Positions 1 through 64,000 of a stretch of 64,000 nucleotides of DNA are shown here, in pieces. The stretch covers positions 3,534,001-3,598,000 of the forward strand of contig NZ_JAEDAO010000001.1 of assembly GCF_016641735.1 (NCBI RefSeq), read 5' to 3'. Each line of letters begins with the position of its first letter. Position 1 is the stretch's first letter. Source of the DNA: Ramlibacter algicola (GTDB lineage Bacteria > Pseudomonadota > Gammaproteobacteria > Burkholderiales > Burkholderiaceae_C). A model generated the notes under the pieces. That model saw only the letters and a list, made by a program, of their open reading frames with translations. It made no database searches and was not told where the DNA came from. A program made the position numbers and the translations under genes.

Positions 1-473
1 TTGTCGTCCAGCTGGCCCTCGCGCAGCTTCTTGCGGAACGACTGCCGCGCCGTCGTGTCGTTGGACACGCCGGGCACCAGCACGTCGAGGATGCGGTCCT
101 CGGCGGCGTCCTCGGCACGCGTGCGCATCTTGCGCATCTCGGCCACGCGCGTCTGCTTCACGGCGACTTCGGCGAGGTCGCGGACGATCGAGTCGACGTC
201 CTTGCCGACGTAGCCGACCTCGGTGAACTTGGTCGCTTCCACCTTGATGAACGGCGCATCCGCCAGCTTCGCGAGCCGCCGCGCGATCTCGGTCTTGCCC
301 ACGCCGGTGGGGCCGATCATCAGGATGTTCTTGGGCGTGATCTCGGGGCGCAGCTTCTCGTCGACCTGCTGGCGGCGCCAGCGGTTGCGCAGCGCGATGG
401 CGACCGCGCGCTTGGCCTGCTGCTGGCCGACGATGTGGCGGTCGAGCTCCGAAACGATTTCCTGTGGGGTCAT
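1..473 (-). CDS. hslU: HslU, ATPase subunit of the HslUV protease (3' end cut by window)
   Basis: Only the first 157 codons are visible; the gene runs off the left edge. HslU is the AAA+ unfoldase that feeds substrates into the HslV peptidase chamber in the cytoplasm. The N-terminus [17 protein letters not shown] is typical of the family. The Walker A motif GPTGVGKT lies at residues 54-61 and the pore-loop motif GYVG at 87-90. The ATG sits 5 nt after the hslV stop, the usual hslV-hslU operon order, so the two subunits are probably co-translated. Identification is secure; only the truncation limits it. Confidence 0.97.
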
Positions 474-478
474 GGAGC

Positions 479-1030
<552 letters not shown>

Positions 1031-1080
1031 CGCAGCCACTTGGGGCCGCGGTGGACGATTGCAAGCGCCGCGGTGGCGGC

Positions 1081-2985
1081 TCAGTCGCGCCGGGCGACGA
1101 CGCGGGCGTGCTCGCTGATGCCGATGACGTTGAAGAACGCGGCGACCAGGCGGTGCACGTCGGCGAACTGGACCTGGCGGCCCTCGGCCTGCCGCGCGCT
1201 CACCCAGTTGAGCAGCGTGCCGGCGGCGGTGAAGTCGATTCGGATCAGCCGCGCGCACGAGATGACCATGATGTCGGCGCCGGACAGCTTGCCGTCGAGC
1301 AGGTCGATGGTGTCCTTGGCATCGCCCAGGATCTGGCCGGCCAGTTCGACCGTGGCGACCTGCGCAACCTGCTGCGACGCGGCGGGCGCGAACTGCGAGT
1401 CGCCGTACGCCGTGGACGCGGGCATGTTGGACATCATCGAATCGCGGAACGCTTCGCCCACGATGGTGTGGCCGCCGGCATAGCTGCCGTCGGCCTGCAG
1501 CGGCTTGAACTCGCAGCGCGAGCTTTCCCAGGACGGCGGCGACACCTCGTAGGTGACGCAGTAGTCGAGCGCGACGAGCTCGAATTCGTCGGGGCGGTGC
1601 ATGACGCGCAGCACCTCCATGCGCAGCTTCCACCACGCGGGATTCACCGCCTTGTCACCCGACGGGGTCGCCGAGCGCAGCACGCGCTCGAGGTTCTCCG
1701 AGCCGATGAAGCGCAATTGCACCTGCTGCGCCGCCCACTGGGTGAACAGGCGCGCGAGGCCGTCGAGCGCCGCTTCGTCGATGGCATTGAGCTTGACCCA
1801 CGACAGGCGCCAGGGCTGCTGTGCCTTGGCCAGCGAGGCGTTGAGCGTGGCGAGCGTCTGCGTGCCGAACGTGCCGGGGCAGGTCCAGTCGGCGATCTGG
1901 CCCGGCGCATTGGCGCGCGCGGGCTGCTGCGCGGCGCCCATGCGGCCGACGGCTTCGGGCAGCGAGATCCACTGCGGCGCCGAGCGGCCGAAGCGGCCGG
2001 CGAAATCGATGGCCGCGGTTTCGAAGCGGTCCTGCTGGCCGGTGGCGCGATAGAGGTCGAACAGGGTGAGCCAGGTCTCGTCGTGGTCGATGCGCGCGGC
2101 ACCGGGCGCCAGCACTTCCTTCAATCCGGCCTCGGCGCCTTCGTCGTCGCCGTTGGCGAAGCGGATTGCCGCTTCCTCCAGCTCCGGGTCGTGCGCGAAT
2201 TCGTCGACCTCGAGCGCGAACACCTTGGAATGCGAGAAACCGCTGCTGGCGCCTTCGGGCGCGGCGAACGAGCCCCCTAACGAGGGCCGCATCGGCGACG
2301 GCGCCGTGGTGGCGTGCGGCTGCTGCGGCTCGAGGATCGGCGGCAGCGGCGCGTGCGCGGAGGGCAGCGCTTCCAGCGGCGCTTCGGCGGTGAAGTCCAG
2401 CCCCATGTCGTCGTCGCGCGCCGGGATCGGCGTCGGCTCCGGCGGGCGCATGCCGCCCAGCGGCATCGCTTCGGTGCGCGCGTAGCTCACGCCGCTCGCC
2501 GCGGCTTGCGGCGGGGTCGCGGGTGCGCCTTGCGGTGCCGCCTGCGCCGGCGAAGGCGGCGCGGCCACGTCGGGCGCATGCGCGGAGACGGGGAAGTTGG
2601 TGCTGCTGCCGTTGCTGGCGGAACCGTTCTTGTTCTTCCACCACTGCATCGACATCTGCGCCTCGATCTCGTCGATCTTCTTCAGCGTCGTGGCGCGGTC
2701 GTCGGGCCGCGAGGGCAGCGACGACTGGAAGAAGGACGGGCGCGCGGCGGGGTCCTGTCCCGCCATCACCTCGCTGCGCCGCATCTTGCGCAGCATGTCG
2801 AACTCGCGCTTGCGCACGAAGTCGTTTCGGCGCTTGCGCTCGATCATCTCCTTGAGCATCTGCTTGGAGTAGGTCGAGTCGCGGTCGCTGTCCTGCTCGT
2901 CGGCGGTCCAGCCCGTGCCCGGGCTGCGGACGAACTTCACGACCTTCGAGAAGAGGCCGCCGCCGCCGGTGTCGTCCTTGGGCAT
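1081..2985 (-). CDS. Large protein with two STAS-like domains, function unknown
   Basis: This is a 634-residue protein of unknown function. The first ~120 residues are basic and charged ([18 protein letters not shown]) and probably helical. Residues ~125-260 are low-complexity Ala/Pro/Gly. The C-terminal half holds two regions resembling STAS folds. One lies around residues 375-450 ([19 protein letters not shown] followed by [11 protein letters not shown]). The other is at ~540-630, with the typical STAS core [26 protein letters not shown] domains of the MlaB/SpoIIAA type bind partner proteins, so a scaffold or anti-sigma-antagonist-like role is possible but not shown. No signal peptide or membrane segment is evident. 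It sits between dksA and hslVU on the same strand, 50 nt upstream of hslV. Confidence 0.8.
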
Positions 2986-3028
2986 GTCGCTCGGAAAGGT
3001 GCTGCTGCCGGAGCCTGCTTGCGCGGGC

Positions 3029-4063
3029 TCAGTCCCCGAACATCTTCTGCTTCAACTCGCGGCGCTGCTGCGCCTCCAGCGACAGGGTCGCCGTCGGCCG
3101 TGCGAGCAGCCGGCCGACGCCGATCGGCTCGCCGGTCTCGTCGCAGTAGCCGTAGTCACCCGCGTCGATGCGCGCGATGGACTGCTCGATCTTCTTCAGG
3201 AGCTTGCGTTCGCGGTCGCGCGTGCGCAGTTCGAGCGCGTGCTCCTCCTCGATCGTGGCGCGGTCGGCCGGGTCCGGCACGATGACGGTGTCCTCACGCA
3301 GGTGCTCGGTGGTCTCGCCGGCGTTGTTCAGGATGTCCTGCTTCAGCTGCACGAGCTTGCTGCGGAAGAAGGCCATCTGCTTGTCGTTCATGTACTCCGA
3401 ATCGGGCATCGCCAGGACCTCCTCGTCGGAGAGTTCCTCCGCCGACTTGGTTTTCCAGTTGTTGGCGAGCTTCGGGTCCTTCTTGACGTTGACCAGGGGG
3501 GGCGGGGTGAGCACGGAACGCATTGGATTTTGGGTGTAGCTGGCCTTGGCCGACCCCGGCGCCACGGGCTGCCCGAGGGTGGGCGGCACGAGGGGCCCGG
3601 AGCGGGCGGACTGGCGGCCGCCCGCTGGTGCGCGGGCGGGCGCCGCGGGGACAGCGGCAGGAGTTGGTTTGGCACTCGCCTTGGCGGGCGCCGCCGGGGG
3701 GGCGGCGGGCGGCTTGGCGGGAGTGGTCGGGGCTTTCTTGGCGGGCGGCGGCGCGGCGACGGCCTTCTTGGCCGGTGCCTTCGCGGGTGCCGCCTTCTTC
3801 GCCGGCGCCTTCACGGGCGCCTTGGCGACGGGCTTGGTCGGTTTCTTCGCCGCCGTGGGTTTGGCGGCCGGTTTCTTCGCGGGCACCGGCTTCTTGGCCG
3901 GTGCTTTCTTGGCAACGGCTTTCTTGGCCGTCGCGGTTGTCTTGGCCACCGGCTTGGGAGCCGGCTTCTTCACCGTCTTGGACGCTGCCTTGCCCGCCGG
4001 GCGGGATTTGGCTTTCGGGGCTGCCTTGGCTGCTTTGGCCGCCGGCTTCGGTTGGGGCTTCAC
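3029..4063 (-). CDS. dksA: DksA, RNA polymerase-binding regulator, with long Lys/Ala/Pro N-terminal tail
   Basis: The C-terminal ~130 residues are a DksA/TraR domain, which binds the RNA polymerase secondary channel and acts with ppGpp. The coiled-coil tip carries DPADRA, the conserved DxxDxA motif. The zinc finger reads CDETGEP...LSLEAQ, so only one of the four classical cysteines remains. The first ~190 residues are a histone-H1-like tail of AKK/PAKK repeats, which makes the protein 344 residues against about 151 for E. coli DksA. The start chosen is the GTG at 4063, which has a strong ribosome site (GAGGAGACAGGA). The open frame continues to 4207, but no better site is seen there. A COG0523 metal GTPase lies directly upstream. 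Confidence 0.93.
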   Translation of the reverse strand: MKPQPKPAAKAAKAAPKAKSRPAGKAASKTVKKPAPKPVAKTTATAKKAVAKKAPAKKPVPAKKPAAKPTAAKKPTKPVAKAPVKAPAKKAAPAKAPAKKAVAAPPPAKKAPTTPAKPPAAPPAAPAKASAKPTPAAVPAAPARAPAGGRQSARSGPLVPPTLGQPVAPGSAKASYTQNPMRSVLTPPPLVNVKKDPKLANNWKTKSAEELSDEEVLAMPDSEYMNDKQMAFFRSKLVQLKQDILNNAGETTEHLREDTVIVPDPADRATIEEEHALELRTRDRERKLLKKIEQSIARIDAGDYGYCDETGEPIGVGRLLARPTATLSLEAQQRRELKQKMFGD

Positions 4064-4145
4064 GTCCTGTCTCCTCGCAGCGCCCGCTCGGGGCTTGGTG
4101 CTCCCGGCAAGCGTCGTTTCTCTGGGGTGGCCTTCATCGGAAAGG

Positions 4146-4176
4146 GTTATACCCTGATTGTCGGGCAGCCCAGCAA
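4146..4176 (-). promoter_or_regulatory. Possible sigma-70 promoter of dksA
   Basis: Read on the minus strand, TTGCTG (4171-4176) is followed after 19 nt by TATAAC (4146-4151), about 85 nt upstream of the dksA GTG start. The -10 is close to consensus, but the spacing is longer than the optimal 17. Seen by eye only; no transcript data. Confidence 0.4.
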
Positions 4177-4246
4177 GGGGACGACCCTTTTGGGCGGCCC
4201 GCCGCACGCGGCCGGGGCGCGCGCGCCACGGTCGCCGGCCGGAAGG

Positions 4247-5305
4247 TCAGGACAGGCACTGCTCCAGCCCCTGCAGGAAGATGTCCCGCGGCAGGTCGAT
4301 ACCGATGAACACCATCTTGCTGGTGCGCGGCTCGCCCTCGGCCCAGGCCGGCCCTAGGTCGCTGCCCATCAGCTGGTGCACGCCCTGGAAGATCACCTTG
4401 CGCTCCGTGCCCTTCATGTTCAGCACGCCCTTGTAGCGCAGCATGCGCGGGCCGTAGATGTTCACGATCGCGCCCAGGAAGTCCTCCAGCCTGGCGGCGT
4501 CGAACGCGCGGTCCGACTTGAAGACGAAGCTCTTGACGTCGTCGTCGACGTGATGGTGGTGGCCGTGGCCTTCGTGCCCGTGCGACGGGTGGTCGCAGTG
4601 CTCGCCATGCTCGTGGCCATGGTCGTGGTCGTGGTCGTGCCCCTCCTCCTCCTTCAGGAAGTCGGGGTCGATGTCGAGCTTGGCGTTCAGGTTGAAGCCG
4701 CGCAGGTCCAGCACCTCCGACAGCGCCACCTCGCCGAAATGCACCGCCTTCTGCGGCGCGCGCGGGTTCATGTGCTTCAGGCGGTGCTGCAGGGCGTCGA
4801 ATTCGCCCGGCGAGACCAGGTCGGTCTTGCTGATGAAGATCTGGTCGGCGAAGCCCACCTGGCGGCGCGCCTCCTGGCGGTCGTTCAGCTGCTGCGCCGC
4901 GTGCTTGGCGTCGACCAGCGTGATGATCGAGTCCAGCAGGTAGGTCTCGGCGATCTCGTCGTCCATGAAGAAGGTCTGCGCCACCGGGCCGGGGTCCGCC
5001 AGGCCGGTGGTCTCGATGACCACGCGTTCGAAGTCCAGCAGTCCCTTGCGCTTCTTGGCCGCCAGCAGCTGCAGCGTCGAGCGCAGGTCCTCGCGGATCG
5101 TGCAGCAGACGCAGCCGTTGCTCATCTGGACGATCTGCTCCTGGGTCTCGGTGACCAGGATGTCGCTGTCGATGTTCTCCTCGCCGAACTCGTTCTCGAT
5201 GATGGCGATCTTGTGGCCGTGCGCTTCCCCGAGCACGCGCTTGAGCAGCGTGGTCTTCCCCGACCCGAGGAAGCCGGTGAGGATGGTGGCGGGAATGAGG
5301 GGCAT
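4247..5305 (-). CDS. COG0523 (CobW/YjiA-type) zinc-binding GTPase, putative metal chaperone
   Basis: This 352-residue G3E-family P-loop GTPase probably delivers or allocates a metal such as zinc. It has the Walker A GFLGSGKTTLL near the N-terminus, the ENEFGE switch, the family metal site CVCC, ETTGLADP, and the base-recognition motif SKTDL. A His/Asp/Glu-rich stretch (HDHDHDHGHEHGEHCDH) at about residues 240-270 joins the GTPase and C-terminal CobW domains and is typical of zinc-linked members. The ATG at 5305 is preferred because the motif block begins eight residues after it; the frame upstream is arginine-rich shadow sequence. It lies immediately upstream of dksA on the same strand. The exact client protein is unknown. 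Confidence 0.9.
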   Translation of the reverse strand: MPLIPATILTGFLGSGKTTLLKRVLGEAHGHKIAIIENEFGEENIDSDILVTETQEQIVQMSNGCVCCTIREDLRSTLQLLAAKKRKGLLDFERVVIETTGLADPGPVAQTFFMDDEIAETYLLDSIITLVDAKHAAQQLNDRQEARRQVGFADQIFISKTDLVSPGEFDALQHRLKHMNPRAPQKAVHFGEVALSEVLDLRGFNLNAKLDIDPDFLKEEEGHDHDHDHGHEHGEHCDHPSHGHEGHGHHHHVDDDVKSFVFKSDRAFDAARLEDFLGAIVNIYGPRMLRYKGVLNMKGTERKVIFQGVHQLMGSDLGPAWAEGEPRTSKMVFIGIDLPRDIFLQGLEQCLS

Positions 5306-5376
5306 GGCTGGCAGGGGGTCGGTTCGGGGAGGGCGGGAGTGTAGCGGTGTCGGCGCCGCCGCGGCGGCGCGTTCGC

Positions 5377-6558
5377 TCATCGGCGCAGGATGGCCAGCCC
5401 CTTGAGGTATTCGCCCTCGGGAAAGACCAGCGTCATGGGATGGTCCGGCGCGCCGGCCAGCCGGGCCGTGACGTAGCCATCCACGCCGGCGTCGATGGCG
5501 GCGGACGCGACGATCTTGTGGAACAGGTCGGCGCTGATGCCACCCGAGCACGAGTAGGTGAACAGCGTGCCGCCGGGCGGCAGCAGCTTGAGCGCCAGCC
5601 GGTTGATGTCCTTGTACGCGCGCGCCGCGCGTTCGGCGTGCGCCACCGTCGGCGCCAGCTTGGGCGGGTCCAGCACGATGGCGTCGAACTGGCGGCCCTC
5701 CTCGATGAACCGCCGCAGGGACGCGTTGACGTCCGCATCCAGGAAAGTGCAGTCCGAGGCATCGAAGCCGTTGAGGGCGACGTTCGCCCGCGCACCCTCG
5801 AGGGACGGGCCCGACGAGTCGATCGACGTCACCTCCCGCGCGCCGCCCGCCAGCGCGGCGACGGTGAAGCCGCCGGTGTAGCTGTAGCAGTTGAGGACGC
5901 GCTGCAGCCCGAGCCGGCGCACCTCGCGCGCGAACAGCCCGCGGCTGTCGCGCTGGTCCAGGTAGAAGCCGGTCTTGTGGCCGTCGGCGATGTCCACGTG
6001 CAGGCGCCAGCCGTGCTCTCGCAGGTCCAGCTGCGTCGGGCCCTCGCCGCGCAGCCAGCCGGTCTCCTGCGGCAGGCCTTCCAGCGAGCGTGAATTCGTG
6101 TCCGAGCGCTCGTAGAGGCGTCGCAGCCCGGTGGCGCGCAGCAGCGCATCGGCGAGCACCGCCTTCCAGCGCTGCACGCCCGCGGACAGGAACTGCGCGA
6201 CCAGCGTGTCGCCGTAACGGTCCACGATCAACCCGGGCAGGCCGTCGGACTCGCCGTGCACCAGCCGCAGCGAGTCACTGTCGATGGCGAAGCGTGATCG
6301 CGCCTGCACCGCTTTGGTGACGAGCCCCTCGAAGAACGCCGGCTCGATCCGCTCGCCGGCCTCGAAGCTCCAGCAGCGCGCGCGGATGCGCGACGCCGGG
6401 CTGAACGCGGCCCACGCGAGAAACTCGCCCTCGTGCGATTCGACGCGCACGGTCTCGCCGGGATCGCCGCCCCCCTTGGCGATGGCCGATTCAAAGATCC
6501 ACGGGTGCCGGCGTTGCAGCGAACGCTCCTTGCCGGCTTTCAGGCGCACGGTTTTCAT
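5377..6558 (-). CDS. rlmI: RlmI-type 23S rRNA (cytosine-5) methyltransferase
   Basis: This 393-residue class I SAM-dependent RNA methyltransferase matches E. coli RlmI, which makes m5C1962 in 23S rRNA. An N-terminal PUA-like domain (RLKAGKERSLQRRHPWIFESAI, FSPASRIRARCWSFE) precedes the EEHEE-like linker and the Rossmann domain. That domain carries NCYSYTGGFTVAAL (SAM loop), the LDPPKLAP motif, and the catalytic-Cys block TYSCSGGIS near the C-terminus. The start at 6558 (MKTVRLKAG) aligns with homologs; an ATG three codons earlier at 6567 is also possible. The frame reaches 8181 but is only a shadow there. It diverges from the membrane protein starting at 6613 and is followed on its strand by the COG0523 GTPase. 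Confidence 0.9.
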   Translation of the reverse strand: MKTVRLKAGKERSLQRRHPWIFESAIAKGGGDPGETVRVESHEGEFLAWAAFSPASRIRARCWSFEAGERIEPAFFEGLVTKAVQARSRFAIDSDSLRLVHGESDGLPGLIVDRYGDTLVAQFLSAGVQRWKAVLADALLRATGLRRLYERSDTNSRSLEGLPQETGWLRGEGPTQLDLREHGWRLHVDIADGHKTGFYLDQRDSRGLFAREVRRLGLQRVLNCYSYTGGFTVAALAGGAREVTSIDSSGPSLEGARANVALNGFDASDCTFLDADVNASLRRFIEEGRQFDAIVLDPPKLAPTVAHAERAARAYKDINRLALKLLPPGGTLFTYSCSGGISADLFHKIVASAAIDAGVDGYVTARLAGAPDHPMTLVFPEGEYLKGLAILRR

Positions 6559-6612
6559 GGCCGCCATTGTCCAACCCGGCACAATGCAGGAAAGAAGCTG
6601 GAGGGGTTCGGG

Positions 6613-8334
6613 GTGAGCAGCAGGTGCGTCCGCTGGGGCAGGGCATGGCTGGCCATGCTGCTGCTGGCCTTCGCGGTCGCCGCACGGGCGGACGACCGCG
6701 TCGTCACGCTCGAACCCGAGACCGGGCAGGTCACGCTGGATGCCGAAGGCGACGCCTGGCTCGACACTTCCGGGGCCGGCACCATCGGCGACGTCGCGGC
6801 GGCGCAACTCCCCTGGGCACCCATGCACGCTGGCGCCGTTTACCGGCTGCAAAGCGGCCGGGCACTCTGGGTGCGCTTCACGGTCGACGTCCACGACGAC
6901 AGCCAGCGCTGGTACCTGCAGGTTCCCTACCCCGCCCTCGACCGCATCACGCTGTACACCGCCGACGCGCAATCGCGCTGGACCGAGCGCACCGCCGGCG
7001 ACCACGTGCCGGTGTCGTCCTGGCCGGTGCCGCACCGGCACGCGGTGCTGCCGCTGGTGCTCACGCCGGGCAAGCCGCAGCTGTTCTACGTGCGGGTGGA
7101 GAACCAGTTCAGCTTCAGCGCGCCGCTGACGTTCACGAGCGAGCGCGAGTTGCTGCGGCAGGAGCAGCGGTCCGCCCTCCTCCTGGGCATCTATTTCGGG
7201 CTGGTGGGCCTGTCGGTCGTGCTGGCCCTGTTCGGCCTGGCGACGGTGCACGACACCGCCTTCGGCTGGTATGCGCTGTCGGTCACGCTGATGGGATTGG
7301 CGCAGGCGTCGCTCAGCGGGGTCGCCGGCCTGCACCTGTGGCCGCAGTGGCCGTGGTGGAACAACCTCGCGGTGATGGCCCTGCCGGTGTGCGCCATCGG
7401 GTCGCTGCTCGCCTTCCTGGGCAGCATGGTGTCGCTGCGCGAGCGGTCCGCGCGGCTGGCGCAGGTGCAGGTCGCGCTGTCGGTCGCCTGCCTGGTCGCC
7501 GTCGCCCTCATCCTCACGGTCGACGCCCGGTGGCGCCTCGTGCTGATGGTGGCCACGGTCTCGATCGGGCTCGCGACCGGCGTGGCGCTCGTCGCCTGGG
7601 CCGCGCGGCGCGGCGATCGCCACGCGGGCTGGCTGCTCGCGGGCATGCTGCCCGTCGTCGTGTCGGGTGCCCTGCCGCTGTCGCGCGCCGCAGGCTTGAT
7701 CCCCGCCAGCTTCTGGACCGCCAATGCCCTGCTGATCGGGATCGCGCTGGAACTGCCCATCCTGCTGGCCGTGCTCGCCGCCCGCGTGCACGACCGGCGC
7801 GAGAACATCCGCCGCCTGTCGGGGCTGGAGCGCATCGACCCGTCCACCGGCCTGGTGAACGCGCACGTGTTCGTCGAGCGCCTCGCCACCCTCATCACCC
7901 GCAGCGAGCGCCTGAAGCAGCAGGCGGTGGTGTTGCTGATCGACCTGGTGAACGTCGACCAGGTGCGCCGCGAATGGGACCGGCGCTCGGCGGAGGAACT
8001 GCCGCTGCGGCTGGCCGCGCGCCTGCTCGCGTCGGCGCGCGACATCGACACCGTCGCGCGCCTGTCGGACCACCGCTTCGGCCTGCTGGTCGAAGGACCC
8101 GTGCCGCCCGGTGAAGCCGCGGCGACGGGCGCGAAGATCGTCGCCGCGTGCCTGCGCCCGTTCGACGACAAGCCGGTGCAATGGGTGCCGCAGGTGCGCA
8201 TCGCGCAGACCGTGGTGCCCGGCCTGGGCGACGCGCAGCTGGTGCTGGACAAGCTCGAGAGCACGCTGGCCGCCGCGCCGCCCGACAGCAAGCGGGCGGT
8301 GTTCAGCGTGGCGATGGAAGCGGCGCGCGCCTGA
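6613..8334 (+). CDS. 7TMR-DISM membrane protein with degenerate GGDEF domain
   Basis: This is a 573-residue sensory membrane protein. A signal peptide (AWLAMLLLAFAVAARA) is followed by a periplasmic 7TMR-DISM extracellular domain, with WVRFTVDVHDDSQRWYLQVPYPALDRITLY at ~residues 85-120. Next come about seven hydrophobic helices (~190-390) and a C-terminal GGDEF-like domain (~410-560). The GGDEF signature is replaced by SDHRF in RLSDHRFGLLVEG, so diguanylate cyclase activity is unlikely. It may instead bind a ligand or partner. The GTG at 6613 is chosen for its GGAGG site nine nt upstream and because the signal peptide follows at once. It converges on xerC, with a 9 nt gap. The ligand and output are unknown. 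Confidence 0.85.
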   Translation: MSSRCVRWGRAWLAMLLLAFAVAARADDRVVTLEPETGQVTLDAEGDAWLDTSGAGTIGDVAAAQLPWAPMHAGAVYRLQSGRALWVRFTVDVHDDSQRWYLQVPYPALDRITLYTADAQSRWTERTAGDHVPVSSWPVPHRHAVLPLVLTPGKPQLFYVRVENQFSFSAPLTFTSERELLRQEQRSALLLGIYFGLVGLSVVLALFGLATVHDTAFGWYALSVTLMGLAQASLSGVAGLHLWPQWPWWNNLAVMALPVCAIGSLLAFLGSMVSLRERSARLAQVQVALSVACLVAVALILTVDARWRLVLMVATVSIGLATGVALVAWAARRGDRHAGWLLAGMLPVVVSGALPLSRAAGLIPASFWTANALLIGIALELPILLAVLAARVHDRRENIRRLSGLERIDPSTGLVNAHVFVERLATLITRSERLKQQAVVLLIDLVNVDQVRREWDRRSAEELPLRLAARLLASARDIDTVARLSDHRFGLLVEGPVPPGEAAATGAKIVAACLRPFDDKPVQWVPQVRIAQTVVPGLGDAQLVLDKLESTLAAAPPDSKRAVFSVAMEAARA

Positions 8335-8343
8335 CCCGGCGCA

Positions 8344-9267
8344 TCACTTGCGCCGGTGCGCGCGCGGGTGCGCCGCGTCGTACGCCTTGGCCAGGTGCTG
8401 GAAGTCCAGCCGCGTGTAGACCTGCGTCGTGCCGATGTTCGCGTGCCCCAGCAACTCCTGCACCGCCCGCAGGTCGCCGCTGGACTGCAGCACGTGGCTG
8501 GCGAACGAGTGCCGCAGCATGTGCGGATGCACCGGCGTCGCCAGCCCCGCCTGCGCGCTGCGCCGCCGCAGCCGCAGCCAGATCGATTGCGCGCTGAGGC
8601 GGCGCCCGCCGCGGCCGACGAACAGCGCGGGCTCGGTGCCCGCCAGCGGACCGCGCACCGCCAGCCACTCCCGCAGCGCCTGCAGGGCCTGCTTGCCCAC
8701 CGGCACCGTGCGACGCTTGCTGCCCTTGCCCAGCACATGCGCCTCGCCGGCATCGAGGTCGATCCAGCCACGGGCCGCGCTGCCCGCCTGCACGTCCAGG
8801 CCGACGACTTCGCCCACGCGCAGGCCGCAGCCATAGAGCAGTTCGACGATGGCGGCGTCGCGTGCTTCGAGCACGGGATCTGCATCCGGATCGACGTGGT
8901 CGGCCAGCCGCATCGCATCGTCGACGCCCAGCGCCTTCGGCAGCGGCCGCGGCGACTTCGGCGCCTTCACGTCCTGCACCGGGTTGCTGTCGACCTTGCC
9001 ATGCAACCCCAGCCATTTGTAGAAGCCGCGCCAGCCCGAGAGGATCAACGCGATGCCGCGGCCGCTGCGTCCGGCACCGTGCATCTGCGCCACCCAGCGC
9101 CGCACATGCGCGGGCTGCACACGCACCAGTGGCACGCCGGCCGCACGTGCGTTCTCAGCCAGCTTGGCGAGGTCGAGCGCGTACAGCTCCACCGTCCGCG
9201 CGGCCAGCCGCTTGCCCACGCGCACGTGCTCGAGGTACTGCTCGACCAGCGCGGCGTCGGCGTCCAT
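8344..9267 (-). CDS. xerC: Tyrosine recombinase XerC
   Basis: This 307-residue tyrosine recombinase resolves chromosome dimers at dif together with XerD. The N-terminal SAM-like DNA-binding domain spans ~1-95. The catalytic residues are all visible: Arg in GCGLRVGE, Lys in LGKGSKRRTVP, His and Arg in HPHMLRHSFASH, His in LLGHANIGTTQ, and the nucleophile Tyr in VYTRLDFQHLAKAYDAAHPRA. Length and the C-terminal block fit XerC, and the neighbours dapF and DUF484 upstream are the classical XerC operon partners. The start lies 2 nt after the stop of the DUF484 gene. XerC is favoured over XerD by this context. Confidence 0.95.
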   Translation of the reverse strand: MDADAALVEQYLEHVRVGKRLAARTVELYALDLAKLAENARAAGVPLVRVQPAHVRRWVAQMHGAGRSGRGIALILSGWRGFYKWLGLHGKVDSNPVQDVKAPKSPRPLPKALGVDDAMRLADHVDPDADPVLEARDAAIVELLYGCGLRVGEVVGLDVQAGSAARGWIDLDAGEAHVLGKGSKRRTVPVGKQALQALREWLAVRGPLAGTEPALFVGRGGRRLSAQSIWLRLRRRSAQAGLATPVHPHMLRHSFASHVLQSSGDLRAVQELLGHANIGTTQVYTRLDFQHLAKAYDAAHPRAHRRK

Positions 9268-9269
9268 GT

Positions 9270-9968
9270 TCAGTCGTCGCGCAGGCGCGAGAGCGCGGCC
9301 GACGCCAGCTCGGCGATGCGCTCGAGGAAGTCCGTGCCCATGCCGGCGGCGAAGCGCTGCGGGTCCGGCGACGCGAGCACCAGCATGCCGAAGGCGCGCG
9401 ACGCATCGTGGATCGCACCCACGCGCAGCGGCAGCAGCGCAACCGACATCGCGAGGTCCTTGTCTTCCAGCCAGTCCACGGCTTCGAAGCCGGAGTTCAC
9501 GCCGCAGTAAGGCTGCGTGAGCGACGAGGCGAAGGTCCTGGCGTCCTCGCTGACGCCGGTGGCGAAGTCGGACTCGGCGTACTGCGGGGCGACCTTCCAG
9601 ACCTTGATGGCGGCCTGCGGCACCATGAACTGCGTCATCAGCTCCGACACGATGGTGGCCGGCAGCGCATGCGTGTTGCGCACCAGCAGGAGGTTGCGCG
9701 CCCAGCGGTGCAGGCGGTCGGCGATGACGACGTTCTCGTTGCCGTGCCGCACCATGTCCATGATGCGGTGCTCCAGCGCCTTGATCTTCTCGCGCAGCAT
9801 CTCGGCCTGCCGCTCCTGCAGGCTCACGGCGCGGTTGCCGTGCGGGCTGCTCAGCTGCACGCTGGCGAGCAGCTGCGCGTGGCGCTCGAAGAAGCCGGGC
9901 GTGTTGGCCAGGTAGTTGGCGATGTCGTCTTCGGTGATGGGCTGCATGCCCGGGGGGGTCGTCGTCAT
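9270..9968 (-). CDS. DUF484 family protein (GAF-like), dapF-xerC operon member
   Basis: This 232-residue DUF484 protein has a predicted GAF-like fold. The N-terminal motif [24 protein letters not shown] is diagnostic of the family, followed by a coiled-coil region ([20 protein letters not shown]) and the globular domain ending [10 protein letters not shown]. No biochemical role is established. The ATG at 9968 overlaps the dapF stop by 4 nt (ATGA), which indicates translational coupling and fixes the start. xerC follows 2 nt after the stop. Confidence 0.9.
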
Positions 9969-10834
9969 TGGGGTACCTCGATCTCGCCTTCGAACACGGT
10001 GGCGGCGGGGCCGGTCATGCGCACGGGCGCGTCGCCGCCGTCCCATGCGATCGTGAGCAGGCCGCCGCGCGTCTGGACGTCCACGCGCGGGTCGAACAGC
10101 CCGAGCCGGATGCCCGCGACCACCGCGGCGCACGCGCCGGTGCCGCAGGCCAGCGTCTCGCCCGCGCCGCGCTCCCAGACGCGCAGGCGCGCGTGGGACC
10201 GGTCGACCACCTGCAGGAAACCGGCGTTGACGCGCTTGGGAAACCGCGGATGCCGTTCGACGAGGGCGCCGACGGCCGCCACCGGCGCCGCATCGACGTC
10301 GGCGACCAGCTGCACCGCGTGCGGATTGCCCATGGACAGCACGGCGACGTCGGCATGCGGCGCGGCCGCATCGGTGCCGAGCGCCAGCCGCCAGGTGTGC
10401 CAGCCGCCCTGCGGGTGCGGCGACAGGCCGGCGTCGTCGAACGGCACCTGCGGCAGGTCGAAGACGGGCGGGCCCATGTCGACCGTCACGCGGCCGTCGT
10501 CGGCCTCGGTCAGTTCCAGCACCGTGTTCATGGTCCGCACGCGCACCGTTCGCTTGTCGGTCAGGCCGCGCTCGCGCACGTAGCGCACGAAGCAGCGCGC
10601 GCCGTTGCCGCATTGCTCCACCTCGCCGCCGTCGGCGTTGTGGATCACGTATTCGAAATCGATGCCCGGCGCCGGCGAGGGACGCACCGACAGCACCTGG
10701 TCGGCGCCGACGCCGAAGTGGCGGTCCGCCAGCCAGCGGTACTGCGCCGGCTGCAGGCCCAGGCGGCCGCGGGTCTCGTCGAGCACCACGAAGTCGTTGC
10801 CCGCGCCCTGCATCTTGGTGAAGCGGATCCGCAT
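9965..10834 (-). CDS. dapF: Diaminopimelate epimerase
   Basis: This 289-residue cytoplasmic enzyme interconverts LL- and meso-diaminopimelate for lysine and peptidoglycan synthesis. The two catalytic cysteines are visible in [17 protein letters not shown] (~residues 65-80) and in [17 protein letters not shown] near residue 220. The N-terminus [19 protein letters not shown] is canonical, so the ATG at 10834 is certain; an overlapping upstream ATG is out of frame. It is the first gene of the dapF-DUF484-xerC operon and diverges from the AhpD-like gene, with 82 nt between them. Confidence 0.97.
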
Positions 10835-10916
10835 GCCGGCATTATCGGCGCCGCCCTTCCGGCGCCCCAGCGCCCGCGTATGCTGTGACGCGTCTCCACC
10901 ACGCCGAAGCCTCCGC

Positions 10917-11468
10917 ATGCGCATCCCCGACTGGACCCCCGACGCCAAGCCGCAACCCCAGGACCTCGTCGACGCCGTGCTGCGGCGTCGCGGCGGCGCG
11001 CTGCTGAACCTGGACCGCGCGCTGCTCTGGAGTGAACCGCTCGCACGCGGCTGGAACGTGTACCTGGGCGCGGTGCGCACCGGCCTGCCCACCAGCCGCA
11101 AGCTGCGCGAGCTCGGCATCTGCACCGTGGCCCTGCTCACCGGCGCCGAGTACGAGTACCACCACCACGCGCCGGACTTCCTCTCGGCCGGCGGCACGCG
11201 GGCCGAGCTGGACGCGCTGCAAGCCTTCTGCAAGTCGCCCGCGCAGGCACCGCGAGGCCTGGCCGGCGACGAGGCGCTGGTCGCGCGCTACGCGGCGCAG
11301 ATGACGCAACAGGTGCGCGTCGACGAGGACCTGTTCGCGCAGATGAAGGCCCGCTTCGACACGACAGAGGTCGTCGAGCTGACGGCCACCATTGCCAGCT
11401 ACAACATGGTCGCGCGCTTCCTGCTGGCGCTCGGCGTGACGCCGGACGGCGAGACCCGCATGCTGTAA
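10917..11468 (+). CDS. Carboxymuconolactone decarboxylase (AhpD-like) family protein
   Basis: This 183-residue all-helical protein belongs to the CMD/AhpD superfamily. The core [22 protein letters not shown] lies at ~residues 62-83, and the C-terminal helix [23 protein letters not shown] is typical. It lacks the CxxC pair of true AhpD peroxidase partners, so peroxide reduction is not expected; a decarboxylase or lactone-related role is only inferred. The ATG at 10917 begins [10 protein letters not shown], and the frame upstream overlaps dapF antisense. The following Nudix-MBL gene starts 7 nt after the stop, suggesting co-transcription. Confidence 0.85.
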
Positions 11469-11475
11469 TCCCGCG

Positions 11476-13110
11476 ATGGTCCGCCCCTCGCAACTGCTGC
11501 ATCCGCAGCGCGACCCCCTCCCCACCCGTCCCGCCGCCACCGTCCTGCTGCTGCGCGACACGCCGCAAGGCCCCGAAGTGCTGATGACGCGCCGCTCGCC
11601 CACGGCGAGCTTTGCGCCCGGCGCGTACGTCTTTCCCGGCGGCGGCATCGATGCACTCGACGCGGACTCGCATGCGATCGCCTCGCGCCGGCCGACGCAG
11701 GACGACTTGCGGTTGACGCAAGCCATCGCGGCGATCCGCGAGAGCTTCGAGGAACTCGGCGTGCTGCTCGCCCGGCATGCCGACGGCCGCTACGCCGATG
11801 CCGCGGACATCGCGGCGCTGGATCGCCATGGGCCGTTCGCGGCGCAATGCAAGGCGCGCGGGCTGACGCTGGCGGCCGACCAGGTGTTCGTGCTCGCGCA
11901 CTGGATCACCGACCGCGACTTGCCGCGCCGCTTCGACGTGCCCTTCCTCGTCGCGCGCATGCCGGAGGACCAGGAGCCCGTGGCCGACGAGGCCGAGCAG
12001 TTCGAGCCGCTGTGGATCCGCCCGGCGACCGCGCTGGAGCGCTACAAGGCGCGTGACTTCTTCATGATCTTCCCGACCATCCGCACGCTGGAGCGGCTGC
12101 AGAAGTTCGCCAGCGTCGATGCGGTGCTGCGGGCCTGCGCGACCGAGCAGCCGCTGTGGACCAGCTGCCCGCGCGCCGGCACGCTGGCCGGCAAGGAAGC
12201 GCGGTACATGGAGGATGACGCGCCGTTCGGCGAACTGGCGCTCACCTGCCCCGACGGCCAGATCGTGCATGCGCTCGACTGGCAGAGCGAGCAGCCCGTG
12301 CCGCTGCTGAAGAACGTGATGCGGCTGACCTGCGGCAATCCGTCGGTCATGACCGGGCCGGGCACCAACACCTACATCGTCGGCGAGCCAGCGACCGGCT
12401 ACCTCGTGATCGACCCGGGGCCGGACGACTGCGCGCACCTGCAGCGCATCGTCGACGCCACCGGCGGCGACATCCGCCTGATCGCGTGCACGCATTCGCA
12501 TCCGGACCACTCGCCCGGCGCGCGCCCGCTGCAGCAACTGTGCGCGACGCGGCCGCCGATCTGGGGCCTGTCCTCGGGTCCTGCCTCGCGCGCCGACAGC
12601 CGCTTCACGCCCGACCACGAATTGCCCGACGGCCACGTGCTGCGGCTGGAAGCCGGCGGCGGCGTGACGCACAGCCTGCAGGCGATCCACACGCCCGGCC
12701 ATGCGTCGAACCACGCCTGCCTGGTGCTGCTGGAGGACGGCCTGCTGTTCTCGGGCGACCACGTCCTCAACGGCAGCACGACCATCGTCAGCCCGCCCGA
12801 CGGCGAGATGACGGCGTACCTCGACTCGCTGGACCGCCTGTCCCGCGCCTGCGATGAGCACCGCATCGAGTTCATCCTGCCCGCGCACGGCCATGTGCTG
12901 GGGTTCGCGAAGCAGGCGATCGCGAAGCTCAAGGCGCACCGCCTGCAGCGCGAAGCCAAGGTGATCGCCGCAATGAAGAGCCGGCCCGGCGGCAGCACCA
13001 GGGACTGGGTGCCGCTGGCCTACGACGACGTGCCCCCGGCCATCTGGCCCATCGCGGAGCGCAGCCTGCAGGCACATGTCGATCGCATCCGCGCCCTGAA
13101 CCTGGCGTGA
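11476..13110 (+). CDS. Nudix hydrolase / metallo-beta-lactamase fold fusion protein
   Basis: This 544-residue two-domain protein has an N-terminal Nudix domain (residues ~18-200). It shows VFPGGGIDALD followed, after an insertion of ~20 residues, by the REXXEEXG core RESFEELGV, as in the NUDT19-like group. The C-terminal half is a metallo-beta-lactamase fold of the LACTB2/glyoxalase II kind. It carries HSHPDH at 340-345, HTPGHASNH, FSGDHVLNGSTT and PAHGH, so both metal sites look intact. The protein may hydrolyse an acyl-CoA or nucleotide conjugate in two steps; the substrate is unknown. It starts at 11476, 7 nt after the upstream CMD gene. The rnpB gene begins just after its stop on the opposite strand. 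Confidence 0.88.
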   Translation: MVRPSQLLHPQRDPLPTRPAATVLLLRDTPQGPEVLMTRRSPTASFAPGAYVFPGGGIDALDADSHAIASRRPTQDDLRLTQAIAAIRESFEELGVLLARHADGRYADAADIAALDRHGPFAAQCKARGLTLAADQVFVLAHWITDRDLPRRFDVPFLVARMPEDQEPVADEAEQFEPLWIRPATALERYKARDFFMIFPTIRTLERLQKFASVDAVLRACATEQPLWTSCPRAGTLAGKEARYMEDDAPFGELALTCPDGQIVHALDWQSEQPVPLLKNVMRLTCGNPSVMTGPGTNTYIVGEPATGYLVIDPGPDDCAHLQRIVDATGGDIRLIACTHSHPDHSPGARPLQQLCATRPPIWGLSSGPASRADSRFTPDHELPDGHVLRLEAGGGVTHSLQAIHTPGHASNHACLVLLEDGLLFSGDHVLNGSTTIVSPPDGEMTAYLDSLDRLSRACDEHRIEFILPAHGHVLGFAKQAIAKLKAHRLQREAKVIAAMKSRPGGSTRDWVPLAYDDVPPAIWPIAERSLQAHVDRIRALNLA

Positions 13111-13123
13111 TGCGGGTGTAAGT

Positions 13124-13495
13124 GTGGAGCGCGCCGGTAGGCCGGATTCTGTGCAGTGGGATTGCTCCCACCGTGACCGCCATTCCTCTGGGCCGGGGGT
13201 CGCCCACCCGGCTCGGTGCCACCTACCCGCCGGCTCCGCGGGACCACGTCAATGCCGGCCTATTCGGTGTTGCTGCGCGTAGAGATTGCCCGTTTCACCC
13301 CGCCTCGCGCGTTGGGACTCGTGCCTCGGCTTGCGCCTCGGCGCGAATCCGCGCGCAACGCGGACTCGTCTCTGTTGCTCTGATCCTCACCTCGCGGTGG
13401 AGAGTCGTTAGCTCCTACGCTGCCCTGTGCAGTCCGGACCTTCCTCCAGTGCGGCCTTGCGACCCTTGCACCAGCGGCGGCCTGGCGTGCTCCAC
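13124..13495 (-). ncRNA. rnpB: RNase P RNA, bacterial class A
   Basis: On the minus strand the sequence opens with GTGGAGCACGCC and closes with GGCGCGCTCCAC, which form the P1 helix with one mismatch. Near the 5' end is the conserved GGAGGAAGGTCCGGACTGCACAGGG, region CR-I of class A RNase P RNA, and near the 3' end is CACAGAATCCGGCCTACC, the strand partner region CR-V. The ~372 nt length fits. The RNA is the catalytic subunit that removes tRNA 5' leaders. The ends are set from the P1 pairing, so they may be off by a few nt. No clear T-run follows. The stretch 13111-13565 holds nothing else. Confidence 0.95.
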
Positions 13496-13565
13496 CCCGG
13501 TATGATCGCACGCCTTCCGGCGCGTTCCCCGCGCCGGGCCAACGCTGCTTGATCACCACAAGCCC

Positions 13566-15200
13566 GTGATTCGCGTCTCCGAACTCAAGCTCCCCCTCCC
13601 CCAGGCGGAGCAGCCCGAAGCACCGCTGCGCGAGCAGGCGGCCCGGCTGCTCGGCATCGCCGTGGGCGACGTCGCGTCGCTCGCCGTGTTCAAGCGCAGC
13701 TTCGATGCCCGCAAGGCCGAGCTGCTCGCGGTCTACATCGTCGACCTCGCGCTGCGCGATCCCGCGCAGGAACCCGCCGTGCTCGCGCGGCATGCGACGC
13801 ATCCGCACGTGGCGCCCACGCCCGACATGGCGTGGCGTCCGCCGGCGACGTTCACCGGCGAGCCGCCCACACGGCCGGTCGTCGTCGGCTTCGGCCCGTG
13901 CGGCATCTTCGCGGCGCTGGTGCTCGCGCAGATGGGCCTGAAGCCCATCGTGCTCGAACGAGGCAAGCCGGTTCGCCAACGGACCAAGGACACCTGGGGC
14001 CTGTGGCGCCAGCGAGTGCTGCAGCCGGAGAGCAACGTGCAGTTCGGCGAAGGCGGCGCGGGCCTGTTCTCGGACGGCAAGCTGTACAGCCAGATCAAGG
14101 ACCCGCGGCACCTGGGGCGCAAGGTGATGGGCGAGTTCGTGCAGGCTGGCGCGCCCGAGGAGATCCTCTATGTCGCGCACCCGCACATCGGCACTTTCAA
14201 GCTGGTCAAGGTCGTCGAGCAGATGCGCGAGCAGATCCGGGCGCTGGGCGGCGAGATCCGCTTCCAGCAGCGCGTGGCCGACTTCCACATCGAGGATGGC
14301 CACCTGCGCGGCCTCACGGTGCTGCACCAGGACACCGGCGCGACCTCGCAACTGCGAGCCGACCACGTCGTGCTCGCGCTGGGCCACAGCTCGCGCGACA
14401 CGTTCGCCGCGCTGCATGCGCGCGGCGTGCACGTCGAAGCCAAGCCGTTCTCCATCGGCGTGCGCATCGAGCATCCGCAGGGGATGATCGATCGCGCGCG
14501 CTGGGGCCGGCATGCGGGCCATCCGATGCTGGGCGCGGCCGACTACAAGCTGGTGCACCACGCATCCAACGGCCGCGCCGTCTACAGCTTCTGCATGTGC
14601 CCGGGCGGCACCGTCGTCGCGGCCACTTCGGAAGAAGGTCGGGTCGTCACCAACGGCATGAGCCAGTACTCGCGCAACGAGCGCAACGCCAACTCGGGCA
14701 TCGTGGTGTCGATCGACCCGCGCGACTACCCGGGCGGCCCGCTCGCGGGCGTGGACTTCCAGCGCGAGCTGGAATCGCGCGCCTTCGCCGCGGGCGGCCG
14801 CACCTACGACGCGCCGGGCCAGCTGGTGGGTGACCTGCTCGCCGGCCGTGCGTCGACCCGGTTCGGCGACGTGCAGCCTTCGTACAAGCCGGGCGTCGCG
14901 CTCACCGACCTGCGCGAGGCGCTGCCCGCGTACGCGGTCGACGCCATCCGCGAAGCCCTGCCCGCCTTCGGGCGCAAGATCGCCCGCTTCGACCGGCCCG
15001 ACGCGGTGATGACCGGCGTCGAGACACGCACCTCGTCGCCCGTGCGCATCACGCGCGGCGAGGACTTTCAGAGCCTCAACGTGCGCGGCCTCTACCCGGC
15101 CGGGGAAGGCGCCGGCTACGCGGGCGGCATCCTCTCGGCCGGCGTCGACGGCATCCGCGTGGGCGAAGCCGTCGCACGGCAGGTCGCCGCCACCCACTGA
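13566..15200 (+). CDS. FAD-dependent oxidoreductase, COG2509 type
   Basis: This 544-residue uncharacterised flavoprotein has an N-terminal region of ~95 residues with a ferredoxin-like look, preceding the dinucleotide-binding motif VVVGFGPCGIFAALVLAQMG and the acidic end of strand two, VLERG. Downstream are the FAD-contact stretches FGEGGAGLFSDGKL, VVLALGHSSRD and, near the C-terminus, LYPAGEGAGYAGGILSAGVDG. Homologs are annotated as NAD(P)/FAD-dependent dehydrogenases with unknown substrate. The GTG at 13566 is used; the predicted ferredoxin-like start MIRVSELKLP fits homologs. The ProQ gene begins 1 nt after its stop, so the two are probably one transcript. Confidence 0.87.
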   Translation: MIRVSELKLPLPQAEQPEAPLREQAARLLGIAVGDVASLAVFKRSFDARKAELLAVYIVDLALRDPAQEPAVLARHATHPHVAPTPDMAWRPPATFTGEPPTRPVVVGFGPCGIFAALVLAQMGLKPIVLERGKPVRQRTKDTWGLWRQRVLQPESNVQFGEGGAGLFSDGKLYSQIKDPRHLGRKVMGEFVQAGAPEEILYVAHPHIGTFKLVKVVEQMREQIRALGGEIRFQQRVADFHIEDGHLRGLTVLHQDTGATSQLRADHVVLALGHSSRDTFAALHARGVHVEAKPFSIGVRIEHPQGMIDRARWGRHAGHPMLGAADYKLVHHASNGRAVYSFCMCPGGTVVAATSEEGRVVTNGMSQYSRNERNANSGIVVSIDPRDYPGGPLAGVDFQRELESRAFAAGGRTYDAPGQLVGDLLAGRASTRFGDVQPSYKPGVALTDLREALPAYAVDAIREALPAFGRKIARFDRPDAVMTGVETRTSSPVRITRGEDFQSLNVRGLYPAGEGAGYAGGILSAGVDGIRVGEAVARQVAATH

Positions 15201-15201
15201 C

Positions 15202-15825
15202 ATGAACGCACCCACTCCTCCCGCGGCCGGTCCGCGCAAGTCCCGCCGCAACAACGGCCGTCCCGCGCCGCGCGCGCCGCATCCGCTGCTGCTGACACTG
15301 CACGAGCTGCATCCGGGCGTGTTCGGCCCGCGGGCGGTGCCGCTGAAGGTCGGCATCTTCGACGAGCTGCGCGCGGCGCATCCGGAGCAGCTGCCGGCGG
15401 AGACGCTGAAGGCCGCGCTGGGCGACCACACGCGGTCGACGCGCTACCTGGAAGCGGTCGCGTCCGGGCTGCCGCGCCACGGCCTGGACGGCCAGCCGGT
15501 GGAACCGGTGGCGCCGGAGCACGTGCACCACGCGATCCTGGAGCTGCACCGTCGCAAGGGCGGCTCGCCGCAGGCGCGCGAACGCGCCCTCAAGCAGCTG
15601 GTGGAAAACATCGAACGATCGGGCCTGGGACGCGACGGCTACCGCGAGCGCTTCGGCCAGCACCCTGCGAGCCAGGCGCTGGTGGACGAGGCGCTCTCGT
15701 TCCTCGCGCACAAGGCGGCGCGGCACGAAGCACTGTCGCGTGCCTTCCAGGCCAGCGGCAAGAGCCGCGAGGAATTCGCCGAGATGTACGGCCTGTCGCC
15801 GGCGGAAGTCGCGACGCTGGCCTGA
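15202..15825 (+). CDS. ProQ/FinO-domain RNA-binding protein
   Basis: This 207-residue protein carries a FinO/ProQ domain at ~residues 25-115 (LLTLHELHPGVFGPRAVPLKVGIFDEL, followed by LGDHTRSTRYLEAVASG). A basic N-terminal tail (RKSRRNNGRPAPRAPH) precedes it, and a helical, charged C-terminal extension follows. ProQ-type proteins bind structured small RNAs and mRNA 3' ends. That function is inherited from the family and is not shown here. Its ATG lies 1 nt after the stop of the FAD oxidoreductase. The C-terminal part (SREEFAEMYGLSPAEVATLA) is unlike the Tudor-like domain of E. coli ProQ. Confidence 0.85.
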   Translation: MNAPTPPAAGPRKSRRNNGRPAPRAPHPLLLTLHELHPGVFGPRAVPLKVGIFDELRAAHPEQLPAETLKAALGDHTRSTRYLEAVASGLPRHGLDGQPVEPVAPEHVHHAILELHRRKGGSPQARERALKQLVENIERSGLGRDGYRERFGQHPASQALVDEALSFLAHKAARHEALSRAFQASGKSREEFAEMYGLSPAEVATLA

Positions 15826-15834
15826 GCTGGTTGC

Positions 15835-16203
15835 ATGCCTTTTCTCCTGGTCATGCGCCGGCTTACATGGTTCGCCGCTGCCTCCGCCGTTGCTGCGCCC
15901 GGATGGGCCGTGCCGGCGCCAGCAGTTCCGCCCGCGCTTGCCAGCGCGGTGGGGGTGGCCATCGACTCCGGCTACGCGACCGCCAGGGCCCAACTGCTTC
16001 GCACGGGGTGGAAGGCCGACCGGACCTGGGGCGAAGCCGGCGTCGGCGGCCGACGGACGTATCCGCGGTATCCCGAGGTGTTGTGCGGCCACGGTCGCGA
16101 CGCCGTCTGCACCGGCCGTTTCCACAAGGCCGGCCATGCCATCCTTGTCATGATCAATCCGAGGTCCAAGGCGCTGCCGGTCACTTCCATCGACGAGGAT
16201 TGA
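15835..16203 (+). CDS. Small secreted protein of unknown function
   Basis: I do not recognise this 122-residue protein. It has a plausible signal peptide (RRLTWFAAASAVAAPGWA) and a mature part of ~85 residues, with two cysteines spaced eight apart (VLCGHGRDAVCTG) that could form a disulfide. The Tyr/Trp/Gly-rich middle (GWKADRTWGEAG) has no known motif. The start could be 15835 or, giving a cleaner signal peptide, the ATG at 15853; neither has a clear ribosome site. It lies 9 nt after the ProQ gene and is closed by a strong hairpin terminator at 16217. A periplasmic location is inferred. Confidence 0.65.
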   Translation: MPFLLVMRRLTWFAAASAVAAPGWAVPAPAVPPALASAVGVAIDSGYATARAQLLRTGWKADRTWGEAGVGGRRTYPRYPEVLCGHGRDAVCTGRFHKAGHAILVMINPRSKALPVTSIDED

Positions 16204-16216
16204 GCCGCTGGTGCAA

Positions 16217-16246
16217 GAAGAAAGCCGCCCGGAGGCGGCTTTCTTC
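16217..16246. terminator. Bidirectional hairpin terminator
   Basis: A perfect 13 bp stem (GAAGAAAGCCGCC, loop CGGA, GGCGGCTTTCTTC) lies between the converging small secreted gene and htpX. It has T-rich flanks when read in either direction, so it probably stops both transcripts. Confidence 0.8.
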
Positions 16247-16261
16247 GTTCGCGGCGACAGC

Positions 16262-17131
16262 TCAGCCGGCGTTCTGCAGGGCCGCGATGCGCTCTTCGAT
16301 CGGCGGGTGGGTCGAGAACAGCTTGCCGACGCCCGAGGTGATGCCCATCGACTGCAGGCCGCGCGGCAACTCGCCGGGCACCATGCCGCCCAGGCGGGCC
16401 AGCGCGTGGATCATCGGCTGGCGGTTGCCCATCAGCTGGGCCGAGCCGCGGTCGGCGCGGAACTCGCGCTGGCGCGAGAACCAGGCCACGATGATCGCGG
16501 CCAGGAAGCCGAACACGATGTCCAGCACGATGGTCGTGATGAAGTAGCCGATGCCGGGGCCGTTGCGCTGCTCGCCGCGGCTGAGCCAGCCGTCGACCAC
16601 GTAGCCGATCACGCGCGAGGCGAACACGACGAAGGTGTTCATCACGCCCTGGATCAGCGTCATCGTGACCATGTCGCCGTTGGCGATGTGCGCGACCTCG
16701 TGGCCGATGACGGCTTCGACTTCCTCGCGCGTCATGCCTTGCAGCAGGCCGGTGGACACCGCGACCAGCGCGCTGTTTTTGAACGCGCCGGTGGCGAACG
16801 CGTTGGGCTCGCCCTGGAACACGCCGACCTCCGGCATGCCGATGCCGGCCTTGTCGGCGAAGCGGCGCACGGTCTCGACGATCCAGCGCTGGTCGGGTCC
16901 CTCGTCGCCGGTGATCACCTGCACGCCCGAGGTCCACTTGGCCAGCGGCTTGGACAGCAGCAGCGAGATGATCGCGCCGCCGAAGCCGATGACGAAGGCG
17001 AACCCGAGCAGCATGCCCAGGTTGAGGCCATTGGCCGTCAGGTAGCGGTTGACGCCCAGCAGGCTGGCGACGACACCCAGGACCACGACCACCGCCAGGT
17101 TGGTGGCCAGGAACAGGAAGATGCGTTTCAT
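16262..17131 (-). CDS. htpX: Membrane metalloprotease HtpX
   Basis: This 289-residue inner-membrane M48 zinc protease takes part in quality control of membrane proteins. Two N-terminal membrane segments ([44 protein letters not shown]) are followed by the zinc motif HEVAH in [13 protein letters not shown]. Two further hydrophobic segments surround [18 protein letters not shown], and the third ligand region is [10 protein letters not shown]. The C-terminal [15 protein letters not shown] is a family hallmark. The ATG at 17131 gives the canonical MKRIFLFL start; the long frame beyond it overlaps the next gene antisense and is rejected. Confidence 0.96.
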
Positions 17132-17193
17132 CGGTGGAGTGGCTCCGTTGTATGTGCTTGCACGCGCTGCAGATGCGGCCTTCGCCGCGGAAC

Positions 17194-17961
17194 TCAAGCG
17201 CAGGGGTCCAGGTCCCGCCCGCCCCCGCGGGCCGGCCGGCGGGGCCTGAACACCTCGGAGTCGTCGTAGAAAGAAAAGTTCTCGTTCTCCGCCCACCAGC
17301 CCGGGATGCCGAGCACCGGCAGCGGGACGAAGGGCTTGGCCGCCAGGCGGCCGGGCTCGCATTGTGCCGCCAGCCACGCGTCGGCGGCGGCCACGCCCGG
17401 CAACGGTGCATCGGCGTCCCACACGTGCGCCGTCATGTCCTTGCGCGGCGCGGCCAGCTTCTCCAGCAAGGCATGGCCCACGATGAGCACGTGGGCTTCC
17501 GCCCACAGCGGCCGCAGGTCCACGAACAGCCGCCGCCACGCGCGTTCGCGCAAGGCGGCCCAGAGCGGCTCGGGCGCGCGCAGGAGCAGGCCGTTCTCGT
17601 CGAACACGGTGATCGCGTCGCGCACCGGGCCGCGGCGCGCGCCGATGCCGTTCTGCCCGATCTCGGCCGCCTGCAGCGCGTTCAGCCGCTGCTTGGTGCG
17701 CGGCAGGTGCAGCCACGCCAGGCCGTTGAAGAAGTCGTGCAGGTTGTCGCGCGTCGGGCAGGCGCGCTGCTCGAAGATGAAGCGCTCGTAGGCGGCGCCT
17801 TCGGGCATCGCGGACTGCGATACGAACTGCACCGGCGCGGAGCCGCTGGCATTCAGCGCATCGGCCACCCGTGCGCCGCCAGCCCAGCGGTGGTGCGCAG
17901 CTTCGCCCAGCCCTGCCCACGGCTGGTACCAGGGTTGCGCCCAGTCCAGAGGCGCGGTCAC
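17194..17961 (-). CDS. DUF3025 domain protein
   Basis: This 255-residue protein matches DUF3025, a family of unknown function common in beta- and gammaproteobacteria. Characteristic parts are [40 protein letters not shown] (~residues 58-97) and ITVFDENGL. The C-terminus carries [26 protein letters not shown]. There is no signal peptide or membrane helix. Its ATG overlaps the stop of the NYN-domain gene by 4 nt (ATGA), so it is translationally coupled as the last gene of pyrC-NYN-DUF3025. Confidence 0.85.
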
Positions 17962-18701
17962 TTGCGGCGGCTGGCCGGCTGCTTCTCGCGCACGGCCACG
18001 CGCGACGTGCCCTCGTCCGCGAATTCGAAGAGGTCGGTCGCGGCCAGCAGCTTGGTGAGCGTGGCGTAGCCGTAGTTGCGCTGGTCGAACGATGCCTGGT
18101 TGCCGATCTGCTGGCGCACGTCGTTCACCGACGACCAGCCGTCGTCGTCCGCCGCCGAGCGCACCGCATTGCGCAGCAGGCCGACGAGCTTGCGGTCCGC
18201 CCGCAGTTCGGCGGGCGCCATGCGCAGGCGCTGGCTGCGCTCGGTGTCGGGCGCGTCCGCGTCGTCCTGGCGCAGGTCGTCCAGGAACAGGAAACGGGAG
18301 CAGGCATTGACGAACGGTTCCGGCGTCTTGCGCGCACCGAAGCCGTACACCGCGGCGCCCTTGGCCCGCAGGTGCATGACGAGCGGCGTGAAGTCCGCGT
18401 CGGACGACACGATGCCGAAAGCGTCGGGCCGGTCGGTGTACAGCAGGTCGAGCGCGTCGATCACCATCGCCATGTCGCTGGCGTTCTTGCCCTTCGTGTA
18501 ATCGAACTGCTGCATGGGACGGATGGCATGCTCATGCAACAGCTCTTCCCAGCCCTTGAGCTCGTTTTTCTTCCAGTTGCCGTAGGCGCGCCGGATGTTG
18601 GTCTCGCCCTGGGTCGACAGCTCGTTGAGGATCAGGCCGATCTTCGACGCGGGCGAGTTGTCCGCATCGATCAGCAGTGCGACGCGCGGCTTGCCGGTCA
18701 C
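17958..18701 (-). CDS. NYN domain protein (PIN-like RNase) with C-terminal OST-HTH/LOTUS-like domain
   Basis: This 247-residue protein has an N-terminal NYN domain (residues ~5-145). It carries the acidic residues expected of a PIN-like metal-dependent RNase: [19 protein letters not shown], and [21 protein letters not shown]. The C-terminal ~75 residues ([12 protein letters not shown]...[36 protein letters not shown]) look like a LOTUS/OST-HTH RNA-binding module. RNA cleavage is inferred from family. The GTG at 18701 overlaps the pyrC stop (GTGA) and follows GGAAGGT, so the start is well supported. The earlier frame lies inside pyrC. Confidence 0.88.
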
Positions 18702-19732
18702 GACGCGACCTTCCACGCCAGCGCCTCGCCCCCGCCCAGCGGCTTGAGCTGCGCTTCGCCGAACGGAACGGTCTCGGGCACGGTCCACGGCTCGCGCCGC
18801 AGCTTCAGCATGCCGCGGTTGCGCGGCAGGCCGTAGAAGTCGGCGCCCCAGAAGCTGGCGAAGCCCTCGAGCTTGTCGAGCGCCCCGGCGCGGTCGAACG
18901 CGAGCGCGTACAGCTCCATCGCCGTCAGCGCGGTGTAGCAGCCGGCGCAACCCAGCGCGTGCTCCTTCAGCAGCGCCGGATGCGGCGCGCTGTCGGTGCC
19001 GAGGAAGAACTTGCGGCTGCCCGAAGCCGCCGCTTCCACCAGCGCCTGGCGGTGCGTCTCGCGCTTGAGGACCGGCAGGCAGTAGTAGTGCGGGCGGATG
19101 CCACCCTGGAAGATGGCGTTGCGGTTGTAGAGCAGGTGGTGCGCGGTGATCGTGGCCGCGGTGTTGGCGTCCGCGTCGCGGACGTAGTGCGCCGCCTCGC
19201 GCGTCGTGATGTGCTCCATCACGATCTTCAAGCCGGGGAAGTCCTTGCGCAGCGGGATGAGCTTCTGCTCGATGAACACGGCCTCGCGGTCGAACAGGTC
19301 CACCTCGGGGTCGGTGACTTCGCCGTGCACCAGCAGCACGAGCCCTTCGCGCTGCATCGTTTCCAGCGTCGCGTAGGTCTTGCGGATGTCGGTGACGCCT
19401 GCATCGCTGTTGGTGGTCGCGCCCGCGGGGTACAGCTTGAGGGCGACGACGCCGGCTTCCTTCGCCCGGCGGATCTCGTCGGGCGGCAGGTTGTCCGTGA
19501 GGTACAGCGTCATGAGCGGCTGGAAGTCCAGCCCCTTGGGCACGGCTGCGAGGATGCGTTGCCGGTACGCCGCCGCCATCGCCGCGGTGGTCACCGGCGG
19601 CTTGAGGTTGGGCATGATGATCGCGCGCCCGAACTGCGCCGCCGAATGCGGCACCACGTCCCGCATCGCCGCGCCATCGCGCACGTGCAGGTGCCAGTCG
19701 TCAGGGCGGGTGATCGTCAGTTCGGTGGTCAT
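18698..19732 (-). CDS. pyrC: Dihydroorotase, E. coli (class II) type
   Basis: This 344-residue zinc amidohydrolase closes the dihydroorotate ring in pyrimidine synthesis. Metal-binding WHLHVRD lies at residues 13-19. The carbamylated lysine is in [19 protein letters not shown] (~100), further metal histidines are in VHGEV and MEHITT, and the active-site Asp is in LGTDSAPH. Length and motifs fit the short PyrC form. The ATG at 19732 gives [16 protein letters not shown]; the upstream frame reads only into the foldback repeat. It is the first gene of a coupled trio with the NYN and DUF3025 genes. Confidence 0.96.
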
Positions 19733-19754
19733 GGGACCAATTGTCCCAGACCTG

Positions 19755-19868
19755 AAAACTCCCGAACGCAGAGAGCGCAGAGCAAGCGCGGAGAGCGCAG
19801 AAGAAACCAATCAGAAGATTTCCCTGCGACCTCTGCGCTTGCTCTGCGACCTCTGCGTTAGGGAGTTC
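19755..19868. repeat. Foldback intergenic repeat, family A copy 1
   Basis: This is a long imperfect inverted repeat with two arms of roughly 50 nt, built of CGCAGAG-like units (ACGCAGAGAGCGCAGAGCAAGCGC against GCGCTTGCTCTGCGACCTCTGCGT) around a short A/T-rich centre. It lies between gltL (end) and pyrC (start). The same unit composition and foldback layout recur at 59579-59684. It may act as a transcript end or be a mobile palindromic repeat; which is not shown. Confidence 0.75.
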
Positions 19869-19890
19869 CTGCGAGCGCTAGCGGAGCAGC

Positions 19891-20640
19891 TCAGTGCCCC
19901 AGGATCTTCCCCAGGAAGTCCTTGGTCCGCGCCTGGCGGGCGTCGGGGTTGCCGAAGAAATCCTCCTTCGAGCAGTCCTCCAGGATGCGCCCGCCGACGT
20001 CGATGAAGATGACGCGGTTGGCGACCTTGCGCGCGAAGCCCATCTCGTGCGTGACCACCATCATGGTCATGCCTTCGCTGGCCAGCTTGACCATCACGTC
20101 CAGCACCTCGCCCACCATCTCGGGGTCGAGCGCGGACGTCGGTTCGTCGAACAGCATCACGATCGGGTCCATCGACAGCGCGCGCGCGATCGCCACGCGC
20201 TGCTGCTGGCCACCCGACAGCTGGCCGGGGAACTTGTCCTTGTGCGCCATCAGGCCCACGCGGTCCAGCATCTTCAGGCCACGCGTCCTGGCCTCGTCGG
20301 CGCTGCGGCCGAGCACCTTCATCTGCGCGATGGTGAGGTTCTCGGTCACCGACAGGTGCGGGAACAGCTCGAAGTGCTGGAACACCATGCCGACCTTGCT
20401 GCGCAGCCTGGGCAGGTCGGTCTTCGGGTCGTTCACGGAGATGCCGTTGACGGTGATGGTGCCCTTCTGGATCGGCTCCAGCCCGTTGACGGTCTTGATC
20501 AGCGTCGACTTGCCCGAGCCCGAGGGGCCGCAGACGACGACCACGTCGCCCTTGTTCACGGTGACGGAGCAGTCGGTCAGCACCTGCACCGGGCCGTACC
20601 ACTTGGAGACGTTCTGGATCTGGATCATGGAGTCGGACAT
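19891..20640 (-). CDS. gltL: Glutamate/aspartate ABC transporter, ATP-binding subunit
   Basis: This 249-residue ABC ATPase of the polar amino acid importer family has Walker [10 protein letters not shown] at ~38-46, the Q-loop in [13 protein letters not shown], the signature [15 protein letters not shown], Walker [16 protein letters not shown], and the H-loop VTHEMGFA. It powers the uptake complex formed with GltJ and GltK. The ATG at 20640 has a GGAG site six nt upstream. It is the last gene of gltIJKL, 19 nt after gltK, with a foldback repeat beyond its stop. Confidence 0.95.
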
Positions 20641-20659
20641 GGCGGTCTCCGGGAGGCGT

Positions 20660-21319
20660 TCAACGGATGATGGCGATGCGCGCCTGCAGCTTCTTCACCA
20701 GGAAGGACAGGCTGACGCACAGGATGAAGTAGACGACGGCGGCGAGCAGGTAGGCCTCCTCGGGGCGGCCGTAGATCTTGCCCGCGGTGACGAAGCCCTT
20801 GAGCAGGTCGTAGGCGCCGATGGCGTAGACCAGCGACGTGTCCTGGAACAGGATGATGGTCTGCGTCAGCAGCACGGGCAGCATGTTGCGGAAGGCCTGC
20901 GGCAACACCACCAGGCGCATGTTCTGCGCATACGACATGCCCAGCGCCTGGCCGGCGAACACCTGGCCGCGCGGGATCGACTGGATGCCGGCCCGCATGA
21001 TCTCGCTGAAGTACGCGGCCTCGAACGCGATGAACGTGATGTTGGCCGAGTACTCGGCGCCCACGGGGCGGCCGATGATGATGGGCACCAGCAGGAAGAA
21101 CCACAGGATCACCATCACCAGCGGGATGGAGCGCATGCCGTTGACGTAGATCGTGGCCGGCCAGGCCAGCAACGGCTTGCCGGACAGCCGCATCAGCGCG
21201 AGCACCGTGCCGAACAGGATGCCGCCCAGGGTCGAAACGACGGTGAGCTGGATGCTGAACCAGAAGCCGGCGACGACGTACTTGCTGATCAGGTCCCAGC
21301 TGAAGAAGGACAGGTCCAT
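20660..21319 (-). CDS. gltK: Glutamate/aspartate ABC transporter, permease subunit
   Basis: This 219-residue inner-membrane permease of the HisM/GlnP family has about five hydrophobic segments. The EAA loop ([39 protein letters not shown]) contacts the ATPase. The ATG at 21319 ([11 protein letters not shown]) is preferred over a start at 21334, which would overlap gltJ by 14 nt. With this choice the two genes are 1 nt apart. It pairs with GltJ to form the membrane channel. Confidence 0.93.
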
Positions 21320-21320
21320 G

Positions 21321-22079
21321 TCAGTGGCCCCCACCCGTGCCGCCGGCCACGATGAAGCCGGGGATCTGCACCTTGCGCTCGATGAAGGCGAACACGCGGT
21401 TCACCGCGAACGCCGACAGCGCGTACAGCGCCGTGACGGCCATGTAGATCTCGATGCCGCGCGCGGTCTCCTCCTGCGCCTGCATCGCGAACATCGTCAG
21501 TTCCGCGATCGACACGGCGAAGGCCACCGAGCTGTTCTTCAGCAGGTTCATCGACTCGCTGGTGAGCGGCGGCAGGATGATGCGCACGGCCATCGGAAGG
21601 ATGACGTAGCGGTAAGTCTGCGCGGTGGTGAATCCCATCGCCATGCCCGCGTAGCGCTGGCCACGGGGCAGCGCCTGCACGCCGGCGCGCACCTGCTCCG
21701 CGATGCGGGCGGACGTGAAGAAGCCGAGCGCGAAGACCACCAGCAGGAAGCCGGGCACCTGGCGCATCGACGGGAACAGCTTGGGCACCACGAAGTACCA
21801 GATGAACAGCTGCACGAGGATCGGGATGTTGCGGAACAGCTCGACCCACGCATTGCCGATGCGCACCGCGATCGGGCTGTTGGGCAAGGTGCGCATGGTG
21901 CCGACCAGGCCGCCGACGACGATGGCGACCACCCAGGCGCAGGCGGCGACGGACAAGGTCCACCCCCAGGCCTGCAGCATCCATTCCAGGTAGGTCTGGT
22001 CGCCGCCCTTGGCCCAGCACGTTGCCTCGACCGTTCCTTCGAGCGTGTTCTTGCAGAAAACCTGCCAGTCCCAGGACAT
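21321..22079 (-). CDS. gltJ: Glutamate/aspartate ABC transporter, permease subunit
   Basis: This 252-residue inner-membrane permease has a longer N-terminal part than GltK (residues 1-35, with MSWDWQVFCKNTLEG), typical of GltJ. About five membrane segments follow. The EAA loop is RIAEQVRAGVQALPRGQRYAGMAMGFTTAQTYRYVILPMAVR. The ATG at 22079 follows a GGGGAACG site. A terminator-like hairpin stands between it and gltI (22161-22198), so permease expression is probably lower than that of the binding protein. Confidence 0.94.
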   Translation of the reverse strand: MSWDWQVFCKNTLEGTVEATCWAKGGDQTYLEWMLQAWGWTLSVAACAWVVAIVVGGLVGTMRTLPNSPIAVRIGNAWVELFRNIPILVQLFIWYFVVPKLFPSMRQVPGFLLVVFALGFFTSARIAEQVRAGVQALPRGQRYAGMAMGFTTAQTYRYVILPMAVRIILPPLTSESMNLLKNSSVAFAVSIAELTMFAMQAQEETARGIEIYMAVTALYALSAFAVNRVFAFIERKVQIPGFIVAGGTGGGH

Positions 22080-22160
22080 CGTTCCCCTCCCCGTCGCCGG
22101 GGCCCTCGTGAGTTGATCTCGTGGCCGCGCGCGCTGGCGCGCGGACGGTTGACCTTAAGC

Positions 22161-22198
22161 ACAAACCCCGCCAGCGGCAAGCGCCGGGCGGGGTCTGT
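22161..22198 (-). terminator. Intercistronic hairpin between gltI and gltJ
   Basis: The arms ACAAACCCCGCC and GGCGGGGTCTGT pair over 12 positions with one mismatch around a 14 nt loop, just after the gltI stop on the minus strand. The short T-rich tail is imperfect. It is more likely a partial terminator or an mRNA-stabilising hairpin than a full stop. Confidence 0.6.
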
Positions 22199-22219
22199 TG
22201 TTCCGGCGCGGCAGCCGGA

Positions 22220-23116
22220 TTACTTCTTGGCGTAGTCCTCGGCCGGCTTGTCGTTGGGGGTCGCCCAGGCCGCCTTGGTGGTCTCGCTCGCCGGCAGGTT
22301 CAGCTTCGCGTTCTTCGGGGGAATCGGCTGCACGAACCACTTGTCGTAGATCTTGGCGATCTCGCCGGACTTCATCAGGTCCTTCAGCGTGTCGTCGGCC
22401 AGCTTCTTGAACGCGGCATCGTCCTTGCGCAGCATGATGGCGATCGGCTCGACGCTGATCGGCTCGCCCACGATCTTGAAGTCGGCGGGCGCCTTGCTGT
22501 TGGCGATGTTGCCGGCCAGGATCTGCGCGTCCATCACGAAAGCGTCGGCACGGCCGGACTCCAGCAGCAGGAAGCTCTCGGCGTGGTCCTTGCCGTACAC
22601 CTCGTTGAAGTTCACGTTCTGCGCGCGCTCGTGCTTGCGCAGCAGCTGCACGGACGTGGTGCCGGTGGTGGTGGCGACCGTCTTGCCGCCCAGCTGGGCC
22701 AGCGAGTTGATGCCGGAGTTGGCGCGAACGGCGGTGCGCACTTCCTCGACGTAGGTGGTCACGGCGAACGCGACGTCCTTCTGGCGGGCCGTGTTGTTGG
22801 TGGTGGAGCCGCACTCGATGTCGACGGTGCCGTTGGACACCAGGCTGATGCGGTTCTGCGAGGTCACCAGCTGGTACTTGACGTCGACCTTCTTGCCGAC
22901 CTGCTTCTCGAGGTTGGCGATGATGCGCTGGCACAGCTCCACGTGGTAGCCCACGTACTTGCCGTCCCCGAGGGTGTACGCCAGCGCGCCGGACGAATCG
23001 CGGACGCCCATCGTGATGGTGCCGGAGTTCTTCACCTTGGCGATGGTGTCGTTGGCCTGGGCGAACGCACCACCGGCGATGGCGGCAATGGCGGCGGCGA
23101 GCAAGACTTTCTTCAT
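22220..23116 (-). CDS. gltI: Glutamate/aspartate ABC transporter, periplasmic binding protein
   Basis: This 298-residue secreted solute-binding protein of family 3 has a signal peptide (MKKVLLAAAIAAIAGGAFA). The mature fold shows ITMGVRDSSGALAYTLGDGKYVGYHVELCQRI, SNGTVDIECGSTTNNTARQKDVAFA and GKTVATTTGTTSVQLLRKH, the GltI pattern for acidic amino acids. The ATG at 23116 is preceded by AGGAG. The gene lies 106 nt downstream of aspA on the same strand and begins gltIJKL, so imported aspartate could feed AspA directly. Confidence 0.95.
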   Translation of the reverse strand: MKKVLLAAAIAAIAGGAFAQANDTIAKVKNSGTITMGVRDSSGALAYTLGDGKYVGYHVELCQRIIANLEKQVGKKVDVKYQLVTSQNRISLVSNGTVDIECGSTTNNTARQKDVAFAVTTYVEEVRTAVRANSGINSLAQLGGKTVATTTGTTSVQLLRKHERAQNVNFNEVYGKDHAESFLLLESGRADAFVMDAQILAGNIANSKAPADFKIVGEPISVEPIAIMLRKDDAAFKKLADDTLKDLMKSGEIAKIYDKWFVQPIPPKNAKLNLPASETTKAAWATPNDKPAEDYAKK

Positions 23117-23222
23117 GGGGGCTCCTGTGAGGGGTGAGCTTTTGAGAACGAAATTCTAGGCGGACGAGCTTGCGGGAATACCCTGAAGCCTGACGCCGCG
23201 GAGTCCCTGCCGGGACCCAAGC

Positions 23223-24656
<1,434 letters not shown>

Positions 24657-24685
24657 GAAAGGCGGGCCGTTTTTGGGACGCGCGA

Positions 24686-24715
24686 ACTGTAGACAGCCGC
24701 CGTCGCGCCAGCCAA
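24686..24715 (-). promoter_or_regulatory. Probable sigma-70 promoter of aspA
   Basis: On the minus strand TTGGCT (24710-24715) is spaced 18 nt from TACAGT (24686-24691), about 30 nt upstream of the aspA ATG. A LysR-type dyad sits immediately upstream of the -35, the usual place for activator binding. Visual match only. Confidence 0.45.
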
Positions 24716-24716
24716 T

Positions 24717-24750
24717 GCCGTATGCGCCAAGCCGTATGCACGACTTGCAT
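24717..24750. promoter_or_regulatory. Candidate LysR-type operator upstream of aspA
   Basis: The perfect dyad ATGCA-CGACT-TGCAT (24736-24750) has the T-N11-A form favoured by LysR regulators. Overlapping it are two direct copies of GCCGTATGC, at 24717-24725 and 24731-24739, 14 nt apart. The site abuts the probable aspA -35 and lies just downstream of the LysR gene. Confidence 0.45.
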
Positions 24751-24783
24751 GATGCAGGCCTGGCGCGGCCTACCAGCCCAACT

Positions 24784-25710
24784 TCAAGCCCTGGCGGCGT
24801 CCGCCAGGTAGCTCCAAAGGGCTTGTGCGGTGCCCTTGGGCGCTTCGCGTCCGGACGGCTTCTCGCGGTACGCGCGCACGTCCATCGCCAGTTCCAGCGG
24901 CAGCCCCGCGGGCGCCGCCGGCACGAGCTTGCGCGCGCGCAATTCCTTCTTCACCGCGCTGTGCGGCAGGAACGCGATGCCGTGGCCTTCGAGCGCCATC
25001 ACCTTCAGGCCTTCGGCCATGTCGGTCTCGTACACGCGATCGAGGTGGATGGCCGTGCCGGACTGCTTGAGGATGAGGTCCGTCACCCGCCCCAGGTAGG
25101 CGCCCGGCGCGTAGCCCAGGTAGGGCAGCGGGTGCGAGGCGCGGCCCGGCAGCCGGAACATCGGCTCGCCCCCGGCATCGGGCTTGCAGTACGGCGCGAG
25201 CGTTTCCAGGCCCAGCGTGACCATCTCGTAGCGGTCCGGGTCCAGCTGCAAGGGCTGGGAGGAATGGTGGTACGCGATCAGCACGTCGCAGCCGCCTTCG
25301 ACCAGGCGCATCACGGCGTCGTGCACGTTCAGCGCGATCAGCCGGCTCTTGATCGGCCCGAACTTGTCACGCAGGCTGGAGACCCACGCGGGGAAGAATG
25401 TGAAGGCCAGCGTGTGCGGGACGGCGAACTCGATCACGTCCTGGGCCGCGGTGGCATGCCCGCGCAGCATGGCGCGCGTGCTTTGCAGCGCCTGCAGCAG
25501 TTCCAGCGATTGCGCGTACAGCGTCTCGCCGGCGGGCGTCAGGCGGGTGGGATAGGAGCTGCGATCGACCAGGTCGGTGCCGGCCCACGCTTCCAGCGCC
25601 TGGATGCGGCGCGAGAACGCGGGCTGGGTGACGTGCCGCAGCTGCGCCGAGCGGCTGAAGCTGCGGGTCTCGGCGAGGCTCACGAAGTCCTCGAGCCATT
25701 TCGTCTCCAT
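24784..25710 (-). CDS. LysR-family transcriptional regulator, probable regulator of aspA/glt
   Basis: This 308-residue LysR-type regulator has an N-terminal winged helix-turn-helix (residues ~1-60; FVSLAETRSFSRSAQLRHVTQPAFSRRIQALEAWAG), followed by the linker helix and a two-lobe effector-binding domain beginning near VIEFAVPHTLAFTFFPAW. The effector is unknown. aspA and gltIJKL follow on the same strand, and a dyad with T-N11-A form lies in the 127 nt between this gene and aspA. Control of acidic amino acid use is therefore a reasonable inference. The ATG at 25710 is the usual METKWLEDFVSLAE start. Confidence 0.88.
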   Translation of the reverse strand: METKWLEDFVSLAETRSFSRSAQLRHVTQPAFSRRIQALEAWAGTDLVDRSSYPTRLTPAGETLYAQSLELLQALQSTRAMLRGHATAAQDVIEFAVPHTLAFTFFPAWVSSLRDKFGPIKSRLIALNVHDAVMRLVEGGCDVLIAYHHSSQPLQLDPDRYEMVTLGLETLAPYCKPDAGGEPMFRLPGRASHPLPYLGYAPGAYLGRVTDLILKQSGTAIHLDRVYETDMAEGLKVMALEGHGIAFLPHSAVKKELRARKLVPAAPAGLPLELAMDVRAYREKPSGREAPKGTAQALWSYLADAARA

Positions 25711-25733
25711 GGCCGCGATTATTCACCCACGGA

Positions 25734-26237
25734 TCAGTCGGCCACGATCGCCCAGCGTTCGTGGTCCCGCCAGCGGCCGCCGATCTTCAGGTAGCGCGGG
25801 GAGAAGCCTTCCTTGCGGAAGCCGCAGGCGCGCACCAGCGCGATCGATCGTTCGTTGGCGGGCTGGATGTTGGCCTCCAGCCGATGCAGGTTCATCGTGC
25901 GGAACGCGTGCCGCACCACCGCCGACAGCCCCTCGCGCATCAGCCCCTTGCCTTCCTGGCCGGCGAAGGCGTAGTACCCGAGGTAGCCGCTGCGGAAGTT
26001 GCCGAGCACGACATTGGTGAGGTTCACCACGCCGACGAACGCGCCGTCGTCGCGGCGGCACACGAGGAACGGCTTCTGGCCGGGCTCCAGCATGCGTTCG
26101 AGGAAGGTGATGTACGCCTCGCGGGTGGCGGGCGGGTGCACCCAGCCGCGATGCAGCGCCCGGCTGGCGCGGACGGCGGCGAGAAACTCGTTCGCGTCGC
26201 GCCTGGTGGGCGACCGCAGCACGACGCGGTCAGGCAT
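25734..26237 (-). CDS. GNAT acetyltransferase, RimJ/RimL-like
   Basis: This 167-residue GNAT protein resembles ribosomal-protein N-acetyltransferases. Acetyl-CoA-binding motif A is represented by GYYAFAGQEGKGLMREGLSAVVRHAF (~residues 87-112), followed by LHRLEANIQPANERSIALVRACGFRKEG. The ATG at 26237 has AGGG five nt upstream; a GTG at 26243 is the alternative. Its start overlaps the end of the YCII-GNAT gene by 8 nt, so the two acetyltransferases are probably co-translated. The substrate is not predictable. Confidence 0.87.
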   Translation of the reverse strand: MPDRVVLRSPTRRDANEFLAAVRASRALHRGWVHPPATREAYITFLERMLEPGQKPFLVCRRDDGAFVGVVNLTNVVLGNFRSGYLGYYAFAGQEGKGLMREGLSAVVRHAFRTMNLHRLEANIQPANERSIALVRACGFRKEGFSPRYLKIGGRWRDHERWAIVAD

Positions 26238-27003
26238 CGCCACCCTGCCCTCCGTCCATCCCGGGCCGGAACCGCTCCATCGCCGTGGCGGGATTCACGG
26301 GCGCGGTGAAGCCGAACTGCGCGTACAGCCCATGCGCGTCGGCCGTGTGCAAGGTGAACCGCCGCAGCCCTTGCAGGTCCGGGTGGGCGAGTACCGCTTG
26401 CACCAGCGCCTTGGCGTAGCCGCGGCCGCGATGCGAAGGCAGCACGAACACATCGACCAGGTTCGCGAACGTCGCGCGGTCCGTGATCACGCGCGCGAAG
26501 GCGACCTGCTCGTTCGCGACGAAGCCCGGGAAGCACAGCGAATGCGCCAGCGCCTTGCGTACCGTCTCCAGCGGGATCCCCTTGGCCCAGGCGGACTGCT
26601 CGCTGAGGAAGCGGTGCACCAGGTCGACGTCGATCGCGCGAGGGTCGGTGGTGACGCGCAAGCCGCCAACGGTGGTCTCGCTGACGGAGTCGAGCGGACC
26701 GCGCGGGGACCACACCGCGACGGAATACGGGAACAGCTCGGCGCGGAAGACGCCCTCATGGATCGCCGGGTCGTCCTGCATGATCGCGCGCGCCTCGCGC
26801 TCGTCGGCCGCTTCGTAGATGGCGATGCCGAACGTCGCGGCGCCGCTGTCTGTCGTGCGGCCGGCCAGCAGCAGGGTGCCGCGCGCCGCGAGGCCCTGCA
26901 GGTAGGCGAAGTGCTCGCCGACGAGCCGCGCCTCCTCGGGCGTCGGGCCCTCGGTGAGCATGGCGGAACGGGCGGGCTGGATGCGGTAGAGGAACTGCGG
27001 CAT
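26230..27003 (-). CDS. YCII-related domain fused to GNAT acetyltransferase
   Basis: This 257-residue protein appears to be a fusion. Residues 1-~98 resemble a YCII-type ferredoxin-like domain (FLYRIQPARSAMLTEGPTPEEARLVGEHFAYLQGLAARGTLLLAGRT, then AIMQDDPAIHEGVFRAELFPY). Residues ~110-250 are a GNAT domain, with VDVFVLPSHRGRGYAKALVQAVLAH as the acetyl-CoA loop and LHTADAHGLYAQFGF at the end. The ATG at 27003 has GGAG five nt upstream. The metallophosphoesterase is 43 nt upstream and a second GNAT gene overlaps downstream. Activity and substrate are unknown. Confidence 0.83.
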   Translation of the reverse strand: MPQFLYRIQPARSAMLTEGPTPEEARLVGEHFAYLQGLAARGTLLLAGRTTDSGAATFGIAIYEAADEREARAIMQDDPAIHEGVFRAELFPYSVAVWSPRGPLDSVSETTVGGLRVTTDPRAIDVDLVHRFLSEQSAWAKGIPLETVRKALAHSLCFPGFVANEQVAFARVITDRATFANLVDVFVLPSHRGRGYAKALVQAVLAHPDLQGLRRFTLHTADAHGLYAQFGFTAPVNPATAMERFRPGMDGGQGGDA

Positions 27004-27046
27004 GCGCTCTCCTGCGGCGGAGGGCGGCAGTCTAGCCCGGCCGTGG

Positions 27047-27505
27047 TCAGGCCGCGAACGTTTCCAGGCGCGCCTGCACGCGGCCGCCGTCGACGAGCAA
27101 CTCACCGGCCGAGATCGGCAGCTTGAAGCGTCGCGGCCCCGCGCTGCCGGGGTTCACGTACAACACCCCGCCCTCCTCGCGCGCCAGCGGCTTGTGCGAG
27201 TGACCCGAGACGACCACGCGGGCGCCGCTGCGCTCGGCCCGGTCGCGCAGGTCCTTCAGGTCGTGGATCACCAGCAGGTTCACGCCGCCGAGCGTGGGCG
27301 TTTCCACCTCGCGCAACTGGGTGGCCCAGGCGCCGCGGTCGTTGTTGCCGCGGACCACCGTCAGCGGCGCGAGGGCGCGCAAGGCGTCGAGCACCTGCGG
27401 GCTGCAGATGTCGCCGGCATGCACGATGTGGTCGCTGCCGCGCAGGTACTCGAGGACCGCGGGCCGCAGGAGGTCGTGCGTGTCGGAAACGAGCCCGATG
27501 CGCAC
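27047..27505 (-). CDS. YfcE-like metallophosphoesterase
   Basis: This 152-residue calcineurin-like phosphoesterase has all metal-binding blocks: SDTHD (residues 7-11), HAGDI (~29-33), GNND (~53-56), IHD, and GHSHKP (~101-106). The size and NPGSAGPRR block match the small YfcE/MJ0936 phosphodiesterases. It could act on a cyclic nucleotide or phosphodiester; the natural substrate is unknown. It starts 4 nt after the nadA stop and is probably in the nadC-nadA transcript. Confidence 0.88.
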   Translation of the reverse strand: MRIGLVSDTHDLLRPAVLEYLRGSDHIVHAGDICSPQVLDALRALAPLTVVRGNNDRGAWATQLREVETPTLGGVNLLVIHDLKDLRDRAERSGARVVVSGHSHKPLAREEGGVLYVNPGSAGPRRFKLPISAGELLVDGGRVQARLETFAA

Positions 27506-27509
27506 GGAC

Positions 27510-28625
27510 TCAGGCGGCGCCGATGTTCGGCACCAGCGCGCCGGCCGGCTGGCCGTTCTTCAGCGCCGCGGTGAAGGCCAGCATGCGATCGATCGGCAAC
27601 CGTGCGCGCTCGCCGACAGCGGGGTCGACGTGGATCTCGTTTGCGCCGGTCCCGAGCACGTGCGCCAATCCCGCCAGTCCATTCATCGCCATCCAGGGGC
27701 AATGCGCGCAGCTCTTGCACGTGGCGCTGTTGCCAGCGGTCGGCGCCTCGTAGAACACCTTGCCCGGGTTCAGCGTGCGCAGCTTGTGCATCATCCCGTT
27801 GTCGGTGGCGACGATGAACTCGCGCGCGTCCATCTCGCGCGCCGCCTTCAGGATGGCGGATGTCGAGCCGACCGCGTCGGCGAGCGCCACCACGTCGGCC
27901 GGCGACTCGGGGTGCACCAGCACCTTGGCGTGCGGATGCTCCTTCTTCAGGGCTTCCAGCTCGAACCCCTTGAACTCGTCGTGCACGATGCACGAGCCGT
28001 TCCAGAACACCATGTCGGCGCCGGTCTCGCGCTGGATGTAGCCGCCCAGGTGCCGGTCCGGCGCCCACAGGATCTTGTGGCCCTTGTCCTTGAGCGCGCG
28101 CACGATGTCCAGCGCGCAGCTGGACGTCACGAGCCAGTCGGAGCGTGCCTTCACGGCGGCGCTGGTGTTCGCGTAAACGACCACCGTGCGGTCCGGATGC
28201 TGGTCGCAGAACGCGGAGAACTCCGCGATCGGGCAGCCCAGGTCCAGCGAGCAGGTGGCGTCCAGGTCGGGCATCAGCACGCGCTTGTCCGGCGACAGGA
28301 TCTTGGCCGTCTCGCCCATGAAGCGCACGCCGGACACCACCAGCGTCTTGGCCGGATGGTCACGACCGAACCGCGCCATCTCGAGCGAGTCGCTGACGAT
28401 GCCGCCGGTCTCCTCGGCCAGGTCCTGCAGGTCCGGGTGCACGTAGTAGTGCGACACCAGCACCGCGTCCTGCTCCTTGAGCAGGCGCTTGATGCGCGCC
28501 TTCAGCTCGGTGCGCTCGGCCGGCGAGGGCTCGACCGGCACGCGTGCCCACGCGTGCTTCGTTTCGCACACGCTGCCTTCGGGCTGCTCGTACTCGACGT
28601 CCTTGATGGGGATGACCGCACTCAT
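27510..28625 (-). CDS. nadA: Quinolinate synthase
   Basis: This 371-residue [4Fe-4S] enzyme condenses iminoaspartate with dihydroxyacetone phosphate to give quinolinate in NAD synthesis. The cluster cysteines fall in [26 protein letters not shown] and [10 protein letters not shown]. Other family blocks are [30 protein letters not shown] and [19 protein letters not shown]. The ATG at 28625 starts 2 nt after the nadC stop. NadB, which supplies iminoaspartate, is not in this window. Confidence 0.96.
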
Positions 28626-28627
28626 CG

Positions 28628-29491
28628 TCACAGGTCCTGGAAGCGCATGGAGTAGTCCGTCGCCTTCACGTCTTTCGTGAGGGTCCCGATCGAGATGCGG
28701 TCGACGCCGGTTTCCGCAAGGGCCCGCAGGCCGTCCAGCGTGACGCCGCCGGAGATCTCGAGGATCGCGCGGCCCGCGTTGATGCGCACGGCTTCGCGCA
28801 GCGTGGGGAGGTCCATGTTGTCCAGCAGGACCATGCGCGCGCCGGCGCGCAGGGCCTCTTCGAGCTGCACCAGCGTCTCGACTTCCACTTCGATGAAGGC
28901 GGCATTCGCGGCCGCGTCCTGCGCCGCCTTCAACACCGCGGAGATGCCGCCTGCCGCGGCGATGTGGTTCTCCTTGACCAGCACCGCGTCGTACAGGCCG
29001 ATGCGGTGGTTGGTGCCGCCACCCGTGCGCACCGCGTACTTCTGCGCGAGGCGCAGCCCCGGCAGCGTCTTGCGCGTGTCGACGATGTGCGCCTTCGTGC
29101 CGCGGACGGCTTCGACGTACGTTGCCGTCTTGGTGGCCACGCCGCTGAGCAATTGCAGGAAGTTCAGGGCGGTGCGTTCGGCGGTGAGCAGCGCGCGCGC
29201 CTGGCCGCGGATTTCCACGACGGGCTGGCCGATGCGCGTGCGGCGGCCTTCCGGCACCGCCCACGTGATGGTGGCCTGCGGGTCGAGCTGGTGGACGGTG
29301 GCGACGAACCACGGGCCGCCGCAGACGACGGCTTCCTCGCGCGCGATGACCAACGCACGGGCACGTCGAGCGGGGTCGACCAGGCCGGCGGTGAGGTCAC
29401 CGCCGCCGACGTCTTCCTGCAGGGCGCGGGCCGCGTCGGCGCGCGCCAGCTCGGCGATGGCGGCCGGACTGAAATCGAAAACTGGGGGCAT
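28628..29491 (-). CDS. nadC: Nicotinate-nucleotide pyrophosphorylase (quinolinate phosphoribosyltransferase)
   Basis: This 287-residue enzyme makes nicotinate mononucleotide from quinolinate and PRPP. Diagnostic stretches are [57 protein letters not shown] and [26 protein letters not shown]. The N-terminal domain (residues 1-110) holds [15 protein letters not shown]. The ATG at 29491 gives the normal length. It is first in nadC-nadA-phosphoesterase and diverges from the thioredoxin-like gene. Confidence 0.96.
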
Positions 29492-29574
29492 CGGGCGAGC
29501 ATAGCGGCACCGCGTTGGCACCATGTGCGGCAAGGTCGCCCCCCTGTCGTGCGCGGCGGCCCACAATCGACGCC

Positions 29575-29895
29575 ATGGAAACGGCCTATCTCTCCCAGGA
29601 ACCCAGCCGTGCCGAGATGGACGGCATGGCGGGCGCGGTCCTGCTCGAATTCGGCACCCCGTGGTGCGGCTGGTGCCGCGGCGCGCAGCCGAAGATCGCG
29701 CAGGCGCTCGGGACGCACCCGGGCGTGCAGCACGTGAAGGTCGAGGACGGCAGCGGCCGCCCGCTCGGCCGCTCCTACCGCGTCAAGCTGTGGCCCACCC
29801 TCGTCTTCCTGCGCGATGGCCAGGAAGTCGAGCGCCTCGTGCGCCCGCAGGACGCAGCGGAGATCGAGCAGGCGCTGGCACGCATCGACGCGTGA
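29575..29895 (+). CDS. Thioredoxin-like protein with WCGWC active site
   Basis: This 106-residue thioredoxin-fold protein lacks a signal peptide. The active site is FGTPWCGWCRGAQPKIAQAL at ~residues 27-46, a CGWC motif in place of CGPC. The cis-proline strand is seen in YRVKLWPTLVFLRDGQEVERLVRP. It is probably a cytoplasmic thiol-disulfide oxidoreductase, with no partner indicated. The ATG at 29575 matches the fold start. It is transcribed divergently from nadC and converges on the lipoprotein gene, 16 nt apart. Confidence 0.88.
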   Translation: METAYLSQEPSRAEMDGMAGAVLLEFGTPWCGWCRGAQPKIAQALGTHPGVQHVKVEDGSGRPLGRSYRVKLWPTLVFLRDGQEVERLVRPQDAAEIEQALARIDA

Positions 29896-29911
29896 GCGCC
29901 CGCCGCCCCGC

Positions 29912-30562
29912 TCAGTCGGTCGCGAAGCAGTACAGCAGGCCGGCGCTGCCGGTTGACGCCAGCCCGCTGGTGCTGCAGCCGCGCGAGCCGTGGGACGAAT
30001 TCCAGGATACGTTGGCGACCGGGTCGGGGTTGGTTCCCTTGCGGTCGTGGTGCCCCATGAGCACAGAGCCCTCGTCGCTGCTGGTGTAGTTGCGGCACGT
30101 CGTGTCGTTGGCGGCGGTGGACGCGCGGCCATCCGGCATCGAGCCGGTCAGGATGTCATGCATGTTTGGCGTGTCGCCGCTGCCGTTGACGACGGCACCC
30201 TTCTCGGTGAGCGACGTGTCCTTCCCGAGCTTGTTGTTCGCGCTGTGCAGGTCGTCCACGCTGGTGGCGACCACCACGCCCTTCGCGTTCTTCCACGGAC
30301 CCTTGCCGATGCGGTCGCGCGCGTTCGTGCCGCCGGCGCCCGTCGTGCTCAGGTACGCGCGCCAGGTGTGGTCGCCGCCGCCCACGGCGGTGGCCAGCGC
30401 CTGGCAGTGCTGGTCGGCGCCGGCCAGGCCACCGAAATCCGCGCCCTTCCCGGGATTGGCGCTGGTGATGAAGAAGCCCATCGGCGACTTCGGCTTGGTG
30501 GCGCACGACGCGAGGGCTGCGATCGCGCCGGCGATGAGGAGGAGGCGAGCGGAACGGTGCAT
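29912..30562 (-). CDS. Lipoprotein with lectin-like (endostatin-like) domain
   Basis: This 216-residue lipoprotein has a lipobox (ALASC) with Cys20 as the likely lipidation site. The mature part reads FFITSANPGKGADFGGLAGADQHCQALA, then TWRAYLSTTG, ARDRIGKGPWKNAKGVVVA and MHDILTGSMPDGR. This pattern is seen in bacterial lectin-like domains related to the collagen XV/XVIII endostatin fold. Six mature cysteines could form disulfides. It is likely periplasmic or outer-membrane-facing; the ligand is unknown. It follows gpsA by 61 nt on the same strand. Confidence 0.75.
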   Translation of the reverse strand: MHRSARLLLIAGAIAALASCATKPKSPMGFFITSANPGKGADFGGLAGADQHCQALATAVGGGDHTWRAYLSTTGAGGTNARDRIGKGPWKNAKGVVVATSVDDLHSANNKLGKDTSLTEKGAVVNGSGDTPNMHDILTGSMPDGRASTAANDTTCRNYTSSDEGSVLMGHHDRKGTNPDPVANVSWNSSHGSRGCSTSGLASTGSAGLLYCFATD

Positions 30563-30623
30563 GGGGCGTTCTCCGGTTGTTGAATGGCCAGTCTGGCCAC
30601 GCCGCCATGGGACGGCATCCGGA

Positions 30624-31637
30624 TCAACGCGGAGGGCTCGCGGCGTATTCCGCGGCGGGGTCGCGACCCATCAGCGCGGCGACCGCTTCAATGGGCCGCA
30701 CTCGCCCATCGAGCAACTCCACGACGGCGGCGGCCACGGGCATGTCGACTCCCAGGCGCGCGGCGCGATCGACGACGGTGCGTGCCGTCGGCACACCTTC
30801 CGCCACGTGCCCGAGCGACGCGACGGCATCCTGCAGGCTGCGGCCCTGCGCGAGCAGCAGGCCGACCTGGCGGTTGCGACTGAGGTCGCCGGTGGCCGTG
30901 AGCACCAGGTCGCCGAGGCCGGACAGGCCCATGAAGGTGTCGGCGCGGCCCCCGAGCGCGATGCCCAGGCGCGTCATCTCGGCGAGCCCGCGCGTGACGA
31001 GCGCGGCGCGTGCGTTCAGGCCCAGCGAGAGGCCGTCGCACAGCCCGCAGGCGATGGCCAGCACGTTCTTCACCGCGCCACCCACTTCGGCGCCGGCGAG
31101 ATCGTCGTTCGCGTACACGCGCAGCGCGGGGCCGTGGAACGCTGCCACGAGCGCATCGCGCACTTCGGCGTGGGCGCTGGCCGCGACGAGTGCCGTCGGC
31201 TGTGAGCGGGCAACCTCCTGCGCGAAGCTCGGGCCGGTGAGCACGCCGGCTTTCAATGCCGGCGCGACTTCGGCCTGGACCTCGTGGCCCAGCAAGCCGT
31301 ACGGGCGGCCTTCGGCCGGTTCGAACCCCTTGCACAACCACGCGACGGGCACACGCGTCGACGCCAGCTGCGTGAGCATCCCGCGCAGCCCCGCCATCGG
31401 CGTGGCGACCAGCACCAGGTCGTGCTCCATCGCGAGCGCCGCGGGATCCGTGGCGCCTTCGACGTGCAGGGAGGGAGGAAGCGCGATGCCGGGCAGATAG
31501 CGCCGGTTTTCGCGCGCGGCGCCGATGGCCCCGGCTTGGGCGGCGTCACGCGCCCACAGGGTGACCGCGTGGCGCCCGGCCGCGCTCGCGGCAAGGGCCG
31601 TGCCCCAGGCGCCGGCCCCGAGCACGAGCAGCCTCAT
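30624..31637 (-). CDS. gpsA: NAD(P)-dependent glycerol-3-phosphate dehydrogenase
   Basis: This 337-residue enzyme reduces dihydroxyacetone phosphate to sn-glycerol-3-phosphate for phospholipid synthesis. The Rossmann motif [12 protein letters not shown] opens the protein. The catalytic lysine region [19 protein letters not shown] is at ~185-203, and [11 protein letters not shown] and [23 protein letters not shown] are family signatures. It lies 16 nt downstream of secB, an order often seen in proteobacteria. The start at 31637 is unambiguous. Confidence 0.96.
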
Positions 31638-31653
31638 GGCGAGCGGGACGGCC

Positions 31654-32130
31654 TCAGGCCGTCGTGATGATGGAGGGCTGCTGGCCCTGCTGCTGCGCGA
31701 GCTGCGCCTGCTGCTGCTCGTACATGCTCTGGAAGTTGATCTCGGCCAGGTGCACGGTCGGGAAGCCGGCGCGCGTGACGATGTCCGCGACGTTGGAACG
31801 CAGGTACGGGTACACGATCTGCGGGCAGGCGATGCCCAGGATCGGGCTCAGCTGGTCGTCGGGCAGGTTGCGGATCTCGAAGATGCCGGCCTGCTTGGCC
31901 TCCACCAGGAACACCGTCTTGTCCTTGATCTTCGTGGTCACGGTCGCGGTGATGGCGACCTCGAAGATGCCCTCGACGACCGGCGCGGCTTCGACGCCGA
32001 GCTGGATGTCGACGGTGGGCTGCTCCTGCTCCAGCAGGATCTGCGGCGAATTGGGCTGCTCCAGCGACGCTTCCTTGAGGTAGACGCGCTGGATCTGGAA
32101 GACGGGGTCCTGCTGTTGCTGGTCGGCCAT
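31654..32130 (-). CDS. secB: Protein-export chaperone SecB
   Basis: This 158-residue cytoplasmic tetrameric chaperone keeps precursors unfolded for SecA. The family core is intact: [80 protein letters not shown]. The glutamine-rich C-terminus ([12 protein letters not shown]) is unremarkable. It forms an operon with gpsA. A terminator-like hairpin separates it from grxC upstream, so it probably has its own promoter, which I could not place. Confidence 0.97.
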
Positions 32131-32146
32131 GAATGTGCTCGGTGAG

Positions 32147-32183
32147 GAAAAGAAGCGGCCCGCCGGGTCTTGCCCGCGGGCCG
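32147..32183 (-). terminator. Probable Rho-independent terminator after grxC
   Basis: On the minus strand CGGCCCGC and GCGGGCCG pair around an inner GGG/CCC extension, followed by CTTCTTTT. It lies between grxC and secB. A second short stem (GGCCGGG/CCCGGCC, 32207-32228) precedes it. Confidence 0.6.
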
Positions 32184-32233
32184 GGGTCCAGGATCGGATT
32201 ATCTCAGGCCGGGCGGCGGCACCCGGCCACGGC

Positions 32234-32494
32234 TCAGCTGCCTTGCAGCAGCGGCACGAGGCCGCCGCGCTGGTCGAGGTCCACCAGGTCGTCGCAGCCG
32301 CCGACGTGGGTGTCGCCGATGAAGATCTGCGGCACGGTGCGGCGCCCCGTGATTTCCATCATCTTCATGCGTTCCTGCGGCTGGGCGTCGACACGGATTT
32401 CGTTGATGTGGTCCACGCCCTTGGCCTTCAGGATCTGCTTGGCCCGGATGCAGTACGGGCAGACGGCGGTGGTGTACATCGTGACGGGTTGCAT
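32234..32494 (-). CDS. grxC: Glutaredoxin 3
   Basis: This 86-residue glutaredoxin has the dithiol active site [13 protein letters not shown] (CPYC) at ~residues 11-14. The glutathione-binding [18 protein letters not shown] is at ~52-70. It reduces disulfides and glutathionylated proteins in the cytoplasm. The ATG at 32494 (MQPVTMYTT) gives the normal size; a start at 32515 would run into the rhodanese gene. It follows that gene by 17 nt, so the two redox/sulfur proteins share a transcript. Confidence 0.95.
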
Positions 32495-32511
32495 GCGTGG
32501 CGGTCCTGCTT

Positions 32512-32919
32512 TCAAGCCTTCTCGACCGGCAGGTTAGCGTCTTTCCACGCGCGCAGGCCGCCGTCCAGGGCTTGGGCCTTGTCGTAACCCAGTTTCTTGG
32601 CGACGGCGACCGCGCGGGTCGCGCGCGCGCCGGTGGCGCACACCAGGATGAGCGGCAGCCCCTTGTTCTTCACGACCTCGGGCAGGCGCTGCTCGAGCTG
32701 GCCGAAGGGCACGCTGCGCGCGCCGCCCACGTGGCCGGCCGCGTACTCGTCGGGCTCGCTCACGTCGACGACGATCGCCTTCTCGCGGTTGATCAGGTGC
32801 ACCGCACCCGCGGCGCCGAGCCCGCCGCCCATGCCGCCCCGCAGGACGGGCCACAGCAGCATGCCGCCGGAGGTCAGCGCGACCGCGATCAGCACCCAGT
32901 TCTTGATGACGAAATCCAT
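32512..32919 (-). CDS. Membrane-anchored rhodanese-like sulfurtransferase
   Basis: This 135-residue protein has an N-terminal membrane segment (FVIKNWVLIAVALTSGGMLLWPVL) and a single rhodanese domain. The domain carries VDVSEPDEYAAGHVGGARSVPFGQL and the catalytic cysteine in LILVCATGARA. The active loop differs from classical thiosulfate sulfurtransferases, so the sulfur donor is uncertain. It resembles E. coli YibN, which also neighbours grxC, secB, gpsA and a gpm gene. That synteny supports the call. The ATG at 32919 is used. Confidence 0.9.
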   Translation of the reverse strand: MDFVIKNWVLIAVALTSGGMLLWPVLRGGMGGGLGAAGAVHLINREKAIVVDVSEPDEYAAGHVGGARSVPFGQLEQRLPEVVKNKGLPLILVCATGARATRAVAVAKKLGYDKAQALDGGLRAWKDANLPVEKA

Positions 32920-32992
32920 TGCTGTCCCAAAGCGCACCACGGCGCCAAACCCGCGATTCTAGAATTTGTCCTTTGCCCGCCCCACAACACCC

Positions 32993-33736
32993 ATGTACAA
33001 GCTCGTGCTGGTTCGCCACGGCGAATCGACCTGGAACCTCGAGAACCGCTTCACCGGCTGGACCGACGTCGACCTGACGCCCACCGGCATCGAGCAGGCC
33101 AAGACGGCCGGCCGCCTGCTCAAGGCCGAGGGCTATGAATTCGACGTCTGCCACACCAGCGTCCTCAAGCGCGCCATCCACACGCTGTGGCACTGCCTCG
33201 ACGAGATGGACCGCGCCTGGCTGCCCACGGTGAAGTCGTGGCGCCTCAACGAGCGGCACTACGGCGGCCTGCAGGGCCTGAACAAGGCCGAGACCGCGAA
33301 GAAGTACGGCGACGACCAGGTGCTGGTCTGGCGCCGCAGCTACGACGTGCCGCCGCCGCCGCTGGAAGCCGGCGATCCGCGCGCCGAAGGGGCCGATCCG
33401 CGTTACGCGCGGTTGCAACCGGGCGAGGTACCGTTGACCGAGTGCCTCAAGGACACGGTGGCCCGCGTGCTGCCCTACTGGAACGAGTCGATGGCACCGG
33501 CCATCAAGGCCGGCAAGCGGCTGCTGGTGTCGGCGCACGGCAATTCGATCCGGGCCCTGGTGAAGTACCTGGACGGCATCTCGGATGCCGACATCGTCGG
33601 CCTCAACATCCCCAACGGCATCCCGCTGGTCTACGAACTGGACGCGGACCTGAAGCCGATCCGGCACTACTACCTCGGCGATGCCGAAGCGGCCGCGAAG
33701 GCCGCCGCCGCGGTGGCCGCGCAAGGCAAGGGCTGA
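32993..33736 (+). CDS. gpmA: 2,3-bisphosphoglycerate-dependent phosphoglycerate mutase
   Basis: This 247-residue glycolytic enzyme interconverts 3- and 2-phosphoglycerate. The phosphohistidine motif [10 protein letters not shown] lies at residues 5-14. [38 protein letters not shown] and the second catalytic histidine in [14 protein letters not shown] follow. The Ala-rich C-terminal tail ([17 protein letters not shown]) is typical. The ATG at 32993 is fixed by the conserved [10 protein letters not shown] start. It is divergent from the rhodanese gene, with 73 nt between. Confidence 0.97.
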
Positions 33737-33864
33737 GGCCCATCCGGGCGCTCCGGGTTTTTTGCACGTGGGCGCCCGCTCTTCCGGAACCAGCGGCCGC
33801 CGCGACGGTCTGAGCCTGTTCTCAGGTGTATAAAGAGCCTTCGCGAGAGGATGTTTCCCTTCCC

Positions 33865-35307
33865 ATGAGCCAGAAACTCAAGATTGCCGGCTGGATTTCG
33901 GTGGGCGCGCTGGCCGGCGCGCTGACCACGGTGTCGCTGCAGACCGTGGCCCGAAGCTCGGCGCTGGCCCCCCTGCCTCTGGAAGAACTCCAGCAAATGG
34001 CCGCCGTGTTCGGGATGATCAAGACCGACTACGTCGAGCCGGTCGACGAGCACAAGCTGATCAGCGATGCCATCGCCGGCATGGTCGCCAGCCTCGACCC
34101 GCACTCGCAGTACTTCGACAAGAAGTCGTACAAGGAATTCCGCGAAGGCACGTCCGGCCGCTTCGTCGGCGTCGGCATCGAGATCTCGCAGGAAGAAGGC
34201 CTGGTCAAGGTCGTGTCCCCGATCGAGGGCTCGCCCGCCTACCGCGCCGGCCTCAAGCCCAACGACCTGATCACCAAGATCGACGACACCGTCGTCAAGG
34301 GCCTGACGCTGTCCGAAGCCGTCAAGAAGATGCGCGGCGAGCCGAACACCAAGGTCACGCTCACCATCTTCCGCAAGGACGAGAACCGCTCCTTCCCGGT
34401 GACCATCACGCGCGAGGAAATCCGCACCCAGTCCGTCAAGGGCAAGGTGATGGAGCCCGGCTACGCGTGGATCCGACTGTCGCAGTTCCAGGAGCGCACG
34501 GTCGACGACTTCGTGCGCAAGGTCGACGAGATCTACAAGCAGGAGCCCAATCTCAAGGGCATGGTGCTGGACCTGCGCAACGACCCGGGTGGCCTGCTCG
34601 ATGCGGCCGTGGCCATCTCCGCGGCCTTCCTGCCCGAGAACGTGAGCGTGGTGTCCACCAACGGCCAGCTGCCCGAGAGCAAGTTCGTCTACAAGGCCGC
34701 GCCGGAGTTCTACCAGCGCCGCGCCGGGTCCGACCCGCTGCGCCGCCTGCCCGCCGGCCTGAAGAACGTGCCGCTGGTGGTGCTGGTCAACGAAGGTTCC
34801 GCGTCCGCCAGCGAGATCGTCGCCGGCGCGCTGCAGGACCACAAGCGCGCGATGGTGCTGGGCAGCCAGACCTTCGGCAAGGGCTCGGTGCAGACCGTGC
34901 GTCCGCTCGGCCCCGACACCGGCCTGAAGCTCACGACGGCCCGCTACTACACGCCCAGCGGCAAGTCGATCCAGGCCAAGGGCATCGTCCCCGACGTGCT
35001 GGTCGACGAGACCGAGGAAGGCAACATCTTCTCGCTGCTGCGCACCCGCGAGGCCGATCTCGAGAAGCACCTCAATAGCGGCCAGGGCCCCGAGGTGAAG
35101 GACGCCGCGCGCGAGAAGCTCCGCGAGGAAGCCCGCAAGAAGGCCGAGGAGGAAGCGCGCAAGCCGGTGGCCGAGCGCAAGTTCCCCGAGTTCGGCACCG
35201 AGAAGGACTTCCAGCTCGTGCAGGCGCTCAACCAGCTCAAGGGCCGTCCGGTGCTCGTGAGCAAGACGCAGGTGATCGAGAGCAAGCTCGAGAAGAAGGA
35301 GAACTGA
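33865..35307 (+). CDS. ctpA: Carboxy-terminal processing protease (S41A), CtpA family
   Basis: This 480-residue periplasmic protease has an N-terminal signal or anchor segment (IAGWISVGALAGALTTVSLQTVA). A PDZ domain follows at ~85-165 (GIEISQEEGLVKVVSPIEGSPAYRAGLKPNDLI), then the S41 domain. The Ser-Lys dyad is in NEGSASASEIVAGALQDH and TFGKGSVQT. After ~residue 395 comes a charged, Glu/Lys/Arg-rich helix (REEARKKAEEEARKPVAERK). It trims C-termini of envelope proteins; clients are unknown. The ATG at 33865 is chosen because the signal segment follows at once. A GTG at 33826 is open but lies in a promoter-like TATAAAG stretch. Confidence 0.92.
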   Translation: MSQKLKIAGWISVGALAGALTTVSLQTVARSSALAPLPLEELQQMAAVFGMIKTDYVEPVDEHKLISDAIAGMVASLDPHSQYFDKKSYKEFREGTSGRFVGVGIEISQEEGLVKVVSPIEGSPAYRAGLKPNDLITKIDDTVVKGLTLSEAVKKMRGEPNTKVTLTIFRKDENRSFPVTITREEIRTQSVKGKVMEPGYAWIRLSQFQERTVDDFVRKVDEIYKQEPNLKGMVLDLRNDPGGLLDAAVAISAAFLPENVSVVSTNGQLPESKFVYKAAPEFYQRRAGSDPLRRLPAGLKNVPLVVLVNEGSASASEIVAGALQDHKRAMVLGSQTFGKGSVQTVRPLGPDTGLKLTTARYYTPSGKSIQAKGIVPDVLVDETEEGNIFSLLRTREADLEKHLNSGQGPEVKDAAREKLREEARKKAEEEARKPVAERKFPEFGTEKDFQLVQALNQLKGRPVLVSKTQVIESKLEKKEN

Positions 35308-35311
35308 CCTG

Positions 35312-35368
35312 CACGGAGCCGCAGGCTCCGAAGCAGGTCATCCCGGCGAAGGCCGGGATCTCGCGGGA
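35312..35368. repeat. REP-like palindromes after ctpA
   Basis: Two short stems stand side by side: CGGAGCC-GCA-GGCTCCG (35314-35330) and ATCCCGGC-GAAG-GCCGGGAT (35340-35359), the latter followed by CTCGCGGGA. The second is the well-known ATCCCGGCnnnnGCCGGGAT type of intergenic palindrome widespread in proteobacteria. It may protect the ctpA mRNA 3' end. Confidence 0.6.
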
Positions 35369-35389
35369 CACGCGGGGCGATCCAAGACC

Positions 35390-35414
35390 AAGGCCGGCGC
35401 AAGCCGGCCTTTTT
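35390..35414 (+). terminator. Rho-independent terminator of ctpA
   Basis: The stem AAGGCCGGC-GCAA-GCCGGCCTT runs into a run of T's (TTTTT at 35410-35414), 83 nt after the ctpA stop. It is a textbook intrinsic terminator. Confidence 0.85.
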
Positions 35415-35437
35415 CGTTGTCGCGCACAATCCCGCGG

Positions 35438-36196
35438 ATGACCGACGACGAGCTGCTGCGCTACTCGCGCCACATCCTGCTGGAAGAGATCGGCGTCGAG
35501 GGCCAGGAACGGCTGGCGCGCTCGCACGTGCTCGTCATCGGCGCCGGCGGCCTCGGCTCGCCGGTGGCGCTGTACCTCGGCACGGCGGGCATCGGCCGCA
35601 TCACGCTGGTCGACGCCGACGAGGTCGACCTCACCAACCTGCAGCGCCAGCTGGCGCATGCGATGGACCGCCTCGGCCAGCCCAAGGCGCTGTCGGCCCG
35701 CACCGCCATCGCCGCCTTGAACCCGCACGTGCAGGTGGAAGCCGTCGTCGCCCGCGCGGACGCGGACTCGCTCGATCGCCTGGTCGCCAACGCCGACATC
35801 GTGGTCGACTGCTGCGACAACTTCGCGACGCGGCAGGCGGTCAACGCGGCCTGCGTGCGGCACGCGCGGCCGCTGGTGTCCGGCGCGGCCATCCGCTTCG
35901 ACGGGCAACTGGCCGTGTTCGACACGCGCGACCCGCACTCCCCTTGCTACGCCTGCGTGTTCCCAGCGGATGCAGTGCCGGAGGAAACGCGGTGCGCCAC
36001 GATGGGCGTGTTCGCGCCGCTGGTGGGCATCGTCGGCTCGATGCAGGCCGCCGAGGCGCTCAAGATCGCCTCGGGTGCCGGCGAGCCACTGGTGGGCCAG
36101 TTGCTGATGCTGGACGCGCGCACGATGGAGTGGACGCGCCTGCGCACGCCGCGGCGAGCCACCTGCCCCGTCTGCGGCACGCGGCCGCTGGCCTGA
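35438..36196 (+). CDS. MoeB/ThiF-type E1-like adenylyltransferase
   Basis: This 252-residue enzyme activates the C-terminus of a small sulfur carrier (MoaD or ThiS type) by adenylation. The nucleotide loop VIGAGGLGSPVALYL is at ~34-48. VDADEVDLTNLQRQ and CCDNFATRQAVN follow. The catalytic-cysteine region is EETRCATMGVFAPLVGIVGSMQAAEALK. Zinc ligands are present as CYAC and CPVC. The length fits MoeB or ThiF, and the neighbours (ctpA, an AsmA gene) do not decide which pathway it serves. The ATG at 35438 is the conserved MTDDELLRYSRH start. Confidence 0.9.
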   Translation: MTDDELLRYSRHILLEEIGVEGQERLARSHVLVIGAGGLGSPVALYLGTAGIGRITLVDADEVDLTNLQRQLAHAMDRLGQPKALSARTAIAALNPHVQVEAVVARADADSLDRLVANADIVVDCCDNFATRQAVNAACVRHARPLVSGAAIRFDGQLAVFDTRDPHSPCYACVFPADAVPEETRCATMGVFAPLVGIVGSMQAAEALKIASGAGEPLVGQLLMLDARTMEWTRLRTPRRATCPVCGTRPLA

Positions 36197-36212
36197 CCCC
36201 GGGACTTGCTGT

Positions 36213-38321
36213 CTAGCGCTTCGGCGCGGACGCCGGGCGCCCCGCCCCCATGCGCTTGCCGTCGTCCACCGTCTTGCCGCCGGCGCCGGCCACGGGCGGC
36301 GCGGTCTTCTCGACGCGCGCTTCCGCCCTCCCGGCTTGCGCATGCTTCAGGGTCGCGACGCAATCGGCGTCCTGGCCGGGGCCCGTCTCGATCGTTGCGA
36401 ACAGCGCCATCAGCGGATTGACCGCTCCCAGGCCGACCGCCGCCAGCGCGCGCTTCGCGACCGCCACCTTGTCCAGTCCCACCTCCGGGTGGCCGAACGT
36501 GCCCGCCACCTTGAGTGGCGAGCGCAGGCTGAGGAAGCTCTTGTCCTTGGGCTGCGGCTTGATGTAGATGTCCATCTGCTCGGTGCCCAGGTTCACCTTC
36601 GCGGCGCCGTTGAACACCGTGTCGTTGGTGTCGAACAGCAGGGCACGCGACGTCAGCACGCCGTCGTCGACGTCGAACGCCGCGACCGCGCAGCGCACGC
36701 CGACGCGCCGGTCGCCCTCGGTGAAGAACTTGATGATCTCGCCGCCGTCCAGGCCGGCGATCTCCAGCGCCAGGTTGCTGATCTCGCCCTTGCCCATGAG
36801 CAAGGCGAGCCGGCCGTTGGACGTCGACAGCATCTCGTGCACCGAGGCGCCCCGTGCAGCGAGGTCGACCTGCGCCTGCAGCTTGCCGATGCTGTTGCGC
36901 ATCGACTCCGACATCGGGACCAGCTTCGAAAGCTCCAGGGCGCGGCCGTCGAGGCGCGCTTTCGCCTGCACCGGCTTCGCGTTGGCGTCGATGCGCACGG
37001 TACCTTCGACCTCGCCACCGGCGACGCCCATGTTCAGCGGGTCCAGCAGCAGAACGCCGTTGCGCAGGCGCACGTGCGTCGCCATCCGGTCGAGCGGCAG
37101 GCCCTTCGCGTTCACGATGCGCGCCGCATCGACCTCGACGTCGGCGTCCATGCTCTTGAGCCGGCTGACGTCCAGCGGCGCATCGGGGAGCACCTTGCGA
37201 TTGGGATCGCGCGGCTCCTTCGGCTTGCCCTTCCTGCCCTTGCCGGCCGGCTGCGCGGCGGCCACCTGCTTCGTCGCCGCCTTCTTCGGGTCCTCGTCCA
37301 TGCCGATCACGGCGGCGAGGTCCACGAAGTCCAGGAACTTCGAGCGCAGCAGCCCCTTGAGCACGGGCTTGCTGTCGTTCATCGCGAAGGTGAGGTCGCC
37401 CGCGATGTCGGAGCGCCCCAGCTTGCCCTCGATGCCGGTGGCCTGCCAAGTCTCGCCGCGCCGCTGCAGGCGGCCCGCGACGGAATAACGCGGCGTGTCG
37501 GGCAGCACCACGCCCACCAGCTTGTACAGCTGCGCGAGGTTGTCGCCCTGCAGGCGGAATTCCGCGTTCGCGCCGTCGAGGGTGGCCACGCTGGCCACCG
37601 ACCCGTGAGCCTGCAGCGTGGTCGCGCCGGCGCGCAATTGCACTTCGGCGGGAAACGGCTTCTGGAGCGGCTGGCTCAGGTACAGGACGTCGCCCGTGCG
37701 GCCTTCCGCGGTGAACTGCTGCTCGCGCCACGTGCCTCCCGCCTTGAAGTGCAACGGCAGGTCGGCCGCATCCTTGGCGCCGTGCTGCAAGCCGAACTGC
37801 GCGCGCACGTCGGCGCCCTGGTGCTTGGCGACGTAATGCGCCTCGCCCTGGTCGACGACGAACGCCCCGATGTCGGGGACGTTCTTCTCGTCCTTCGTGT
37901 CCTCGCCGAGCGCCCAGGTCTTGCGGCCATCGGGCTCCACCTGCAATCCCAGCTGCGGCTTGGTCAGGCGGATCATCGGCATCTCGATGCGCCGTTGCAG
38001 CAGCAGCGGCAACAGGCGGATCTCCACTTCCGCGGCGTCCGCGCGCACCAGGTACCGGTCCTGCGCCCAGTCGGGATTGGCGAACTGCACGCCGTCCATC
38101 AGCACGCGCGTGGTGCGGCCGACCTTCACGTCCAGGTGGCGCGTGATCGCGAACTCGCGGCCCGTCTTCTTCGTGACGTAGCGGTTGATCGGGCCGCGCA
38201 GCGTGTCCCACGGGAAGAACGCGATGAGCACCACGAGCAGCAGTGCGATCACTGCGATGGCGAGGAGCACCTTGGCCCACCACGGGGAGTGGCGGCCCCG
38301 GGCAAGGACGTGCGTCTGCAT
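36213..38321 (-). CDS. AsmA family envelope protein
   Basis: This 702-residue protein has one N-terminal membrane anchor (WAKVLLAIAVIALLLVVLIAFF) and a long periplasmic part predicted as beta-rich. The AsmA hallmarks are FPWDTLRGPINRYVTKKTGREFAI at the start and the C-terminal block KGEISNLALEIAGLDGGEIIKFF with DIYIKPQPKD and SLRSPLKVAGTFGHPEVGLD. A Lys/Ala-rich linker lies at ~350-385. AsmA-like proteins are implicated in lipid transport and outer membrane assembly; the cargo here is unknown. It converges on the MoeB/ThiF gene, 16 nt away. Confidence 0.88.
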   Translation of the reverse strand: MQTHVLARGRHSPWWAKVLLAIAVIALLLVVLIAFFPWDTLRGPINRYVTKKTGREFAITRHLDVKVGRTTRVLMDGVQFANPDWAQDRYLVRADAAEVEIRLLPLLLQRRIEMPMIRLTKPQLGLQVEPDGRKTWALGEDTKDEKNVPDIGAFVVDQGEAHYVAKHQGADVRAQFGLQHGAKDAADLPLHFKAGGTWREQQFTAEGRTGDVLYLSQPLQKPFPAEVQLRAGATTLQAHGSVASVATLDGANAEFRLQGDNLAQLYKLVGVVLPDTPRYSVAGRLQRRGETWQATGIEGKLGRSDIAGDLTFAMNDSKPVLKGLLRSKFLDFVDLAAVIGMDEDPKKAATKQVAAAQPAGKGRKGKPKEPRDPNRKVLPDAPLDVSRLKSMDADVEVDAARIVNAKGLPLDRMATHVRLRNGVLLLDPLNMGVAGGEVEGTVRIDANAKPVQAKARLDGRALELSKLVPMSESMRNSIGKLQAQVDLAARGASVHEMLSTSNGRLALLMGKGEISNLALEIAGLDGGEIIKFFTEGDRRVGVRCAVAAFDVDDGVLTSRALLFDTNDTVFNGAAKVNLGTEQMDIYIKPQPKDKSFLSLRSPLKVAGTFGHPEVGLDKVAVAKRALAAVGLGAVNPLMALFATIETGPGQDADCVATLKHAQAGRAEARVEKTAPPVAGAGGKTVDDGKRMGAGRPASAPKR

Positions 38322-38465
38322 GGTGGCCTGTCTGGGTGCGCCGGCCGCGCCTCGGGCCGAAATGGTGGCCGACCGGAACTGCTGGCCCAGTCTGGGCGCC
38401 GCGCGAGGCTCGGCCGGTCAGTGCCCCCCGTGAGCCACTGTCGTCCGGGCTCCTACAACGCAAGA

Positions 38466-38492
38466 GCCCCCGGCAGCATCGCTGGCGGGGGC
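38466..38492 (-). terminator. Probable terminator of the response regulator gene
   Basis: The arms GCCCCCGGCAGC and GCTGGCGGGGGC pair with one mismatch around an ATC loop, 22 nt after the regulator stop on the minus strand. The tail (TCTTGCGTTG) is only weakly T-rich. The rest of 38322-38514 shows nothing further. Confidence 0.6.
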
Positions 38493-38514
38493 CCGTGGCC
38501 TGGATCGCGTGCGA

Positions 38515-39168
38515 TCAGTCGATCAACTTGTTCTTCAGCGCGTAGTAGGTGAGGTCGCTGTTGGAGGCGAGGTTCATCTTCTCCATCAGCCGCGTGCGGT
38601 ACGTGCTCACCGTCTTCACCGACAGCGACAGGGCCTTGGCGATGTCGCCGGCCGTCTCGCCCTTCGCGAGCTTGAGGAACACCTGGAACTCGCGTTCGGA
38701 CAGCTGCTCGTGCGGCGCGCCGCCTTCCTTGCGATTGAGCTGCGACGCGAGCAGTTCGGCGACCGCGGGCGAGATGTAGCGGCGGCCCAGCGCGATGGTG
38801 CGGCGGCCCAGCGCGATGGTGCGGATCGCGTTGACGATCTCCATCGGCTCGCATTCCTTGTTGAGGTAGCCGCTCGCGCCCTGGCGGATCAGGTTCATCG
38901 CGTAGTGCTCCTCCGGGTAGCCCGAGAGGATCAGGATGCCGACGTCCGGCGCCTTGGCCCGGATCATGCCCAGCGCATCGATACCGCTCTGCCCCGGCAT
39001 CGACAGGTCCATCACCAGCACGTCGAGCTCGGTGGTGCGCACCAGGTCGATGGCCTCGCGGCCACTGGCTGCCTCCCCGACGACGCGCAGGTCGACCTGT
39101 TCGGAGAAGAACTGCTTCAACCCCGAACGCACGATGGCATGGTCATCCACAATGCCGACTTTGATCAT
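38515..39168 (-). CDS. NarL/FixJ-family response regulator with 7-residue tandem duplication
   Basis: This 217-residue two-component regulator has a receiver domain (residues 1-~118) with acidic pocket DD at 8-9, phosphoacceptor Asp54 in VLVMDLSMPG and Lys104 in GYLNKE. A LuxR-type helix-turn-helix follows at ~150-212 (LSEREFQVFLKLAKGETAGDIAKALSLSVKTVSTYRTRLMEKM). In the linker TIALGRR occurs twice in a row (117-123 and 124-130), from a perfect 21 bp DNA duplication. The ATG at 39168 gives MIKVGIVDDH. It is divergent from the CHASE3 histidine kinase, its probable partner. Confidence 0.92.
   Translation of the reverse strand: MIKVGIVDDHAIVRSGLKQFFSEQVDLRVVGEAASGREAIDLVRTTELDVLVMDLSMPGQSGIDALGMIRAKAPDVGILILSGYPEEHYAMNLIRQGASGYLNKECEPMEIVNAIRTIALGRRTIALGRRYISPAVAELLASQLNRKEGGAPHEQLSEREFQVFLKLAKGETAGDIAKALSLSVKTVSTYRTRLMEKMNLASNSDLTYYALKNKLID
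38780..38821. repeat. Perfect 21 bp tandem duplication inside the response regulator
   Basis: Two identical 21 bp units (38780-38800 and 38801-38821) encode TIALGRR twice in the linker between receiver and DNA-binding domains. The frame is kept. Confidence 0.97.
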
Positions 39169-39285
39169 GTCTGTACTCTTTCCAGCGCCCCGCGCTCGGC
39201 CCATTGTGGCCCAAGACGCGAAGCAAATGGCCTACCCTTCAGCCATGATTATTCAGCTTTTCGGGGCCATTGGGGGGCGTTGCGG

Positions 39286-40617
39286 GTGAGATTCCAACTG
39301 CCGGGCTCATCGCGCCAGTCCATCGCCGGCCTGTTGCTGGCGCTGCTGGCGGCCTGCGTCCTGGTGGGCGCCAACGAGGCCGGGCACGCTAGCTCGTCCG
39401 CTGCATTGCGCGAGATGGCGCGGCAGTCCGAGGCACGGTCGTCCTTGCAGCAGCTGCAGCAGCAGGTGCTCGACGCGCAGTCCGCGCAGCGCGCATTTCT
39501 CCTGACCGGCGACCCTCGCTACCTGCAACCGTACGACGCCGCGGTAGCCCAGGTGGGCCATGTCCTCGCGGAACTTCGGCGCGCCCTGGCCCGCACGGAT
39601 GAGCTTGGCGTGGATGCGCTCGCGCGCGACGTCCAGCGCCAGCTCGTGGACATGGACCGCACCGTGCGCATGCGCCGCCAGGCCGGCGAGGACGCGGCCC
39701 AGTCGGTCGTGCTCACCGATCTCGGGCAGGACACCACGGACGCCATCCGGGCGCAGGTGTCGAAGCTGGATGCGGCGACCGCTGCCCGCATCGACGCGAG
39801 CCAGGCGCGGGTGCGCGATGCGATGCGGCTGTCGCGAATCGGCATGGTGGTGGCGGCGCTGCTGCTGCTCGCGGCGTGGTGGTCGCTGCGCCGGGCAGCC
39901 TCGCGCCATTCCCCGGATGCGCGTGGCGCGAGTGAGCCCGTCGGCCCGGAGGCCCGCGATCGCAACGCGAGCCTGGCGGACCTCGCGACGCACCTGCAGC
40001 AGGAACGCGAGGCCGAGCGCGCGCACCTGGCGCGCGAACTGCACGACGAACTCGGCGCGCTGCTCACGGCGGCCAAGCTCGATGTGGCACGCATGAAGTC
40101 CAGGCTCGGGAACGAAGCGCCCGAGATCGCGCAACGCCTGCAGCATCTGGCCGACACCCTGAACAGCGGCATCGCGCTGAAGCGCCGCATCATCGAGGAC
40201 CTGCGGCCCTCCTCGCTCTCGAACCTGGGCCTCACACCCTCGCTGGAGATCCTCGCGCGCGAATTCGCGGAGCGCTCGGGCGTGGAGGTCACGACGCGAT
40301 TCGAACCGGTGGACGTGGACGAAGCGCACCAGCTGACGATCTACCGCGTCATGCAGGAATCGCTCGCCAACGTGGCCCGGCATGCGCAGGCGCAACATGT
40401 GCAGATCGCGCTCGTGCCGCAAGACGGCGCGGCGCAGGCCACGGTGCAGGACGACGGCGCGGGGTTCGATTCCATTGGCGGCACGACCGCGGGACACGGA
40501 TTGGCCGCGATCCGGCACCGTATCGAGGCCGCCGGCGGCCGGTTCGCGATCGACTCGGCCCCGGGCCGCGGCACGCGCGTGACCGCGTCGCTGCCCCTGC
40601 GCGCCGCGCAGGCGTGA
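39286..40617 (+). CDS. CHASE3-type sensor histidine kinase (NarX/DegS class)
   Basis: This 443-residue membrane kinase has a first membrane helix at ~11-29 and a periplasmic helical CHASE3-like domain at ~35-180 (ARSSLQQLQQQVLDAQSAQRAFLLTGDPRYLQPYDAA). The second helix is at ~184-201 (IGMVVAALLLLAAWWSL). The HisKA_3 motif ERAHLARELHDELGALL carries the phosphorylated His253. The HATPase domain has YRVMQESLANVARHAQA and DDGAGFDS. The signal is unknown. The GTG at 39286 is chosen because the first membrane helix follows within ten residues. The divergent NarL-type regulator is the likely partner, with 117 nt of shared upstream DNA. Confidence 0.88.
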   Translation: MRFQLPGSSRQSIAGLLLALLAACVLVGANEAGHASSSAALREMARQSEARSSLQQLQQQVLDAQSAQRAFLLTGDPRYLQPYDAAVAQVGHVLAELRRALARTDELGVDALARDVQRQLVDMDRTVRMRRQAGEDAAQSVVLTDLGQDTTDAIRAQVSKLDAATAARIDASQARVRDAMRLSRIGMVVAALLLLAAWWSLRRAASRHSPDARGASEPVGPEARDRNASLADLATHLQQEREAERAHLARELHDELGALLTAAKLDVARMKSRLGNEAPEIAQRLQHLADTLNSGIALKRRIIEDLRPSSLSNLGLTPSLEILAREFAERSGVEVTTRFEPVDVDEAHQLTIYRVMQESLANVARHAQAQHVQIALVPQDGAAQATVQDDGAGFDSIGGTTAGHGLAAIRHRIEAAGGRFAIDSAPGRGTRVTASLPLRAAQA

Positions 40618-40799
40618 CGCCCGCCGGGCTGTCGGCGCACTCCTACGCCGCCCCGCCTCCCGCACCGACAGCCGGTCACGCCCGGGGCTGATCAGCCAGC
40701 CCAGCGGCGGCCCCGCACACTCCTCGAGTCCGTGCAAGGCAAGTGACGCTGCGGCCGCGGCGCCGGCCACGCACGCAACCCGAGGAAGGATCACAGACC

Positions 40800-41096
40800 A
40801 TGGCCATCATCAGCAGGACCCGCGCGCAGGATTCGGCGAGCTCCATCACCGACAGCGCGCTCGACAAGATGCGCGACGTGCGCAGCAGCATGCAGGACAT
40901 CGCCAGCCGCAGCATGGACGTCATGGGCGACACCGCCGGTGCCGCCCAGCAGCGCCTGGGGCGCTATGCCGGCGCGACCACGCGCTACGTCTCGGAGGAG
41001 CCGATCAAGGCCGCACTGATCGCTGCCGCGGTCGGCGCCGTCGTCGCAGCGGCCGTGCTCCTCATGCGCAGCCGCCGCGACCGCTACTACTACTGA
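40800..41096 (+). CDS. YqjD/ElaB-like (DUF883-type) membrane-tail protein
   Basis: This 98-residue protein is mostly amphipathic helix (ITDSALDKMRDVRSSMQDIASRSMDVMGD). It has one C-terminal membrane helix (AALIAAAVGAVVAAAVLLM) and the basic end RSRRDRYYY. This architecture, with the EEPIKAALIAAAVGA lead-in, resembles the YqjD/ElaB family. E. coli members associate with ribosomes at the membrane in stationary phase. An AGGAAGGA site precedes the ATG at 40800. The YqjE-like gene follows 17 nt downstream, as in E. coli yqjDE. Confidence 0.78.
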   Translation: MAIISRTRAQDSASSITDSALDKMRDVRSSMQDIASRSMDVMGDTAGAAQQRLGRYAGATTRYVSEEPIKAALIAAAVGAVVAAAVLLMRSRRDRYYY

Positions 41097-41113
41097 TCGC
41101 GAGGGATCGTCCC

Positions 41114-41491
41114 ATGAGCATCGTCCACCCGATCTTTTCGGTGCTTGTCAGCAAGCCCGATCTGGTCATGGAGCATGTGGCCGGCTACGCCGCCCTCGTG
41201 AAGGAGGAAGCCACCACGGCCGGGGCGGACGTGACGCGGCGCGCGGCGGCGTGGGCCGCCTGCGCGATGTGCGCGCTCGTGTTCCTGCTGTTCACCGGCA
41301 TCGCCGTGATGCTGGGGGCGGTCGCGGGATTCCACTGGACCCTGGTCGTCGTGCCGCTGGTGCCGCTGGTGGGGGCGGGCATCGCCTTCGCGATGGCGCG
41401 CAAGCGCACGCCCGGGCAGGCCTTCGCGGAACTGCGGGCGCAGCTCGAAGCGGACGCGCAGGCCCTGCGCACGCTGGGAGGCCGCCCGTGA
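41114..41491 (+). CDS. YqjE-like (phage holin superfamily III) membrane protein
   Basis: This 125-residue protein has two membrane helices (AAWAACAMCALVFLLFTGIAVML and WTLVVVPLVPLVGAGIAFAMA) between charged ends, the pattern of YqjE-type holin-superfamily proteins. It is not part of a phage here. It probably acts with the YqjD-like protein in the cell envelope under stress. The ATG at 41114 has GAGGGA seven nt upstream, and its stop overlaps the next gene (GTGA). Confidence 0.8.
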   Translation: MSIVHPIFSVLVSKPDLVMEHVAGYAALVKEEATTAGADVTRRAAAWAACAMCALVFLLFTGIAVMLGAVAGFHWTLVVVPLVPLVGAGIAFAMARKRTPGQAFAELRAQLEADAQALRTLGGRP

Positions 41492-41943
41492 GCGAGGGGA
41501 GCGATCGCCTGGACCGTTCCCGCCTGGCCATCCTGGAGCACATGCACCGCAAGGAACGGCGGCGCGAAGTCCAGGAGCAGCAGGTCGAGGCGGCCAAGGC
41601 CGGCGAGGGTCCGCGCGCCCGCGAGAGCGGTGGGCGCCACCAGGCCGGCTGGTTGGACAAGGGGCGCGACGTCGTCGAGGCCTGGTGGCGCTACCACCCG
41701 GCGCACGTCGCATTGGACATCGCGCGGCCGGCGCTCGCGTCGTACGCGCGCCGCAAGCCGTTGCAGTACCTCGGGCTGTCGGCGTTGGCGGGTGCAGGCC
41801 TGTTCATGCTGCGCCCCTGGAAGCTCATCTCGGTGACCGGCGTGCTGGTCGCCCTGGTGAAATCGCCGCAGGTGGCGGGGCTGGTCATGTCGGCGATGTC
41901 GTCGTCGCAGAACCCGGCCGACGATCCGCCCGTGAGCGAATGA
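41488..41943 (+). CDS. Uncharacterised membrane protein, third gene of the yqjDE-like cluster
   Basis: This 151-residue protein has a highly charged N-terminus (LDRSRLAILEHMHRKERRREVQEQQVEAAKAGEG). A middle region follows, with AWWRYHPAHVALDIARPALASYARRKPLQYLG, then hydrophobic stretches LGLSALAGAGLFML and LISVTGVLVALVKS. I do not recognise a family. Position suggests a functional counterpart of YqjK, but the sequence does not show this. The GTG at 41488 overlaps the YqjE-like stop by 4 nt, so the start is well supported. Confidence 0.75.
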   Translation: MSEGSDRLDRSRLAILEHMHRKERRREVQEQQVEAAKAGEGPRARESGGRHQAGWLDKGRDVVEAWWRYHPAHVALDIARPALASYARRKPLQYLGLSALAGAGLFMLRPWKLISVTGVLVALVKSPQVAGLVMSAMSSSQNPADDPPVSE

Positions 41944-42028
41944 GGGAGAGCCCCGGGCGGTTGGTGCGGCCGGGCGTGGGCTTCAAGGGAATCCGCACTT
42001 CTGTCACATGGATCGCAAGGAGAAGATG

Positions 42029-42346
42029 ATGAACAAGTACGCTCGCGCCCTGGCCATCGCGGCCCTCGCCGGCGCCACGCTGGCCGGCACCGGTTGCGCG
42101 GTGGTGCGCGGCCAGGAAACCGCCGGCGCCTACGTCGACGACACCTCCATCACGACTGCCGTCAAGGCCAAGTTCGTGGAGGACAAGACCGTCGACGCCG
42201 CGGCGATCAAGGTCGAGACGCTCAAGGGCACCGTGCAGCTCTCGGGCTTCGCCAAGTCGAATGCCGAGAAGGCGCAGGCCGAGTACCTGGCCCGCAACAC
42301 CAAGGGCGTGCGTTCGGTCAAGAACGACATCGCCGTCCGCCCCTGA
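42029..42346 (+). CDS. BON-domain lipoprotein
   Basis: This 105-residue protein has a signal peptide and lipobox (LAGTGC, Cys near residue 23) and one BON domain (TTAVKAKFVEDKTVDAAAIKVETLKGTVQLSGFAKSNAEKAQAEYLARNTKGVRSVKNDI). BON domains are thought to bind phospholipid at the outer membrane, as in OsmY and DolP. The ATG at 42029 is seven nt after GGAG; a second ATG directly before it is possible. A hairpin (42370-42390) follows. It is placed with stress-membrane genes and another BON gene at 43570. Confidence 0.88.
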   Translation: MNKYARALAIAALAGATLAGTGCAVVRGQETAGAYVDDTSITTAVKAKFVEDKTVDAAAIKVETLKGTVQLSGFAKSNAEKAQAEYLARNTKGVRSVKNDIAVRP

Positions 42347-42369
42347 GTCCCACCGGCCCCCTTCCCTCG

Positions 42370-42390
42370 CCCGGCGGCAGCGCCGCCGGG
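42370..42390. terminator. Hairpin after the BON gene
   Basis: CCCGGCGGC-AGC-GCCGCCGGG forms a perfect 9 bp stem with a 3 nt loop between the BON gene and the zinc peptidase gene. There is no T-run, so termination would need Rho or be partial. Confidence 0.45.
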
Positions 42391-42407
42391 CGCGGCCCAC
42401 TTCCCCG

Positions 42408-43547
42408 ATGAAAACCTTCCGCTGCGACCACTGCGGCCATCCGCTCTTCTTCGAGAACGTGCGATGCCTGCAATGCGGCAGCGACCTCGCGTTCCTGCCC
42501 GACCGCCTCGCGCTGTGCGCGATCGAGCCCGCCGGCCAGGACGGCAGCTGGCAGCGCCGCACCGCGCGTGGCCGCCAGGGCGACGCGCCGCGCTACCGCC
42601 TCTGCCGCAACAACGTCGAGCACCAGGCCTGCAACTTCGCCGTCATGGCGGACGACCCGAACGGCTACTGCGCCTCGTGCCGCGAGACCCGGGTCCTGCC
42701 GGACCTGTCGGTGGCAGGGAACGTGGATCGCTGGTTCCAGATCGAGATGGCCAAGCGCCGCCTCTGGTACACGCTCGCCCGGCTGGGCCTGGTCGAACGA
42801 ACGCCGCCCAACGGCCAGAGCGACGGGCCGGTATTCGAATTCCTCGCCGACACGCCGGGCAACCCGGTGATGACCGGCCACGCCCATGGCGTGATCACGC
42901 TGAACGTCATCGAGGCCGACGACGCCGAGCGCGTGAAGCGCCGCGTCGAACTGCACGAACCCTATCGCACGCTGATCGGCCACCTGCGCCACGAGTCCGG
43001 CCACTTCTACTGGGACCGCCTGATCGACGAGGAAGGCCGCGTCGACGAGTTCCGCCGCATCTTCGGCGACGAATCGATCGACTACGGCCAGGCGCTGCAG
43101 AACCACTACGCGTCCGGCGGCCAGCCGGCGGGCTGGCAGGACCGTTTCGTCAGCGCGTACGCGACCTCGCACCCGTGGGAGGACTGGGCCGAGACCTGGG
43201 CCCACTACCTGCACATGGTGGACCTGCTGGAGACGGCCGCTTCGTACAACACGCGCGTCGAGGTGCCCGGTGCGGGCAGCGACGAGGTCGACGACCCGTT
43301 CGAGACGCCCGAGCCCGACTTCGACAAGCTGGTCGAGCACTGGGTCCCGGTCACGCTGCTGGTCAACAGCCTGAACCGCAGTCTCGGCCAGGGCGATGCG
43401 TACCCGTTCGCGCTGTCGGTGCCGGCGCTGGAGAAGCTGCGCTTCGTGCACGACGTGATCCACGCACCGCGCGGGCGGGCGCCAAAGGCCGACGACGACG
43501 GCCAGGCGATGCAGGACCGCGAGCCCGCCGTCGCGCCGTCGACCTGA
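42408..43547 (+). CDS. Putative zinc-binding metallopeptidase with N-terminal zinc ribbon (COG4307)
   Basis: This 379-residue protein has an N-terminal zinc ribbon (residues 1-~100) with cysteine pairs CDHC and CLQC, then LCRNN...CNF and CASC. A peptidase-like domain follows with HESGH in GHLRHESGHFYWDRLI (~residues 205-209), an HExxH-type zinc motif, and AETWAHYLHMVDLLETA downstream. The family is known only from sequence; no substrate is established. The ATG at 42408 gives MKTFRCDHCGHPLFF. No signal peptide, so it is cytoplasmic. It converges on the second BON gene. Confidence 0.85.
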   Translation: MKTFRCDHCGHPLFFENVRCLQCGSDLAFLPDRLALCAIEPAGQDGSWQRRTARGRQGDAPRYRLCRNNVEHQACNFAVMADDPNGYCASCRETRVLPDLSVAGNVDRWFQIEMAKRRLWYTLARLGLVERTPPNGQSDGPVFEFLADTPGNPVMTGHAHGVITLNVIEADDAERVKRRVELHEPYRTLIGHLRHESGHFYWDRLIDEEGRVDEFRRIFGDESIDYGQALQNHYASGGQPAGWQDRFVSAYATSHPWEDWAETWAHYLHMVDLLETAASYNTRVEVPGAGSDEVDDPFETPEPDFDKLVEHWVPVTLLVNSLNRSLGQGDAYPFALSVPALEKLRFVHDVIHAPRGRAPKADDDGQAMQDREPAVAPST

Positions 43548-43569
43548 CGCCAGGAGCCTGGGCGGGCCC

Positions 43570-43992
43570 CTAGCTGCTTGCCAGCGTCAGCTGGTTGTTC
43601 ACCGACTTCACGTCCTTGACGTTGTGCGCGATCTCGGACGCGCGCGCCTTGGCGGCGGCGGTCGGCACCGCGCCGCTGAGCGTCACCACGCCGCCCTGCG
43701 TGTCGACGTCGATGCGCAGCGGGTTGAGTTCCCTGTCCGCCTTCAACCCTGCCATCACCAGGCTGGTGATCTTGCCGTCGTCGGTCTTGTCGCCGAGGGC
43801 CGGCTTCGGCGCGGCGGGCGCGCCCATCACACGGTCGTCCGCCGGTGCGGTGGACGCGGACGCGGCCTTGTCCGCCGGCACGGCGCGCGTGGAGGCGCCG
43901 GCATTGCGCGCATCGGCGGTCTGTTCGCTGCGCTGGCCGCAGGCGGCCAGCAGCGCCGCCGTCGCGACGGCGAGGACGAGGGTGCTCTTCAT
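43570..43992 (-). CDS. BON-domain lipoprotein with long linker
   Basis: This 140-residue protein has a signal peptide with lipobox (LLAAC, Cys near residue 18). A ~45-residue Ala-rich low-complexity linker follows, then one BON domain (ITSLVMAGLKADRELNPLRIDVDTQGGVVTLSGAVPTAAAKARASEIAHNVKDVKSVNNQL). It is probably periplasmic and envelope-associated. The ATG at 43992 has AGGA upstream; the frame beyond lacks a signal. It is unlike the other BON protein at 42029 in its linker, so it is not a recent duplicate. Confidence 0.88.
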   Translation of the reverse strand: MKSTLVLAVATAALLAACGQRSEQTADARNAGASTRAVPADKAASASTAPADDRVMGAPAAPKPALGDKTDDGKITSLVMAGLKADRELNPLRIDVDTQGGVVTLSGAVPTAAAKARASEIAHNVKDVKSVNNQLTLASS

Positions 43993-44102
43993 GGGATTCC
44001 TTTCAGCTCGCGCGGGCGCGCACGCCCGCATGGAACCACTCTAGGCAGCGCGGCCGGCAGCCGCCCGCGGCGAGGGCCGCAAGCGGGTGTAGGAACGCTC
44101 GC

Positions 44103-46583
44103 CTAGCCCTGCCGCGGGGCATCGCGCTCCATGTCGCGCAGGATGCGGTCGAGCCGCGTCGACAGTTGCTCGGTGGTCAGCTGCTCGCGGAAGCGCTCGA
44201 CCATCAGCGGCAGGCTCATGGGGCTGGGATGCCGCAACTCGGCCAGCACCAGCTCGCGCGCGCCGATGCGCTCGAGCGTCGCGCGCAGGCGCGACAGTTC
44301 CAGTTCCTGGCTGAGCACTTCCTGCTCGGCCTGCGACAGCAGCAGGTTGCCGCTGTCGTACTTGCGAAAGACCTCGTAGAACAGCCCGCTGGACGCCTGC
44401 AACTGGCGCAGGCTCTTGGGCTGGCCGGGATAGCCGCTGAACACGAGGCCGGCGACGCGCGCGATCTCGCGGAAGCGGCGCTGCGCGAGTTCGGTCGAGT
44501 TGAGCGACGCGAGCACGTCGTGCAGCAGGTCCCCGACCGCGAACACGCTGCGGTCGAGCACCGGGCCGAGGTCGAACGGCTCCGCGCTCACCAGTTCGAA
44601 GCCGTAGTCGTTGACGGACAGGCTGAAGGTGTTCGGCCGTTCGCGCGCCAGGCGCCACGCGAGCAGGCTCGCCAGGCCCAGGTGCACGTGGCGGCCCGCG
44701 AACGGGTGAACGTACAGGTGCTGCCCCTCGCGCGAGCGGTAGGTTTCCAGCAGCACCATGCCGGGTGTCGGGATGCGCGACAGCCGCGCCTGCGTCTCCA
44801 GCATCGGCCGCGCGGCGCGCAGTTCGGGATGCGGGTACTCGCCGCGCGATGCCGTCAGCATCATCTCCAGCACCGCATCGCCCAGCTCGGTCGTGAGCGC
44901 CATCTTGCTGCCCTGCCAGGTCGGCACCGTGCCCTTCTTGCCGGTTGCCTTGCGCACGTACGCCGCCATCTCCTGCACGCGGACGAATTCCAGCAGCCGG
45001 CCCGCGAAGTAGAAGTGGTCGCCCTTGCGCAGCCGCGCGATGAAGCCCTCCTCGATCGTGCCCAGCGAGCCGCCGCTCAACCACTTCACCTGCATCGAGG
45101 CGTCGCTGACGATCGTGCCGACGGACAGGCGATGGCGGCGCGCGATGCCGCGGTCCGGCACGTGCCAGCGGCCGTGCTCGTCCTGCGCGATGCGGTGGTA
45201 TTCCGGGTAGGCCGACAGGCTCTCGCCGCCACGTTCGCAGAACACCAGCGCCCAGTCGAATTCGGCCCGCGTGAGCGCGCGGTACGACCAGGCGCTGCGC
45301 ACCTCCTCGTACAGCTCGCCGGCGTCGAAACCGCCCCCCAGTGCGATCGTCACCAGGTGCTGCACCAGCACGTCGAGCGGCTTCGCTGGCGCTTCCCGCC
45401 GTTCGACGCGGCCTTCCAGCGCTGCGACACGTGCTGCGGCTGCCTCGACGATCTCCAGCGTGTTGGTGGGGACCAGCGTGAGCCGGCTGGCCCGCCCCGG
45501 CGCGTGGCCGCTGCGCCCGGCGCGTTGCAGGATGCGGGCGACGCCCTTGGCGGACCCAATCTGCAGCACGCGCTCCACCGGCAGGAAGTCGACACCGAGA
45601 TCCAGCGACGACGTCGCGACCACCGCCTTCAGCGTGCCCTCCTTCAAGCCGAGCTCGACCCACTCGCGCGTGCCGCGGTCCAGCGATCCGTGGTGCAGCG
45701 CGATCTGCCCTGCCCACTCGGGCCGCGCCTCCAGCAGCAGCTGGTACCAGATCTCCGCCTGCGAGCGCACGTTGGTGAACACCAGCGTCGTCGAGGCCTT
45801 CTCGATCTCCTCCACCACCGGCACCTGCATGCCCTTGCCCAGGTGGCCGGCCCAGGTGTACTTGCCGGGATCGGGCGGGATCAGCGTGTCGATCAGCAAC
45901 TGCTTGTCGATGCGGCCGCGCACCAGCGCCGGCGCGGGCTGCGCATCCACGCCACACAGGACCGCCATCGCTTCCTCGAGGTTGCCCAAGGTCGCACTCA
46001 GTCCCCAGGAGACCAGCGCCGGGTTCAGGCGCCGCATCCGCGCCAGCGCCAGCTGCACCTGCACGCCGCGCTTGCTCCCCAGCAGTTCGTGCCATTCGTC
46101 GACCACCACGCCGTCGACGCCGGCCAGTTGCTCCACCGCGGACTCGCGCGTGAGCATGAGGCTGAGCGACTCGGGGGTCGTGACCAGCACGGTGGGCAGG
46201 CGACGGTCTTGCCGTGCACGCTCGGCGCTGTCGGTGTCGCCGGTGCGCTGGCCGATCGTCCAGGTCGGCGCGAGGTCCGCCAGGGGCTCACGCAACGCGC
46301 GCGTCGTGTCGGCGGCCAGCGCGCGCATCGGCGTCAGCCACAGAAGCCGCAGCGGCTCGGCGCCGCGGCCCGGCTGTCGCTGCGCGAGCAGGCGCTGCAG
46401 CAAGCCGAGCCAGACCGCGTAGGTCTTGCCCGAGCCGGTGGTCGCGTGCAGCAGGCCACTGCGGCCGCCGGCGATCGCGGCCCAGACTTCCTGCTGGAAC
46501 TGGAACGGCGCCCAGCCCCGCCCGGCCATCCAGCGCGCGGCGGTTTCCTGCGAGGGCTCGGTGCGGTCCATGCCGGCCGGCAT
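44103..46583 (-). CDS. Ligase-associated DEXH-box helicase, Lhr-like
   Basis: This 826-residue superfamily 2 helicase matches the type usually encoded with an ATP-dependent ligase and a metallo-beta-lactamase exonuclease in a DNA-end repair cluster. Motifs are HATTGSGKTYAVW (I), LTPMRALAAD (Ia), TTPESLSLML, DEWH (II), GLSATLGN (III), SSLDLGVDF and QRAGRSGH (VI). The C-terminal ~400 residues carry the Lhr-core winged-helix and beta-barrel parts. The start at 46583 or 46571 is uncertain. A 275 bp repeat begins 14 nt upstream, and the ligase and exonuclease lie ~8 kb away. Confidence 0.9.
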   Translation of the reverse strand: MPAGMDRTEPSQETAARWMAGRGWAPFQFQQEVWAAIAGGRSGLLHATTGSGKTYAVWLGLLQRLLAQRQPGRGAEPLRLLWLTPMRALAADTTRALREPLADLAPTWTIGQRTGDTDSAERARQDRRLPTVLVTTPESLSLMLTRESAVEQLAGVDGVVVDEWHELLGSKRGVQVQLALARMRRLNPALVSWGLSATLGNLEEAMAVLCGVDAQPAPALVRGRIDKQLLIDTLIPPDPGKYTWAGHLGKGMQVPVVEEIEKASTTLVFTNVRSQAEIWYQLLLEARPEWAGQIALHHGSLDRGTREWVELGLKEGTLKAVVATSSLDLGVDFLPVERVLQIGSAKGVARILQRAGRSGHAPGRASRLTLVPTNTLEIVEAAAARVAALEGRVERREAPAKPLDVLVQHLVTIALGGGFDAGELYEEVRSAWSYRALTRAEFDWALVFCERGGESLSAYPEYHRIAQDEHGRWHVPDRGIARRHRLSVGTIVSDASMQVKWLSGGSLGTIEEGFIARLRKGDHFYFAGRLLEFVRVQEMAAYVRKATGKKGTVPTWQGSKMALTTELGDAVLEMMLTASRGEYPHPELRAARPMLETQARLSRIPTPGMVLLETYRSREGQHLYVHPFAGRHVHLGLASLLAWRLARERPNTFSLSVNDYGFELVSAEPFDLGPVLDRSVFAVGDLLHDVLASLNSTELAQRRFREIARVAGLVFSGYPGQPKSLRQLQASSGLFYEVFRKYDSGNLLLSQAEQEVLSQELELSRLRATLERIGARELVLAELRHPSPMSLPLMVERFREQLTTEQLSTRLDRILRDMERDAPRQG

Positions 46584-46596
46584 TGTCGCCGCCGGG

Positions 46597-46871
46597 CTGG
46601 GAGCCTGCGCGGCAGAAAGACGGGTCCGCGTTGGGCCGAGAAGGGGCCAGAGGCTAGGCGCGGGCGCGGGTCCAGCCTGGCCGGCTGGACCCGTGGCCGC
46701 AACGACGCATCTGGCCCCTTATCGGCCCAACCCTTCGGGCCGTGACCAGAAACGCGTCATGCGTCGTTACAGCCTCCTTCTGTACATCGAGTACAGCGCG
46801 TCGGACCGCGCCTAGCCTGACGCGTTTCTGGTCGCGGCGCGGGCCCGTCTTTCTGCCGCGCAGGCTCCTAG
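46597..46871. mobile_element. 275 bp inverted-repeat element, copy 1 (MITE-like)
   Basis: The ends are inverted repeats of ~30 nt, CTRGGAGCCTGCGCGGCAGA followed by RAGACGGGYCCGCG. Inside lie nested palindromes. A 21 nt arm at 46631-46651 pairs with 46710-46730 with one mismatch. GGTCCAGCC/GGCTGGACC form an inner stem. A 19 nt arm at 46741-46759 pairs with 46818-46836 with one mismatch. CTGTAC/GTACAG lie between. There is no open frame of its own. It fills nearly all of the 309 nt between the helicase and SulP genes. Copy 2 at 51575-51849 is inverted, of identical length, with about 14 differences. Confidence 0.85.
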
Positions 46872-46892
46872 CGTCGCGTAAGCTCGGCGCCC

Positions 46893-48560
46893 ATGGTTTC
46901 ACTTTCGCGCTGGCTGCCGTTCCTGCGCTGGCCCCGTCCCGATGCCGCCCTGCTCCGCGGCGAAGTCATTGCGGCGATGACCGTCGCCGTCGTCATGATC
47001 CCGCAGTCGGTCGCGTACGCGCAGCTGGCCGGCATGCCCCTCGTCACCGGCCTGTACGCCACCTTCCTGCCGATGCTGGCCGCGGTGCTGTTCTCGGCTT
47101 CGACCCGGTTGTCCGTCGGCCCCTCCGCGCTGTCGAGCGTGCTGGTCGGCGCGTCGATGATCGGCATGGCCGAGCCGGGCAGCGCGCAGTGGATCGCGCT
47201 GGCGGTCTGGTTGGCGCTGCTGGCCGGCGCCGCGCAACTGGCGGTCGGCCTCACCCGCTCTGCCTGGACGCTGAACCTCGTGAGCTCGCCGGTGCTGGCG
47301 GGCTTCAGCCAGGCGGCGGCGGTGCTGATCATCGCGTCGCAATTGCCGCACCTGCTCGGGTTGCAAGGACCCTTGTCCAGCCTGCTGCACCAGCCCCGCT
47401 TCGAGATGGAAGGGCTGGCGTACGGTGTCGCGTGCGTGGTGCTGTTCGACCTGGGCAAGCGGTTCTGGCCGCGCGGCCCGACGGTGCTGATCGTGCTCGC
47501 AGCGACGGCGGTGATCTCCTTCCTCACCGGCTACGCGAGCCGCGGCAGCGTCGTCGGCGCGCTGCCGGCCGGCCTGCCCTCGTTCTACTGGCCCGCACTG
47601 CCGGACTGGGACCAGCTGCGCACGCTGGTGCCGCCGGCCCTCGTGATCGCGCTGGTGAGCTCGATGGAGATGGCCGCGAGCGCCAAGATCGAAAGCCAGC
47701 ACGACGGCAAGCGCTGGGACGCCAACCAGGACCTCGTCGGCCAGGGCGTGGGCAAGGTGGTGTCCGCCTTCTCCGGCAGCTTCCCCACCAGCACCTCGTT
47801 CTCGCGTTCCGCCATCACCCTGTACTCGGGCGCCAAGACGGGCTGGGCGACGGTCGCCGCGAGCCTGATCGTGCTGCTGGTGCTGGTGGCGCTGACGCCG
47901 GCGCTGTACCACGTGCCGAGCGCCGCGCTGTCCGCGGTGGTGGTGTCGGCGGTCATGGGGCTGCTCAAGCCGCGCGTGTTCAAGGTGCTGTGGGGCGTCG
48001 ACCGCGTGGAGGCGGTCACGGCGGCCATTACCGCCGTCGTCACTATCCTGTCCGCGCCGCGCATCTACTGGGGCGTGCTTGCGGGCGTGCTGCTCGGGCT
48101 GGCGCACTTCCTGTACCTGCGCCTGCATCCTCGCATCGTCGAAGTGGGCCTGCATCCCGACGGCAGCCTGCGCGACCGGCACCTGTGGAAGCTGGCGCCG
48201 ATCGCGCCGCAGACCTACGCGCTGCGCATGGACGCCGAACTCGATTTCGCTTCGGCCAGCGCGCTGGAGACGGCGGTCGTCGAACACCTGGCCGCCCAGC
48301 CGGACACGAAGCACGTGTGCCTCTTCGCGCAGCCGATCAACCGCGTCGATGCGACGGGCGTCGAGGTGTTCCGCGCGCTGCGCAAGCTGCTGGAGTCGCG
48401 CGGCGTCATGCTGCACCTGATCGGCGTCAAGTTGCCCGTCGAGCGCGTGCTGGAACGCGCTGGCGAACTGCAGGAAGGGCCGCTGCTGCGGCTCTATCGC
48501 ACCGACGCCGAGGCGCTGCTCGCCTTCGGGCGCTTCATGCGCGCGGACGAGCCGGCCTGA
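46893..48560 (+). CDS. SulP-family anion transporter with STAS domain
   Basis: This 555-residue inner-membrane transporter is of the SLC26/SulP type. The membrane domain spans ~20-400 with the family stretch VAVVMIPQSVAYAQLAGMPLVTGLYATFLP and GSFPTSTSFSRSAI. It is followed by a cytoplasmic STAS domain (~440-545; YALRMDAELDFASASALE, INRVDATGVEVFRALRKLL). Substrates of the family include sulfate, bicarbonate and dicarboxylates; which applies here is not visible. The start at 46893 is 21 nt after the repeat element. Its 3' end overlaps the converging gtrA-like gene by 26 nt. Confidence 0.9.
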   Translation: MVSLSRWLPFLRWPRPDAALLRGEVIAAMTVAVVMIPQSVAYAQLAGMPLVTGLYATFLPMLAAVLFSASTRLSVGPSALSSVLVGASMIGMAEPGSAQWIALAVWLALLAGAAQLAVGLTRSAWTLNLVSSPVLAGFSQAAAVLIIASQLPHLLGLQGPLSSLLHQPRFEMEGLAYGVACVVLFDLGKRFWPRGPTVLIVLAATAVISFLTGYASRGSVVGALPAGLPSFYWPALPDWDQLRTLVPPALVIALVSSMEMAASAKIESQHDGKRWDANQDLVGQGVGKVVSAFSGSFPTSTSFSRSAITLYSGAKTGWATVAASLIVLLVLVALTPALYHVPSAALSAVVVSAVMGLLKPRVFKVLWGVDRVEAVTAAITAVVTILSAPRIYWGVLAGVLLGLAHFLYLRLHPRIVEVGLHPDGSLRDRHLWKLAPIAPQTYALRMDAELDFASASALETAVVEHLAAQPDTKHVCLFAQPINRVDATGVEVFRALRKLLESRGVMLHLIGVKLPVERVLERAGELQEGPLLRLYRTDAEALLAFGRFMRADEPA

Positions 48561-48930
48561 AGGCGAAGTGCTTGCTGCCCAGGTAGTTGAACACCAGGGC
48601 GGCGACCGAAGCGATCGCGAACGGCACGATGGGCCGCGCGGCCATCGCCACGGACCCGAGCACCATGGCGGTGTAGATGCCGAAGTTGACGCTCGTGCCC
48701 ACCAGGCTCACGGCGACGTAGCGCACCAGGCTCGCGAGCGCCGATCCCTCGTCGCGGCCGGCGAAGGTGAAGCGGCGATTGAGCCACCACGTGGCGACCA
48801 CCGCCGCGGGGAACGACACGAGGCGGGCCGCGATCGGACCCCACCCGGCCCACACCAGCGCCTGCAGCAGGCCGCCGTCGACGGCGAAGCCGACGGTGCC
48901 CACGAGCGCGAATCGCAGCAGCGGCGTCAT
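48535..48930 (-). CDS. GtrA-family membrane protein
   Basis: This 131-residue protein has four membrane helices. The GtrA signature is LLRFALVGTVGFAVDGGLLQAL at the N-terminus and WWLNRRFTFAGR after helix two; helix four ends YLGSKHFAFR. GtrA proteins are thought to flip or handle polyprenyl-linked sugars. The ATG at 48930 overlaps the upstream stop by one base (TGATG); a GTG at 48933 (GTGA overlap) is an alternative. It is the last gene of GT2/GT-C/GtrA, which together resemble an O-antigen or lipid glycosylation module. Confidence 0.88.
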   Translation of the reverse strand: MTPLLRFALVGTVGFAVDGGLLQALVWAGWGPIAARLVSFPAAVVATWWLNRRFTFAGRDEGSALASLVRYVAVSLVGTSVNFGIYTAMVLGSVAMAARPIVPFAIASVAALVFNYLGSKHFAFRPARPRA

Positions 48931-50393
48931 CACACGAACACCCGCCAGTCGAGCAGGCGAGCCGCGATGCCGATGGCCACGACGCCCGCCACGATCGCAG
49001 CGCTGGTCACGAGGCCCCGGGGACGCGAGCGCATCGCCGCGAGGTGCGGGAAGGCGACGATGGTGGCCACGAGCGCGGCCAGCAGCGACCAGTAGTGGTA
49101 GCGCATGTCGGTGGCCACGCCGATCAGCAGGTACGCCCCCGAGTAGCCCAGGGCCGACACCGCCAGCACGCGCGCGAGTTGCACGGAAGGCACGGCCTGT
49201 TCACGCCGCAGCAGCACCAGCAGGCAGGCGGACCAGGTGAGCCAGGTGACGGGCCACACGAACGGGTTCTTGCGCAGCAGGTCCATGTGCACGTCGCGCT
49301 CGCTCACCACTTCCAGCGGCGGATGCGCGGGATCGCCGGTGCGGTACTCGGGCGTCAGCCGGATGTGCTTGAGCGGCACCGCGAACAGCAGCGCGGAGTT
49401 GAAGTGCTTCAGGCGGTGTTCGGCATACGCGATCGGGTGCGCGGCGATCGTCTTCGCCCATTGCGCCTCGAGGCCTTCGGGCAGCGTCTGCATGTCGGGG
49501 TTCGGGCGATGCACGCGGTCCGCGCAGCGTCCCCAGCTGCTCAGGCTGTCCCACCAGTACGGGCTGTAGCAGGACCGCAGGTCGGCCGCGGCGATGGTCG
49601 CCCGCGGCTCCAGCACCGACGGGTCGTTCGTGTGGACGGCGATCCCCATCAGGTCGTAGAGGAACAGCGATTGCGTCGCATGCTGCGGCGTCGGGTGGAA
49701 CAGCACCTTGTTCAGCACCATGCTCGCGGGAAGCGCGAGCACCGCGACCACCACGGCGGAGACCATGAGGCGGCCGCTGCGCATCCACGAAGCGGGTGCG
49801 AACGCCAGCAGCAGCAGCGGGCCCAAGCCGAAGATCGCGTTGGTGCGGACCATCGTGCCGTAGAACAGCAGCAGCGTGATGGCGATGCGCGCGGGCCAGG
49901 GCACCGGGCGCGCCTGGCTGCGGTAGAAGAACAGGGCTCCGGTCGCAGCCAGCCAGGCCACGGCCATGCCGACGTCCTTGACCACCTGCGCATTGACGTA
50001 GAGAAAGGGCGGAAAGGCGCCGGCCAGCACCATCGCGACCGCGAGCACCGGGTGATCAGCGCGGCGCAGCGATTCGGCCAGCAGGCCGAAGCCGGCCCAG
50101 TACAGCGCCAGGTGCAGCAGCAGCAGCGGCGCCGGACCTTCACCGAAGGGCAGCAGCCAGGACCACAGCCACGCCATGATCGGCGGGTGCCAGTCGCCGT
50201 ACTGGCCGGTCGTCGCCTGGCGCAGCTGCAGCACCGAGTCGTTGTTCATCACGCCCGGGTAGTGCAGCGCCAGGTTCGCCATGAACAGCGCGAAGGCGAG
50301 CGTGGGAATCCACAGGCCGGCCACCGCGGACAGCCTCGGCGCCGCGATGCGCGGGAAGGACCAGTCGAACAGGACGCCGGACTTCGGCTGCAT
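48930..50393 (-). CDS. Polytopic GT-C-like glycosyltransferase (putative)
   Basis: This 487-residue integral membrane protein has about ten to twelve hydrophobic segments. The first periplasmic loop contains NNDSVLQLRQATTGQYGDWHPPIMAWLWS. An acidic residue followed by an aromatic/His-Pro patch is typical of GT-C enzymes that use lipid-linked sugars. A large loop (~residues 240-385) holds YSPYWWDSLSSWGRCADR. The family is not certain, and the sugar and acceptor are unknown. It starts 3 nt after the GT2 gene and overlaps the gtrA-like start, so the three are coupled. Confidence 0.75.
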   Translation of the reverse strand: MQPKSGVLFDWSFPRIAAPRLSAVAGLWIPTLAFALFMANLALHYPGVMNNDSVLQLRQATTGQYGDWHPPIMAWLWSWLLPFGEGPAPLLLLHLALYWAGFGLLAESLRRADHPVLAVAMVLAGAFPPFLYVNAQVVKDVGMAVAWLAATGALFFYRSQARPVPWPARIAITLLLFYGTMVRTNAIFGLGPLLLLAFAPASWMRSGRLMVSAVVVAVLALPASMVLNKVLFHPTPQHATQSLFLYDLMGIAVHTNDPSVLEPRATIAAADLRSCYSPYWWDSLSSWGRCADRVHRPNPDMQTLPEGLEAQWAKTIAAHPIAYAEHRLKHFNSALLFAVPLKHIRLTPEYRTGDPAHPPLEVVSERDVHMDLLRKNPFVWPVTWLTWSACLLVLLRREQAVPSVQLARVLAVSALGYSGAYLLIGVATDMRYHYWSLLAALVATIVAFPHLAAMRSRPRGLVTSAAIVAGVVAIGIAARLLDWRVFV

Positions 50394-50396
50394 GCG

Positions 50397-51455
50397 TCAG
50401 CCCGCCTCGGACATCGCGATCGGCAACCCGGGCAGCGTGCGGTCCGGGTCCATGTCCATCTGCGCGGGCGCGGAGACGACGCGCAGGCGGGTGCCGGCAC
50501 GGCGGCCGACGTTCTCGGGCCAGGCCGGCGCGGGGATGTCGAGGTACGCGAGCCGCTTGAGTTCGCGGCGCGAATGCGTGACGGTGTCCAGGATCAGGCC
50601 GCACATCATCGACAGGAACGCCACCAGCATGATGCCCACCGACAGCACGGCGGTCGGCAGCCGCGGCACGAGGCCCGTGCGCATGAACTCCAGCACGATG
50701 GGCGCGGCGAGCCCCACCGACAGCAGCGACAGCGCGAGGAAGGTGCAGCTGAAGAACGCCAGCGGGCGCTCTTCCTTCACCAGCAGCGCGATCATGCGCA
50801 GGATGCGCAGGCCGTCCCGGATGGTGTTGAGCTTCGACGTGGAGCCCTCGGGACGGTCCTTGTAGCGCGTGGGCACTTCGGCGGTCTTCATGCGCAGTTC
50901 CAGCGCATGCACCGTGAGCTCGGTCTCGATCTCGAAGCCCGACGACGTGGCGGGGAACGACTTGACGAAGCGCCGCGAGAACACGCGGTAGCCCGACAGC
51001 ATGTCGCCGAACTGCTTGCCGAAGATCTGCTGCACGATGCCCGTGAGCAGGCGGTTGCCGAAGCGATGGCCGAAGCGGTACGCCTCCTTGATCTGCGTGA
51101 CGCGCGCGCCGTTGACCATGTCCAGCTGGCCATCGAGCAGCGTGCGCACCAGCGCGGGCGCGGCCGACGCGTCGTACGTGTCGTCGCCGTCGACCAGCAC
51201 GTAGACGTCGGCCTCGACGTCGCTGAACATGCGCCGCATCACGTTCCCCTTGCCGGGGAACGGCTCCTGGCCGACGATCGCGCCGGCCGCGGCCGCCACT
51301 TCGGCGGTGCGGTCGGTCGACGCGTTGTCGTAGACGTAGACGCGGGCACCGGGCAGCGCCCGGCGAAAGTCGCGCACCACCTGCCCGATGGCGACTTCCT
51401 CGTTGTAGCAGGGGATCAGGACCGCGATGTCGACGTGATCCAGCTCGTTGGTCAT
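50397..51455 (-). CDS. Family 2 glycosyltransferase, polyprenyl-phosphate sugar synthase type
   Basis: This 352-residue enzyme has a GT-A domain (residues ~8-230) with VLIPCYNEEVAIGQVV, the DxD-like VYVLVDGDDTYDA and GDMLSGYRVFSRRFVKSFP. Two C-terminal membrane helices follow (PLAFFSCTFLALSLLSVGLAAPIVL; LPTAVLSVGIMLVAFLSMMCGLI). This is the GtrB/DPM layout, so it probably makes a lipid-linked sugar used by the GT-C partner. The ATG at 51455 has GGAG upstream; the frame beyond runs into the repeat. It is first in the operon. Confidence 0.9.
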   Translation of the reverse strand: MTNELDHVDIAVLIPCYNEEVAIGQVVRDFRRALPGARVYVYDNASTDRTAEVAAAAGAIVGQEPFPGKGNVMRRMFSDVEADVYVLVDGDDTYDASAAPALVRTLLDGQLDMVNGARVTQIKEAYRFGHRFGNRLLTGIVQQIFGKQFGDMLSGYRVFSRRFVKSFPATSSGFEIETELTVHALELRMKTAEVPTRYKDRPEGSTSKLNTIRDGLRILRMIALLVKEERPLAFFSCTFLALSLLSVGLAAPIVLEFMRTGLVPRLPTAVLSVGIMLVAFLSMMCGLILDTVTHSRRELKRLAYLDIPAPAWPENVGRRAGTRLRVVSAPAQMDMDPDRTLPGLPIAMSEAG

Positions 51456-51574
51456 GGCTTGCTCCTCGCGCATGGGCCCCGGCGTGGGACTCGAACGGCG
51501 CATGCAGAAGATGCTAGGAGCGCGTGCGGTCGGGCAGGAGACTGGTGGCTCCTTGGAGCCATGGCCCGCTGGTG

Positions 51575-51849
51575 CTGGGAGCCTGCGCGGCAGAGAGACG
51601 GGCCCGCGCCGCGACCAGAAACGCGTCAGGCTAGGCGCGGCCGACGCGCTGTACTCGACGTACAGAAGGAGGTCCGTAACGACGCATGGCGCGTTTCTGG
51701 TCACGGCCCGAAGGGTTGGGCCGATAAGGGGCCATATGCGTCGTTGCAGCCACGGGTCCAGCCACCCAGGCTGGACCCGCGCCCGCGCCTAGCCTCTGGC
51801 CCCTTCTCGGCCCAACGCGAGCCCGTCTCTCTGCCGCGCAGGCTCCTAG
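51575..51849. mobile_element. 275 bp inverted-repeat element, copy 2 (inverted relative to copy 1)
   Basis: This is the reverse-complement relative of 46597-46871, with the same length, terminal inverted repeats and internal palindromes. It ends one nt from the stop codon of the DUF429 gene. Together with the ~119 nt leader of the GT2 gene it accounts for the gene-free stretch 51456-51850. No target-site duplication is obvious. Confidence 0.85.
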
Positions 51850-51850
51850 G

Positions 51851-52672
51851 TCAGGCGCTGACGATCCAGCCTTCGAGCGGGTCCAGCGCTTCAGGCAGGC
51901 CCCAGCGCGGGGGGCCTTCGCGCGCAGCCCAGCCGGCCTGCACCAGGCACAGCACCGCGTCGAGCGCGTCGCCGCTCGCGTCCTCGGCCAGCGCGTCGCG
52001 CTGCGCATGGCTGAGCTTGAGGCGCAGGCCCAGCCGGGACGTGCCGGCCTCGAGCGCCGTGACGATGTCCTTGCGCGCGATCAGCCGCTCGGGCGTGTGC
52101 TTGGCGCGGTCGTCGTTCTTGTAGCTGCGACGGCCGATGAGCTCGCGGGCGAGCAGGCCCGGGTACGCCTCGAGCGCCACGCGTGAGGGATCCCCTGCAT
52201 GCAGGCCCGGAATGTCGACGCCTGCCTCCAGCACCAGCGGCAATGCGGCGTGCAGCATCCACGCCACCGGCGGGTTGACCCACTTCATCGATGGGCTGGA
52301 GCCGGCCAGCCGGTCGAACGCGCGGTGTGCGAACTTCTGCCCCGCCGGTCGCGCGTCGCAGAACGCGGCGAAGCGCGCACGGATCTCGTCGCGCGGCATC
52401 GCGCAGTAGTGGCGGATGCAGGCCAGCCAGTCGGTGGGCCAGCCGAGCTCCTCGACCAGCTCGCGCGGCAGGCCGAACGGGAAGTCGAAGCCACCGATCC
52501 ACGGGCCGGGCGCAGCGAGCCAGTCACCGAACTGCTGCAGCGTCGGCAGCCGCTCGAGGCGATCGAGCACGACACGGTCCTGCACCAGCCGGCCGAAGGC
52601 CAGCACGATCGACTTGCGCTTCGAAGGGGCGCTCGAGAAGTCGCAGCCGACGAGCGCCGTGTCCCCGCTCAC
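51851..52672 (-). CDS. DUF429 family protein
   Basis: This 273-residue protein resembles DUF429, a family of unknown function with an RNase H-like fold. Visible stretches are VGCDFSSAPSKRKSIVLAFG (an early Asp as in RNase H folds), WIGGFDFPFGLPRELVEELGW, and RVALEAYPGLLARELIGRRSYKN. Near the end, ALAEDASGDALDAVLCLVQAGWAAREG holds acidic residues that would complete a metal site. The GTG at 52672 overlaps the thioesterase stop (GTGA), fixing the start. The repeat element begins one nt beyond its stop. Confidence 0.82.
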   Translation of the reverse strand: MSGDTALVGCDFSSAPSKRKSIVLAFGRLVQDRVVLDRLERLPTLQQFGDWLAAPGPWIGGFDFPFGLPRELVEELGWPTDWLACIRHYCAMPRDEIRARFAAFCDARPAGQKFAHRAFDRLAGSSPSMKWVNPPVAWMLHAALPLVLEAGVDIPGLHAGDPSRVALEAYPGLLARELIGRRSYKNDDRAKHTPERLIARKDIVTALEAGTSRLGLRLKLSHAQRDALAEDASGDALDAVLCLVQAGWAAREGPPRWGLPEALDPLEGWIVSA

Positions 52673-53097
52673 GGGGCCGGGGCGCCGAGCGCCGTGCGCA
52701 CCTCGTCGGGGATGCGCACGCCGCGCAATGCGCTGCCCGGGCCGGACTCGTACTGGCACCACACGCGCGACTCGCTGCCGCGCGCGAGCAGGCGCTCCTC
52801 GCCGGGCAGCACCACTTCGTGGCTCACGGTGAACGAGCTGCGGCCCCAGCGCGAGACGTGCGAGCGCACCTCGCATTCGTCGCCGAAGGTGGGCGAGCTG
52901 AGGAACTCGCATTGCGAGTCGACCAGCGGCAGCGTGAATTGCTCGGCCCGCATGCGCGCCGCCGGAAAGCCGGCCTGCGCGACGAGCGCCCAGGTGGCCG
53001 CATCCATCCAGCGGTAATACGTGGGGTAGTAGATGATGCCGGCGGGGTCGCAGTCACCCCATGCCAGCGTGCGGTGCAAGCGGCCCGTGGTCGCCAT
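52669..53097 (-). CDS. Hotdog-fold acyl-CoA thioesterase (4HBT/YbgC type)
   Basis: This 142-residue hotdog-fold protein has the 4-hydroxybenzoyl-CoA thioesterase motif DCDPAGIIYYPTYYRWMD at ~residues 15-32, where the Asp is the likely catalytic residue. FGDECEVRSHVSRWGRSSFTV follows. It probably hydrolyses an acyl- or aroyl-CoA; the substrate is unknown. The ATG at 53097 is 17 nt after the BLUF gene, and its stop overlaps the DUF429 start. Confidence 0.88.
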   Translation of the reverse strand: MATTGRLHRTLAWGDCDPAGIIYYPTYYRWMDAATWALVAQAGFPAARMRAEQFTLPLVDSQCEFLSSPTFGDECEVRSHVSRWGRSSFTVSHEVVLPGEERLLARGSESRVWCQYESGPGSALRGVRIPDEVRTALGAPAP

Positions 53098-53114
53098 GGC
53101 GGAAGCGTGCGGGC

Positions 53115-53537
53115 TCAGGCCCGGCCGCAGATCGACGCGGAGGCCATCAGGTCCTCCAGCAGCGCGAGCGACACCTTGCCGGAGACGGCGTACGGGTCGA
53201 GTTCGGCCTTCTCGGAGTACTTCAGCAGGATCGAGTGGTTGACCTTGCCCAGGTTCACCTGCCCCATCGACCAGCCGCCGAAGCGGCGCTCGAAGATCTC
53301 CTCGTAGTGCAGCAGCGCGACGTCCTTGTGCCGCGCATCCTTCTGGATGTGGCCGAACAGGTCCGACACCTGCATGCGCCCGCCCTCGATGGCCTGCAGG
53401 AACACGCCGCCGCCGTAGCAGAGGATCCCCGTGATGCCGGTCGCCGGGTTGTGCTGCCGCGACTGCGACAGGATCGACTCGACGGCGGCGGGGCTGCTGT
53501 CGACGGCGCGGCTGCAGTAGAGGAGGCGCACCAGCAT
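53115..53537 (-). CDS. BLUF-domain blue-light photoreceptor
   Basis: This 140-residue stand-alone BLUF protein senses blue light through bound FAD. The hallmark residues are all present with spacing equal to PixD: Tyr7 (LLYCS), Asn30 (HNPATGITGIL), Gln48 (FLQAIEG), Trp89 and Met91 (GWSMG). The ~45-residue C-terminal part is helical (AVSGKVSLALLEDLMASASI) and has no output domain, so it likely signals by protein contact. The ATG at 53537 lies 2 nt after the folE stop; the longer frame overlaps folE and is rejected. Partner proteins are unknown. Confidence 0.93.
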   Translation of the reverse strand: MLVRLLYCSRAVDSSPAAVESILSQSRQHNPATGITGILCYGGGVFLQAIEGGRMQVSDLFGHIQKDARHKDVALLHYEEIFERRFGGWSMGQVNLGKVNHSILLKYSEKAELDPYAVSGKVSLALLEDLMASASICGRA

Positions 53538-53539
53538 GG

Positions 53540-54271
53540 TCAGTATCCGTTCCTCTTCGGGATCAGCGCGAGGAATTCGCGGCGCAGCGCGGGGTCCTTC
53601 AGGAACACGCCGCGCATGACCGAGTTGATCATCTTGCTGTCCATGTCCTTCACACCGCGCCAGGCCATGCAATAGTGGCTCGCTTCCATCACGAGCGCCA
53701 GGCCATCGGGCTGCGTCTTTTCCATGATGAGGTCGGCCAGCTGCACCACGGCCTCTTCCTGGATCTGCGGGCGGCCCATCACCCAGTCGGCCAGCCGCGC
53801 GTACTTGGACAGGCCGATCACGTTGGTGTGCTCGTTGGGCATGACGCCGATCCACAGCTTGCCGATGACGGGGCAGAAATGGTGGCTGCACGCCGACCGC
53901 ACCGTGATCGGGCCGACGATCATCAGCTCGTTCAGGTGCTCGGCGTTGGGGAACTCTGTGATGCTGGGACCACGCGAATAGCGGCCCTTGAACACCTCGT
54001 TGACGTACATCTTCGCGACGCGGCGCGCGGTGTTGGCCGTGTTGTGGTCGCTGGCCGTGTCGATCACCATGCTGTCGAGCACGCCCTGCATCTTCTGCTC
54101 GACCTCGTCCAGCAAGGCCTCCATCTCGCCCGGCTCGATGTAGTCGGCGATGTTGTCGTTGGCGTGGAAGCGCTGGCGGGCGGCCAGCAGCCGCTCGCGG
54201 ATCTTGACCGACACGGGCGTGCCTTCATCGGCCGCGGGCGCCAGCGGGGTCGGGTCGGCTTTCATGAGCAT
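53540..54271 (-). CDS. folE: GTP cyclohydrolase I
   Basis: This 243-residue enzyme makes dihydroneopterin triphosphate from GTP, the first step of folate and pterin synthesis. Zinc and active-site residues appear in RSACSHHFCPVIGKLWIGVMPNEHTNVIGLSKYARLADWVMGRPQIQEE and in ALVMEASHYCMAWRGVKD. The start at 54271 (MLMKADPT) or 54265 is not separated by a clear ribosome site. The BLUF gene follows 2 nt after its stop. nudB, the next pathway phosphatase, lies at 59075 in the same strand orientation. Confidence 0.95.
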   Translation of the reverse strand: MLMKADPTPLAPAADEGTPVSVKIRERLLAARQRFHANDNIADYIEPGEMEALLDEVEQKMQGVLDSMVIDTASDHNTANTARRVAKMYVNEVFKGRYSRGPSITEFPNAEHLNELMIVGPITVRSACSHHFCPVIGKLWIGVMPNEHTNVIGLSKYARLADWVMGRPQIQEEAVVQLADLIMEKTQPDGLALVMEASHYCMAWRGVKDMDSKMINSVMRGVFLKDPALRREFLALIPKRNGY

Positions 54272-54349
54272 GGGAGATCGTAGCAAATGGGGGTGGAACC
54301 GGGATGGACGCCGCGGGAATGGCCCGCGTTCCCGACGGTGGACGGGAAG

Positions 54350-56095
54350 CTAGCGCTCGCCCAGCAGCTGTTCCAGCTCCGCCAGCGTGTCCGCCTCGTG
54401 CAGCGGCTTGTCGTGCCGGATGCGCAGCATGCGTGGGAACCGCACGGCAATGCCGCTGCGGTGGCGCGAACTGCGGTTGATGCCCTCGAACCCGAGCTCG
54501 AACACCAGCGAGGGCCTGACGCTGCGCACGGGCCCGAACTTCTCGATCGTCGTCCGCCGGATCAAGGCATCGACCTGCCGGAATTCCTCGTCGGTCAGGC
54601 CCGAGTACGCCTTGGCGAACGGCACCAGCTGCAGCGCCCCGGGCACGGGCGGCTCCTTGCCGGCGATCGCTTCGAGCACCGCGTCGGCCTCGGCCTTGCT
54701 CCCGGGGCGCCGGTTCCACACCGCGAACGTGTAGTCCGTGTAGACCGACGCGCGACGCCCGTGGCCGGCTTGCGCATAGATCAACACGCAGTCGACCGAC
54801 ATCGGGTCGATCTTCCACTTCCACCACAGGCCGTCGGCCTTGGTGCGGCCGGTGCCATACGCCGCATCGAGCCGCTTGAGCATGAAGCCTTCGACCCCGA
54901 GCTCGCGCGATCGCTCGCGGCGCCTGGCGAGGTCCAGCCAGGAGCTCGCCGTCTCGACCGGCGACAGCTGGATGCGTGACTCCGCGAGCAGCGCTTCCAG
55001 CCGCTCGCGGCGTTCGCGCTGCGTGACCGCCCGCAGGTCGCGGCCTTCCAGCTCCAGCAGGTCGTAGGCGAGGAAGGTGACGGGCGCGTCGGCGAGGATC
55101 TTCCTGCCCAGCGTCTTGCGCCCGATGCGCTGCTGCAGCAGCGCGAACGGGGCCGGACGGCCGCGCAGCGCGGGATGCAAAGGGTGCGTCTCCTCGCCCT
55201 CCCCGGGCTCGCACCAGACGAGGATCTCGCCGTCCAGCACGGTGCCGTCCGGTAGCGGCTGCGCGAGCGCCACGATCTCGGGGAAGCGCTCGGTCACCAG
55301 TTCCTCGCCGCGCGACCACACCCACACGCGGCCGCCGCGCTTGACGACCTGGCCGCGGATGCCGTCGAACTTCCACTCGACCTGCCAGTCCGCGATCGGG
55401 CCGAGCCGCGGCGCGAAGGCTTCCGCCGTGCCATCCAGTTGGTGCGCGAGGAAGAATGGATAGGGCTGGCCCTCGTCGACGCGCTCCGCCTCCGCGCCCT
55501 CCTCCACCTGCACCACCAGCGCCGCATAGCGCTCCGCCGACGGCATCACCTTGCCGTCGGTGTAGCCCATCATCCGCTGCGCGATGCGCTTGGCGTCGAT
55601 GCCGGTGTGCGCCGCCAGCGCGCGCTGCACCAGCAGCTTGCTCACGCCGACGCGGAAGCCGCCGCCCACCAGCTTCGTCAGCAGGAAGCGGCCCTGGTCG
55701 TCGAGCTCGCGCCACCAGGCGCGCACGCGCTCCGCGATCTCCTCGGGCGGCAGGCCGCGCAGCGGCAGCAGGCGGTCTTCGACCCAGCTCGCAAGCCCCA
55801 CGTTGCTGGTCTCCGAAGCGCGCGGCAGCACGTGCGCGATGGTCTCGGCAAGGTCGCCCACGGCCTGGTAGCACTCGTCGAACAGCCAGGGCTCGATGCC
55901 GGCCTCCTCGCAGGCGAGCTGCGCGAGGATGCCCATGTTCATCACCTGCCGCGGCTTGCCGCCGGCGAGGAAATAGACGGCCCAGGCCGCATCCGCGGGA
56001 CTGGCGGCGGCGAAGTATCGCTGCAGCGCATCCACCTTCGCATTGGTCGAAGTCGTCGCGTCCAGCTCGGTGAAGAGTTGCGAGAACTGCTTCAT
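54350..56095 (-). CDS. ATP-dependent DNA ligase of the ligase-associated DNA damage response cluster
   Basis: This 581-residue single-subunit ATP-dependent ligase has an N-terminal DNA-binding domain (~1-200) and the nucleotidyl transferase motif I KFDGIRG with Lys242. Then come VWSRGEELV, DGEILVW (motif III), FLAYDLLELEG, EGFMLKRLDAAYGTGRTKADGLWWKWK (motifs IV-V), and the OB domain. It seals nicks alongside the exonuclease and Lhr-like helicase. The ATG at 56095 overlaps the exonuclease stop by 4 nt (ATGA). The essential NAD-dependent LigA is not in this window. Confidence 0.94.
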   Translation of the reverse strand: MKQFSQLFTELDATTSTNAKVDALQRYFAAASPADAAWAVYFLAGGKPRQVMNMGILAQLACEEAGIEPWLFDECYQAVGDLAETIAHVLPRASETSNVGLASWVEDRLLPLRGLPPEEIAERVRAWWRELDDQGRFLLTKLVGGGFRVGVSKLLVQRALAAHTGIDAKRIAQRMMGYTDGKVMPSAERYAALVVQVEEGAEAERVDEGQPYPFFLAHQLDGTAEAFAPRLGPIADWQVEWKFDGIRGQVVKRGGRVWVWSRGEELVTERFPEIVALAQPLPDGTVLDGEILVWCEPGEGEETHPLHPALRGRPAPFALLQQRIGRKTLGRKILADAPVTFLAYDLLELEGRDLRAVTQRERRERLEALLAESRIQLSPVETASSWLDLARRRERSRELGVEGFMLKRLDAAYGTGRTKADGLWWKWKIDPMSVDCVLIYAQAGHGRRASVYTDYTFAVWNRRPGSKAEADAVLEAIAGKEPPVPGALQLVPFAKAYSGLTDEEFRQVDALIRRTTIEKFGPVRSVRPSLVFELGFEGINRSSRHRSGIAVRFPRMLRIRHDKPLHEADTLAELEQLLGER

Positions 56096-57120
56096 GCCGC
56101 GGGCTCGGGGGCGGCGTCGGCTTCCACGACGTCGTCGCCGTACTCCGTGTCGAAGCCCTCGGCTTCCAGGCCTTGCTCCTGCAGGTAGCGCACCATCACC
56201 GGGATGCTGCCGTGCGTGACGATCACGCGCTGCGCGCCGGTGGCACCGATCGCGGACAGCAGCCCGGGCCAGTCGGCGTGGTCGCTCACGACGAAGCCGC
56301 GGTCGTAGCCGCCGCGGCGTCGCGCGCCGCGCAACTGCATCCAGCCGCTCGCGAAAGCGGTGCTCGAGTCGCCGAAGCGGCGCAACCAGGTGCTCGCCAC
56401 GGCGCTGGGCGGGCACACCACCAGCGCGCGCCGCAGGTCGGCGCGATCGGGCACCTCGGTGACCATGCGGGTTTCGGGCAACGCGACGCCGGCCGCGCGA
56501 TACGCCTCGTTGAGCGGCCGCACCGCGCCGTGCACGACGATCGGCCCGATGGTCGGGTCGACACCGGCGAGAACGCGTTGCGCCTTGCCGAAGCTGTAGC
56601 AGCCGATCACGCTGGCGCGGCCCGCCTCCACGTTGCGCGCCCACCAGGCATTGATCTCCGCGAACAGGTCGGCATCGGGCCGCCAGCGGTAGATCGGCAG
56701 CCCGAACGTGGATTCGGTGATGAACACGTCGCAGCGCACCGGCTCGAACGGGTCGCACGTCGGGTCGGGCGCCACCTTGTAGTCGCCGCTGGCCACCCAC
56801 ACGCGGCCGCGGTGTTCGAGGCGCACCTGCGCCGACCCGAGCACGTGGCCGGCGGGATGCAGCGACACGCGCACGCCGTGGTGCTCCAGCGCCTCGCCGT
56901 AGGGCAGCGTCTGCAGCGTGATCTCGCCGAGCCGCGAACGCAGCACGCCTTCGGCCGGCGCGGCGGCGAGGTAGTGGCCGTGGCCGTAGCGCGCGTGGTC
57001 GGCGTGCGCGTGCGTGATGACGGCGCGCGGCACGGGCCGCCAGGGATCGATGTAGAAGTCGCCCGGCGGGCAGTACAGGCCCTCGGGCCGCTGCACGACG
57101 AGGTCGTCCGGCGCGCTCAC
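56092..57120 (-). CDS. Ligase-associated DNA damage response exonuclease (metallo-beta-lactamase/CASP type)
   Basis: This 342-residue metallo-beta-lactamase-fold nuclease has THAHADHARYGHG (HxHxDH at residues 37-42), HPAGHVLGSAQV, WVASGDYK and, near the C-terminus, FVVSDHADW and THGS. The pattern matches exonucleases encoded with ATP-dependent ligases for DNA-end processing. The GTG at 57120 overlaps the clsB stop (GTGA), and its own stop overlaps the ligase start. This chain of overlaps fixes both starts. The residues expected for two metal ions look intact. Confidence 0.9.
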   Translation of the reverse strand: MSAPDDLVVQRPEGLYCPPGDFYIDPWRPVPRAVITHAHADHARYGHGHYLAAAPAEGVLRSRLGEITLQTLPYGEALEHHGVRVSLHPAGHVLGSAQVRLEHRGRVWVASGDYKVAPDPTCDPFEPVRCDVFITESTFGLPIYRWRPDADLFAEINAWWARNVEAGRASVIGCYSFGKAQRVLAGVDPTIGPIVVHGAVRPLNEAYRAAGVALPETRMVTEVPDRADLRRALVVCPPSAVASTWLRRFGDSSTAFASGWMQLRGARRRGGYDRGFVVSDHADWPGLLSAIGATGAQRVIVTHGSIPVMVRYLQEQGLEAEGFDTEYGDDVVEADAAPEPAA

Positions 57121-58346
57121 CAGTAGGTCCTCTTGCCGTGCACGACGAGCGCCAGCCGCATGAGCGCCAGCGCGACGCCTTCTCGCAGGCGCTCGTGCCA
57201 GGGCCGCTGCGCATACAGCGCCGCGTCCATGGCGCCGCCCTCCTGCGCCACGGCGAGCAGCAGGCGCTCGCGCAGGCGCTGGGCGAAGTCCTCGTCCTCG
57301 ATGACGACGTTGGCCTCGCGCGCCAGAAGCAGGCTCAGCGGGTCGATGTTCGACGATCCGACCGTGGCCCAGCGCCCGTCGACCACGGCGACCTTCGCGT
57401 GCAGGAAGCTGGGCGAGTACTCGTGGATGGCGACGCCGGCGCGCAGCAGTGCGCCGTACACCGGGCGTGCCGCGTAGTACTGCAGGAAGTATTCGTAGCG
57501 GCCCTGCAGCAGCAGCACGACGCGCACGCCCCGGCTCGCCGCCTCGACCAGGGCTCGCCGCATGCGGTGGCCCGGCGCGAAGTACGCGTTCGCGATGACG
57601 ACCTCTTCGCGCGCGCGGCCGATCGCGCGCAGGTAGGCGCGCTCGATGCTCGCTCGGTGGCGCAGGTTGTCGCGCAGCGCGAGCGCCGCGCGGGCGCGCT
57701 TGGTGATGTCGGGCGGGCCGACGCGCGCGGTGCGACGGCGTCCCGGCCGCGCGACCTGCTCGCGCAAGGCGGTGATCGCGTCGCGGAGGCCGCCGCGGCG
57801 CAAGTCCTGGAACGCGCGCATGCGGGACCACAGCTGCTGCATGGCGAGCCGCGCGTCCGCCACCAGTGGGCCGGTGACGCGCACCGCGAAATCGAGCCGC
57901 GGCGCCTCGAGCGCGCCGTGGTTGGGATCGTGCAGGTCGTCCAGCACGTTGATGCCGCCGCAGAACGCGACCTCGCCGTCGATCTGCACCAGCTTGCGGT
58001 GCAGGCGGCGCCAGCCACGCAGGCGCAGCAGGCCGAAGCGGCCGGGCGGCGCGAACACGCGCCACTGCACGCCGGCGGCAACCAGCCGATCGCGCCAGTC
58101 GTCCGGCACCGGGTCGCTGCCGAAGCCGTCGACCACGACACGCACGTCGAGGCCGCGGCGCGCCGCGCGCTCGAGGGCCTCGGCGACCTGCGCGCTGCTG
58201 CCGGTGAAGTCGAAGATGTAGGTTTCGAGCCAGGCCTCGCGCCGGGCGGCGTCGATCGCCGCCACCAGCGCCGGGAAGTACTCGCCGCTGCCCTCCAGCA
58301 GCGCAAGGCCGTGCCCGGTTCGCAGCGGAGGGATCGGGTTCGCCAT
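57117..58346 (-). CDS. clsB: Cardiolipin synthase B (phospholipase D family)
   Basis: This 409-residue phospholipase D superfamily enzyme has two HKD motifs: HRKLVQIDGEVAFCGGIN (His116, Lys118, Asp123) and LHAKVAVVDGRWATVGSSN at ~315-333. The length and absence of N-terminal membrane helices fit ClsB/YbhO. It makes cardiolipin from phosphatidylglycerol or phosphatidylethanolamine at the inner membrane. The EEP-family gene directly upstream (3 nt) mirrors the E. coli ybhP-ybhO pair. Its stop overlaps the exonuclease gene. Confidence 0.92.
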   Translation of the reverse strand: MANPIPPLRTGHGLALLEGSGEYFPALVAAIDAARREAWLETYIFDFTGSSAQVAEALERAARRGLDVRVVVDGFGSDPVPDDWRDRLVAAGVQWRVFAPPGRFGLLRLRGWRRLHRKLVQIDGEVAFCGGINVLDDLHDPNHGALEAPRLDFAVRVTGPLVADARLAMQQLWSRMRAFQDLRRGGLRDAITALREQVARPGRRRTARVGPPDITKRARAALALRDNLRHRASIERAYLRAIGRAREEVVIANAYFAPGHRMRRALVEAASRGVRVVLLLQGRYEYFLQYYAARPVYGALLRAGVAIHEYSPSFLHAKVAVVDGRWATVGSSNIDPLSLLLAREANVVIEDEDFAQRLRERLLLAVAQEGGAMDAALYAQRPWHERLREGVALALMRLALVVHGKRTYW

Positions 58347-58349
58347 CGG

Positions 58350-59078
58350 CTACAGCCGGAACGAGGCCACCAGGGGCAGGTGGTCGGACATCTGGCCCCA
58401 CACGCGACCGCGCGGGATCTCGATGCCCAGCGGCTTGAGCCCGCGGGCATAGACGAAGTCCAGCTGCGCGAGCGGCAGGCGCGAGGGATAGGTCGCGGCC
58501 TTCGGCTGCACATGGTCCAGGAAGCCGAGCGCCTTCAATTGGGGACGCAGCTTCGCGCCCCAGTCGTTCAGGTCGCCGCCGATCAGCACCGGCGCCGTGC
58601 GCGGCACCTCGCGCTCGATGTAGCGGCCCAGCTGTTCCACCTGCCGCACGCGGCTGGCGGCGATGAGGCCCAGGTGGAGCACGATCACGTGCACGTCGCG
58701 CCGGCCGACGCGCACCTGCACGTGCAACAGGCCGCGCTGTTCGAAGCGGTGGTCGGACATGTCCTCGTGGCCCTGCGACACCACGGGCCAGCGCGACAGC
58801 AGCGCGTTGCCGTGCTCGCCGTGCCGCGTGGTCGCGTTGGTCTGGTACACGGCGAAGTAGCCCTCGGGGCAGAGGAATTCGGCCTGCGGCAGCTCGGGCC
58901 AGCGGGTGAAGTAGCGTTCCTCGCGGCGGTGCAGCTTGCGCACTTCCTGCAGCAGCACGACGTCGGCATCGAGCTGCTCGACGGCGTGCCCGATGTTGTG
59001 GATCTCCAGCCGCCGCGCCGGCCCGATCCCCTGCACGCCCTTGTGGATGTTGTACGTGGCGACACGCAGCACGGTCAT
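58350..59078 (-). CDS. Endonuclease/exonuclease/phosphatase (EEP) family protein, YbhP-like
   Basis: This 242-residue metal-dependent hydrolase shows LRVATYNIHKGV (Asn), VLLQEVRKLHRREER (Glu), HVIVLHLGL (His), IGGDLNDWG (Asp-x-Asn) and MSDHLPLVASFRL (Asp-His), the complete EEP catalytic set. As with YbhP in E. coli, it sits directly before clsB, so a phospholipid phosphodiester substrate is possible, but DNA cannot be excluded. The ATG at 59078 overlaps the nudB stop (ATGA). Confidence 0.9.
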   Translation of the reverse strand: MTVLRVATYNIHKGVQGIGPARRLEIHNIGHAVEQLDADVVLLQEVRKLHRREERYFTRWPELPQAEFLCPEGYFAVYQTNATTRHGEHGNALLSRWPVVSQGHEDMSDHRFEQRGLLHVQVRVGRRDVHVIVLHLGLIAASRVRQVEQLGRYIEREVPRTAPVLIGGDLNDWGAKLRPQLKALGFLDHVQPKAATYPSRLPLAQLDFVYARGLKPLGIEIPRGRVWGQMSDHLPLVASFRL

Positions 59079-59536
59079 CGCGCGAATTGTGGCAAAAGCA
59101 GGATCGCTTCGGCGTTGCTCGGCGAGAAGCACGCGTCCGCCGCCTCGCGCCAGGGCAGCCACCGGAACGCCGTGTGCTCGCGTGGATCGAGCGTCACTTC
59201 GGTGCCCGCAGGCACGCACAGGCCGAACACGTGCTCGGTGTTGCGCGTCACGCCCGGCGCGTAGCGGTGCAGCCAGCGCGGGTAGATGTCGTAGACGTTC
59301 TCGATGGTCCAGTCGGCGAGTCCCGCGTGCAACGGCGTGCCGGGACGGCAGTCGATCCCCGTCTCCTCGCGCACTTCGCGGACCGCGGTGGCTTCCAATG
59401 GCTCATCCGCGCTGTCCTTGGCGCCCGTGACCGATTGCCAGTAGCCGGGTGCATCCGTGCGATTGATGAGCAGGACCTCGAGCGCAGGCGTGTGGATCAC
59501 GACCAGGACGGACTCGGGGATCTTGAAGGGCTGCAC
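59075..59536 (-). CDS. nudB: Dihydroneopterin triphosphate diphosphatase
   Basis: This 153-residue Nudix hydrolase has the box GAKDSADEPLEATAVREVREETGI at ~38-61 (GX5EX7REVREETGI, complete). The NudB-like features are the N-terminus PFKIPESVLVVIHTPALEVLLINRTDAPGYWQSVTG, and FRWLPWREA. It removes pyrophosphate from dihydroneopterin triphosphate in folate synthesis. It lies after aspS, the order common in betaproteobacteria, and its stop overlaps the EEP gene. A foldback repeat fills the gap to aspS. Confidence 0.9.
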   Translation of the reverse strand: MQPFKIPESVLVVIHTPALEVLLINRTDAPGYWQSVTGAKDSADEPLEATAVREVREETGIDCRPGTPLHAGLADWTIENVYDIYPRWLHRYAPGVTRNTEHVFGLCVPAGTEVTLDPREHTAFRWLPWREAADACFSPSNAEAILLLPQFAR

Positions 59537-59578
59537 GAGGGGAGCGTACCCCGATGCGCCGCTGCGCGGCTGGCCGGA

Positions 59579-59684
59579 CTCCGCAACGCAGAAGTCGCAA
59601 AAGGCGCGCAGAAGACGCAGAAAAATCCTTCAAAGGACTTTTCCGTGACTTCCGTGCTTCTTCTGCGACTTCTGCGTCTGGAGG
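59579..59684. repeat. Foldback intergenic repeat, family A copy 2
   Basis: This imperfect inverted repeat has arms of ~50 nt (ACGCAGAAGTCGCA...GCGCAGAAGACGCAG against CTTCTTCTGCGACTTCTGCGT) around an inner AATCCTT/AAGGACTT stem. It lies between nudB and aspS and has the same CGCAGA-unit make-up as 19755-19868. Confidence 0.75.
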
Positions 59685-59696
59685 TTGGTGTTGGCC

Positions 59697-61502
59697 TTAT
59701 TGAGCCGGCGTGGGATTGCGCAGGCGGATGTGCAGTTCGCGCAGCTGCTTTTCGTCGACCGGGCCGGGCGCTTGCGTGAGCAGGTCCTGCGCGCGCTGGG
59801 TCTTGGGGAAGGCGATGACGTCGCGCAGGCTTTCGGCGCCCGTCATCAGCATCACGAAGCGGTCCAGGCCGATCGCGATGCCGCCGTGCGGGGGCGCGCC
59901 GTACTGCAGCGCGTCCAGCAGGAAGCCGAACTTGGCCTGGGCTTCCTCGGCGCCGATCTTCAGCGCGCGGAACACCTTGCTCTGCACGTCCTCGCGGTGG
60001 ATACGCACCGACCCGCCACCGAGCTCGATGCCGTTGAGCACCGCGTCGTAGGCCTTGGCCAGGCAGCGGCCGGGGTCGGTCTCGAGCCAGTCCTCGTGGC
60101 CGTCCTTCGGGCTGGTGAACGGGTGGTGGACCGCGTTCCAGCGCTGGGCGTCGTCGTCGAACTCGAACATCGGGAAGTCGACCACCCACAGCGGCCGCCA
60201 TTCGCCTTCGATGAGGCCGTGCGTCCTGCCGAAGTCGCTGTGGCCGACCTTCACGCGCAGCGCGCCGATGGCGTCGTTGACCACCTTGGCCTTGTCGGCG
60301 CCGAAGAAGACCAGATCCCCGTCCTGGGCGCCGGTGCGCTGCAGGATCTCGGCGATGGCGCGGTCGTGCAGGTTCTTCACGATCGGCGACTGCAGGCCGT
60401 CGCGCCCCTTGGCCACTTCGTTGACCTTGACCCAGGCCAGGCCCTTGGCGCCGTAGATCTTCACGAACTCGGTGTAGCCGTCGATCTCGCCACGGCTCAT
60501 CTCGCCGCCCTTCGGCACGCGCAGGCCCACCACGCGGCCATCCTCCGCGTTCGCGGGACCGGAGAACACCTTGAAGTCGACGTCCTTCATGACGTCGGTC
60601 AGCTCCGTGAACTCCAGCTTCACGCGCAGGTCGGGCTTGTCCGAGCCGTACAGGCGCATCGCGTCGGCGTGCTGCATGACCGGGAACGCGCCGATGTCGA
60701 TGCCCAGCACGTTCTGGAACGTGCTGCGGATCATCCCCTCGAACATCGTGCGGATCTCCTCCTCCTTCATGAAGGAGGTCTCGACGTCGATCTGGGTGAA
60801 CTCGGGCTGGCGGTCGGCGCGCAGGTCCTCGTCGCGGAAGCACTTGGTGATCTGGTAGTAGCGGTCGTAGCCGGCCACCATCAGCAGCTGCTTGAACAGC
60901 TGCGGCGACTGCGGCAGCGCGAAGAACATGCCGTCGTGCACGCGGCTGGGCACCAGGTAGTCGCGCGCGCCTTCCGGGGTCGACTTGGTCAGCATCGGCG
61001 TCTCGATGTCGATGAAGCCGTTGGCGTCGAGGAACTTGCGCACCTCCATCGTCACCTTGTAGCGCAGCATCAGGTTCTTCTGCATGTACGGCCGGCGCAG
61101 GTCCAGCACGCGGTGCATCAGGCGCGTCGTCTCCGACAGGTTCTCGTCGTCCAGCTGGAACGGCGGCGTCACCGACGGGTTCAGCACCACCAGCTCGTGG
61201 CACAGCACCTCGATCTTGCCGCTGCGCAGGCTGTCGTTGGTGGTGCCTGCCGGGCGTGCGCGCACCAGGCCCTTGACCTGGACGCAGAACTCGTTGCGCA
61301 GGCCTTCGGCGGCCTTGAACATCTCCGGCCGGTCGGGGTCGCACACGACCTGGACGTACCCCTCGCGGTCGCGCAGGTCCACGAAGATCACGCCGCCGTG
61401 GTCGCGCCGGCGGTTCACCCAGCCGCAGAGCGTGACGGTCTGGCCCAGCAGCGACTCGTCGACGAGACCGCAGTAGGTGGTGCGCATGAGTTGGGAAGAC
61501 AT
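59697..61502 (-). CDS. aspS: Aspartyl-tRNA synthetase
   Basis: This 601-residue bacterial-type class II synthetase has an N-terminal OB anticodon-binding domain ([31 protein letters not shown]) and motif 2 in [24 protein letters not shown]. The bacterial GAD insertion spans ~290-425, and motif 3 is [12 protein letters not shown] near residue 535. It charges tRNA-Asp. The ATG at 61502 is used; MRTTYCG six residues later is a possible alternative. It lies in the fmdB-DUF502-aspS-nudB order. Confidence 0.97.
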
Positions 61503-61548
61503 GGGAGGACCTCGGGGGGAAAACGGCGCGCCGCGGGAAGCGGCGCGC

Positions 61549-62178
61549 TCAGCGATTGGGGTTGGCGGCCAGGGCGGGTGCGTTCGGCACCACGACGCCC
61601 ATGGAGATGACGTAGCGCAGCGCCTCGTCGACGCTCATCTTCAGCTCGACGCAGTCGTCGCGACGCAGCATGACGAAGTAGCCGCCGGTGGGGTTGGGCG
61701 TGGTCGGCACGTAGACGCTGACGAAGTCACCGGCGCCCAGGTGGCTGGCCACGTCACCACCGGGCGAGCCGGTGACGAACGCGATGGTCCAGACGCCGGG
61801 GCGCGGCCACTGCACGAGCACGGCGGTGCGGAACGCATTGCCGCCCGGCGAGAACAGCGTGTCCGAGACCTGCTTGACGCTGGAGTAGATGGAGCGCACC
61901 ACCGGGATGCGGTGCAGGACGGCGTCGCCCCACTCCACCACCTTGCGGCCGATGAAGTTGCTGGTGACGGCGCCGACCAGCAGCAGGATGGCCAGCGCCA
62001 GCAGCACGCCCAGGCCGGGGATGCGGAACCCGAGCAGGTGCTCGGGCTGCCAGGACCCCGGCAGGATCAGCAGCGTCTGGTCGAGGGTGCCGACGATCCA
62101 CTGCAGCACCCACAGCGTGATCGCCAGCGGTGCGATGACGAGCAGGCCGGCAAACAGCCAACGGCGGAGTGCGGCCAT
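61549..62178 (-). CDS. DUF502 family membrane protein
   Basis: This 209-residue inner-membrane protein has two N-terminal helices ([24 protein letters not shown] and [25 protein letters not shown]). A conserved soluble domain follows: [26 protein letters not shown], then [21 protein letters not shown]. The family is of unknown function. It is flanked by fmdB (19 nt upstream) and aspS (46 nt downstream), an order conserved in Burkholderiales. Confidence 0.9.
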
Positions 62179-62197
62179 GCGGTGTCGTCGCTTCCGG

Positions 62198-62545
62198 TCA
62201 GTGGCAGGCGCAGGCGCCGCCGCAACCGCCGGCCGATGCCGACGGCGTGTCCGACTTGGACGTGCTGGCGCCGCCCTCGGCCGGCTTGGAATCGCCGGAG
62301 GTGGATTCGGCGGGCTTGCTGTCCGACTTGGCGTCCGCCTTGGTGGACGACGTCGACGACGCGTTGTTGCGGAAGTCGGTGACGTACCAGCCGGAGCCCT
62401 TGAGCTGGAAGCCGGGGGCCGTGAGTTGCTTGCCGAACGATTCCGCCCCGCACGCGGGGCAGGTGGTCAGGGGCGCGTCCGAGATCTTCTGCAGGACATC
62501 CTTGGCATGGCCGCAGGAGCCGCATTTGTAGGCGTAAATGGGCAT
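62198..62545 (-). CDS. FmdB-type zinc ribbon protein with Cys-rich tail
   Basis: This 115-residue protein has an N-terminal FmdB/CxxC zinc ribbon (MPIYAYKCGSCGHAKDVLQK, then TTCPACG; four cysteines). The middle (~60-100) is a low-complexity Ser/Lys/Asp linker, and the protein ends GGCGGACACH, with three more cysteines and a histidine that could bind metal. The family is named for its link to formamidase genes but has no fixed role. The ATG at 62545 starts the canonical MPIYAYKC. A strong -10 lies ~38 nt upstream. Confidence 0.88.
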   Translation of the reverse strand: MPIYAYKCGSCGHAKDVLQKISDAPLTTCPACGAESFGKQLTAPGFQLKGSGWYVTDFRNNASSTSSTKADAKSDSKPAESTSGDSKPAEGGASTSKSDTPSASAGGCGGACACH

Positions 62546-62582
62546 GGCGAGGACTGGAAAAGGATGGGATGCAAAGCCTTCA

Positions 62583-62610
62583 ATTATAGGCGGCGCGCCC
62601 CACTCCAACC
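62583..62610 (-). promoter_or_regulatory. Probable sigma-70 promoter of fmdB-DUF502-aspS
   Basis: A perfect TATAAT (62583-62588, minus strand) stands 38 nt upstream of the fmdB ATG, with a weak -35 GGTTGG (62605-62610) at 16 nt spacing. It lies in the 88 nt between the symporter gene and fmdB. Confidence 0.6.
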
Positions 62611-62633
62611 CCGGCGACCCGGGCTGGGCCGGC

Positions 62634-64000
62634 TCAGGCCACCATGCTGTGCGCCCGCGGCTCCTTGCGGTTGCGCAGCCGCTGCGGTGCCAGCGAGCCT
62701 GCCACCATGCCCACGATGGCCGCCAGCAGCCCGGCGAGCTGCCCCGGGAACAGCTGGCTGAGGGGCTCGTTGATCTGCGGGAAGAACAGCACCCAGGTGC
62801 CCACGCCCAGCACGATCGACGTGACCGCGCCCTGGGTGCTGGAGCGGCTCCAGTAGAGGCCGAAGACGAGCGGCACGAACGCGCCGACGAGGGTCACCTG
62901 GTAGGCGGCCGAGACCAGGTCGTAGATCGGCGTGCCCTTCATCGCGATGGCGTAGGCCAGCACGATGGCGGTGAAGGCGACGATGGTCACGCGCATGGCC
63001 AGCAGCTGCTGGCGGTCCGACATGTGCGGCCGCAGGTTCTTCAGGATGTTCTCGACGAAGCTGGTCGAGGGCGCGAGCAGCGTCGCGGACGACGTGCTCT
63101 TGATGGCCGACAGCAGCGCGCCGAAGAACAGGATCTGCATCACCAGCGGCATCTTGGTCAGCACGAAGGTGGGCAGCAGGCGCTGGTAGTCGTTCTTGGC
63201 CAGCTCCATCGCCTGGTCGCCCATCACGACCACGGCGCTGGCGACGACGAACATCGGGACGAAGGCGAACAGGATGTAGCTGAAGCCGCCGATCATGGCG
63301 CCGTTGCGCGCCGTGCGTTCGTCCCGCGCGGACATCACGCGCTGGAACACGTCCTGCTGCGGGATGCTGCCCAGCATCATGGTCAGGCCGGCGCCGATGA
63401 ACATCGCGATGTCGGTGAACGTCGGCGGCGGCAGGAACGTGAAGAGCTCCCTGGACTTCGCCATCGACATCACGACGTCCGCCCCGCCGGCCAGGTCGCT
63501 GGCGAAGAACGCGATGATGGACAGGCCCACCACCAGCACGATCATCTGGATGAAGTCGGTCCAGGCGATGGCCAGGAAGCCGCCGATCACCACGTAGACC
63601 AGCACCGCCAGCGTGCCGACGATCATGCCGGTCGTCTCGGACATCGCCCCGTTGGTGAGGACCGAGAACACCAGCCCGAGCGCCGTGATCTGCGCCGCCA
63701 CCCAGCCCAGGTAGCTGAGGATGATGGCGACCGAGCAGAAGACCTCGATGCCGCGGCCGTAGCGCGCGCGGTAGAAGTCGCCGATCGTCAGCAGGTTCTG
63801 CCGGTACAGCTTGGTGGCGAAGAACGCGCCGACCAGGATCAGGCAGGTGCCCGCGCCGAACGGGTCCTCCACGATGGCGTTCAGGCCGCCCTGCACGAAC
63901 TTGGCCGGGATGCCCATCACCGTCTCGGCGCCGAACCAGGTCGCGAAGGTCGTGGTGATCACCATCGCCAGCGGCAGGCTGCGGCCGGCGACCGCGAAGT
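62634..64000 (-). CDS. Sodium:solute symporter family (SSS) transporter (5' end cut by window)
   Basis: About 455 codons are visible; the gene begins beyond the right edge. The first visible residues FAVAGRSLPLAMVITTTFATWFGAE are the SSS signature around helix one. About eleven further membrane segments follow, including the sodium-site region GALLSAIKSTSSATLLAPSTSF and ends at EPRAHSMVA. SSS carriers move proline, pantothenate, acetate or sugars with sodium; the substrate is not visible. The open frame inside 62634-63965 is only part of the coding region. Confidence 0.9.
   Translation of the reverse strand, partial: FAVAGRSLPLAMVITTTFATWFGAETVMGIPAKFVQGGLNAIVEDPFGAGTCLILVGAFFATKLYRQNLLTIGDFYRARYGRGIEVFCSVAIILSYLGWVAAQITALGLVFSVLTNGAMSETTGMIVGTLAVLVYVVIGGFLAIAWTDFIQMIVLVVGLSIIAFFASDLAGGADVVMSMAKSRELFTFLPPPTFTDIAMFIGAGLTMMLGSIPQQDVFQRVMSARDERTARNGAMIGGFSYILFAFVPMFVVASAVVVMGDQAMELAKNDYQRLLPTFVLTKMPLVMQILFFGALLSAIKSTSSATLLAPSTSFVENILKNLRPHMSDRQQLLAMRVTIVAFTAIVLAYAIAMKGTPIYDLVSAAYQVTLVGAFVPLVFGLYWSRSSTQGAVTSIVLGVGTWVLFFPQINEPLSQLFPGQLAGLLAAIVGMVAGSLAPQRLRNRKEPRAHSMVA

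Follow-up and report, generated by a model that had tools for sequence, protein, structure and literature searches.

Inverted 275-bp elements with a conserved folded core flank a sulP-glycosyltransferase segment in Ramlibacter algicola and are probably mobilized by an IS1182-family transposase

The element pair and the segment it brackets

The window analyzed here, a 64,000-nucleotide stretch of the Ramlibacter algicola genome (window coordinates equal contig position minus 3534000), holds a pair of mutually inverted 275-bp elements at 46597-46871 and 51575-51849, with a sulP gene and a GtrA/glycosyltransferase (GT) operon between them. A repeat scan of the whole window returned two inverted pairs of at least 60 bp, each part of this single element pair, and no direct repeat families. 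The features of the region are:

44103-46583, minus strand: ligase-associated DEXH helicase gene, left neighbor (TIGR04121, 1082 bits)
46597-46871, plus strand: copy 1 of the element (275 bp), located between sulP and the divergently oriented helicase gene
46601-46616, plus strand: first 16-bp terminal repeat of copy 1, GAGCCTGCGCGGCAGA, with CTGG before it
46628-46734, plus strand: arm A of copy 1, comprising a variable stem, the GCTAGGC / AACGACGC internal loop and an inner hairpin (model R1, 91.4 bits)
46735-46841, minus strand: arm B of copy 1, head to head with arm A (model R1, 85.1 bits)
46852-46867, minus strand: second terminal repeat of copy 1, with CTAG after it
46893-48560, plus strand: sulP family transporter gene, within the bracket (PF00916)
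48535-48933, minus strand: GtrA-like gene, within the bracket (PF04138)
48930-50393, minus strand: membrane protein gene, within the bracket, taken for a GT-C gene in an earlier, sequence-only reading (no Pfam/NCBIfam match)
50397-51455, minus strand: family 2 glycosyltransferase gene, within the bracket (PF00535)
51575-51849, minus strand: inverted copy 2 of the element (275 bp); a single base separates its CTAG end from the DUF429 stop codon
51579-51594, plus strand: first terminal repeat of copy 2, with CTGG before it
51605-51711, plus strand: B-type arm of copy 2 (model R1, 82.1 bits)
51712-51818, minus strand: A-type arm of copy 2 (model R1, 88.1 bits)
51830-51845, minus strand: second terminal repeat of copy 2, with CTAG after it
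51851-52912, minus strand: DUF429 ORF, right neighbor (PF04250, 28 bits, on 51851-52693)

The sequence-only reading had described two near-identical 275-bp elements in opposite orientation; this description and the equal length are borne out, and its estimate of about 14 differences becomes 15, including two single-base gaps, upon global alignment of the 276-base stretches. The terminal inverted repeats that it recorded are present as 16 bp at all four element ends (a 17-mer containing GAGCCTGCGCGGCAGA occurs at each with no mismatch), and the two long hairpins of the interior had been missed. When one strand of copy 1 was folded and compared with shuffled sequences, the z-score was -16.5 with DNA parameters and -17.1 with RNA parameters, and 0 of 200 shuffles equaled it. 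In the ORF list, a transposase gene is absent from inside the element.

The element is not confined to these two sites, whereas such confinement was part of what the earlier reading had named as an argument against mobility: this genome contains 17 arms that match model R1, arranged as eight two-arm units and one single-arm unit, and element matches were found in 15 of 36 congeners and in 0 of 24 genomes from other families. BLAST identified 7 near-full element copies in this genome. Ends of the window type are borne by seven two-arm copies and the single-arm copy, while one two-arm unit (contig 4142294-4142565) bears other ends. The terminal-repeat pattern was matched by 53 stretches, all of them in records of Ramlibacter, Caenimonas sedimenti, Comamonadaceae or Burkholderiales MAGs; it was absent from viral contigs, and BLAST of the element against plasmids gave zero matches. 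A plasmid search with the element of another genus returned only two short pieces, and one with a 35-nt end returned none. Both window repeats are copies of a Ramlibacter mini-transposon (MITE), dispersed in multiple copies across related genomes. Several of the matched congener contigs begin within the element, which in these cases coincides with assembly breaks.

Two inverted copies that are 95% identical and 4.7 kb apart constitute a possible recombination substrate, and the sequence-only reading proposed that recombination between them could flip the intervening sulP gene and GT operon. We consider such an invertible switch very unlikely, because where the helicase gene, sulP and DUF429 lie on one contig, their order and strand are identical in 31 of 31 genomes among the matches listed, so that only one orientation was seen, and because elements also stand singly elsewhere in the genome. 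Nor was a sigma-70-type promoter that a flip could switch found in 46200-52200, which is a weak test in GC-rich DNA. The terminator scan of the same interval gave one terminator-like site, located outside the elements and not above shuffles; neither scan, then, points to the elements acting simply as promoters or terminators. The other proposal of that reading, in which the two copies moved sulP and the GT operon as one unit in the manner of a composite transposon, would account for the inverted ends that bracket the segment and for the patchy occurrence of the GT operon across the genus. It can be almost entirely discounted, since four relatives (G024, G082, G014 and G035) have sulP and the GT operon adjoining DUF429 in the same orientation and with no element. 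The segment between the elements is ancestral, and its bracketing by two separate insertions is a coincidence.

Terminal ends, CTAG and the IS1182 family

A congener contains an intact IS1182-family element that likewise ends in CTAG plus GAGYCTGSGCGGCAGA, and the MITE terminal repeats are identical to those of the congener's autonomous element at 16 of 16 letters. This element, at L167 1694-3237, has a 432-residue transposase that scores 384 bits against the IS1182 model (cut-off 270), and CTAG plus GAGYCTGCGCGGCAGA at both ends. An IS1182 element on a plasmid of Polaromonas sp. H6N, 65.6% identical, ends in CTAG-GAGTCTGGGCGCCAGA and CTA-GAGTCTGGGCGGCAGA; only one of its repeats departs from the MITE ends, at a single position. 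Broken or truncated IS1182 relatives in three further genomes (G066, G003 and G002) have ends identical to these or close to them. In the genus, eleven further IS1182 loci for which a result was obtained have different ends, or none that stand out, and beyond the 16-bp ends no subterminal sequence is common to the MITE and the intact IS. A search of this genome (G000) found no IS1182 transposase at E 1e-20, and viral contigs yielded no confirmed relatives of the transposase. The autonomous relative with common terminal repeats for which the sequence-only reading advised a search exists in a congener; together with the CTAG, the near-identical Polaromonas ends and the lack of an IS1182 match here, it supports that reading's suggestion of MITE-like elements with a helper in trans.

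CTAG is found at 16 of the 34 ends of 17 placed copies, compared with a frequency of 0.0012 per position across that DNA, and on both sides of only 4 of the 17. Among the relatives, which are about 75-85% alike and whose intergenic DNA is not alignable base by base, there was no clean empty site, and we therefore only infer a 4-bp CTAG duplication. A DDE transposase of the IS1182 family, provided in trans, would recognize the 16-bp ends and insert the element at CTAG. With good confidence, we interpret the window repeats as independent insertions of an approximately 275-bp, IS1182-mobilized MITE with a conserved folded core, beside a segment that was already in place.

The two-arm folded core

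The element interior consists of two arms, each about 106 nt long and facing the other head to head, in which the stem sequence is variable and the internal loop, GCUAGGC / AACGACGC, is nearly invariant. Among 17 genus copies (18 full copies, from which L031 was left out before counting), 98.5% of the cells at 106 pairs hold pairing, compared with a shuffled mean of 90.1%, and two-sided changes number 157, compared with a shuffled mean of 47.5 and a maximum of 64 in 300 shuffles. Across 32 arms drawn from many genera, covariation scores 0.814, versus 0.220 when shuffled; two-sided change occurs at 30 of 34 pairs, a plain count little above chance given that shuffles average 27.4 and 6 of 500 reach 30. 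Loop positions A30, G31, C33, A79 and C81 are identical in all 150 aligned arms, an alignment from which the nine weakest of 159 model matches were left out, so some one-arm loci may hold a weak second arm. A plus-then-minus arm order, with a gap or overlap of at most 3 nt, is seen in 56 of 56 two-arm loci.

Matches to the arm model were found in 171 of 250 family genomes (E 1e-6) and, at E 1e-10, in 75 of 300 order genomes and 43 of 276 class genomes, the E-values of model R1 being rough. Because loci were picked from the best-scoring matches, and some surveys scored no more than 13-15 candidates in each genome, copy numbers from those surveys are minimum values and conservation is skewed upward. 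A strict pattern of the boxes matched 24 of 299 family genomes and its backward control 26; real arms are thus told apart only by fold and model. No Rfam 15 family scored above its gathering cut-off against the window stretch and 35 loci (best 38 bits versus 105), and the two-arm core was not described in the open-licence PMC papers searched. The interior is a conserved folded core, not decayed IS sequence.

Palindromes can remain paired through template-switch correction without selection, and the core might then belong to ordinary MITEs whose arms were perfected in this way. The outer stem pairs do change freely and in step, and outer-stem mismatches are similar in both strand senses (60 wobble versus 46 A-C cells). 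Correction would, however, erase the internal loop, which is instead nearly invariant and recurs in units with other ends and in arms that lack terminal repeats, and we regard an absence of selection on the core as improbable.

Single arms without terminal repeats are located between operon genes (atpD-atpC, trpF-trpB and potC-like/potF-like, for example), and further plain arms lie beside the S21 gene, beside a lipoamide dehydrogenase gene and behind groEL; L219 and L220, which are like L218, and L243, identical in place to L230, were left out of this set. Such positions between co-directional genes would suit an alternative in which the arms are chiefly an mRNA element (a 3'-end stabilizer, processing site or attenuator, similar to REP, ERIC or NEMIS) that transposons have spread. 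So would the box strand, where wobble pairs outnumber A-C mismatches by 222 to 69 in 5100 cells, although 116 of the 222 fall at five loop-proximal pairs, the two kinds are almost balanced in the outer stem, and the alignment had been fitted to the RNA model. Among ten plain arms that a home-made ORF caller places between co-directional genes, seven are antisense to those genes and three are sense, and this occurrence in either orientation to transcription argues against a simple mRNA role. We hold the alternative to be possible but doubtful.

A mechanism to which we give roughly even chances is that an arm functions as a folded single strand, either as RNA or as DNA opened during replication. 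The stems keep pairing as their sequence changes around the nearly invariant loop; a host factor would bind the folded arm through the loop nucleotides. The head-to-head pair would offer one right-sense arm on either strand, so that insertions beside genes could be tolerated.

The core with other ends, and known systems

All 58 two-arm units surveyed, with one-arm loci and second copies of a locus left out, possess terminal repeats, which fall into up to about 19 groups; the median length is 272 bp. The presence of the core in elements of similar length with other ends suggests that several transposase systems have carried it, and sequence matching points to a candidate helper for the window end type only. 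For the end group TAGTACTCTTTCAAG, no pair at autonomous distance was present among the matches listed in 6 genomes (4 with matches, many at contig ends). In the flanks of the 58 units, the home-made ORF caller placed 54 genes whose 3' ends point at the element, 44 of these ends no more than 15 nt away, a count not taken as evidence because of 61 doubtful gene starts. Tentatively, and at slightly less than even chances, the units may form a class-wide mobile superfamily of about 270 bp that is defined by its folded two-arm core with an invariant internal loop rather than by its ends; the core would pass from one transposase partner to another by end swapping, single arms would be domesticated in operons, and a conserved host factor would recognize the folded strand. 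If the core is indeed retained while ends are exchanged, the passenger and not the transposase would be the unit under selection, and Burkholderiales and other bacteria of the class might also possess an unrecognized host factor that acts on a structured strand. A large repeat family missing from Rfam 15 could now be annotated.

MITEs are usually regarded as decayed derivatives of one IS. Correia/NEMIS and ERIC are MITEs and, to our knowledge, they and QMITE1/QMITE2 are families of one end type each, whereas several end groups across the class here have in common a single folded core whose loop is nearly invariant. The likeness to the ISKpn6-like subgroup of the IS1182 family lies in the ends, the 16 bp and CTAG of the MITE being equal to those of the congener's element, whose transposase shares 65.6% identity with proteins annotated as ISKpn6, and near those of the Polaromonas plasmid element; the MITE differs in lacking a transposase gene and in having an interior unrelated to the IS. 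For ISPse1, another IS1182-family member, a table in PMC3281130 gives 16/16 repeats and a 4-bp duplication. The Coxiella elements QMITE1 and QMITE2, as described in extracts of PMC10969869 and PMC5896051, are similarly short and gene-less, with terminal repeats, a strong fold and many intergenic copies. The Burkholderiales-1 candidate motif is a possible structured element from the same order, compared here only at the level of its table entry in PMC2864571, which carries no Rfam number.

REP and REPIN sequences, in extracts of PMC3116915 and PMC3733652, resemble the present units in being extragenic, positioned behind genes, arranged as inverted doublets and folded as single strands. The head-to-head units and the single units behind genes recall REPIN doublets and REP singlets (extracts of PMC3116915) and would accord with a REPIN-like origin, in which a RAYT/HUH transposase moved the element as single-stranded DNA and DDE-type ends were added later, a history that we judge quite improbable. 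According to an extract of PMC3733652, a REP unit is a palindrome of 20-40 bp with a GTAG or CGTC tag at its foot; the arms, at about 106 nt, are several times longer, have no such tag, and contain their conserved boxes within the stem, around an internal conserved loop, in two-arm units that all end in terminal inverted repeats of the DDE type.

Two inverted copies and the segment between them

A 275-bp element in two near-identical copies of opposite orientation, as described in the sequence-only reading, was found on the two sides of the segment that holds sulP and the GtrA/GT operon:

46597-46871, element copy 1, 275 bp
51575-51849, element copy 2, 275 bp, inverted relative to copy 1

Global alignment of 276 bases from each site gave 15 differences (about 14 had been claimed), two of them single-base gaps, and two pairs of differences in the closing stem are compensatory. 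When we searched the 64-kb window for repeats of at least 60 bp, two inverted repeat pairs were identified, both parts of the copy 1/copy 2 pair, and no direct repeat family. All four ends carry, without change, a 17-mer that includes the terminal repeat GAGCCTGCGCGGCAGA. Folding of one strand gave z-scores of about -16.5 (DNA) and -17.1 (RNA), equaled by none of 200 shuffles; the predicted fold is a Y, in which the ends form an outer stem that carries two long arms. The divergent helicase and sulP genes are separated by a gap (46584-46892) that copy 1 almost fills; the promoters of both must therefore lie inside the copy or have been displaced.

Inversion of the bracketed segment by recombination, or its mobilization together with the flanking copies, had been put forward. 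With 45500-53200 as the query, matches were obtained in 60 of 60 genus genomes. Among the matches listed, the helicase, sulP, and DUF429 genes, where present on one contig, keep a single order and strand (31 of 31 genomes), and in four relatives (G024, G082, G014, and G035) sulP and the GT operon adjoin DUF429 as in the window but lack the element. Given this constant arrangement and the element-free relatives, neither inversion nor joint mobilization is indicated. Across the 30 loci compared, the element parts of the queries matched only at the window's own locus. Upstream of the GT2 gene (51500-51575), five relatives share the conserved string ATGCTAGG, which in the window is followed by an inverted repeat, GGCTCC-GGAGCC; these motifs perhaps mark a promoter or an operator that serves the GT operon.

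Copies in related genomes and a probable IS1182 helper

BLAST searches of the kind proposed in the sequence-only reading gave seven near-full copies, plus partial ones, in the window's own genome (4.2 Mb, three contigs) and matches in 15 of 36 congeners; none were found in 24 genomes of other families. An arm covariance model placed 17 arms in this genome, which by position form eight units with two arms and one with a single arm. A micro-element remnant (L346; contig 1, ~958170-958213) has the two terminal repeats nearly adjoining and hardly anything else. In a public genome collection, the terminal-repeat pattern was found in 53 stretches, all titled as Ramlibacter, Caenimonas sedimenti, or Comamonadaceae and Burkholderiales MAGs; none were found in viral contigs.

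Taken as a mobile element, the 275-bp repeat is classed among the MITEs of the IS1182 family. The anticipated autonomous relative was identified in a congener, where a terminal-repeat pair 1.5 kb apart, with the ends CTAG-GAGCCTGCGCGGCAGA and CTAG-GAGTCTGCGCGGCAGA, encloses an intact 432-aa transposase for which the NCBIfam IS1182 model gives 384 bits, above its cut-off of 270. The family model found no IS1182 in the window's genome at E 1e-20, in agreement with the earlier proposal that a helper would act in trans. Relatives of the congener's transposase are few (G019, G002, G003, and G066 among 60 genus genomes, E 1e-40): in G066 the remnant still has its two ends, in G003 the ends of the remnant carry one and two mismatches, and in G002 one end was seen, with one mismatch. 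Plasmid pH6NP1 of Polaromonas sp. H6N carries an annotated IS1182 transposase, 65.6% identical to the congener's and flanked by CTA-GAGTCTGGGCGGCAGA and CTAG-GAGTCTGGGCGCCAGA; the next plasmid matches are annotated as ISKpn6. The family model matched in 18 of 60 genus genomes, and of 12 IS1182 loci with an end-search result, one is the congener's element and 11 have other ends or none standing out.

PMC3281130 tabulates an IS1182 element whose repeats are 16 bp long and whose duplication is 4 bp, and PMC5678879 cites palindromes as targets of some IS1182 members. Exact CTAG occurs at 16 of 34 ends of 17 placed element copies, a count in which two copies were misplaced by the search and from which an unplaced eighteenth was left out. 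No clean empty insertion site was obtained among the relatives compared. Two other mini-elements, L168 (1981-2464) and L170 (1523-2028), have the same 16-bp ends, with one mismatch at one end of L170, and a different interior with CTCCCTCTCCCTCTGGGAGAGGG hairpins.

Covariation and the invariant loop of the core

The core consists of the arms, hairpins of ~106 nt with an internal loop, whose conserved boxes are common to both arms of one element in opposite orientation. The strict box pattern occurs in the same arrangement in other genera, where the sequences of outer stems and inner hairpins diverge but still pair; by itself the pattern proves nothing, because a backward control matched a similar number of genomes. 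Across 32 arms, pairing was retained in 90.1% of cells, whereas shuffles reached 57.4% and sliding left 32-40%; the covariation score was 0.814 versus 0.220 for shuffles. Two-sided changes occur at 30 of 34 consensus pairs, a plain count close to that of shuffles (27.4). Over 17 copies from the genus and 106 pairs, base pairing persists in 98.5% of cells, where shuffles average 90.1%; two-sided changes number 157, and 300 shuffles give 47.5 on average.

The internal loop is nearly invariant, A30, G31, C33, A79, and C81 being identical in all 150 model-aligned arms. Loop columns 29 and 83 covary (T with A in 98 arms, A with C in 42), partly through shared descent. On the strand carrying the boxes, wobble pairs outnumber A-C mismatches (222 versus 69 cells) in this alignment, which was fitted to an RNA model; 116 of the 222 lie at five pairs near the loop, and the outer stem is nearly even (60 versus 46). 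A folded strand, RNA or DNA, may be recognized around the loop, with the stem needing only to pair; because the two arms lie head to head, either strand would then contain one arm in the correct sense.

Distribution, exchanged ends, and plain arms beside genes

Model R1, a covariance model of the arm that contains neither arm order nor ends, matched in 171 of 250 family genomes (100 of 126 genera; E 1e-6), 75 of 300 order genomes (50 of 140 genera; E 1e-10), and 43 of 276 class genomes (37 of 216 genera; E 1e-10). Of 94 loci submitted to the aligned search, 56 have two arms and 38 have one among the 150 matches, of 159, that were aligned. All 56 pairs have the order + then -, with a gap or overlap of at most 3 nt. 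Terminal inverted repeats were found in 58 of 58 two-arm units checked (median length 272 bp, range 265-319) at a local score of at least 18; shuffled flanks scored at most 19, on much longer stretches. Crude clustering gave 19 end groups, an upper estimate since a few alignments overran the true end and several groups start alike (GGGCCTGT). In the window's own genome, one of the eight two-arm units, L345 (contig 1, 4142294-4142565), has the end TTAGGGCCTGCGCGCC, other than the window copies' ends, and shows the core with a second end type. From the end groups and L345, one core is therefore carried with different ends. A one-arm form also occurs: L289 and L298 are ~164 bp long and have a single arm flanked by terminal repeats (TTAGTGTCCTGAGTTAGAAG and CTAGTACTCTTTCAAG).

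Thirteen loci have one arm and no terminal repeats clearly above shuffles, although L212, L217, and L281 each score 1-2 above their own best shuffle. By our own ORF caller, eight of these plain arms have a 3' end that abuts the stop codon of a gene reading towards the arm, overlaps it by at most 5 nt, or is separated from it by 1 nt. Neighbors above the NCBIfam curated cut-off are GroEL, AtpD with AtpC, ribosomal protein S21, and TrpF with TrpB; PotC, PotF, and lipoamide dehydrogenase fall below it, and the gene neighboring the S21 gene had no NCBIfam match. Ten of the 13 lie between co-directional genes, seven antisense and three sense. In two genomes of one genus (L228 and L230), a plain arm occupies the same gap beside the S21 gene; the two arms are oppositely oriented, and their stem sequences differ. 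At L217, L218, L219, and L220, in genomes of two genera, the arm lies at the atpD stop codon, with atpC on its other side at L217.

The core had no match above cut-off in Rfam 15, and searches of open-licence PMC papers gave no description of it. The Burkholderiales-1 candidate of PMC2864571, represented here by a table row that bears no Rfam number, is for that reason kept as a possible earlier report of part of the core.
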